A stretch of 29,359 nt of DNA, taken from the IMG/VR virus record IMGVR_UViG_3300028735_000026, positions 1 through 29,359 of that record; one strand, written 5' to 3'. The notes beneath the pieces were generated by a model. It had not been told where the DNA came from. It worked only from the letters and a program-made list of their open reading frames with translations, and did no database searches. This document shows positions 1-29,359 of this stretch, piece by piece; the first letter of the stretch is position 1, and every line of letters starts with the position of its first letter. Position numbers and translations under genes: made by a program. Source of the DNA: a virus.

Positions 1-32
1 GCTCCTGCTCGTCCCATAGCTGTCCATGGCTG

Positions 33-41
33 TGGTATAAT
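33..41 (+). promoter_or_regulatory. Extended -10 promoter of tRNA-Lys
   Basis: TG at 33-34 followed by TATAAT at 36-41 forms an extended -10 element ending eight bases before the tRNA 5' end at 50, which fits a tRNA promoter. No clear -35 is seen. The box lies on the host side of the prophage boundary, so host control of this tRNA would survive integration. Confidence 0.7.
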
Positions 42-49
42 ATCTGGTG

Positions 50-124
50 GGGCTGGTAGCTCAGCGGTAGAGCAGCGGTCTTTTAAACCGACGGTCGTGG
101 GTTCGATCCCCACCCGGCCCACCA
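50..124 (+). tRNA. tRNA-Lys (anticodon UUU)
   Basis: A full cloverleaf can be folded by eye. The acceptor stem is 50-56 with 114-120 (one G-U pair), the D stem 59-62 with 70-73, the anticodon stem 75-79 with 87-91 (outermost pair G-A, unpaired), the anticodon loop 80-86 with TTT at 82-84, and the T stem 97-101 with 109-113 around loop TTCGATC. Discriminator A121 is followed by an encoded CCA (122-124). It decodes lysine AAA/AAG codons. Its 3' half is shared with the antisense end of the phage integrase gene, so it is the likely integration target and remains intact after integration. Confidence 0.95.
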
Positions 125-1488
125 TAACACCCACTCGTTAAAACCCACGCACGCGAGGCATGCGCCGCGCCCAGCAGCGGCGCGCCAAGCCGCGTCGGGC
201 GGAATGCGATGATTGTGTTTCGCCCGACCCACACCTCGCTCACAAACGCCCGCAATATCACCCGTCGTTCGCTATTGGTTGCTGCTTCGATCAGCGGCCG
301 CACATCCGCCAGTAGCGCGCGGAGCATCCTGCTATCAGCCGCCGCCGGTTCCACCGCCGGTTCGGCCAGCAATACCGTCCGGCGACGTTCATATTCCGCG
401 TCGCTCAACCCGCCATCAGCGTAGGCGCGCGCCAGCCGCCGCAGGGTGTCGGTCGGGTCGATCCGCTTGGCCGGCGCCGGGAGCTCGAGCTGCGCGGACG
501 CCAGTGCAGACAGATCGGCGACATCGGCCAGAGCGATGATCCAGCGTATGGCGAGGTCTTCAACACTCTCCGCCCGGACGATGTTGCGCGTACACACCAC
601 TCCCGGCGTTCCCGTTTCCCGCCCGTTGCGGGTGGTGCTGCATTCATAGGTGCGGCGGTCGCCATCGCGCGCCTGGTGCCACATCGGCGCGCCGCAATCG
701 GCGCACACGGCTAAGCCCGTCAGCAGCGGGTCGTGGCGTGGCGCGTGGCGCGTGGCGCGGCCCCGCCGCTGCCGGCGCACGGCCTGAATGCGCGCCCAGA
801 GATCTGCGTCCCAGATCGCCGGGTGCTTGCCGGGAAACGTCTGGCCGGAACAAACGCTATACCCGGCATAAACCGGGTTATCCAGCATTTCATCAAGCTG
901 GTAGCGGTTCAACCCCAGATGTGTGGCCAGCCGCGCGACGCTCCATTCGCCGGTAGCGTAGAGGTCGCCGGCCTGCCGTACGAGTGGCGCGTGGGCGTTT
1001 GGGACGCCAATGCCATCAACCCGATCATAGCCAAGCGGTACGGCGCCGACAATTCGCCCCTGCCGCGCTTCGTGCATGCGCACGTCGCGCATGCGGTTAC
1101 TCAGCACCCGACTATACTCCGCCGCCAGCACGCCCGACAAAGCGCGCCCCAATGGCTCATTGCTTTCGGTTGCCGAACGCGCGGTGGCTTTGGCGCGCTC
1201 GAGTGTGCGCAAGATGTCGAAATAAACCGCTTCATCGCGCGCCAGCCGGTCATAGTTGTAAACCAACAAAATATCGTACGAACGCGCGTCGGCCAGCGCC
1301 TGGCGCATACTGGGCCGGTTGCTCAAATCGTCGCGGAAGGCGCTCGTATCGTCGTCGATATATTCGCCTGTCACCGCCCCCTGTATGCGTTCGGCGGCGT
1401 CTCGGCACATCGTGCGTTGCAGCTCGATGCTGATGCCGCGCTTCTGGTCGGCGTGTGAACGTCTCAGATAAAGACGAATGCGCAGCAT
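61..1488 (-). CDS. int: Large serine recombinase (phage integrase)
   Basis: Site-specific recombinase for integration and excision. An N-terminal resolvase domain (about residues 1-140) holds the YLRRS motif with likely nucleophile Ser11 and the conserved DRLARD at 80-85. A recombinase domain follows, then a zinc ribbon with Cys262, Cys265, Cys283 and Cys299, and a helical C-terminus; 475 residues is normal for the family. ATG at 1488 is chosen because GGAG lies 5-6 bases upstream; the GTG two codons earlier overlaps that site. It is the last gene of the leftward early operon. The last ~20 residues (GDRTHD...KRPLLYR) are antisense tRNA-Lys, so the protein end depends on which DNA flanks the att site. 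tRNA targeting is far commoner for tyrosine integrases. Confidence 0.93.
   Translation of the reverse strand: MLRIRLYLRRSHADQKRGISIELQRTMCRDAAERIQGAVTGEYIDDDTSAFRDDLSNRPSMRQALADARSYDILLVYNYDRLARDEAVYFDILRTLERAKATARSATESNEPLGRALSGVLAAEYSRVLSNRMRDVRMHEARQGRIVGAVPLGYDRVDGIGVPNAHAPLVRQAGDLYATGEWSVARLATHLGLNRYQLDEMLDNPVYAGYSVCSGQTFPGKHPAIWDADLWARIQAVRRQRRGRATRHAPRHDPLLTGLAVCADCGAPMWHQARDGDRRTYECSTTRNGRETGTPGVVCTRNIVRAESVEDLAIRWIIALADVADLSALASAQLELPAPAKRIDPTDTLRRLARAYADGGLSDAEYERRRTVLLAEPAVEPAAADSRMLRALLADVRPLIEAATNSERRVILRAFVSEVWVGRNTIIAFRPTRLGAPLLGAAHASRAWVLTSGCYGGPGGDRTHDRRFKRPLLYR
80..124. other. Probable prophage attachment junction in the tRNA 3' half
   Basis: The integrase frame runs from phage DNA straight into the antisense strand of the tRNA and stops at 61-63, inside the D arm. 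Phages that use tRNA genes usually carry a copy of the tRNA 3' end so that the gene is rebuilt, so the crossover should lie between about the anticodon loop and the CCA end. The exact core cannot be set from one end; the partner junction is outside this window. Bounds given are therefore approximate. Confidence 0.55.
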
Positions 1489-1496
1489 AACCACTC

Positions 1497-1670
1497 CTAC
1501 GCGGCGCGCTTCTGGCGTTCCGCCGCGATGCGCTGAGCAATGGCGATCAGGGTCTGGATGGCCGGCGCCAGGTCGCCGCGCTGACTGGGAGTGAGCGTGG
1601 CCGGCGGCCGTCTAAGTGTAGCACCATTCGGGTGCGTACACGGTTGGTCATTGTCGGGTTGATGACTCAT
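1497..1670 (-). CDS. 57-residue protein coupled to integrase
   Basis: This frame begins MSHQPDNDQP and ends ERQKRAA. Its ATG overlaps the TGA of the upstream winged-helix gene (ATGA, 1667-1670), and its TAG at 1497-1499 runs into the integrase ribosome binding site. That placement, rather than similarity, supports it. It has a proline-rich N-terminal half and a basic amphipathic helix at the C-terminus (about residues 37-56). No family is recognised. A small basic protein directly before an integrase is a reasonable candidate for a recombination directionality factor, but serine-integrase partners are too diverse to recognise by eye. A promoter-like element lies inside it. Confidence 0.6.
   Translation of the reverse strand: MSHQPDNDQPCTHPNGATLRRPPATLTPSQRGDLAPAIQTLIAIAQRIAAERQKRAA
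1615..1624 (-). promoter_or_regulatory. Candidate integrase promoter (extended -10)
   Basis: On the minus strand the ten bases read GTGCTACACT, matching the extended -10 sites at 9667-9676 (identical) and at 9558-9567, 9807-9816 and 17161-17170 (one or two changes). It lies about 125 bases upstream of the integrase ATG, inside the 57-residue gene. No good -35 is present. It could give integrase without the rest of the early operon. Confidence 0.4.
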
Positions 1671-2092
1671 TGCGCCGACCTCCGCTGATACACCCCCCGC
1701 GCGATGCGACTGAGCGCGCCGCTACGTACCAGGGTATGCAGAACGGTGCTGATGTAATCCTCGGTATATCCGGTGGATTGTGCAATATCGCGCCAATTGC
1801 GCGCCTGCCCGTCAGCCATCAGATCAAAAACAACCTTGGCCGCGTCCCGTTTTTTTGGCTGCTGCTGAACGGCTTCCAGCGCCGCCACGCGCCCTTCAAA
1901 CAGTTTGTGCAGTTGAAAGTTCGCGGCCTGTAATGCCGCGATTATTTCGATTTTGTCAACCATGACGTTGACCAGGCGCTCGATCTCCGCCTGCTGGCGG
2001 CGTATCTGTTCGCCGAGCGCGCGGATCGTGTCGGCGTCGTTCTGGCGATGCGTCGCGGCGACGATCGATGCGGTAATAGTTTGCGGGTTCAT
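1667..2092 (-). CDS. Coiled-coil protein with C-terminal winged helix
   Basis: This 141-residue protein has two parts. Residues ~20-80 form a long charged helix with heptad pattern (EQIRRQQAEIERL... to AALEAVQQQ), likely a dimerising coiled coil. Residues ~85-138 look like a winged helix-turn-helix (AAKVVFDLMADGQ, then TGYTEDYISTVLHTLVRSGALSRIARGVY), the layout of MarR/GntR-like or replication-associated DNA-binding domains. It overlaps both neighbours by four bases. Plausible roles are transcriptional control within the early operon or helping the integrase; no specific family is recognised. Confidence 0.8.
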   Translation of the reverse strand: MNPQTITASIVAATHRQNDADTIRALGEQIRRQQAEIERLVNVMVDKIEIIAALQAANFQLHKLFEGRVAALEAVQQQPKKRDAAKVVFDLMADGQARNWRDIAQSTGYTEDYISTVLHTLVRSGALSRIARGVYQRRSAQ

Positions 2093-2490
2093 AACGTTTC
2101 CTCGTTCATCAAGACAACATCTTCCCGCGTTAGATAGCCCTGACCTAGCGCGATGAGCGCCGTTGCCCGCGGCTCCACCCAGGCGCGCGCTGTCGGCAGT
2201 CCGTAGCTCGCGGCGTAGTAGCCGGCCACATACGGCACAAACCAGAGCGAGTGGTCAAACATCCATACGCGCTCCATCCTGACCTTGGCCTGAATGCGCA
2301 GGTGGCAACGCTGGCAAAGCGCCGCCAGATTATGCCACGCGCAATTGGCCTTATCACCGTCCAGATGGTGGACGGTCAGCGTGTAGCCGCTGGCCGGGTC
2401 GTGTGCGTGGCCGCAGCGAACGCAACGCCACGTAGCGGCGTCCTTGACCTGGCGGGCGATGGCCGGCCAATCGGCGGGATAATCGTTCAT
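2089..2490 (-). CDS. HNH endonuclease
   Basis: A 133-residue HNH nuclease. It has a zinc-binding pair Cys23-x2-Cys26, the HH-x-DGD core at His41-His42 with Asn54, and a second pair Cys59-x2-Cys62 followed by His63. This is the usual zinc-supported beta-beta-alpha fold cutting DNA. The C-terminal half (about 70-133) is unassigned. ATG at 2490 is chosen because it overlaps the TGA of the preceding small gene (ATGA); the longer GTG start at 2550 would overlap it entirely. Phage HNH proteins often help packaging when next to terminase; this one sits among replication genes, so a role in replication or recombination is as likely. Confidence 0.85.
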   Translation of the reverse strand: MNDYPADWPAIARQVKDAATWRCVRCGHAHDPASGYTLTVHHLDGDKANCAWHNLAALCQRCHLRIQAKVRMERVWMFDHSLWFVPYVAGYYAASYGLPTARAWVEPRATALIALGQGYLTREDVVLMNEETL

Positions 2491-2615
2491 CGTCGTTTTT
2501 CCGGCAGCACTTTCACCCAGGCATAGCGCCCGCCGCCCAGCGACGCCCACACCCAGCCTTTGCCGGGCTTGCCAGGGCAGGGCGGTCGCGGCGGCGAATC
2601 ATAGGTCAGTTTCAT
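2487..2615 (-). CDS. 42-residue basic microprotein
   Basis: A short frame beginning MKLTYDSPPRPP and ending VKVLPEKRR. It starts inside the last codons of the helicase-loader gene in another frame and its TGA overlaps the HNH start (ATGA, 2487-2490). It is rich in proline, glycine and tryptophan (GKGWVWASLGGGRYAWVKVLP), suggesting a small beta-type fold. Support is positional: it exactly fills the gap between two genes with classic coupling. Function unknown. Confidence 0.55.
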   Translation of the reverse strand: MKLTYDSPPRPPCPGKPGKGWVWASLGGGRYAWVKVLPEKRR

Positions 2616-3498
2616 CGTGCCGCTCCAGGCGATAATCGCCGCTGTGGAACTGAACGATTACGCCGCCGGTCATCTGCACCAACCGCGAGTGCGTCGCCTC
2701 GCTAATCGTGCCGCGCGCCAGCAAATCATCCGGCGTCCAGTTCGACGTAATGATCGTCCAGCCGCGCTTGAGCCAACGCGGATCGAAAATCGCATACCAG
2801 GCGTTGCGCAAACTGGCCGGCGGGTTCTCCCGCTGGCCAAGGTCGTCGATAACGGTAAGCCAGGCGCGCTCGCCGGCGGCGTGGGTCATATCGCGCTTGG
2901 TCTCCAAATCGACGCTCCAGTAGCGGTCAATCCAGGCCATCTCGTTACAGAAATACACGCTGCGCGGATAGGCCGCCGCGACATGCGCGACCGCCGCCGC
3001 CAGGTGCGTTTTGCCGCGCCCGCGCCCCGGCGAGTAGAAATACAGACACGCGACCGCGCCGCGATGATAATCCGCGACCGGCAGCGGCAGCGCGGCCTCG
3101 ATCCAGGCGCGCGCCTCGCCTGCCGGATTGTTCTCCGCCGGGTAGCGCCGCCAGTCAAACGTGTCGAACGTCAGATGGCGGATGTGACTGATATCGCTTG
3201 CGTGGCCAATGCGGGTTTCGGTCTGGTACGCGTCGGAGCGCCGGGCAAACGCCTCGTATTTCGCGATTTCAGCCAGATTACAGGCGCAGTCACTCAGAAG
3301 TTTCAGGCGGCGGCCTTTGTACTCCGATCGGCTCTCGCGCACCTCCACGATCTGGTAGCAGGTCGGGCACTGGAGCCGGGTTCCGACCGGCAGATGAGCG
3401 AACGGCCCCACCAGCGCGGTACTGGACTGCTGGTATTGGCTGAGTTGCGCGTCCAGCGACTCCGCCGCCGGCGCGAACGTTTGGCGATAGGTTTTCAT
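2599..3498 (-). CDS. DnaC/IstB-like helicase loader (AAA+ ATPase)
   Basis: A 299-residue AAA+ protein likely to load the host replicative helicase at the phage origin. The N-terminal part has a four-cysteine zinc site (Cys44-x2-Cys47 and Cys71-x-Cys73). The ATPase core has Walker A GRGRGKTH at 158-165, Walker B LTVIDDLG with Asp218-Asp219, and a sensor-1-like IITSN near 250. The start is firm: GAGGA lies six bases upstream of ATG 3498. It directly follows, and overlaps by 209 bases, the replication initiator gene, the usual initiator-loader pair of phages. Confidence 0.9.
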   Translation of the reverse strand: MKTYRQTFAPAAESLDAQLSQYQQSSTALVGPFAHLPVGTRLQCPTCYQIVEVRESRSEYKGRRLKLLSDCACNLAEIAKYEAFARRSDAYQTETRIGHASDISHIRHLTFDTFDWRRYPAENNPAGEARAWIEAALPLPVADYHRGAVACLYFYSPGRGRGKTHLAAAVAHVAAAYPRSVYFCNEMAWIDRYWSVDLETKRDMTHAAGERAWLTVIDDLGQRENPPASLRNAWYAIFDPRWLKRGWTIITSNWTPDDLLARGTISEATHSRLVQMTGGVIVQFHSGDYRLERHDETDL

Positions 3499-4306
3499 TT
3501 CGTTCCTCGTACGCCGCGCGCCAGTTCGACTGAACGGCGCCGGGCTTGATGCGTTCGTTTTTGCCGTTGTTGAACGGGAAGACCCGCCGGCGGCAGTAGT
3601 CCGCCGTCCGCCGGATGCCGACCATCACCGCCTCCGGCGGGGCGCGCTGCTCCTGGGCCATCCGCCAGAGTTCGGCGCTCACCGTGATGACCTGCATCAC
3701 ATCGCCGCGCGTGCCGTACTGCAAATCCACCTGGCACGCATCGGCCAGCGCCTGGCGAATTTCAGGCGGCGTTGTATCGGGGGGTGCGTCGGCGCGCTTG
3801 CGCGCCGGACGCGGAGTAGCGGAGCGCTTGCGCGAACGCTGCGATCCCCCTGAATCCTGATCGTCATGAAGTACCTTATACACACGACCGTCAAGGGCAA
3901 TATTCTGCCCTTCATCCGCCCTTGAAATGTCCTTGACGGGTTCCGCTTCTGTTTCAAGGGCAATATTCTGCCCTTCATCCGCCCTTGAAAGGTTTTTGAC
4001 GGGATAGTTGTTGTACAGGATGCGCCACTCCAGCCAGTCATCAGCAAAGCGCGCCACGAAGCCGGCGCGCCCATGATCATCAATGGCGACAAAGAACGGC
4101 CCGGCGCGCAGCGCGGCCCACCAGGACTTGATCGTGCGGTACGGGCGCGCCAGTTCAGCGGCGGCATCGTCCAGATTGATCCGTACCGTCCCATCGCGTT
4201 CGACGCCGTCATACGCCCACAGCAGCATGGCAAGCGCCGCGCCAAGCCGCACGGCATCGGGCGACCACAGCGCGCCGGCGGGAATTGGCGGCATCCATCG
4301 GCCCAT
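3290..4306 (-). CDS. Replication initiator / replisome organiser
   Basis: A 338-residue protein. The N-terminal ~100 residues look like a winged helix-turn-helix (LDDAAAELARPYRTIKSWWAALRAG). A linker carries two near-identical 21-residue repeats (SRADEGQNIAL at both). A C-terminal domain (about 195-275) resembles the DnaD/replisome-organiser type segment before loaders. Lambda O-like proteins carry their origin in the gene; here the repeated linker DNA with a DnaA box suggests the same. The last ~70 residues are proline/glycine/arginine rich and overprint the loader gene, so they may be unconstrained. AGGGG eight bases upstream supports ATG 4306. The family assignment rests on context and fold-like pattern, not a diagnostic motif. 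Confidence 0.7.
   Translation of the reverse strand: MGRWMPPIPAGALWSPDAVRLGAALAMLLWAYDGVERDGTVRINLDDAAAELARPYRTIKSWWAALRAGPFFVAIDDHGRAGFVARFADDWLEWRILYNNYPVKNLSRADEGQNIALETEAEPVKDISRADEGQNIALDGRVYKVLHDDQDSGGSQRSRKRSATPRPARKRADAPPDTTPPEIRQALADACQVDLQYGTRGDVMQVITVSAELWRMAQEQRAPPEAVMVGIRRTADYCRRRVFPFNNGKNERIKPGAVQSNWRAAYEERNENLSPNVRAGGGVAGRATQPIPAVQYRAGGAVRSSAGRNPAPVPDLLPDRGGAREPIGVQRPPPETSE
3876..3990. repeat. Candidate replication origin: DnaA box plus two 37-bp iterons
   Basis: TTATACACA at 3876-3884 fits the DnaA box consensus TTATNCACA. Six bases on, a 37-base sequence (3891-3927) is repeated exactly at 3954-3990, a 63-base period; TTGACGGG also repeats at 3933 and 3996. Within copy two, TTTCAAGGGC (3952-3961) and GCCCTTGAAA (3981-3990) form a perfect inverted pair, with an inner GGGCA/TGCCC pair. 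All lies inside the initiator gene and in phase with it (21 codons). Iterons inside an initiator gene are the classic lambda-type origin. Confidence 0.55.
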
Positions 4307-4311
4307 TGTGT

Positions 4312-4443
4312 TTACCCCTGTACTTCAGCCTGAATATGGCGCGCCAGCCGCCGCGCCAGCGTGGGCGAGACGCGTCCGCGCGCGGCCAGGAGCCACAGAC
4401 GCATCATGCGCCAGTAGATGATGGCGACATAGCGCGCGCTCAT
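4312..4443 (-). CDS. 43-residue basic microprotein
   Basis: The frame begins MSARYVAIIYWRMM and ends RHIQAEVQG. Its ATG overlaps the TGA of the upstream membrane-protein gene (ATGA, 4440-4443), and the initiator starts five bases after its stop. It is a single basic amphipathic helix by appearance (WRMMRLWLLAARGRV...LARRLARHI), possibly membrane or nucleic-acid associated. No family recognised. The longer frame up to 4728 would overlap the membrane gene out of frame and is not credible. Confidence 0.55.
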   Translation of the reverse strand: MSARYVAIIYWRMMRLWLLAARGRVSPTLARRLARHIQAEVQG

Positions 4444-4838
4444 TCCGCGTTCCCTGCCGCCCAGCGGCGCGCCTCCGCCGGGCTCCCGGCCGCCAGTACC
4501 GCCATCTGCCACAGGCAGCGCAGTGCATGCGCGCGGTCGCCGCTGCGATACGCATTGGTCGTCTGGTCGCAAAGATCCACCCACTGCGCCACGTCGGCGC
4601 GACCGGGCGTCCCATACCAGACCTGCCAGACCTGCCAGCGATCCGGCTCCGGCGCAACGGGCAGCGACCAGAGATGCAGCGCGACGAACGCGCCGACCAG
4701 GGCGACTCCCGCGACCACCGTCAACCACGTCCAGCGCGGCGCGTAGCTGCGCTGGCGGTCGCTGCGCAGATGCTCAAGCAGCAACGCAGAGCCAAGCGTG
4801 GCGAAGAACAGGCACAGATAGGTCAAATTGGCGATCAT
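4440..4838 (-). CDS. Two-helix membrane protein, unknown function
   Basis: A 132-residue protein with a hydrophobic segment at about 1-21 and a second at about 36-60 (WLTVVAGVALVGAFVALHLW), followed by a soluble C-terminal part of ~70 residues rich in tryptophan and alanine (WQVWQVWYGTPGRADVAQW...). AAAGG lies nine bases before the ATG. Early-operon membrane proteins of phages can alter host division, superinfection or host defence, but nothing here picks one. A 75-base gap with no visible signal separates it from the gene upstream. Confidence 0.7.
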   Translation of the reverse strand: MIANLTYLCLFFATLGSALLLEHLRSDRQRSYAPRWTWLTVVAGVALVGAFVALHLWSLPVAPEPDRWQVWQVWYGTPGRADVAQWVDLCDQTTNAYRSGDRAHALRCLWQMAVLAAGSPAEARRWAAGNAE

Positions 4839-4913
4839 TCTTGTACCTTTCTTGTCGCGGTGGGCATTCCGGTGCGCGAGACTGCAAATAGCCCTTTAAC
4901 AACCGAATACTTC

Positions 4914-5135
4914 TCAATCGCGCTGTTTCGTATCGAGATGCAGCGCCTTCCAGCGGTCAAACAAAACCATCACCTGATTGGGCATACTCCCCGCGCGGCG
5001 AGCATACGCCACGGCGTAGGCGATGCGCCGCGTGGGCGTCATCGCCAGCAGTCGCGCGCCACGCTGATGAAGCGGCTGCGCTAAAAAGAGATCCAGTTCA
5101 TCGCTGTCCGGCAGCGTCCATTCGGTTTTGCGCAT
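4914..5135 (-). CDS. 73-residue protein, unknown function
   Basis: The product starts MRKTEWTLPDSDELDLFLAQ and ends LHLDTKQRD. An acidic N-terminus precedes a helical, basic second half (TPTRRIAYAVAYARRAGSMPNQVMVLFDRWKAL). ATG 5135 is chosen because it lies two bases after the stop of the upstream C2H2 gene with AAGGCGG as ribosome binding site; the GTG at 5174 would run 37 bases into that gene. No family is recognised. Confidence 0.65.
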   Translation of the reverse strand: MRKTEWTLPDSDELDLFLAQPLHQRGARLLAMTPTRRIAYAVAYARRAGSMPNQVMVLFDRWKALHLDTKQRD

Positions 5136-5137
5136 CG

Positions 5138-5989
5138 CTATGCCGCCTTTCTTGCTTTCGCACACCTGATGCACTCGCTGCTATTGATCGCCTGCGCGAA
5201 CGAATCGCGCCCGCACGACGGACACGACCACTCGCCCGCCGTGATCGACGCCCGCGCGACCACGGTCGTTATCTCGTCGTCAATGAAGCTGCGTGGCGCA
5301 CGCGGCTCCGGCTCGAACGGTAAAATCTCTTCCGGTTCCTCGACCGGCCTTGCCGTGTGTTTCCGCCGATGGCTGCCCAACCCCTGCGGCGACGCGAACG
5401 TCGCGCCGCAGTCGTCACAGGTAAACAGCCGTGGACCGGCGGAGGGCGCACTGGTGCGCAGTTTGGTGAATTCATCCTCCAGTGCCGCGATCTGTTCGTC
5501 CCGGCTGGCCGGCGCCGCCGCCGCGTTGCGGATCTCCTCCCGCGCCCGCGCCAGGTCGGTGCGCACGGCGTCGAGCTCGTCGCGCTGGCGGGTGATTACC
5601 GCCGCGCTGGCGCGCGCGGCGTCACGATAGTTGATCTTGGCGATCTTTTTCCAGCGGGCTGACCACTGACACCCCACACGCGCCCGCTGGCGAAAGTTCT
5701 CAGCCAGCGACTGCTCCAGTTGCCACTGCTCGGTAGCGCGCGCCAGTTCCGCCTCCAGCGCCGCGATCTTGTTCTGCGCGTCGATCAGGCGACACTCAGC
5801 GATCTGATGCTGTTCGATCAGCGCGTGCCAGTCAGCGCGCAGTATCTCCAGTTCGTGTTCGTAGTGGTCGCGCTCCATCCGGCAGAGCGCCAGGCGCAGC
5901 AAATGCGCGGCAGTCTCGCCCGGCGCAATGCCGCCCTGAAGATCAAGCGCGTTCACGGCGTACCTCAGCGCGTCAATTGATTCCATCAT
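5138..5989 (-). CDS. Coiled-coil protein with canonical C2H2 zinc finger and zinc ribbon
   Basis: A 283-residue protein. Residues ~35-180 form a long, broken coiled coil (KIAALEAELARATEQ; RQRDELDAVRTDLARAREEI; DEQIAALEDEFTKL). Residues 189-211 are a classical C2H2 finger: Cys191-x2-Cys194-x3-Phe-x5-Leu-x2-His207-x3-His211, exactly the TFIIIA-type spacing. An acidic proline-rich linker leads to a C-terminal zinc ribbon with Cys256, Cys259, Cys273 and Cys276. The start is ATG 5989 with GGGAG five bases before it; the upstream gene's stop overlaps it by 17 bases. Likely binds DNA or a protein partner during early replication. The function is unknown, and a canonical C2H2 finger is unusual in a phage. 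Confidence 0.8.
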   Translation of the reverse strand: MMESIDALRYAVNALDLQGGIAPGETAAHLLRLALCRMERDHYEHELEILRADWHALIEQHQIAECRLIDAQNKIAALEAELARATEQWQLEQSLAENFRQRARVGCQWSARWKKIAKINYRDAARASAAVITRQRDELDAVRTDLARAREEIRNAAAAPASRDEQIAALEDEFTKLRTSAPSAGPRLFTCDDCGATFASPQGLGSHRRKHTARPVEEPEEILPFEPEPRAPRSFIDDEITTVVARASITAGEWSCPSCGRDSFAQAINSSECIRCAKARKAA

Positions 5990-6179
5990 TGCTCTCCCGG
6001 CGCCGGCTGAGATGCCAGTGCCCGCATATCTCACAGCGGTATTCGCGGTATTCCTGGCCAAAATACGTTTCCAGCTTCTTCTTCCGCCGCCGGGCTTCCT
6101 TCCGGCTCAACTCCGCGACCTTCTTGGTGGAGCATTGCCGCTCGACCGATCCGAACCCGTTGCGGTGCATCGTGGTCAT
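5973..6179 (-). CDS. Small zinc-knuckle protein
   Basis: A 68-residue, very basic protein (MTTMHRNGFG start). A lysine/arginine helix (RKEARRRKKKLETYF) is followed by YRCEICGHWHLSRR, a Cys-x2-Cys-x2-x-His type zinc knuckle seen in many short phage and plasmid proteins. ATG 6179 is preferred over GTG 6185 because TAGGT lies five bases upstream. It probably binds nucleic acid. It is in the early operon directly after a 38-residue acidic gene. Confidence 0.7.
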   Translation of the reverse strand: MTTMHRNGFGSVERQCSTKKVAELSRKEARRRKKKLETYFGQEYREYRCEICGHWHLSRRRESNDGIN

Positions 6180-6185
6180 ACGCAC

Positions 6186-6302
6186 CTACCAATTCGTGTG
6201 TCGTTCTTCCGGTACGCGCGGGCCGTAAATGTCCTCGTCATCGGCCACCGGCGGCTCATCGCCGTTCGCGTACGGATCGTCATCGGGGTCCCAGTTCGCC
6301 AT
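6186..6302 (-). CDS. 38-residue acidic microprotein
   Basis: Frame MANWDPDDDPYANGDEPP to EERHTNW, with a strong ribosome binding site (GGAGG nine bases before ATG 6302). It is highly acidic (about one residue in three is Asp or Glu) and likely disordered. Small acidic phage proteins can mimic DNA or bind host proteins, but no such role is shown. It overlaps the end of the membrane microprotein by 23 bases in another frame. Confidence 0.6.
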   Translation of the reverse strand: MANWDPDDDPYANGDEPPVADDEDIYGPRVPEERHTNW

Positions 6303-6417
6303 CTCCGTCCTCCAATACGATATGCAGCCACAGCGCCGCGGCCAATGCCAGCCAGCCGAACGGCGTCCAGCCGGTCAGGAAGAGCACGACGGCGCTGAGG
6401 AGTGCGATGTATTTCAT
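6280..6417 (-). CDS. 45-residue membrane microprotein
   Basis: Frame MKYIALLSAVVLFLTGW to DGELGPR. Residues ~4-33 are almost wholly hydrophobic, enough for one or two short membrane passes, followed by an acidic tail. The ATG overlaps the TGA of the gene upstream (ATGA, 6414-6417). No family is recognised. Its place in the early operon argues against a holin. Confidence 0.6.
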   Translation of the reverse strand: MKYIALLSAVVLFLTGWTPFGWLALAAALWLHIVLEDGDGELGPR

Positions 6418-6737
6418 AGCGTTATCCAGGCGCCGTCAGCGGCGCGCAACTGAACGATCGCCGCCCACAATCGCCGCGAGCGCAGTACGTGCTTGCGGTC
6501 ACGAGCGGCGGCGCTGCTCGTGAAATATTCCTCCGTCCATTCGTCGGCGGCGGTTCGTCGCCAGCAGACGCGCCATTTCGCGGCGGCAATTCGCGCCTGC
6601 CGCGCCTGCTCGACGGACGCCGCAACGTCGCGCGCCATCTGGCCTGTCTCTAAATCAGACAACCCGACCATTTCGGCCAACTCGCCCAGGCCGGCGCCCT
6701 TTGGCGCTCGGTGAAAATTGACACTTCGCTTGGTCAT
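6414..6737 (-). CDS. 107-residue helical protein, unknown function
   Basis: Starts MTKRSVNFHRAPKG and is mostly helical and basic, with a tryptophan-rich middle (AAKWRVCWRRTAADEWTEEYF). A GGGAAGGGAA purine tract precedes ATG 6737. No recognised domain. A small hairpin with arms 6764-6770 and 6775-6781 (GGGGCGG/CCGCCCC) lies in its leader. Confidence 0.6.
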   Translation of the reverse strand: MTKRSVNFHRAPKGAGLGELAEMVGLSDLETGQMARDVAASVEQARQARIAAAKWRVCWRRTAADEWTEEYFTSSAAARDRKHVLRSRRLWAAIVQLRAADGAWITL

Positions 6738-6785
6738 CGTCCGTTCCCTTCCCTATCCCATCGGGGCGGCCATCCCGCCCCGTCG

Positions 6786-6899
6786 TCAGTCGTCGATTGG
6801 TGGTGCTGGTTCTGCTGCTGGGTTCGTTGCGAGTTTCACTGGTTTTGCGTTGGTTGTCGTTGATAGCAGCCCTGGCGCGTTGCGGCGCTGACTCGGCAA
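6786..6899 (-). CDS. Doubtful 37-codon frame between two early genes
   Basis: In the 227-base gap 6738-6964 one frame is open for 37 codons from a TTG (6899) to TGA (6786-6788), ending in the protein-like AAEPAPPIDD. It has no good ribosome binding site and a non-ATG start, and the frame is closed by a TGA 17 codons upstream. Either a small gene or an untranslated spacer; the latter is about as likely. Confidence 0.2.
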   Translation of the reverse strand: MPSQRRNAPGLLSTTTNAKPVKLATNPAAEPAPPIDD

Positions 6900-6964
6900 T
6901 GGCCTATAGCCGGGGGACGGTGGTCGGGCTGGCCGTCATTCCCCTGCCCGTGTCACGTCCCTCC

Positions 6965-7504
6965 CTACAGCGCCGCGACAATCAGCACGTGGCAGCAGCG
7001 CCGCCCGTGCTGACCGGCGGGGCAGTCGCAGCCATCGATGCGCGTGTGATACACGCCGGTCGCGCCAGCAACCGCCCAGCCGTCGCCATCGACGAGCGGC
7101 AGGCCGTTGCGGTCGACCAGATCGATGGCCTTGCGGTACAGCGCGGCGGTACGCTCGTCCGCCGTGGCGGCGCGCTCACGCAGGGTGGCGACCACCGCGC
7201 CGGCGGCGGCGTCCTGCTCGGTCAGCGCGGCATTGAGCGCCGCGTAGTCAATCCAGGCGTCGGCGTTGTACACGCTGAACGCCGCGTCGGCCTCCTCGAC
7301 CAACTCGGCGTCCATCAGTCGTTTACACTCGGCCTTCGCGGCGGCGGCGGGCATCCGCCCGCGCTGGTACGCGGCCCAAACCTTCGCCAGTTCCGGGGTG
7401 CAGCGCCAGCCGGAGAGCTGCGCGGGCAGCGGGATGAGTTCCAGCGGTTCACGCGTCTGGTATTCGGCCAGGTTCCAGCGGGCGGCGCGGGTGATGCTTG
7501 TCAT
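6965..7504 (-). CDS. SWIM-type zinc-finger protein, first gene of the early operon
   Basis: A 179-residue protein. Its C-terminus (GCDCPAGQHGRRCCH) carries the SWIM pattern Cys159-x-Cys161-x8-Cys170-x-His172; SWIM domains bind DNA or proteins and appear in plasmid, phage and transposase-like proteins. The rest is helical with no recognised fold. ATG 7504 has AAGGGAG nine bases upstream. A consensus promoter (7545-7573) with two operators lies directly upstream, so this is the first gene to be transcribed when repression is lifted, which suggests an early regulatory or take-over function. Confidence 0.75.
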   Translation of the reverse strand: MTSITRAARWNLAEYQTREPLELIPLPAQLSGWRCTPELAKVWAAYQRGRMPAAAAKAECKRLMDAELVEEADAAFSVYNADAWIDYAALNAALTEQDAAAGAVVATLRERAATADERTAALYRKAIDLVDRNGLPLVDGDGWAVAGATGVYHTRIDGCDCPAGQHGRRCCHVLIVAAL

Positions 7505-7526
7505 TGCGGTGGCTCCCTTCGCAATA

Positions 7527-7573
7527 GTGCAATTACTTGCACTTATTATAGTGCAAGTAATTGCACGCGTCAA
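7527..7573 (-). promoter_or_regulatory. Main early promoter with two operators
   Basis: On the minus strand, -35 TTGACG (7568-7573), 17 bases, then -10 TATAAT (7545-7550): close to sigma-70 consensus. One 16-bp operator, GTGCAA-N4-TTGCAC, fills the spacer (7551-7566) and its exact inverse copy lies just after the -10 (7527-7542), so bound repressor would cover the promoter. The two together form a perfect 16-bp inverted repeat with an 8-base centre. It drives the leftward early operon from the SWIM gene to the integrase. Confidence 0.85.
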
Positions 7574-7785
7574 GCGGCTATTTCAGCTTGGCGCTGTTCG
7601 CTCAGGTCGCGATCAAGCGCATCATCCAGTTCAGGAACGCGCTTAATGACCGTCAATGGCGGCAAATAATCGCCGCGAAGGTAGTAGAACACCGATCTAC
7701 GCGATACACCGAGCTTTACGGCGATTTCATCGGGAGTCGGCGCGATGTTGCGAAGTGCCTGGTCAAAGTTCGGATAGCGGCTCAT
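7570..7785 (-). CDS. Cro-like helix-turn-helix regulator
   Basis: A 71-residue protein with a helix-turn-helix at about 17-39 (TPDEIAVKLGVSRRSVFYYLRGD) and a charged helical tail. Small size, divergent placement against a longer XRE repressor and operators in both promoters match the Cro position of a lambdoid-type switch. GAGGTGAG precedes ATG 7785. Its end overlaps the -35 of the downstream promoter. It could bind the same GTGCAA-N4-TTGCAC sites; whether it or the XRE protein does is not shown. Confidence 0.8.
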   Translation of the reverse strand: MSRYPNFDQALRNIAPTPDEIAVKLGVSRRSVFYYLRGDYLPPLTVIKRVPELDDALDRDLSEQRQAEIAA

Positions 7786-7798
7786 GGCTCACCTCGAA

Positions 7799-7876
7799 GT
7801 GCAATTAACTGCACTAACAATACCACGAGCGAACGGACGTGTCAACGTAAAACCTGCACTATGCAATATGTTGCAC
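7799..7876. promoter_or_regulatory. Divergent switch region: cro-like promoter and two operators
   Basis: For the leftward gene, -35 TTGACA (7840-7845), a 17-base spacer and -10 TATTGT (7817-7822). Operator O3 (GTGCAATTAACTGCAC, 7799-7814) sits at its start point and O4 (ATGCAATATGTTGCAC, 7861-7876) lies upstream, 30 bases before the repressor ATG, where it could control the rightward repressor transcript. O3 and O4 differ from the perfect operators by one or a few bases, giving room for graded affinity. No clear rightward promoter could be picked. Confidence 0.75.
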
Positions 7877-7905
7877 CGATGATAGGATGAAAAGAGGGGG
7901 ATGCC

Positions 7906-8316
7906 ATGGAGGCGGCAATGTCGGGAGCCGAGGCTATACGTGCGTATATTGTTACGCTCCGTAAGGGGCGTGGCGTGACGCTGGATGCAATGGCCGATGC
8001 AATCAAAATGCCGCGTCGCACCTATATCGAATGGGAACAGGGGCGGACGCGCGATATTAAAACGCCGTTCGCCGTGCGCGCGGTTCAGTACTTGCATGGG
8101 TCATTGAGTGACCTGGCGCGCATTGACCAGCTTTCAGAGGAAGAGGCAGCCGATCTGGCGAATACCATTCTTTCCGGCGGCGATGATTCCCGCCGTGAAA
8201 GCGCGGTGGCACTTATTGATGAACTTCTGTCTGACCCGGAAAAGTATTGGGCGTTAATGGGGTATGGGCAGCGGCTTCTTGAGGAGCGTTCACAATCTGG
8301 TGACGCAAAGAAATAA
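7906..8316 (+). CDS. XRE-family repressor (CI-like), no peptidase domain
   Basis: A 136-residue protein with an XRE helix-turn-helix at about 10-65 (VTLDAMADAIKMPRRTYIEWEQGRTR) and a helical C-terminal part likely for oligomerisation. There is no S24 peptidase domain, so induction by RecA-driven self-cleavage is unlikely; another inducer or an antirepressor would be needed. ATG 7906 follows GAGGGGG; ATG 7918 with GGAGG six bases upstream is an equal alternative. It is the only phage regulator read rightward from the switch, which fits lysogenic expression. Confidence 0.85.
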   Translation: MEAAMSGAEAIRAYIVTLRKGRGVTLDAMADAIKMPRRTYIEWEQGRTRDIKTPFAVRAVQYLHGSLSDLARIDQLSEEEAADLANTILSGGDDSRRESAVALIDELLSDPEKYWALMGYGQRLLEERSQSGDAKK

Positions 8317-8512
8317 GCACCCTTCGCCCACCCAGTTCCAACACCTTCCAGTACGCCACCGCCCCACCCGGCGCCAGCAGCACCGCAAATACCACGCGGG
8401 TCGCGAAGTCGCCAAAAATCAACACAATGATGGTCGCCACCAGCAGCACGAGCGCCAATCGATCGGGTCGCATAGTCGTTCTCATGAACACGCACGAATG
8501 TTTCACCATCAT
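8213..8512 (-). CDS. Small two-helix membrane protein, antisense to repressor end
   Basis: A 99-residue frame (MMVKHSCVFMRTTM start) with two hydrophobic stretches, ~18-34 (LALVLLVATIIVLIFG) and ~38-56 (TRVVFAVLLAPGGAVAYW), and a soluble tail. Its last 104 bases overlap the repressor gene on the other strand. TAGGG precedes the ATG pair at 8512/8509. Membrane proteins beside the repressor of a prophage are often superinfection-exclusion factors, but this is position only. The hydrophobic pattern and the otherwise empty 276-base gap favour a real gene. Confidence 0.55.
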   Translation of the reverse strand: MMVKHSCVFMRTTMRPDRLALVLLVATIIVLIFGDFATRVVFAVLLAPGGAVAYWKVLELGGRRVLISLRHQIVNAPQEAAAHTPLTPNTFPGQTEVHQ

Positions 8513-8567
8513 ACCCTACGACGGGCGGTAGGGTCAAGGGGGCGGGGAACCGCAAAGGGGGATGGGG

Positions 8568-8573
8568 TATAAT
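8568..8573 (+). promoter_or_regulatory. -10 box of the DUF3467/toxin-antitoxin operon
   Basis: A perfect TATAAT at 8568-8573 with the ribosome binding site (AAAGGGAGGGG) and ATG 8593 only 20 bases on, so the leader would be very short. No good -35 is visible. This would give the accessory operon its own promoter, independent of the switch. Confidence 0.5.
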
Positions 8574-8592
8574 ACGCGGAAAGGGAGGGGCT

Positions 8593-8937
8593 ATGCAGAC
8601 ACCACACGAACGACAACCCGACGAGCCGGAAGCCACGTTTGGATTGCCCATCGACTGGCACATTCCCGACGCGCTGATTCCTCGCTATGCGACCAATATT
8701 GTGGTACAGCATACAGAGCACGAGTTTGTCATTTCGTTTTTCGAGATACCGCCGCCAATTTTGTTGGGGTCGCCGGATGAACAGGCCGCGCAGGCGCGGG
8801 GGCTCACATCGGTGCGCGCCGAATGCCTCGCGCGCATCGTCGTGTCGCCATCGCGGATGCCGGAGTTTCTTGACGTGCTTCAGGGCGTCTTTGCCGCCTG
8901 GCACGAGCGGTTTGGTCCGGGAGGAAGCCGTGAGTGA
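8593..8937 (+). CDS. DUF3467-family protein
   Basis: A 114-residue protein. After a polar N-terminus it shows YATNIVVQHTEHEFVISFFEI, a variable loop, then ARIVVSPSRMPEFLDVLQGVF, the two-part pattern of DUF3467 (a small beta-strand protein with a conserved 'viSP...l...L' segment). The family's biochemical role is unknown. A strong GGGAGGGG precedes ATG 8593. It overlaps the antitoxin start by eight bases, so the three genes 8593-9444 form one operon. Confidence 0.75.
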   Translation: MQTPHERQPDEPEATFGLPIDWHIPDALIPRYATNIVVQHTEHEFVISFFEIPPPILLGSPDEQAAQARGLTSVRAECLARIVVSPSRMPEFLDVLQGVFAAWHERFGPGGSRE

Positions 8938-9175
8938 GACAACAATGCGATTGCCATTCGGCTGGGCGCGAACCAATGCAAAAGCAATTTTCATCGTGCG
9001 CCCCGGCAAAGTTTCGCGCGTTTCACTGCCGGAAGAGATCGCTGAGGCGGCGGATGAGCAGCGGTGGGATGCACTGTTTGCCGAGAGCGATCAGTATTTT
9101 GCGGCGATGGGGGCGCGCGTGCGCGCGGCGCGCGGCGCGCGGCGCGTTGAAGAACTCGATGAAGATCGGCTGTGA
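8930..9175 (+). CDS. Putative antitoxin of the toxin gene downstream
   Basis: An 81-residue protein beginning at GTG 8930 (VSETTMRLPFG) with GGGAGGAA five bases upstream. The second half (DEQRWDALFAESDQYFAAMGARVRAARGARRVEELDEDRL) has the amphipathic helix and acidic end common in type II antitoxins whose C-terminus wraps the toxin. No N-terminal DNA-binding fold is obvious. Its stop overlaps the toxin start (GTGA, 9172-9175). The assignment depends mostly on that coupling. Confidence 0.65.
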   Translation: MSETTMRLPFGWARTNAKAIFIVRPGKVSRVSLPEEIAEAADEQRWDALFAESDQYFAAMGARVRAARGARRVEELDEDRL

Positions 9176-9444
9176 TTTCGTATGCCACGCCCGCGTTTTG
9201 GGATGCGTATGCGCGCATTCCGCCGGCGATCCGCCGCGAAGCCAGGGTGGCGTATGGATTGTTTCGTCAAGACCCATTCCACCCAAGCCTTCATTTTAAG
9301 CGCGTTTCAACCAAATACCCCGTCTGGTCGGTGAGGATCGCCGAAGGATACCGCGCCATTGGGTGGCGTGAATCTGAAGACACTATCACCTGGGATTGGA
9401 TAGGGACGCACACCGAGTACGAACGCCGGCTACGGCGCGGTTAA
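9172..9444 (+). CDS. RelE/ParE-superfamily toxin
   Basis: A 90-residue protein starting at GTG 9172. The core (HPSLHFKRVSTKYPVWSVRIAEGYRAIGW, then WIGTHTEYERRL) matches the compact ParE/RelE fold: beta strands around 'fKrv...vwSvRi...YRai' and a final 'W.G.H.eYer'. Members with this signature inhibit translation or gyrase. In a prophage it may stabilise lysogeny or abort infection by other phages. It follows its antitoxin with a four-base overlap. Downstream (9451-9510) is a GC-rich set of inverted repeats that may end the transcript. Confidence 0.8.
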   Translation: MISYATPAFWDAYARIPPAIRREARVAYGLFRQDPFHPSLHFKRVSTKYPVWSVRIAEGYRAIGWRESEDTITWDWIGTHTEYERRLRRG

Positions 9445-9557
9445 GGTAGCCCCCCGCCAGCTGGCCGTGCGGGTGAGGCGCTTGCAGCCGCCGGCGGGGC
9501 GCGGCCTCAATCGAGACCGGTTGCAGTATCGCATAGATGGTGCATGGTCGCAATTTT

Positions 9558-9660
9558 GTGCTACAATGAGCAGGTCATTGCGTACCTTTGCTGGCGCGCC
9601 GCCGTCGTGAGACGCCCGGCGCGTTTGCGTGTTCAAACCCGCAATGATTGCGGGTTTCGC
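9558..9660 (+). ncRNA. Candidate small RNA 1 (promoter, hairpin, terminator)
   Basis: An extended -10 GTGCTACAAT (9558-9567) would start a transcript near 9574. It holds a hairpin with arms 9595-9601 and 9617-9623 (CGCGCCG/CGGCGCG) and an inner CGTC-GTGA-GACG pair, then a perfect 10-bp hairpin 9635-9644/9648-9657 (AAACCCGCAA/TTGCGGGTTT, 3-base loop) of intrinsic-terminator type, though the following bases are not T-rich. No open frame with a ribosome binding site is present. Predicted RNA about 85 bases. Confidence 0.45.
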
Positions 9661-9676
9661 TCGTCCGTGCTACACT
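9648..9676 (+). promoter_or_regulatory. Promoter of candidate small RNA 2
   Basis: -35 TTGCGG (9648-9653), 17 bases, then extended -10 GTGC-TACACT (9667-9676). The -35 lies within the right arm of the preceding terminator-like hairpin, so folding or reading of unit 1 could interfere with unit 2. Confidence 0.55.
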
Positions 9677-9764
9677 GCGCCGGTCACGCTATCAGGGTTG
9701 CTAAATATAGCAGTTTGCCATTCTGATAGCCGCCGCGTCGGGCTGAGCGCCCGACGCGTTTTTT
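9667..9764 (+). ncRNA. Candidate small RNA 2 (promoter, nested stem, strong terminator)
   Basis: The -10 (9671-9676) predicts a start near 9683. The RNA has a perfect outer stem GCTATCAG (9688-9695) with CTGATAGC (9723-9730) that encloses a smaller hairpin TGCTA-AATA-TAGCA (9699-9712), followed directly by a strong intrinsic terminator. Its first bases (GGTCACGC) resemble those of unit 1 (GGTCATTGC). Predicted size about 80 bases. The compact promoter-structure-terminator layout with no coding frame is the main support. Confidence 0.55.
9734..9764 (+). terminator. Intrinsic terminator
   Basis: Perfect 10-bp stem CGCGTCGGGC (9734-9743) and GCCCGACGCG (9749-9758), five-base loop, then six T (9759-9764). 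A textbook rho-independent terminator separating the accessory region from the late operon. Confidence 0.9.
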
Positions 9765-9771
9765 GTCATCA

Positions 9772-9816
9772 TTTTGTGACACATCTTGTCACAAAACCGC
9801 AAATCCGTGCTATACT
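9772..9816 (+). promoter_or_regulatory. Late-operon promoter with palindromic operator
   Basis: TTTTGTGACA (9772-9781) and TGTCACAAAA (9787-9796) form a perfect 10-bp inverted repeat with a 5-base centre, a dimeric operator shape. It covers the likely -35 (TTGTCA, 9786-9791; 19-base spacer) of the extended -10 GTGCTATACT (9807-9816). This site is unrelated to the GTGCAA operators, so a different regulator should act here. The promoter would drive the rightward lysis and structural genes. Confidence 0.65.
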
Positions 9817-9825
9817 GGCCGCGTG

Positions 9826-9862
9826 AGGCGTTTGCAGCGTTTTGGCTGTGCAGACGCCTTTT
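9826..9862 (+). terminator. Leader hairpin, attenuator-like
   Basis: Arms AGGCGTTTGCA (9826-9836) and TGCAGACGCCT (9849-9859) pair over 11 bases with one G-U, followed by four T (9859-9862). It lies in the leader between the promoter and the first late gene, so it could be a partial terminator subject to antitermination. GTGAGGCGYTTGCAGC also occurs at 9473-9488, after the toxin gene. Confidence 0.45.
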
Positions 9863-9879
9863 GTGTGTGCGAGTTGCCG

Positions 9880-10248
9880 ATGACCGAACCGTACAGTGAT
9901 TTGCGATCCCCGCTGGCCGACGCGCAGGAGCGGCGCCGGTTGCAGCGCGAGCTCTTCATCGCGGAGTGGATCGACGCGGTGTTGGCGCTGTTTGCCGAGT
10001 ACGACCTGATTCCCGCCGCTGACCGCAATGTGCAGCGCATGCTCATGCGCGAGCGTTTGCTGCGCGAGGCGCACCTGTATGTGCAGGCGCTGAACGATGT
10101 GGACCAGGCGCTGATCAACCGCGTCGTGGCAATCCTCAGCAGCGAGATCGTCACGCGCCAGATTGCGGATGAGGCGCTGGCGGCGCGGGTCGCGGAGCTC
10201 GAAGCGCGCCTGGCGGGCGCTGACGCATCGCGGGAGCGCGCGGAATGA
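9880..10248 (+). CDS. Helical protein, first gene of the rightward operon
   Basis: A 122-residue, almost wholly helical protein (MTEPYSDLRSPLADAQERRR start; VAELEARLAG end) with coiled-coil character at both ends. No family is recognised. ATG 9880 is chosen over the upstream frame because the latter would run through the promoter and operator. The ribosome binding site is weak (GAG nine bases away). It overlaps the next gene by four bases, and the following genes look like a lysis cassette. Confidence 0.65.
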   Translation: MTEPYSDLRSPLADAQERRRLQRELFIAEWIDAVLALFAEYDLIPAADRNVQRMLMRERLLREAHLYVQALNDVDQALINRVVAILSSEIVTRQIADEALAARVAELEARLAGADASRERAE

Positions 10249-10724
10249 CGCCATCATTACCCAGTGACACGCCGATCTGGCTGATTGTAGCCGCGCTGAT
10301 CGCCGGCTGGTTCAGCGCAAAGGTCTGGCCGCTAATCGCGGCCGCGATCGCGGCGCGCGCCGGCGCGACGACCGACATTTTGCGCGCGAAAGCCAAGGCG
10401 GAGCTGGCGAGGGTCGAACGCGAAACGGAAGCGCTCGAGCACCGCGCCGATGCGGAGCAAAAGATTGCCGATGCGCTTATTAAACTGAGTGAACTGGTGC
10501 AATCCAATGTCTTGGAGACGCGCCAGAACACGCAGGTGCTCACGTCGCTGTCTACCGCGTTTTCGGTGCAGATCGGCCAGATGCCGACGCTGCGCGATAT
10601 GCAGCAAATGACCGAGCGGATCGGTGCGATTGAAGCGCATCTGGCGCTTAGTGACCCGATGCGTTTTGGCCGCCGCGACAGCGATACGCGCGTGTGGGCG
10701 AAACGGGAAGGAGAGCGCGAGTGA
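10245..10724 (+). CDS. Membrane-anchored coiled-coil protein
   Basis: 159 residues with one N-terminal membrane helix (about 11-28, IWLIVAALIAGWFSAKVW) and then a long charged helix (ILRAKAKAELARVERETEALEHRADAEQKIADAL). The N-anchored, helix-rich form resembles spanin-like or holin-accessory proteins of lysis cassettes, but no motif settles it. ATGA overlap with the previous gene and GTGA overlap with the holin-like gene show tight coupling. Confidence 0.6.
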   Translation: MTPSLPSDTPIWLIVAALIAGWFSAKVWPLIAAAIAARAGATTDILRAKAKAELARVERETEALEHRADAEQKIADALIKLSELVQSNVLETRQNTQVLTSLSTAFSVQIGQMPTLRDMQQMTERIGAIEAHLALSDPMRFGRRDSDTRVWAKREGERE

Positions 10725-11080
10725 CCGAAACGACCGCTATGCTGCTGATTATCCTTCAGTATCTGATTGCCCCCGGCGTCGCCGGCGCGCTGGCCTCGGC
10801 GCTGTTTCAGACGATACGCCGGCGCGCCGGCCTGAAAGCGTGGTGCGCACGGCACTACCAGCGGCCTGATGGCTTTGTGCTGTCATGGGCGCTATTTAGT
10901 CCGCGCGGTGCGCTCCTGTCGGCGCTGGCGCTGGCGGCGGCGATCTCCGGCATGGCGTCGGTCGCTGTCGCGGCGCTGAGCGGCGGTGATGTGCTGGCAG
11001 CGCTCGATACCGCGCTGGCGGCCGCGCTGAGCGCGATCTGGTCGCAAATTGCGTATCGCTTTGGGGTGAAGCAATCATGA
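10721..11080 (+). CDS. Putative holin
   Basis: 119 residues starting at GTG 10721. Three hydrophobic segments, ~7-28, ~63-87 and ~91-112, are separated by a basic loop (RRRAGLKAWCARHYQR). Size, membrane segments and position directly before the endolysin (ATGA overlap, 11077-11080) are typical of phage holins, which open the inner membrane at lysis time. No holin family motif is recognised. Confidence 0.65.
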   Translation: MTETTAMLLIILQYLIAPGVAGALASALFQTIRRRAGLKAWCARHYQRPDGFVLSWALFSPRGALLSALALAAAISGMASVAVAALSGGDVLAALDTALAAALSAIWSQIAYRFGVKQS

Positions 11081-11619
11081 CCTTCCATGCCGCCATCCTT
11101 CACTGGCCGGATATCGCCGCGTTTCGCGCGCATCTGGCGCGCCACGATGCGCAGGCCTGCACGCGCTGGCCGCGGCCGCGCGGCGCGGCCACACACGTGC
11201 GCGGCATCGTGCTGCATCACACCTGGCGTCCGACCTGGGAACAGTGGCGCGGCGAACGCACGATGTGGGGCATTCATGGCTACTATGTCGGCCTCGGCTG
11301 GTCATCCGGGCCGCATCTGTTTCTCGCGCCCGATGGATTATGGCAGTTGACGCCGCTCAATCTGCCCGGCACGCACGCCGGGCGCTATAACGCCGACTAT
11401 TACGGCCTGGAAGTCGTGGGCGACTACGACCGCGCGCCGTGGTTGCCGGCGACGCGCCAATGGGTCTACGACCTCATCGCGGCGCTGGAACAGTGGCGCG
11501 GCAGCGCGCTCGACATTCGCGGCCACCGCGAGTGCGGCAGTTTGAAGAGCTGCCCCGGCGCCGCGATTGACCTCGACCTGGTGCGCGCTGATGTCACGCG
11601 GTTGCGGGCAGTCCCGTAG
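11077..11619 (+). CDS. N-acetylmuramoyl-L-alanine amidase (endolysin)
   Basis: A 180-residue Amidase_2-type zinc amidase cleaving the bond between N-acetylmuramic acid and L-alanine of peptidoglycan. The first zinc ligand lies in IVLHHT (His47/48), a GTHAG loop follows, and the C-terminal DIRGHREC...SCPG supplies His150 and Cys159. No cell-wall-binding domain or signal peptide is present, so a holin is required for export. It is preceded by the holin-like gene. The stop lies in the first copy of a repeated element (11613-11646). Confidence 0.9.
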   Translation: MTFHAAILHWPDIAAFRAHLARHDAQACTRWPRPRGAATHVRGIVLHHTWRPTWEQWRGERTMWGIHGYYVGLGWSSGPHLFLAPDGLWQLTPLNLPGTHAGRYNADYYGLEVVGDYDRAPWLPATRQWVYDLIAALEQWRGSALDIRGHRECGSLKSCPGAAIDLDLVRADVTRLRAVP

Positions 11620-11874
11620 CGTTTCCGCCATGGAGTTTCCGCTAGGAGGAAGGCAATGCTGACGCTCTTTGACCGCGAGGGTATCGCGCCCGAGCGCATT
11701 CTGGCGTGGCGGGCGTGTGGTACCACGACCGGGAGACGTATACCGATGCCGGCGCGACCACCCCGGCGGGCGCGGGCGACCTGGTGGCGCTCTGGCGACC
11801 GGTCGCGGGAACACTTAAACGCCCAGTGAATCGGGGCACCCCGTAGCGTTTGCGTTATGGAGTTTGCGTTATGG
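11613..11874 (+). repeat. Imperfect ~34-bp direct repeats carrying stop codon and ribosome binding site
   Basis: CCCGTAGCGTTT... at 11613-11646 and 11840-11874 are ~85% identical and flank the broken gene at 11656. Each begins with CCG-TAG, ending the upstream gene as Pro-stop, and each contains ATGGAG. Each is also an internal tandem repeat with a 14-base period: GTTTCCGC twice in the first copy, GTTTGCGTTATGG twice in the second. The second copy supplies GGAG and the ATG of the small terminase gene. Confidence 0.7.
11656..11846 (+). pseudogene. Short gene with apparent frameshift
   Basis: ATG 11656 has a strong AGGAGGAAGG site and reads MLTLFDREGIAPERILAW, then turns into arginine-rich sequence and stops at 11827-11829. 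From about 11710 another frame (reading phase two bases later) is far more protein-like (WYHDRETYTDAGATTPAGAG, then DLVALWRPVAGTLKRP) and ends at TAG 11844-11846 within the repeated Pro-stop element. A one-base loss, a sequencing error or a programmed shift near 11705-11717 would join them into ~63 residues. The joined peptide resembles the N-terminal cap of phage structural proteins that begin 'W.D....t...a.ttpa...d.V..w'. Function unknown. Confidence 0.55.
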
Positions 11875-12308
11875 CCGCGCCGGTCGCGAAATCAGCGCAT
11901 CAGAGCGAAGCGATTGACCGCCAGATCAACGATTGGGATCTGGCGGGGTTGACGAGCGTGGAAATCGCGGCGCGCCTGGCGGCGTTGGCCCCGCCGATTG
12001 TGATGACCGACCGCGCGGTACGGGCGCGCATCGCCCGGCTGAACCAGCGCGCGGTCATCGACCGCGAGGCGATGATCCAGCACGAGCTGCGCGTGCTTTC
12101 GTTCGCTGAGCGCAAAACCGTGGAAGCGCTCGACCAGGTGGACGCCGACGCGGTCGCGCCGGCCGTGACGGCGCTGCGCGGGGTGAGCGAGAGCCGGCGC
12201 AAGCTGCTGGGGCTGGACGCGCCGGCGAAGCAGGAAGTGACCGGCGCGGATGGCGGGCCGATCCGGATTATTGAGGCGCTGGCGCCGCCGAATGCGGAGG
12301 ATGTCTGA
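11871..12308 (+). CDS. terS: Terminase small subunit (putative)
   Basis: A 145-residue protein directly before the large terminase. Residues ~15-60 look like a helix-turn-helix (DLAGLTSVEIAARLAALAPPIVMTDRAVRARIARL), followed by helices for oligomerisation and a flexible acidic tail, the usual TerS layout. It recognises phage DNA to start packaging. ATG 11871 with GGAG eight bases upstream is chosen over TTG 11850. Its stop abuts the large-subunit GTG. Identification is mainly by position and HTH-like pattern. Confidence 0.7.
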   Translation: MAAPVAKSAHQSEAIDRQINDWDLAGLTSVEIAARLAALAPPIVMTDRAVRARIARLNQRAVIDREAMIQHELRVLSFAERKTVEALDQVDADAVAPAVTALRGVSESRRKLLGLDAPAKQEVTGADGGPIRIIEALAPPNAEDV

Positions 12309-13598
12309 GTGCGCGACCTGGTGGATGTCACGCCGGATGGCGCGCTGCGGCTGCATATGCACCGCGGCCAGTGGCGCGCCTGGCGCAGCGAGCGCCGGGT
12401 GGTGGCGGTGCTGGCCGGCACGCAGAGCGGCAAGACTTCGTGGGGGCCGCACTGGCTCTACCGCGAGATTCAGCGGCGCGGGCCGGGGGATTATATGGTG
12501 GTGACGCCAACCTTCCAACTGCTTGAGCTGAAGGCGCTGCCGGAGTTTCGGCGCGTCTTTGAAGATTACATGCGCCTGGGCGTGTATACCGGTTCGCCCA
12601 CCCGCCGTTTCACCTTTTCGGTGACGGCGGCGCGGCGCACCTTTGGTGCGCCGCAATCCACTCCGACGCGGGTGTTGTTTGGTTATGCCGCCGAGCCGGA
12701 GAGCCTGGAGAGCGCCACCGCCAAGGCGGCCTGGCTGGACGAGGCCGGTCAGAAGCGCTTCAAGCTGGGCTCCTGGGAAGCCATTCAGCGGCGCTTGAGC
12801 ATTCACCAGGGGCGGACGCTGATTACCACCACGCCCTATGACCTGGGCTGGCTGAAGCAGAAAATCTGGGATCGCTGGCGCGCGGGCGACTCTGAGATCG
12901 AGGTGATTCGCTTCGACAGCACCGAGAACCCGGCCTTCCCCCAGGCGGAGTTTGAGCGCGCCCGGCGCGACCTGCCGGCCTGGAAGTTCGACCTGTTCTA
13001 CCGCGCGATCTTTACCCGCCCTGCCGGCCTGATTTACGACTGCTTCGATATGAATGCTCACGTCGTGCCGCGCTTCGCCATTCCGGCGCACTGGCCGCGC
13101 TTCCTGGGGCTGGACTTCGGCGGGGTGCATACGGCGGGGTTGTTCCTGGCGCGCGAGCCGGGGACGAACCGCCTCTACGCCTATCGCGAGTATCTGGCGG
13201 GCGGGCGCACCGCCAAAGAGCATGCGACGGCGCTGCGCGAGGGCGAACCAATGATCCCGACCTGCGTCGGCGGTTCGGCGTCGGAGGGGCAGTTTCGCGC
13301 GGAGTTTCGCGCCGCCGGCGTGCCGGTGCGCGAGCCGGCGGTGAGCGCGATTGAGATCGGCATTGACCGGTTGTATGGCCTGATCAAGCGCGGTGCGCTG
13401 CTGGTGTTCGATGATCTGGCGCGCCTGCTGGAAGAGCTGCAAACCTACAGCCGTGAGCTGGACGCTGCAGGCGAGCCGACCGAAGCGATTGAGGATCAGC
13501 ACAGCTTTCATATGCTTGACGCGGCGCGCTATATCGCCGGCTGGCTCGAACAGCCGCGCGGCTCGCGCCAGTCGAATTATCTCGCGGGGGACGCATGA
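12309..13598 (+). CDS. terL: Terminase large subunit
   Basis: The packaging motor: ATPase plus nuclease. Walker A is GTQSGKT at 37-43, Walker B AAWLDEAG with Asp144-Glu145, and the coupling motif TTTPYD near 173-178. The RNase H-like nuclease has GLDFGG with Asp269 and HMLDAARYI with Asp404. Where many families have GDP(A/S) as the middle nuclease motif this one reads VGGSASEGQF, a form I believe is normal for its subfamily. 429 residues is usual. The start is GTG 12309, immediately after the TGA of terS. Confidence 0.93.
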   Translation: MRDLVDVTPDGALRLHMHRGQWRAWRSERRVVAVLAGTQSGKTSWGPHWLYREIQRRGPGDYMVVTPTFQLLELKALPEFRRVFEDYMRLGVYTGSPTRRFTFSVTAARRTFGAPQSTPTRVLFGYAAEPESLESATAKAAWLDEAGQKRFKLGSWEAIQRRLSIHQGRTLITTTPYDLGWLKQKIWDRWRAGDSEIEVIRFDSTENPAFPQAEFERARRDLPAWKFDLFYRAIFTRPAGLIYDCFDMNAHVVPRFAIPAHWPRFLGLDFGGVHTAGLFLAREPGTNRLYAYREYLAGGRTAKEHATALREGEPMIPTCVGGSASEGQFRAEFRAAGVPVREPAVSAIEIGIDRLYGLIKRGALLVFDDLARLLEELQTYSRELDAAGEPTEAIEDQHSFHMLDAARYIAGWLEQPRGSRQSNYLAGDA

Positions 13599-14971
13599 AT
13601 GATGACGCCATCGCCCAGCGCCGCGCCGCGGCGCAACCCGACGCCGCGCAGGCGTCGGCGTTTCGCGCCTACGCGCGCGGCCGCCAGCGCGGCACGCTTA
13701 CCAGCGGCCAGCAGCGTATTCTGCGCGGCCTGCTGGGCCACCTGTTCTGTGACAATGTCTGCCATATGGCGCTCAGCCGGGTCGCGGCGCGCGTGAGCCT
13801 GGCGCGGTTTACCATTGATGGCGACGACGCCGCGACGGCGGCGCTGGAAACCTGGCTGCGCGCCTGGTGGGTGCTGAATCAGTTTGAGCGGCTGAGCGCG
13901 GAGGTGCAGTATGCCGCGCTGCGCGACGGCAATCACGGCGTGGCGCTGGAGTGGCGCGATGGGCGGGTGGTCTGCACCCGCGAGCCCTGGTGGAATGGGA
14001 CCCACGGGCTGTGGGTGGCCTATGACGACCTGGGCCGGCCCGAGTACGCGGTGAAAGAATGGGAGCGCAAGCGCACGGTCTGGTATCCTGACCGGATTGA
14101 GCGCTACCAGTTGAGCGGTGATGGCTGGCAGCCGCGCCGGCTGGATGGCGACGCGAGCTGGCCGGTTCCCTGGCGCGACGCGCGCGGCGCGCCGCTGGGA
14201 CTGCCGGTGGTGCATATCGCGGCGTTCGACCGCCCGAATGACGGCGACGCGCCCGGCGATCCCTTGCCGTACTACGGGATGAGCCTGCTGGACGGCGGCG
14301 TGCTGGGGCTGCAAGACGAAATCAATGATGTGCAGCGCGATCTCTCGGCGGCGGCGCGCTTCGCCGGCTACCAGATGCTCTACGGCACCGGCATTCAGCC
14401 GGTGTATGACGAAGCCGGCAATGAGCAGCCGATTATCGTCGAGCCGGGGGCGTTCTTCCGCGACCCATCCGCCGACGCGCGGTTCGGCGCGCTGCCGGCG
14501 GGCAGCCTGGCGGAACTGGAACGCACCCTGACCGTGAAGCTCCAGGCGGTGAGCCGGATGACCGGCGTGCCGCAACATTTGATTGCCGGCGACTGGCCCA
14601 GCGGCGAGGCGCTGCTGCGCGCCGAACAACCGCTGGTGGATAAGGCGACGACGCTGGCCGGCGCGATTGGCCCGGCCTGGGCGAGTCTGGCGCATAAGGC
14701 GACGCGCCTGGCGAATGTGTTTGGCGGCGCGGGTCTGGATGAGACGCTGCTGATTAGCGCGGTGTTCGACCCGGTGGATCGGCGCGACCCGTTGACCCTG
14801 GCGCTGATTGCCGAAAAGCGCGCGCCGTTCGTCAGCCGGCGCGAAACGCTGCGCACCCTGGGGTATGCGCCGCGCGAGCAGGATCGCATTCTGGCAGAAA
14901 TGGATGACGACCGCGCGCAAAGCGCCAGCCTGGGGCAGACCATGCTGGATAATTTCAATAGCGGCGTATGA
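13595..14971 (+). CDS. Portal protein
   Basis: A 458-residue portal of the SPP1 gp6-like superfamily, forming the ring through which DNA is packaged and ejected. Typical landmarks are the N-terminal helical part with ALSRVAARVSL, the beta-rich wing (EYAVKEWERKRTVWYPDRIERY), the stem region LQDEINDVQRDLSAAARF, and SRMTGVPQHLIAG-WPSGEAL, a portal hallmark near the crown. It overlaps terL by four bases and the MuF gene by four bases, as usual for the packaging-portal-MuF order. Confidence 0.92.
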   Translation: MNDDAIAQRRAAAQPDAAQASAFRAYARGRQRGTLTSGQQRILRGLLGHLFCDNVCHMALSRVAARVSLARFTIDGDDAATAALETWLRAWWVLNQFERLSAEVQYAALRDGNHGVALEWRDGRVVCTREPWWNGTHGLWVAYDDLGRPEYAVKEWERKRTVWYPDRIERYQLSGDGWQPRRLDGDASWPVPWRDARGAPLGLPVVHIAAFDRPNDGDAPGDPLPYYGMSLLDGGVLGLQDEINDVQRDLSAAARFAGYQMLYGTGIQPVYDEAGNEQPIIVEPGAFFRDPSADARFGALPAGSLAELERTLTVKLQAVSRMTGVPQHLIAGDWPSGEALLRAEQPLVDKATTLAGAIGPAWASLAHKATRLANVFGGAGLDETLLISAVFDPVDRRDPLTLALIAEKRAPFVSRRETLRTLGYAPREQDRILAEMDDDRAQSASLGQTMLDNFNSGV

Positions 14972-16842
14972 GCGACACCGTTGTTTCACAACTGGATCGC
15001 GCCCTGGCCGCGGCGCGCGCGGCGCTGCTGCAACGTGACGCCGCGGCGCTGCGCCGGCTAATGGCGGCCTATGCCGGCGTGGAGGCGCGGGTGCAGGCGC
15101 GCGTGGCCGCGCTGACCGCCGACATTGACGCGGCGCGCGCGGCGGGCGAAACGGTGAAGCCCTCCTGGCTGATGGAGCGCGACCGCCTGACGACGCTGCG
15201 CCGCCAGATTATCGCCGAGTGGGCGCGCTATGCCGAGCAGGCGCGCGCGGTGATCACCGCCACGCAGCGCGCCGCACTCGATGCCGCAACCCGCGAGGCC
15301 GCCCAGTTGACCCAGGCCGCGCTTGACGATGCCGGGATGCGCGGCGCGGCGGATGTGGCGCGGCTGAATACGCGCGCGGTGGAAGAAGTGGTGGGCGTGC
15401 TGGCGGATGGCTCGCCGCTGGCGGAACTGCTGGCGCGCGTGGGCGCGCAGGCCGCCGCCGATGTGAGCGCGGCGCTGACTCACGCGGTGGCCACTGGGCG
15501 CAACCCGCGCCAGACCGCCAGAGATATTCGCGCGGCGCTGGGCGGCGGGTTGCATCGGGCGCTGCGCATCGCGCGCACCGAGCACCTGCGCGCCTACCGT
15601 AACGCCAGTCTGCAAACCTACCAGGCGAACGCCGACATTCTGCGCGGCTGGCAGTGGCGCGCGTCGCCCAGCCGGCGCACCTGCCCGGTCTGCCTGGCGA
15701 TGGACGGGCGTGAGTTCGGCCTGAACGAACCGTTCGCGAGCCACATTTCGTGTAGGTGTACTCCCGTACCCCTATTAAAAGACCGTGCCTTGCCGCCGCG
15801 CGAAACCGGCGCGGCGTGGTTCGCCCGCCAGCCCGAAGCCGCGCAGCGCGCCATACTGGGGCCGGCCAAGTTCGATCTGTACCAGCGCGGGCGTATTACC
15901 CTGAACGACCTGGTGGGCGTGCGCGATGATCCGCGCTGGGGGCGAGCGGTGTACGAGCGCGGGGTGGGGGAGTTGGAGAGCAACCGCGACAAGCCAGCGG
16001 GCCGTCCAACCCAAGCCCCGCCCAAGCCGCCAGCGACAACCCCGGCGGCATCCGCGCGCGAACGTTTAGAGCATGTCGCGAAGCGTACGAAAGCGAAGCA
16101 GGCCGACCTGAAACAAGATATCGCGGCGTTGGTGCAAGAGCGCGATGAACTGGAGCGCACGAAATTCGTTGCGCCAACGCAAGCCGAGCGTACCGCCGCG
16201 CGCGTGAGGCTCAATGAGGTGAAGACGCGGCTGCAACGCGCGCGCGAACACTACGATAAGCTGGACGCCGAATACCCTGAACTGCTGCGCGAACAACTGT
16301 ACACCCGCAACCCTGCCCGCGTGCAGGCGTTTATCACACAAGGGGTTCCCGACACGCAGCGCCCCGAGATTGAAAAGGCGATCCGCGCCTTTGAGCGCAT
16401 GGTGGAACATAAAACGACGCAATTGACGGTTGAAACAACTGTCAATAACTCGTATTATGTAGTTGGGACAAATGCGTTTCGGTTAAGAAATACCGCCGAT
16501 GCAGCCACTGTTATTCACGAGATGGGGCACTGGCTCGAAGATATCAACCCTACCGTGCGAGACGCGGCGCGAGCATTCCTGGATCGCCGCACGGCGGGCG
16601 AGAAAGATATCCCACTGTATCAATATAATCCGAAATACCTGAACGAGCCCAAGAAGGTGACGCGGCCGGATCAGTTTCGCGATTATTATGTCGGGCGGCA
16701 GTATCGCAATGCCGCCGGGGAATACACGGGAACCGAAGTGCTTTCAATGGGACTGGAATGGTTTTATTCTGACCCGCTTGGGTTTGCCCGTGACGACCCG
16801 GACATGTTCGATTTTATCTATACGATTGTGAGAATGCCATGA
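14968..16842 (+). CDS. MuF-type minor head protein fused to a zincin metallopeptidase domain
   Basis: 624 residues. The first ~290 are a MuF/SPP1 gp7-like minor head protein, with the cysteine signature Cys239-x2-Cys242...His259-x2-Cys262-x-Cys264 (TCPVCLAMDGREF; SHISCRC). A proline-rich linker (~338-360) and a charged coiled coil (~362-440) lead to a C-terminal zincin-like domain (~470-624) with VIHEMGHWLE: zinc ligands His517 and His521, catalytic Glu518, and probable third ligand Glu590 in TEVLSMGLE. The DNA coding for that last domain is markedly AT-richer than its surroundings (one line of 60 has 24 G+C; a line in the MuF part has 47). MuF proteins with swapped C-terminal enzymes are known phage polymorphic toxins. 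Alternatively, the peptidase could work in head maturation, as no separate maturation protease is present. Confidence 0.85.
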   Translation: MSDTVVSQLDRALAAARAALLQRDAAALRRLMAAYAGVEARVQARVAALTADIDAARAAGETVKPSWLMERDRLTTLRRQIIAEWARYAEQARAVITATQRAALDAATREAAQLTQAALDDAGMRGAADVARLNTRAVEEVVGVLADGSPLAELLARVGAQAAADVSAALTHAVATGRNPRQTARDIRAALGGGLHRALRIARTEHLRAYRNASLQTYQANADILRGWQWRASPSRRTCPVCLAMDGREFGLNEPFASHISCRCTPVPLLKDRALPPRETGAAWFARQPEAAQRAILGPAKFDLYQRGRITLNDLVGVRDDPRWGRAVYERGVGELESNRDKPAGRPTQAPPKPPATTPAASARERLEHVAKRTKAKQADLKQDIAALVQERDELERTKFVAPTQAERTAARVRLNEVKTRLQRAREHYDKLDAEYPELLREQLYTRNPARVQAFITQGVPDTQRPEIEKAIRAFERMVEHKTTQLTVETTVNNSYYVVGTNAFRLRNTADAATVIHEMGHWLEDINPTVRDAARAFLDRRTAGEKDIPLYQYNPKYLNEPKKVTRPDQFRDYYVGRQYRNAAGEYTGTEVLSMGLEWFYSDPLGFARDDPDMFDFIYTIVRMP

Positions 16843-17114
16843 CTCAAACTGTCATTCGTATAAAAGAGCGTTATGAAGCTACATTTCACTACGGCAAATG
16901 GGTTCCCGCCAAAAATTACCGATCTGTTGATGATCGGTATGATTGGGAGATTGAAAAATTAAACTATAATCTGCGCGAATCCCCTATCGCCCGGCATGAT
17001 TACTGGACTGAACAAATAGCGGTTGAACGTGCAAAACAAATACTGCCTGAGCAAGTAGAGGTTTTGTCTCTTACAGAAGAGCCAGGCCCCGCGCCGGAAG
17101 GGGCGCTGGAATAG
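16839..17114 (+). CDS. AT-rich follower gene; candidate immunity protein
   Basis: A 91-residue protein (MTQTVIRIKERYEATFHYGKWV start), acidic, soluble, with mixed strand and helix and no known family. Its ATG overlaps the MuF-zincin stop (ATGA, 16839-16842). Its DNA is 35-48% G+C in hand-counted lines, like the zincin-coding part and unlike the head genes around it, so the two look as if they arrived as one cassette. In MuF polymorphic toxin loci the gene after the toxin domain usually encodes immunity, hence the suggestion. The last ~15 codons return to GC-rich DNA. Confidence 0.65.
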   Translation: MTQTVIRIKERYEATFHYGKWVPAKNYRSVDDRYDWEIEKLNYNLRESPIARHDYWTEQIAVERAKQILPEQVEVLSLTEEPGPAPEGALE

Positions 17115-17160
17115 TCGCCGCGCCCCAGGGTTGACCCCTGAAACGCCCGCTCGCATATCT

Positions 17161-17389
17161 GTGCTATACTTGGCGCGACGGGCGACCGTCGCCAATGACC
17201 GAGAAATCTGCCGCCCGCGCCCGAACCCCGGACGCGGTCAACACCAGTAGCGGCGCTGGACGGAGTAACCAGCAACCACAATCATCATTGCCGCGGCGGG
17301 GATAGCCCGCGCGGACGCCGGATGTCAGATGCCCGGCTCGTGTCCCTCCCACGAAGGACACGAGCCGGGCGTTGTGTTGGAGGGTTTCT
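17161..17389 (+). promoter_or_regulatory. Internal late promoter and structured leader before scaffold/capsid genes
   Basis: Extended -10 GTGC-TATACT (17161-17170), in a context (CGCATATCTGTGCTATACT) like that at 9799-9816. The following 220 bases hold no gene but several stems: GCGACGG-GCGA-CCGTCGC (17175-17192), TGACCG/CGGTCA (17196-17201/17235-17240) competing with CCGCG/CGCGG (17215-17219/17233-17237), and a perfect 15-bp hairpin (17331-17345/17356-17370) just before the GGAGG of the scaffold gene. It probably boosts capsid expression; the last hairpin may stabilise or punctuate the mRNA. Confidence 0.6.
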
Positions 17390-18037
17390 ATGGTTCTTCG
17401 CTGGTTTTCGCGTACGCCGCTGCTGGCCGCCGAGGGCGGCGCGGGCGGCGCGAGCGCCGCTCCGACTGGCGGGGCGAGCGCCACGGGAGGCGACCCCGGT
17501 TCAAACGCCGCGATATCCGCCGCGCCAGGCGAGCAACCCGCGGCTCCGAGCGGGGAGACCAGTCGCGCCTTTACCCAGGCGGAACTGGATCGGATTGTGA
17601 AAGAGCGTTTGGCCGAAGAGCAGGCGCGCGCCGAGAAGCGCGCCGCCGCCGAGCGCAAGAAGGCCGAAGACGACGCGCTGGCCAAGAATGCCGAGTGGCA
17701 GAAATTGGCCGAGCAGCGCGCCGCCGAACTGGACCAGGCGCGCGTCCAGGCCGAGTCCGCCGCGCGCTATGCCGCCGCGCTGAACGCGCAGCTTGAGGCC
17801 GAGATCGCCGATTGGCCCGATGAGGTGAAGAGCCTCGACCCAGGCGCCGAGCGCCTCGACGAGCGCCTGACCTGGGTGGCGAAGTCACGCGCGCTGGCGG
17901 CGAAGCTGAAGAGCCTGCCCGCCGCGCCGCGCACCGAGGCCGGGCGCACGCCGCCCGCCGCGCCGGCGACCACGCCGGATCAGCCCGCGACGACGGCGCG
18001 CTACAAGTTTCAGCAGCCTGGCGATGTGTCGTGGTAA
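17390..18037 (+). CDS. Scaffold protein
   Basis: 215 residues: a low-complexity Gly/Ala/Pro N-terminus, a long charged helix at ~60-140 (RIVKERLAEEQARAEKRAAAERKKAEDDALAK), and a proline-rich tail. This is the composition of phage scaffolds that shape the prohead, and it sits right before decoration and capsid genes. ATG 17390 has GGAGGG six bases upstream; the upstream GTG frame is ignored. The name follows from position and composition, not from a motif. Confidence 0.75.
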   Translation: MVLRWFSRTPLLAAEGGAGGASAAPTGGASATGGDPGSNAAISAAPGEQPAAPSGETSRAFTQAELDRIVKERLAEEQARAEKRAAAERKKAEDDALAKNAEWQKLAEQRAAELDQARVQAESAARYAAALNAQLEAEIADWPDEVKSLDPGAERLDERLTWVAKSRALAAKLKSLPAAPRTEAGRTPPAAPATTPDQPATTARYKFQQPGDVSW

Positions 18038-18066
18038 CGGTGGTAACAACGTAAAGGAGCAGTCCT

Positions 18067-18471
18067 ATGGCCGCGGTAACCCGCGTCAAAGCCCGCCCGG
18101 TCACGCCGGTCGGCTATGAGTTTAACGACACCGGCACGCTCACCGAAGCGGTGACCGCCGGCGACCTGTTGACCCTGGGGGCGTCGGGCTGGAGCAAGGC
18201 CGCCACCAGCGCCGTCAACGCCCACGGTATCGCGCTTCAGGATGGCTTTGCCGGGCAGACCAACTTCCCGGTCGGCATTCAGGGCGAGATGGACGGCTTT
18301 TCCGGCATGACGCCCGGCACGGCGCTCTACCCGTCGGGCGCGACCGCCGGCGGGCTGGACACCACCGCGACGACGTTCTACAGCGCGGCCACGACGCCGG
18401 CCGTCGCCGTGCCGGCGCAGCCGAATGTGCGCGCGGTAAGCGCCACCCGCATCCGGTTTAACTTCGTCTAA
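18067..18471 (+). CDS. Capsid decoration / stabilising protein
   Basis: 134 residues of beta-rich sequence. GTLTEAVTAGDLLTLGASGW, then GIALQDGFAGQ, and PVGIQGEMDGF-SGMTPGTALYPS resemble DUF2190/head-fibre type decoration proteins that bind the outer capsid. AAAGGAG precedes the ATG by eight bases. Location between scaffold and major capsid supports the call. Confidence 0.7.
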   Translation: MAAVTRVKARPVTPVGYEFNDTGTLTEAVTAGDLLTLGASGWSKAATSAVNAHGIALQDGFAGQTNFPVGIQGEMDGFSGMTPGTALYPSGATAGGLDTTATTFYSAATTPAVAVPAQPNVRAVSATRIRFNFV

Positions 18472-18497
18472 GACGATGCTCGAAAGGATCGACCGCC

Positions 18498-19574
18498 ATG
18501 CCATTTGGCGTTCTGGATACCAACACGATTGACCTGCCGGCGAATATCGACGCGACCTATCTGCGCGGCCTGAGCACGCGCGCCGGTGTCGTCTGGGAGA
18601 ACTTGCTGCGCGAGATTGACCGGCGGGTGGCGACGTTCAATAGCACGCTCGACCCGCTGGTGGCGGCGCTGATTACGCCGACCAGCGAAGCCTGGCAGGA
18701 TGATAACGCCGCCGCTGCCTTCAGCGCGGCGGAAGATGATGAATACACTATGCCGCGGCCCCAACTGGTGGAGCGCGCCGGGCATATGTATGCCATCAAG
18801 GGCTGGAATGTCAGCCTTCAGTTTACCGAAGACGGCCTGGAAGGCATGAGCCAGACGCAGATCCTGAACAACATCGACAACGCGCTGCTGGGTCTGCGGA
18901 TGAAACAGCGCGCGCGGACGCTGCACCGCCTGTTCAGCAATGCCGAAATCCGTGTCGCCAAGGGCACGACCGCGACCAGCCCCGGCTTTGCCGGCAGCGG
19001 TACGGGCAGTAATGTCTTCGTCGGCGCGAGCTACCCGAATGGCGACGCGCTGCCCGGAAGTTACACCCATTACTTCCGCGACACGACCGCTAATCGCGCG
19101 ACGGCGATTAAGGCGGCGCGCAACCGGCTGAAAATGTGGCACGCCGGGCCGTTTGACCTGATCGCCAGTCAGGCGGAAGTGGATGCCATCAGCGGCCTGG
19201 CCGATTTCGTGTCGGCGGGCTCGGAGCTGATCCGCGCCGGCAGCGGCGTAAGTGAGGCGCAGATCGACGCCGCGCGCTTTGTCGGGGTGTACGACAAGGA
19301 CATTCGAGTCTGGCAGCCAGTGACCGAGTTCACCACAGCGCATATCGCGATTGTGAAGAGCTATGGCGCGCTGAATGCCATGAACCCGCTGGTGTGGCGC
19401 TATGACGCCGCGATTGGGCGCGGCGCGTACGTGCGCTCGCGTTCGCTCTACCCGCTGGATCAGGCGATTGTGCGGCAGCGCTTTGATATCAGCGTGCGCG
19501 ACCGTACCCAGGCTTGCCTGGTCTACCTGGCGGCCAGTGGCGATTACACCGCGCCGACCGTAACCGGAGCCTAA
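18498..19574 (+). CDS. Major capsid protein
   Basis: 358 residues in the expected place after scaffold and decoration genes. It has an N-terminal helix, an alpha/beta body with GHMYAIKGWNVSLQFTEDG, an ATAIKAARNRLKMWH helix and a C-terminal VRQRFDISVRD strand, compatible with the HK97 fold. CGAAAGGATCG precedes ATG 18498. There is no delta-domain/protease pair, so assembly probably uses the separate scaffold without HK97-type processing. Confidence 0.85.
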   Translation: MPFGVLDTNTIDLPANIDATYLRGLSTRAGVVWENLLREIDRRVATFNSTLDPLVAALITPTSEAWQDDNAAAAFSAAEDDEYTMPRPQLVERAGHMYAIKGWNVSLQFTEDGLEGMSQTQILNNIDNALLGLRMKQRARTLHRLFSNAEIRVAKGTTATSPGFAGSGTGSNVFVGASYPNGDALPGSYTHYFRDTTANRATAIKAARNRLKMWHAGPFDLIASQAEVDAISGLADFVSAGSELIRAGSGVSEAQIDAARFVGVYDKDIRVWQPVTEFTTAHIAIVKSYGALNAMNPLVWRYDAAIGRGAYVRSRSLYPLDQAIVRQRFDISVRDRTQACLVYLAASGDYTAPTVTGA

Positions 19575-19577
19575 GCG

Positions 19578-20021
19578 ATGGCCGCGACGTTTGACCCCGC
19601 GTTGCCTGCCGCGCTGGATCGCATGCGCCTGGCGCTGGGCGATACCAACACCGGCGCGGCCAAGCCGGCGGGCGCCGATCCGTTGCAATTGCCGGTGGAT
19701 AACGCGATCTACACCGGCCTGCTGGCCTACCACGGCCAGGATGAGCGCGCGGCGACCGTCGCGCTGGCGGACGCGCTGATTGCGCGCTACAGCCAGGAGC
19801 CGACCAAAGCGGCGCTGGATGGACTGGAAAGCGCCGAATGGGCGGCGCGGCTGCGCGGCTGGGAAACCCTGGCCGCGCGGTTGCGCGCCGAGGTGAGCGC
19901 CGACCAGGCCCGCACGGCGCGAGCTGCGTCCGGCAGCGGCCTGACCGTGCTTACCCAGCGCGCATCCGGGTTGGGGCGCAACGAGTATCGCGCGGAGCGC
20001 CGCGATGACGGGGTGTGGTGA
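19578..20021 (+). CDS. Head-tail connector, gp6-like (putative)
   Basis: 147 residues, mainly helical (LPAALDRMRLALGD; ATVALADALIARYSQEP; AARLRGWETLAARLRAEV), the build of head-completion adaptors binding under the portal. It is the first gene after the capsid gene, the usual adaptor position. Its stop overlaps the next start by one base (TGATG). Confidence 0.65.
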   Translation: MAATFDPALPAALDRMRLALGDTNTGAAKPAGADPLQLPVDNAIYTGLLAYHGQDERAATVALADALIARYSQEPTKAALDGLESAEWAARLRGWETLAARLRAEVSADQARTARAASGSGLTVLTQRASGLGRNEYRAERRDDGVW

Positions 20022-20329
20022 TGTGGAGTGACGCGACCGCCAGCCGGCTGCGCGCGCTGGTCGCGCAATCGTGCGACCAGCAGATTACCTTGCGCCGCGG
20101 CGCGACCACGCTGGCGGCGCAAGCCGCGGCGCTGGCGCTGACGTTGCCGCGCGACCAGCGCGACCCGAGCAGCCAGGCGGCGCACGCATCCGTGCGGGTG
20201 ATTGGCGCGCCGGAACTAAATATTCAGGCCGGCGACCGCTTTACCTGGAATGGCGCGCTGTGCGAAGTGACGCTGGTGCGGCCGGATCGCGCGATCGCAA
20301 CGGTGGCCGACGCAAAGTTGGTGAGGTGA
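20021..20329 (+). CDS. Head closure protein (putative stopper)
   Basis: 102 residues starting MWSDATASRLRALVAQ. After an N-terminal helix it is beta-rich (QQITLRRG; RVIGAPELNIQAGDRFTWNGALCEVTLVRPD), like small beta-barrel head-closure proteins that plug the portal. Position between adaptor and tail-completion genes supports it; there is no diagnostic motif. Confidence 0.6.
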   Translation: MWSDATASRLRALVAQSCDQQITLRRGATTLAAQAAALALTLPRDQRDPSSQAAHASVRVIGAPELNIQAGDRFTWNGALCEVTLVRPDRAIATVADAKLVR

Positions 20330-20332
20330 GCC

Positions 20333-20689
20333 ATGGGCGTGCGCTGGACGAAACGACCAACCGACCTGGATATTGGCGGCTATGCCGCGCGACTGGCCGG
20401 GGCGGCGCATCGGGTGGCGCGCGTCTCGGCCTTCGCGATGGAGGCCGACGCCAAGCTCAACGCGCCCTGGCAGGATGATACCGGCGCGGCGCGCGCCGGG
20501 TTGACCGGCAGCGTTGAACCGGAAGCGCCGCAACCGGGCATGCGCCGGATTCGGATTGTGCTGGCGCATAGCGTGGAGTATGGCCAGTTCCTGGAGTTCA
20601 GCCGCGGCGGACGCAACGCTATTCTGTGGCCGACGATTGAGCGCGAGTTGCCGAACCTGGCGCGCGCGCTCCAGGATATTCCGCGATGA
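20333..20689 (+). CDS. HK97 gp10-like tail completion protein
   Basis: 118 residues with the familiar HSVEYGQFLEFSRGGRNAILWPTIERE segment of the HK97-gp10 / minor tail completion family, preceded by a helix and the APWQDDTGAARAGL segment typical of the family. It joins head and tail. GTGAG upstream of ATG 20333. Overlaps the next gene by four bases. Confidence 0.82.
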   Translation: MGVRWTKRPTDLDIGGYAARLAGAAHRVARVSAFAMEADAKLNAPWQDDTGAARAGLTGSVEPEAPQPGMRRIRIVLAHSVEYGQFLEFSRGGRNAILWPTIERELPNLARALQDIPR

Positions 20690-21108
20690 ATGCTGCCGTG
20701 CTGACGCGCCTCCAGGCGGATAGCGCGCTGATGGCGCTGCTGAGCGGCGGGCTCTACGACGGCCAGACGGTCGGCGAGATCAGCCGCGTGACGACGCCGG
20801 CGGCGTTCGACGCCAATGGCGAACTCAAGCCCTGCGGCCTGCTGGCGCTGAGCAGCGAGGTGGCCGCCGGGCCGCTGCCTACCAGCAGCCGGCTGGGCGT
20901 GACGCTGTACTGGTATCAGCGCGCGGGCGCGGATGTGATTGACGCGGCGCGCCTGCGCGCCTATGCGCTGCTGCATCGCCAGCGCCTGACTCCGCCGAGC
21001 GGCGGGTCCTGGGAGCTGCGGTACGCCGATGATGTGCTGCGCCGGTTTGACGAGGTGCTGCGCGCGTCGCTGATTGTCAGTCGCTATGTGGTGATGGTGC
21101 GCCGTTAA
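20686..21108 (+). CDS. Tail terminator protein (putative)
   Basis: 140 residues with an N-terminal helix (AVLTRLQADSALMALL), a beta strand set (RLGVTLYWYQRAG) and ADDVLRRFDEVLRASLIVSRYVVMVRR at the end, like gpU/gp17-type tail terminators that cap the tail tube. Position just before the tube gene supports the call. AAAGGAG for the next gene overlaps its end. Confidence 0.7.
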   Translation: MNAAVLTRLQADSALMALLSGGLYDGQTVGEISRVTTPAAFDANGELKPCGLLALSSEVAAGPLPTSSRLGVTLYWYQRAGADVIDAARLRAYALLHRQRLTPPSGGSWELRYADDVLRRFDEVLRASLIVSRYVVMVRR

Positions 21109-21120
21109 AGGAGAAGACCG

Positions 21121-21870
21121 ATGGCTATTTCCGGCAACGCCTTCCCATTTGGGTTGCGCGAAATCAAGATCAAAAGCCGTACCAGCGCCGATACGGCGGT
21201 GCTCGACGCCGCTCAGACACTCAAGTTCACCGAACGGGTCGTGTCGAATGAACTGAAGGGCAACGATCACGTGGTCGTCGCGTCGTCGTTCGTGGAAGCG
21301 GTGGAGTGGGAGCTTGGCGCGGGCGGCCTGTTGCTTGAGGCCTACGCGATTATGAGCGGGCGCACGCTGGCCGCCAGCGGCAGCAGCGCGAACGAAGTCA
21401 AAACCATGACCATTCGCGCCGGCGACAATTTCCCCTGGTTCACGCTCTATGGTAAGAGTCTGGGCGACGCCGGCGATGATGTGCATGTCAAGCTGTATAA
21501 ATGTAAGCTGACCGGCGGCATCGACGGCAGCTATCAGGGGGATAACTTCTTCGTCTCCAGCCTGAAGGGCATCGCCGTCGAAGACGACGCCACGGTGACA
21601 AAGACCCTGACCGACATTGATGTGACGGACAATATCGCCACCGCCACCTGCGTCGCGCATGGCTACAGCGCCGGCCAGGAAGTGACGATCGCGGGTGCGG
21701 CGGCCAGCTACATCAATGGCGTCAAAACGATTATTACGGCGCCTACCGCCGATACCTTCACCTTCACCGCGATTGGCGCGAATGTCAGTAACAACACCGG
21801 CACAGCGAGCGCCGGCCATGGCGCGATTGCCGATATCGTGCGCAACGAAACCGCCGCCGTTTTGCCGTAG
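21121..21870 (+). CDS. Major tail tube protein
   Basis: 249 residues. The N-terminal part (FPFGLREIKIKSR; LKFTERVVSNELKGND; VEAVEWELGAGG) is the beta-sandwich tube domain of siphoviruses. Residues ~165-245 form an added beta domain (ATCVAHGYSAGQEVTIAGAA; GVKTIITAPTADTFTF) of the kind decorating the outside of tubes. AAAGGAG lies seven bases before the ATG. Confidence 0.82.
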   Translation: MAISGNAFPFGLREIKIKSRTSADTAVLDAAQTLKFTERVVSNELKGNDHVVVASSFVEAVEWELGAGGLLLEAYAIMSGRTLAASGSSANEVKTMTIRAGDNFPWFTLYGKSLGDAGDDVHVKLYKCKLTGGIDGSYQGDNFFVSSLKGIAVEDDATVTKTLTDIDVTDNIATATCVAHGYSAGQEVTIAGAAASYINGVKTIITAPTADTFTFTAIGANVSNNTGTASAGHGAIADIVRNETAAVLP

Positions 21871-21878
21871 GAGCCGCT

Positions 21879-22322
21879 ATGACCACCCTGACCGCCTGGC
21901 GCGCCGCGCGCACCCAGCAACTCACGCTCCCCAGCGGGTTGATCGTCACGGTGCGCAAAGTCGATCTGGCCGATCTGCTGGCGCGCGGCCGCATTCCCAC
22001 GCCACTGGTGGATATGGTGATGGTGCAACTGGGTGCGGCGGAAACAACCCGCGTCACTCCCGAAGCCTTTGGCGACTATGTCGCAATGGTGAATACGGTG
22101 GTCGCGGCGGCGCTGATTGATCCGCCGCTGGCCGAGACGCCGGATGCCACGCATCTGACGATTGATGAACTGCCGTTGAGCGACCGGCTGGCAATCTGGA
22201 ATTGGGCGCAGGCGGAGGGCGCCCAATTCGCCGCGTTTCCTGGCCAATCCAACGGAAACGCGTCTGCTGCATCATCTGGCGACGCTATACCGGCAACGCC
22301 CGGCGACGCTGCTGGCGATTGA
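21879..22322 (+). CDS. Tail assembly chaperone (G-like)
   Basis: 147 residues encoded between tail tube and tape measure genes, the invariant place of the tail chaperone that keeps the tape measure soluble. The first 120 residues are well ordered (LPSGLIVTVRKVDLADLLARG; IDELPLSDRLAIWNWAQAEG). The last 27 (GQSNGNASAASSGDAIPATPGD) are low complexity and probably not the main end product, because another frame continues the protein-like sequence (see next entry). Confidence 0.85.
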   Translation: MTTLTAWRAARTQQLTLPSGLIVTVRKVDLADLLARGRIPTPLVDMVMVQLGAAETTRVTPEAFGDYVAMVNTVVAAALIDPPLAETPDATHLTIDELPLSDRLAIWNWAQAEGAQFAAFPGQSNGNASAASSGDAIPATPGDAAGD

Positions 22323-22479
22323 CGATCCCTGGCTGGCCTACCAGGTGGACCTGGCGACGGCGCTCGTGGCGACACGCGAGACCGCGGCGCAGAGCGCGGC
22401 GCATGCGCCGCCGGAACACTACGCGCGCCTGGGCCAGCGGGCGCGCCCGGTTGCATTGCCGCCCGATGGAATGTGGTGA
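22240..22479 (+). CDS. Tail chaperone T-extension, read by +1 (or -2) frameshift
   Basis: This frame has no own start but reads as real protein for 79 residues: LANPTETRLLHHLATLYRQR, then PATLLAIDDPWLAYQVDLATALV and on to a TGA four bases before the tape measure ATG. Shifting +1 at TTT-CCT (22236-22241) joins ...AEGAQFAAF to LANPTET..., giving a 199-residue fusion. This is the G/GT arrangement of lambda-like tails; most use -1, but +1 and -2 cases are known. Confidence 0.7.
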   Translation: MANPTETRLLHHLATLYRQRPATLLAIDDPWLAYQVDLATALVATRETAAQSAAHAPPEHYARLGQRARPVALPPDGMW

Positions 22480-22482
22480 CCA

Positions 22483-25011
22483 ATGAGCGATACCAGTGTC
22501 GGAACGGCGCATGGCGCGATAGACATCGACCTCTCCGGGCTGCACGCGGCGATAAAGCAGTCGCACGGCATTATGGGGCAGCTGGAGCAATCCATCAACC
22601 GCGCCGGCGCGGCCAGTGATAGCGCCGCGCGCCAGTTTGGCGGGATGGGCGAAATCCTGCGCGGCGTGGCGCAGGGCGCGGGCCAGATGCTGGCGCAGGC
22701 CATGGCCGATGTCGCGGGCAGCATTGCCGGCGTTGGTCGCACGATGATCGACAGCAACGCCGAGTTCGAGCGCTATGCGGTGCAGTTCGGCGTACTGCTG
22801 GGTTCGACCGAAGCCGCCCAGGAACGCCTGGACGAACTGGCCACGTTTGGCGCGACCACCCCTTTTGATCTCCCTGGCGTTGTGCGCGCCGACAAGATTT
22901 TACAGGCGTTCGGCCTGCATGTTGACGATGCGGTGCAGCGCTTCGGCAAGAGCGGAACCGATATCCGGCGCATCGCCGGCGATGTGGCCGCCGGAACCGG
23001 CGCGGAGTTTGAAGAGATTGCCACCTATATCGGCAAGTTTAGCGCCGGCGCGACCGGCGAGGCCATTGCGCGCTTTCAAGAGCTGGGCATTGTGACCAAG
23101 CAGCAACTGACCGAGATGGGATTGACCTTCGACAAAGGCGGCGCGCTGGTGATCAAAAGCCAGGCCGATCTGGATCGCGCCACCGGCATCTTGCTTGAGG
23201 CTATGCAGCAGAAGTACGGCGGCATGATGGAAGCCCAGTCGGCCACCTTTGAAGGCATGATGAGCAACCTCGAAGACTGGACGGGGCAGACGCTGCGCAC
23301 GCTGGGCGCGCCGATCTTTGAGGTGCTCAAAACCCAGCTTGCCGATCTTCTGAAATGGCTGCCCAGCATTCAGCCCCAGATTGAGGCGGCGGCGCAACGC
23401 ATGGCGGCCGCCCTGGGGGCGATCATTCCGCGCGTGGTCGCGCTTGTTCCGCGGCTCGTCGCGGCGGCGCGCGTGCTTACTGATATGGTGCGCGCGATCT
23501 CCGACGTAGCCGCCGGCTTTCGCGATAGCGGCATGGGTGATGTGGTCGCGAACCTCATCGACGGGTTCGCGCGGCTCGCCGAAGCAGCGCAAGACGCGGG
23601 CGCGCCGTTCGTCGCGGCCTGGGGCGAAGGCGGGCTGGCCGGCGTGCTGGCGCTGGTCAATCAGCGCTTCCCCTTCCTGCAAGAAACGCTCACCAATCTC
23701 CAGCAGGTCTTTCAGCCACTCATCGACGCCGTGCAACCGGTGGTGGACGGCTTTGGCGAAGGCGGGCTGGCCGGCGTGCTGGCGCTGGTCAATCAGCGCT
23801 TCCCCTTCCTGCAAGAAACGCTCACCAATCTCCAGCAGGTCTTTCAGCCACTCATCGACGCCGTGCAACCGGTGGTGGACGGCTTTGGCGAAGGCGGGCT
23901 GGCCGGCGGGTTCACGGCGCTGCGCGACAACATCCTGCCTATTCTGAGCGCGCTCAGCGATCTGCGCGTCAACCTGGCGGCGCTGGCGCTTGATAGTTTG
24001 GGCACGCTGGTGGAGCGTCTGGGCGACAATGCCGGCTTCGCTGATTTTCTGCGCAACCTGGGGTTGAGTAACGCACAGGTTGAGACGGTGAACCGCGTGC
24101 TGGAGAAAGCCGGGGAAATCTTCCACCAGGTGGGCGCGGCGGTGAAAGAGGTCGCCGACTGGTTTCAGCAGAAGCTTCAGCCGGCCGTGGTGAGCGCGGG
24201 CAGCGAATTCGCCACGATGCTGTTGCCCCATTTAGAAATGCTGGGGACCATTCTGGTCGAAGATGTTTTCCCGATCCTGAAAGATGTCGGCCAGTTCCTG
24301 ATGGATAACCTGCCTGGCGCGATCAATGTCGTCGCACCGCTGCTCACCAGCCTGGTCGATGGCGGGTTGTCGGCGGTGGAACTGGCGCTGCGCGCGATTG
24401 GCGCGGCCTGGCGTGAGGTGCTGAAGCCGGCGTTCGAGGCGATTGGCGGCTGGTTGGAAGACCTGACCGGCGGCTGGGATAACCTGGCGCGCGGCGCGGG
24501 CGTGGTGCGTGATACCTTCGCCGATATCGCCCAGGGCATCCGTGATATGGCGAATACCAACCCGCTGGAAACCGTGCTGAAACTGCCGGGGATGCCGGGG
24601 TTTGGCCTGCCGGGGATGCCCAGCGCGCCGCCTGCCGACGATGCCCCCGCCGGGCGCTCCGGCGGGGGTTGGGGGGCGCTGCAGGGGCGGGCGAGCGGCG
24701 GGCCAATCCGTGCCGGCCAGCCGTATGTAGTAGGCGAACGCGGGCCGGAATTGATTATTCCCGCGACCAATGGCCAGGTGCTGCCCGCCGCGCAGGGCGC
24801 GGCCCTGACCGCGAGCGCTCTGCCGGGGTTGGCGGCGACGCGCGGCGCGCCGGCGCTGACCGTGCAGGTGGCAATCAATCACCCGGTGGTGGATAACGCC
24901 GAGCGCCTGAACCAGTTCGCGGCGCAAATCGCCGACGCAACCGGGCGCGCGGTGGCGGAACAGTGGTCGGCGGCGATGGATGGCGTGATTGTGAGCGGCG
25001 GCCCGGTATGA
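22483..25011 (+). CDS. Tape measure protein
   Basis: 842 residues, the length-setting core of the tail. N-terminal helices (GAIDIDLSGLHAAIKQS; NAEFERYAVQFGVLLGSTEAAQERL) match the usual TMP start, hydrophobic segments follow at ~300-345 (IIPRVVALVPRLVAAARVLTDMV), and the C-terminus holds RASGGPIRAGQPYVVGERGPELIIP, a common TMP end motif. At ~1.5 angstrom per residue the tail would be about 125 nm. Residues 381-468 are two exact copies of a 44-residue unit. Confidence 0.93.
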   Translation: MSDTSVGTAHGAIDIDLSGLHAAIKQSHGIMGQLEQSINRAGAASDSAARQFGGMGEILRGVAQGAGQMLAQAMADVAGSIAGVGRTMIDSNAEFERYAVQFGVLLGSTEAAQERLDELATFGATTPFDLPGVVRADKILQAFGLHVDDAVQRFGKSGTDIRRIAGDVAAGTGAEFEEIATYIGKFSAGATGEAIARFQELGIVTKQQLTEMGLTFDKGGALVIKSQADLDRATGILLEAMQQKYGGMMEAQSATFEGMMSNLEDWTGQTLRTLGAPIFEVLKTQLADLLKWLPSIQPQIEAAAQRMAAALGAIIPRVVALVPRLVAAARVLTDMVRAISDVAAGFRDSGMGDVVANLIDGFARLAEAAQDAGAPFVAAWGEGGLAGVLALVNQRFPFLQETLTNLQQVFQPLIDAVQPVVDGFGEGGLAGVLALVNQRFPFLQETLTNLQQVFQPLIDAVQPVVDGFGEGGLAGGFTALRDNILPILSALSDLRVNLAALALDSLGTLVERLGDNAGFADFLRNLGLSNAQVETVNRVLEKAGEIFHQVGAAVKEVADWFQQKLQPAVVSAGSEFATMLLPHLEMLGTILVEDVFPILKDVGQFLMDNLPGAINVVAPLLTSLVDGGLSAVELALRAIGAAWREVLKPAFEAIGGWLEDLTGGWDNLARGAGVVRDTFADIAQGIRDMANTNPLETVLKLPGMPGFGLPGMPSAPPADDAPAGRSGGGWGALQGRASGGPIRAGQPYVVGERGPELIIPATNGQVLPAAQGAALTASALPGLAATRGAPALTVQVAINHPVVDNAERLNQFAAQIADATGRAVAEQWSAAMDGVIVSGGPV
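23623..23907 (+). repeat. Perfect 132-bp tandem duplication in tape measure gene
   Basis: Bases 23623-23754 and 23755-23886 are identical over all 132 positions, and the first 21 bases occur a third time (23887-23907). The unit encodes 44 residues in frame (GEGGLAGVLALVNQRFPFLQ ... VQPVVDGF). No silent change separates the copies, so the duplication is very recent or an assembly artefact. Confidence 0.95.
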
Positions 25012-25358
25012 ACTGGACATTCGACAGTTATGCGTTTACCTGGTTGCGACGCGACCGCAACAGCATGCCGGTGCAGCCGGCCTGGCGGCAAATGCCGGCG
25101 CTGGTCAAGCGTCCGCTGCTGGGGCTGCGGGACACCGATATCGCGCAGATCGGCTGGGAGTCGGCGGTGCTGGACGGGCCGATCTATGTCGCGGCGGTGG
25201 ATCTGGCCGGCCTGATCGCGCGCAATGGCGCCGAGGGGAACCTTTCGGACGGCGCATCGACCTGGCGCGCGGTGCTGGAACTGGATGTGGCGACGCTGCG
25301 CCTGGACGCGGATGGCGCGACCGGGACGGCGACGTTTACCCGTACGACGAGCGATTGA
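25008..25358 (+). CDS. Tail protein after tape measure (putative)
   Basis: 116 residues, beginning MNWTFDSYAFTWLRRD; beta-rich, ending in a strand pair (VLELDVATLRLDADGATGTATFTRTT). It overlaps the tape measure stop by four bases and sits where distal-tail-type proteins are found, but it is shorter than usual Dit proteins. Function is inferred only from position. Confidence 0.6.
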   Translation: MNWTFDSYAFTWLRRDRNSMPVQPAWRQMPALVKRPLLGLRDTDIAQIGWESAVLDGPIYVAAVDLAGLIARNGAEGNLSDGASTWRAVLELDVATLRLDADGATGTATFTRTTSD

Positions 25359-26152
25359 TTGGTACGCGATGCGTTCCCGCGTTTGTTAGCGTGGGCGCCA
25401 TGGGCACGTTTGGGTTGGTGTTGACGGCGACCGACGCACTTGATCGGCAACTCTACCCGTTTGTGCGGGCGCAACGGTTTACCATGCTCAAAGTCGTGAC
25501 CGGCTGGGGCATCGGTCGGCCATGGACGTTCGCGGATCGCGCGCGCGTCCTGGCCATGACGCCGCGCACCATCGTGCGAACCATAGCCGGTGATCCGTCA
25601 TATCGCGCCGGCGCGTTTTTGTATCCTGAGCCGAAGCACGTTATTGCGGAGACGTGGCCGTGGTGCGAGATTCAGCCGCATATCGCGATTGAAATCGGCA
25701 ACGAGCCGAATGTGACGCCGGGGTGGAATGACGATATGGCCTGGGCGTATCGGTATTGGTTGGAACAGCTCTTGCCGCAAATGCGCCACGTGTATCCTGA
25801 CGCGTATCTGATTGCGCCCGGCCCGTCGTTTATGCACCCCGGCGCGGCGCGCTACCTGGAAATCTGCGCTGATGTGATGCGCGGTTTTGACGCCGTGGCG
25901 GTGCATGTCTACGGCTTTCATTCTTTGAATGAACCAGGGGTGCGTGATGTGCGGTGGGCGTATGATCGACTCTTTGACGCGCGAATGCCGCGCTGGATCA
26001 CCGAGCTTGGTATTCGCGAGCCCGCGCGCGATGTGAACCGTTTGGCGCTGTACCGTGATTTTACCAACCAGCTCGCGCCGCCGTGGCTTGGCGCGTGCGT
26101 GTACCACTATGGCGCGGATAGGCAGATCAATCCTGAATACCACGTTGGGTGA
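25355..26152 (+). CDS. Glycoside-hydrolase-like (beta/alpha)8 tail protein
   Basis: 265 residues with the signatures of clan GH-A enzymes: AIEIGNEPN with probable acid/base Glu117, and WITELGI with probable nucleophile Glu217, 100 residues apart, plus barrel strands (FTMLKVVTGW; AVAVHVYGFH). Such enzymes cut beta-glycosidic bonds; in a tail operon it could degrade host capsule or cell-wall polysaccharide. The frame opens at TTG 25355 overlapping the previous stop; ATG 25400 is an alternative, and no strong ribosome binding site marks either. No secretion signal. Confidence 0.75.
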   Translation: MIGTRCVPAFVSVGAMGTFGLVLTATDALDRQLYPFVRAQRFTMLKVVTGWGIGRPWTFADRARVLAMTPRTIVRTIAGDPSYRAGAFLYPEPKHVIAETWPWCEIQPHIAIEIGNEPNVTPGWNDDMAWAYRYWLEQLLPQMRHVYPDAYLIAPGPSFMHPGAARYLEICADVMRGFDAVAVHVYGFHSLNEPGVRDVRWAYDRLFDARMPRWITELGIREPARDVNRLALYRDFTNQLAPPWLGACVYHYGADRQINPEYHVG

Positions 26153-26155
26153 ACG

Positions 26156-27796
26156 ATGATTGTGAGCGCCGCAACCCGGTACAAATCCTGGGAAATCTGG
26201 GTAACGATCGACGACAAGCGCTACCGTGCGGTGGGGTTGCCGTCGCGCTCGCTGGGGCTGAACCAGCAGCGCAGCGCCATCAGCATCGAACTGGAAGCAA
26301 TGCCGCCGCTGAGCGTCGCCGGCAAGGCGCTCACAGTGGATATCGCCTGCAATGGCCGGCGGCGGCGCTTCTTTACCGGTTACGCCGCGCCGGATAGCAT
26401 TGGCGCGAACCCCTACACCCGCACCCTGAACGGCGTGGATCTGCTCTACCGGCTCAATCGCACGCTGGATGACCCCAATGGCCTGATTTGGAGCAACATT
26501 TCCTGGTTGAGCGCGGTGGATGCGCTGCTCAACGCGGCGGGAATCTCCCCCAATGAGCGCGACTCCTCCTTCGACCCGGGCGCGACCTATGTGATCGCGC
26601 CCGTCGCACCTATCATCATTGAACCGCGCGATACGCTGGCCAGTGTGTTTCAGGAATTGCTGGCCTTTGCCGGCGCGGCGGCCTTCGTGCTTCCCAGCGG
26701 CAAATTGCGGATCGTGGACGCCGACCGCCGGCCGCAACAGTCGTCGAGCCTGAACTATTCGACCGTGGAAAGCGACAGCGGCGCGTACCGCTTTTTCAAT
26801 GCCCGGCGGACCATCGGCCTGTTTGAGACGGCGGTCAACGCGGTGACCGCCGGCGGGCCGGCGCTGGGGCTGAGCGCGGCGCCGGAGGCGACCTATACCG
26901 TGGCCACGTTGGGCAAGGCGGCGCGCGTTACCTCGCGCTTTATCCAGACCGGCGCGCAGGCGATGGCGGTCGCCGAACGCGAATGCCGCCGCCGGGCGCG
27001 TAGCGAACGCACGGTCACGCTGGACGCGCCGCTCGACCCCGATGTATTGCCGGGCGTCTCGCTGCTCTTCCGCTGCCCGCAGGCCGATTACCCGATCTAT
27101 ACCCCGGCGTATGTGCTGGCCAGTCGCAGCAATGGCGCGAGTATGAGCCTGGAATTGTCGTTAGGGCCATCAACGGTTGATGGCTATAGCAGCGTGCTGC
27201 CGCCGCTGGTGGATTTTACCGCTAACATTGTGCGTGAAACCGTCGATGGCGTGGCGATTATTGATGTGATGCTCGACGGGTCAACCAGTGTGTCATTGAA
27301 CGGCGCGGATATTCTTTCGTGGCAGTGGTCAACCGACGCCACGTTGTTCGCCACGACGCCGGCACAGGCGTCGAATAGCGGACTGCAAACGCAGGCGCGA
27401 TGGGGCTATGTGGTCGCGGGGGGTGCGACCAGCATCAACATTACCCTCACGGTGAACGACGGCTACAAAACCAATAGCCTGACGCGCGCAATCGATCTTG
27501 CGCCTGATACGACGATCAGCACCAGGCAGGCGCTTCAGGTCGCTTTCGGCTCCGGTTGGCACGTCACCCCCGATGGCGGCGCGACATGGCGCACTGAGAC
27601 GAGCCAGGGCGACGCGGTGGCCTGCGCGCCGTTTGGCGCGGGCGCGCCCAACATCTCATCGCCGGGTTCGGCGGCAACGTATGGCATTGTGGCGACGGGC
27701 GGAACCGGCGCGACGCGAATTCGCACCAGCCTGGATCTCCTGCAAAGCGTGGGCGTGTTGCAAGCGACGCTACCGGAGCAGATTACGATGCTGTAG
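26156..27796 (+). CDS. Large minor tail protein, N-terminal part ending at an in-frame TAG
   Basis: 546 residues up to TAG 27794-27796. The first ~340 look like a baseplate hub/tail-tip protein (YKSWEIWVTIDDKRYRAVGL; RTLNGVDLLYRLNR; DTLASVFQELLAFAGAAAFVLPSGKLRIVDADRR). A beta domain (~345-460) follows. From ~475 an Asp-box type repeat starts (GWHVTPDGGATWRT), the unit of sialidase-like beta propellers. The same frame stays open after TAG with further Asp boxes, so the TAG interrupts one protein rather than ending it. Confidence 0.8.
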   Translation: MIVSAATRYKSWEIWVTIDDKRYRAVGLPSRSLGLNQQRSAISIELEAMPPLSVAGKALTVDIACNGRRRRFFTGYAAPDSIGANPYTRTLNGVDLLYRLNRTLDDPNGLIWSNISWLSAVDALLNAAGISPNERDSSFDPGATYVIAPVAPIIIEPRDTLASVFQELLAFAGAAAFVLPSGKLRIVDADRRPQQSSSLNYSTVESDSGAYRFFNARRTIGLFETAVNAVTAGGPALGLSAAPEATYTVATLGKAARVTSRFIQTGAQAMAVAERECRRRARSERTVTLDAPLDPDVLPGVSLLFRCPQADYPIYTPAYVLASRSNGASMSLELSLGPSTVDGYSSVLPPLVDFTANIVRETVDGVAIIDVMLDGSTSVSLNGADILSWQWSTDATLFATTPAQASNSGLQTQARWGYVVAGGATSINITLTVNDGYKTNSLTRAIDLAPDTTISTRQALQVAFGSGWHVTPDGGATWRTETSQGDAVACAPFGAGAPNISSPGSAATYGIVATGGTGATRIRTSLDLLQSVGVLQATLPEQITML

Positions 27797-29359
27797 CAAA
27801 ACGAGCGCCAGCCGCAACGACTATGGGCGGTGGCCGGCCAGAAGGTGTATCGCTCCGTTGATGGCGGCGCGACATTCACTGAATGGGGGACGCCGCTGGC
27901 CGGCAGCAACCCAACCTGGGTGCAGGAAGATCCCTTCGTTGAAAACAGCGTCTTCGTGTTGGCCGGGCGCTATATGAAGCACAGCACCGCGCCGAGTGCG
28001 CCGGGAACGTCCTGGGCAATCTTGTTCACCGGGCCGGAAAATGCGGTTGCGCGCACGATGATACGCGGTAAATCTGGCGCGCTGACCTGGGTGGCGTTCA
28101 CCGGCACATTCAGCGGATCGCCGCTCCAGCGGGTTGAAGGCAGCGTCCCGGCGATTTTCCCCGCGCTGTCGCCAGTTGTGAGCCAGATCAGGGCGCTGGC
28201 GCTCGATGACAGCGACACGCCGACGTTGTACGCCTGGGATAGTGAAGGCCGGTGTTTTGCTGTTGATGCCGAAGCCGGCGGGGTGGTGCAGCGCGTCAAC
28301 GGCAATCTGGCGGCGGGCGAAACCGCGCAGCACGCGGTTCACGACCTGAATCAGCCGATTGTGTATCTGGCGACATTTGGCGCGAGCCAGGGCAGTGTCA
28401 AGAAATACCTGACCGTCATCGACCGCCTGCTGACCTTTCGCGCCGGCGCGAGCGGCCAGCAGGCGCATATGGTGGGGCTGGCGTCGAAGTTCACGCGGGT
28501 GAACGCGCGGATTGTCGCCGGGTCGTGGGGCGGAACCGGCGCGAACGCGCTCATGTATTACGACCCTGACTTAGGATGGGTAGGACGCGGCGCCGGCCTG
28601 CCAAGCGGGTGGTATTGGTATCGGGTGGTTGCCAATCCGTTTAATCCGGCGGAATGGGTGGCGTATGGTCAGCCATCTGTTGCAAGTAATCAGTGGCAAA
28701 CATCACTGTCGGAGTTTGAAACGCCGATTGTCAATGATCGCTTGGAGGTCAACGGCCAGAGTCCGGTATGGCGCACCACTGATGCCGGCGCAACATGGTC
28801 GCAGGTGTGGATCACCATGCCCGCCGATCATGCGTCTCCGGCTCCGTATGCTGCCGATCTTACCCGGCATACGTTTTTGGATTTTAGTCCGGCGGCTGCC
28901 GGGCGGCTGATCATGGCATTTTTGTACCCGGTCGGCCCCAGCGCATACAACCAGAACATGCGCGTTGGTATTGTGGACGCGCCGATTGCCGCCGCAATGA
29001 CCGCGACCGGCATGCCGCTTACTCCCGGCGCGACAACCAATGGCGCAAATGCCAAGATTTTCGGGTTTGCGGTAGGCGAGCGGGGCGATGTTGTTGTCTC
29101 GCTGTGGGCTTCGCATTGGCCGGCGATGATTGCGACAAAAGCGCAGGGTGAATCCGTTTGGGCGGCCACGGTGTCGGTGTCTGTTGGAAATATGAATGGG
29201 TTCCCCGACACGCTGGCACTATCGCGCGCGCTCGTATTGCCAACGTCATACACGCCTGATTATCGGGCGAATCCGTTTGGCGCGGGGGCGTGGCCGAGTC
29301 AAATTACCGGAACGCCTGGGTATGCGGCAAACCCCACGTTGATAGCGGCGCTGGCTGAT
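27797..29359 (+). CDS. Continuation of the tail protein beyond TAG; Asp-box propeller, incomplete at window end
   Basis: 521 codons remain open from the TAG to the window end in the same frame as the preceding gene, with no start codon and ribosome binding site near its beginning. The first residues (QNERQPQRLWAVAGQKVYRS) continue the strand pattern, and Asp-box motifs SVDGGATF and TTDAGATW follow, matching TPDGGATW before the TAG. Read-through, a nonsense mutation (from CAG or TGG) or a sequence error are all possible. Asp-box propellers in tail tips usually bind or cleave glycans. The true end lies outside the window. Confidence 0.7.

What the first reader, a model, noticed from the sequence alone, without database searches (positions are those of the whole stretch)
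14968..17114. MuF head protein with a zincin C-terminus and an AT-rich partner gene: a candidate phage-delivered toxin and immunity pair
The MuF part is a standard GC-rich head gene, but from about 16390 the DNA drops to ~35-48% G+C in hand-counted lines (up to 78% in the MuF part). That segment encodes an HEMGH zincin domain, and the low G+C continues across the stop into a 91-residue gene with a four-base overlap. MuF proteins carrying exchangeable C-terminal toxins followed by immunity genes are established for temperate phages; a metallopeptidase version with this small partner would be little described. The linker plus coiled coil before the zincin looks like a swap joint. The main alternative is a peptidase for capsid or ejection processing, since no separate prohead protease is seen.
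Basis: partly seen in the sequence, partly recalled or inferred. Interest (0 to 1): 0.75.

Follow-up and report, generated by a model that had tools for sequence, protein, structure and literature searches.

The report
Phage capsid-borne protease with matching small partner
This phage carries a zinc protease welded to a capsid protein and, overlapping it, a small partner gene; relatives show that the two travel as one cassette and that most partners end in the same few amino acids, which suggests a built-in inhibitor, although neither a toxic effect nor inhibition has been shown.

Summary
Window 14968-16842 encodes a 624-residue MuF head protein ending in an HEMGH (517-521) zincin. A 91-residue gene (16839-17114) overlaps its stop by four bases. 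G+C falls from 72% (MuF) to 51% (zincin) to 46% (follower).

The zincin family has no Pfam, NCBIfam or PDB sequence match but is widespread in phages. Zincin plus follower behave as one exchangeable cassette. A MuF gene 72% identical to the window's stops in the linker and lacks both. The same zincin sits on portal, pyrophosphatase-domain and P1 DdrB-type proteins. In 93 diverged zincin genes, 81 have a 55-135-residue gene right behind them, against 79 of 285 other long genes in the same loci.

New here: 47 of these 81 followers end in [I/V/L][Y/F]-COOH, against 0 of 79 control genes. Among 43 followers with no mutual BLAST match, 24 still do. This suggests a C-terminal tail that binds the protease.

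The likeliest reading is a virion-delivered protease with a cognate inhibitor/immunity protein. The window's own follower is divergent: it ends GALE, and its kinship rests on position and predicted fold. Toxicity, inhibition and docking are untested. MuF toxins with metallopeptidases were already predicted in 2017, so this is a new variant of a known kind.

The parts
14968..16842 (+). MuF head protein with C-terminal zincin, 624 aa
   Evidence: ORF; PF04233 E 8.7e-17; phrog_115 minor head protein and phrog_33618
15460..15762 (+). MuF domain, residues 165-265
   Evidence: Pfam PF04233
15988..16056 (+). Pro/Thr/Ala-rich linker; the swap joint (a 72%-identical MuF in L156 ends inside the matching linker)
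   Evidence: sequence; L156 protein ends ...RAPRPPPATP*
16057..16389 (+). helical, coiled-coil-like spacer before the zincin (boundaries approximate)
   Evidence: sequence; G+C 0.609
16390..16839 (+). zincin domain, residues 475-624, at the extreme C-terminus
   Evidence: relatives by tblastn and profile; alignment A1 with invariant H43 E44 H47 Y100 Y105 E116
16516..16530 (+). HEMGH zinc-binding/catalytic motif, residues 517-521 (Glu518)
16735..16737 (+). Glu590, probable third zinc ligand (TEVLSMG motif)
   Evidence: invariant column
16839..17114 (+). follower gene, 91 aa; candidate inhibitor/immunity protein; predicted beta-beta-beta-alpha-alpha-beta core, then an unstructured tail ending PAPEGALE
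   Evidence: ORF; AlphaFold2 mean pLDDT 81.8; position as in 81 of 93 relatives
16839..16842 (+). ATGA start/stop overlap, suggests translational coupling
   Evidence: sequence; gap -4 in 34 and -4..+1 in 63 of 81 pairs

Best explanation
The zincin is an enzymatic cargo domain carried into the virion on a head protein (MuF here; portal or internal proteins in relatives) and ejected into the next host with the DNA, where it would cleave one or more host proteins. The overlapping follower is its cognate inhibitor. It is made by coupled translation beside the protease and binds the zincin, in most relatives probably through a short C-terminal tail ([I/V]-Y-COOH) that may lie in the substrate cleft like a cleavage product. 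The producing cell, the prophage host and the phage's own assembly proteins are thereby spared until delivery. Shown here: the cassette, its exchange between carriers, the linkage of the two genes, and the conserved tail in relatives. Inferred: packaging, ejection, proteolysis, inhibition and tail docking. The window's follower has GALE instead of a phi-Y end, so its binding mode may differ.
For: (1) Exchange: a MuF 72% identical over 220 aa (L156) ends in the linker and lacks both zincin and follower; L157/L158 are short MuF; L159 has a different HEVGH metallopeptidase. Close MuF genes in Microcystis Mae-JY09, Arthrobacter TripleJ and Glutamicibacter Montesquieu are short. (2) Same zincin on other carriers: Mu portal (L076), Phage_portal (L078), InPase (L061), DUF7178 (L055), P1-type DdrB; 51 of 93 carriers are MuF. 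(3) Linkage: 81 of 93 diverged zincin genes have a small gene within -15..+40 of the stop, against 79 of 285 other long ORFs in the same loci (Fisher p 1e-24). In the reverse search, all nine follower loci are preceded by a zincin, no orphans. (4) Tail: 47 of 81 followers end [IVL][YF], 0 of 79 controls (p 1e-18); 24 of 43 mutually BLAST-unrelated followers keep it. (5) The window phage has a serine integrase. (6) MuF-carried toxins with adjacent immunity genes are experimentally shown for Bxa.
Against: No toxicity, proteolysis or binding was tested. P1 hxr (the follower of ddrB) and ddrB are both nonessential in plaque assays, so a lethal, follower-dependent toxin is not evident there. Only about a third of 37 scanned records (fragments) show an integrase, so protection of lysogens cannot be the whole story. 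The window's follower is not recovered by an HMM of the others, hhalign gives 2.7% probability, and it ends in Glu.
Confidence: 0.6

Rival explanations
1. The zincin is a processing peptidase that cuts its own carrier (or neighbouring virion proteins) to release it during assembly or after ejection, as proposed for polyvalent proteins and P1 DdrB; the follower is a regulator or chaperone that delays the cut.
For: P1 DdrB, whose C-terminal MPTase is a weak relative (tblastn E 1e-2), is processed to 76 kDa before packaging, and autoproteolysis was proposed (PMC5512222). The cassette also occurs on large phages without a detected integrase.
Against: Closest MuF genes do without it, so it is not needed for head maturation. 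No enrichment of tail-like sites in the 160 residues before the zincin (10 found, 11.7 expected from shuffles). The zincin is exchanged as a C-terminal end domain, the usual place of cargo.
Confidence: 0.27
2. The follower is an ordinary small head or connector gene that happens to lie behind MuF; the zincin has nothing to do with it.
For: Small genes are common in head modules: 79 of 285 control genes have one.
Against: The follower goes with the zincin on non-MuF carriers too (32 of 42), is missing with it in L156, and its tail motif is absent from control small genes (0 of 79).
Confidence: 0.06
3. The zincin is a non-lethal anti-defence or host-takeover effector (as Dar proteins are in P1), and the follower only prevents damage to phage or host proteins before packaging.
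For: DdrB belongs to the co-ejected Dar proteins of P1 (PMC12810830); hxr knock-down does not harm P1 plaque formation (PMC10695390); many carriers lack a detected integrase.
Against: Overlaps with the best explanation and differs mainly in the target and strength of the effect; no host target is known.
Confidence: 0.35

Closest known systems
MuF polymorphic toxins of temperate phages (Jamet et al. 2017, PMC5576092; Bxa, PMC11699363; Apk2)
   Same: MuF N-terminus behind the portal gene, exchangeable C-terminal enzyme, small downstream gene, integrase in the window; 20% of the 191 predicted MuF toxins there had a metallopeptidase domain
   Different: No metallopeptidase member has been tested as far as found; followers here share a C-terminal phi-Y tail; the same zincin-follower cassette also sits on portal and internal proteins and in phages with no detected integrase; toxicity not shown
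Polyvalent-protein MPTases, including phage P1 DdrB (Iyer et al. 2017, PMC5512222)
   Same: HExxH...E zincin at the C-terminus of proteins delivered by phages; P1 DdrB shows weak direct similarity and is followed by hxr, whose product ends DQIVY
   Different: Those are explained as self-processing domains; the passages read do not describe a cognate follower with a conserved tail
M34-type metallopeptidase fold (Pro-Pro endopeptidase PPEP-1/Zmp1; lethal-factor catalytic domain)
   Same: Closest solved folds in the VIA-align second look (Z 6.6 and 7.4, 110-117 residues aligned)
   Different: Z under 8, Foldseek E-value not significant, no significant sequence match; similarity of fold only
Tail-in-active-site protease inhibitors such as plant and leech carboxypeptidase inhibitors (own knowledge)
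   Same: A free C-terminus is the conserved element, as expected if the carboxylate lies at the zinc
   Different: Unrelated proteins; docking is not shown here

Membership tests
MuF polymorphic toxin | MuF domain at the N-terminus, gene directly behind the portal gene | tested here: met
   PF04233 E 8.7e-17; portal 13595-14971 (phrog_104) overlaps the start of this gene
MuF polymorphic toxin | C-terminal domain varies among related MuF proteins | tested here: met
   72%-identical MuF without zincin (L156), 39% short MuF (L157, L158), 41% MuF with another metallopeptidase (L159)
MuF polymorphic toxin | C-terminal domain shared with other carrier families | tested here: met
   same zincin on portal, InPase and DUF7178 proteins and P1-like DdrB
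MuF polymorphic toxin | small gene (<150 aa) directly downstream | tested here: met
   91 aa, 4-base overlap; 49 of 51 MuF-zincin relatives
MuF polymorphic toxin | encoded by a temperate phage | tested here: met
   serine integrase at 61-1494 (phrog_95 E 2e-69; PF07508); not detected in many relatives
MuF polymorphic toxin | C-terminal domain is toxic to bacteria and the follower neutralises it | not testable with these tools
   needs expression experiments
Polyvalent-protein MPTase | zincin with HExxH and a downstream Glu ligand | tested here: met
   invariant H, E, H and E in 20 sequences including P1 DdrB
Polyvalent-protein MPTase | catalyses self-processing of the carrier | not testable with these tools
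   only an indirect look for internal tail-like sites, no enrichment
M34 metallopeptidase fold | same fold and catalytic Tyr/Glu arrangement | tested here: inconclusive
   VIA-align Z 7.4 and 6.6; Foldseek not significant; two invariant Tyr before the Glu ligand
phi-Y-tailed follower family (defined here) | position behind the zincin, length, predicted core | tested here: met
   predicted element order as in the L150 follower (the alignments share rows, so the two models are not fully independent)
phi-Y-tailed follower family (defined here) | C-terminus [I/V/L][Y/F] | tested here: not met
   window follower ends GALE
phi-Y-tailed follower family (defined here) | sequence match to the family profile | tested here: not met
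   not found by HMM; hhalign probability 2.7%

The most novel reading that the evidence does not exclude
A mobile protease-plus-plug cassette: a family of small phage proteins whose one constant feature is a free C-terminal [I/V]-Y acts as product-mimic inhibitors of a virion-delivered zincin, and this pair is shuffled between MuF, portal and internal head proteins, including P1 DdrB-Hxr.
Probability: 0.35. Interest if true: 0.78.

Novelty: new variant of a known kind. Interest (0 to 1): 0.6.

Why it matters
It would show that a large, uncurated set of phages injects a protease on capsid, portal or internal head proteins and controls it with a dedicated inhibitor, which gives proteins such as P1 DdrB and Hxr a testable joint function. 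The constant C-terminal tail across otherwise unrecognisable followers is a direct, simple handle: removing or masking two residues should release the protease. It would also add the first tested peptidase to the MuF toxins, where as far as found only an ADP-ribosyltransferase (Bxa) and (p)ppApp synthetases (Apk2) have been characterised.

Tried and rejected
Capsid-maturation protease as the main role: rejected because close MuF relatives lack the zincin. Follower as an ordinary small head gene: rejected by linkage and tail statistics. Homologues of the window's own follower: none in the phages collection or IMG/VR; none of 40 followers matches Pfam, the only NCBIfam hit is one at E 0.018, and only five hit PHROGs, all of unknown function. 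Loci L006/L007 are unrelated zincins and were left out. Full zincin alignment A1 was too diverse for a collection scan; two sub-alignments were used instead. Auto-cleavage signal: no enrichment of tail-like motifs before the zincin. Fold of the follower: no significant Foldseek match and VIA-align Z at most 3.3, which shows nothing either way. Number of carrier swaps on a zincin tree: 16 by parsimony, but starred branches force only one, so no count is claimed. Tail docking could not be judged because model coordinates are not released.

Full report
Observation. The window is a 29359-base IMG/VR record. ORF 14968-16842 codes for 624 residues: MuF domain 165-265 (PF04233, E 8.7e-17), a Pro-rich linker, a helical spacer, and a C-terminal zincin with HEMGH at 517-521. 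A 91-residue gene starts at 16839 and shares ATGA with the stop. G+C falls from 0.721 to 0.609, 0.507 and 0.459 across MuF, spacer, zincin and follower, and GC3 from 0.83 to 0.38; this 722-base stretch is the lowest in the window. In relatives the zincin part is also lower in G+C than its carrier (69 of 77) and lower in GC3 for 37 of 47 MuF carriers. Part of the plain G+C difference may reflect residue make-up.

The zincin family. It has no Pfam family in the window protein and no convincing PDB sequence match. PHROG 33618 (unknown function) matches residues 370-622 at E 3.8e-31, and PHROG 19443 (minor head protein) matches both the MuF and zincin parts. Relatives were found in Planktothrix PaV-LD, Flavobacterium pippi8-1, Bacillus BboS-125 and BpsS-36, Streptococcus Javan prophages, Lactococcus 62503, 157-kb Vibrio phages, P1 DdrB (weak) and several plasmids. 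Two profile scans of viral contigs gave 132 loci. Twenty aligned domains keep H43, E44, H47, Y100, Y105 and E116 without exception.

Cassette behaviour. L156 encodes a MuF 72% identical to the window's over 220 residues. It stops at ...RAPRPPPATP, in the linker; what follows leads into a scaffold-like gene, with neither zincin nor follower (the contig ends 289 bases after the stop). L157/L158 are short MuF, and L159 has a different metallopeptidase. The closest annotated phages (Mae-JY09, TripleJ, D_HF5_3, Montesquieu) have short MuF genes with no small follower. In the other direction the zincin sits on Portal_Mu (L076), Phage_portal (L078), InPase (L061), DUF7178 (L055) and DdrB-type proteins. 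By an iterated profile, 51 of 93 diverged carriers are MuF. The tree-based number of carrier changes is not robust.

The follower. Of 93 zincin genes less than 60% identical to each other, 81 have a gene of 55-135 residues starting -15 to +40 from the stop, 63 of them within -4 to +1. Among 285 other long ORFs of the same loci 79 do (p 1e-24). Nine loci found by follower sequence alone are all preceded by a zincin, three of them not among the earlier loci. Followers are mostly unrecognisable to each other by sequence, yet 47 of 81 end in [IVL][YF] and 0 of 79 control genes do (p 1e-18). In 43 followers without mutual BLASTP matches 24 still do. Typical ends are PGRVY, KGRIY, PDRVY, EDVIY and DQIVY (P1 Hxr). 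No Pfam, NCBIfam or solved-structure name fits.

Structure. AlphaFold2 of a natural in-frame read-through pair (L150 zincin, stop read as Gln, follower; 35 rows) gave mean pLDDT 83.7, with both cores mostly above 90 and the tail falling to 65. The zincin part is nearest to M34-type folds (Z 7.4 and 6.6), below the level that is safe by itself. The window follower folds at pLDDT 81.8 with the order of strands and helices seen in the L150 follower and a loose tail from residue 79; the two alignments share rows, so this is supportive and not independent. Profile methods do not link it to the others significantly (pairwise z up to 5.8), and its end is GALE. For the window itself the pairing therefore rests mainly on position, overlap, length and fold.

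Mechanism. The anatomy fits an enzymatic cargo on a virion protein with a co-translated cognate inhibitor. MuF-carried Bxa has experimentally shown adjacent immunity proteins. The rival of self-processing comes from P1 DdrB; nothing here excludes it, but the domain is dispensable among close MuF relatives and no tail-like site is enriched before the zincin. Against a simple lethal toxin: hxr and ddrB are nonessential in P1 and an integrase was detected in only about a third of 37 records, many of them fragments. An anti-defence or takeover role with the inhibitor protecting the producing cell is therefore close behind. The confidences given for explanations overlap and do not sum to one.

Literature. 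Jamet 2017 reported 191 putative MuF toxins, 20% with a metallopeptidase domain; 89.4% of the 191 were followed by an ORF under 150 aa, against 25.5% of short MuF. Iyer 2017 described MPTases of polyvalent proteins. No paper found describes the shared follower tail, but the library covers open-licence papers only, and supplements could not be read.

Limits. The window's host is unknown; packaging, ejection, proteolysis, inhibition and toxicity are untested; ORF-based gene calls were used for the statistics.

Noticed in passing
61-1494 (-): Large serine recombinase/integrase (phrog_95 E 2e-69; PF07508 match), so the phage is probably temperate.
   Followed up: yes
2089-2550 (-) and 2599-3498 (-): HNH endonuclease and DnaC-like helicase loader.
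   Followed up: no
11077-11619 (+): Endolysin/amidase-like gene just upstream of the packaging genes.
   Followed up: no
L010 (Bacillus phage vB_BboS-125), 4351-4957: MuF-zincin gene without a full follower; only a 47-aa ORF ending EGAIV lies 125 bases downstream, perhaps a decayed or mis-assembled follower.
   Followed up: partly
L159, 4629-6099: MuF protein 41% identical to the window's that carries a different metallopeptidase motif (HEVGHYLD) at its C-terminus; contig ends inside it.
   Followed up: no
L008, L027, L030 (PaV-LD-like and related loci): Tandem zincin genes, in some loci with one follower after two of them; PaV-LD ORF081, annotated as a virion structural protein, is itself a zincin protein.
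   Followed up: partly
L016, L021 (Rhodococcus plasmids): Zincin genes followed at about 85 bases by 77-79 aa genes with a hydrophobic, membrane-like helix and no phi-Y tail: a possible different kind of partner.
   Followed up: no
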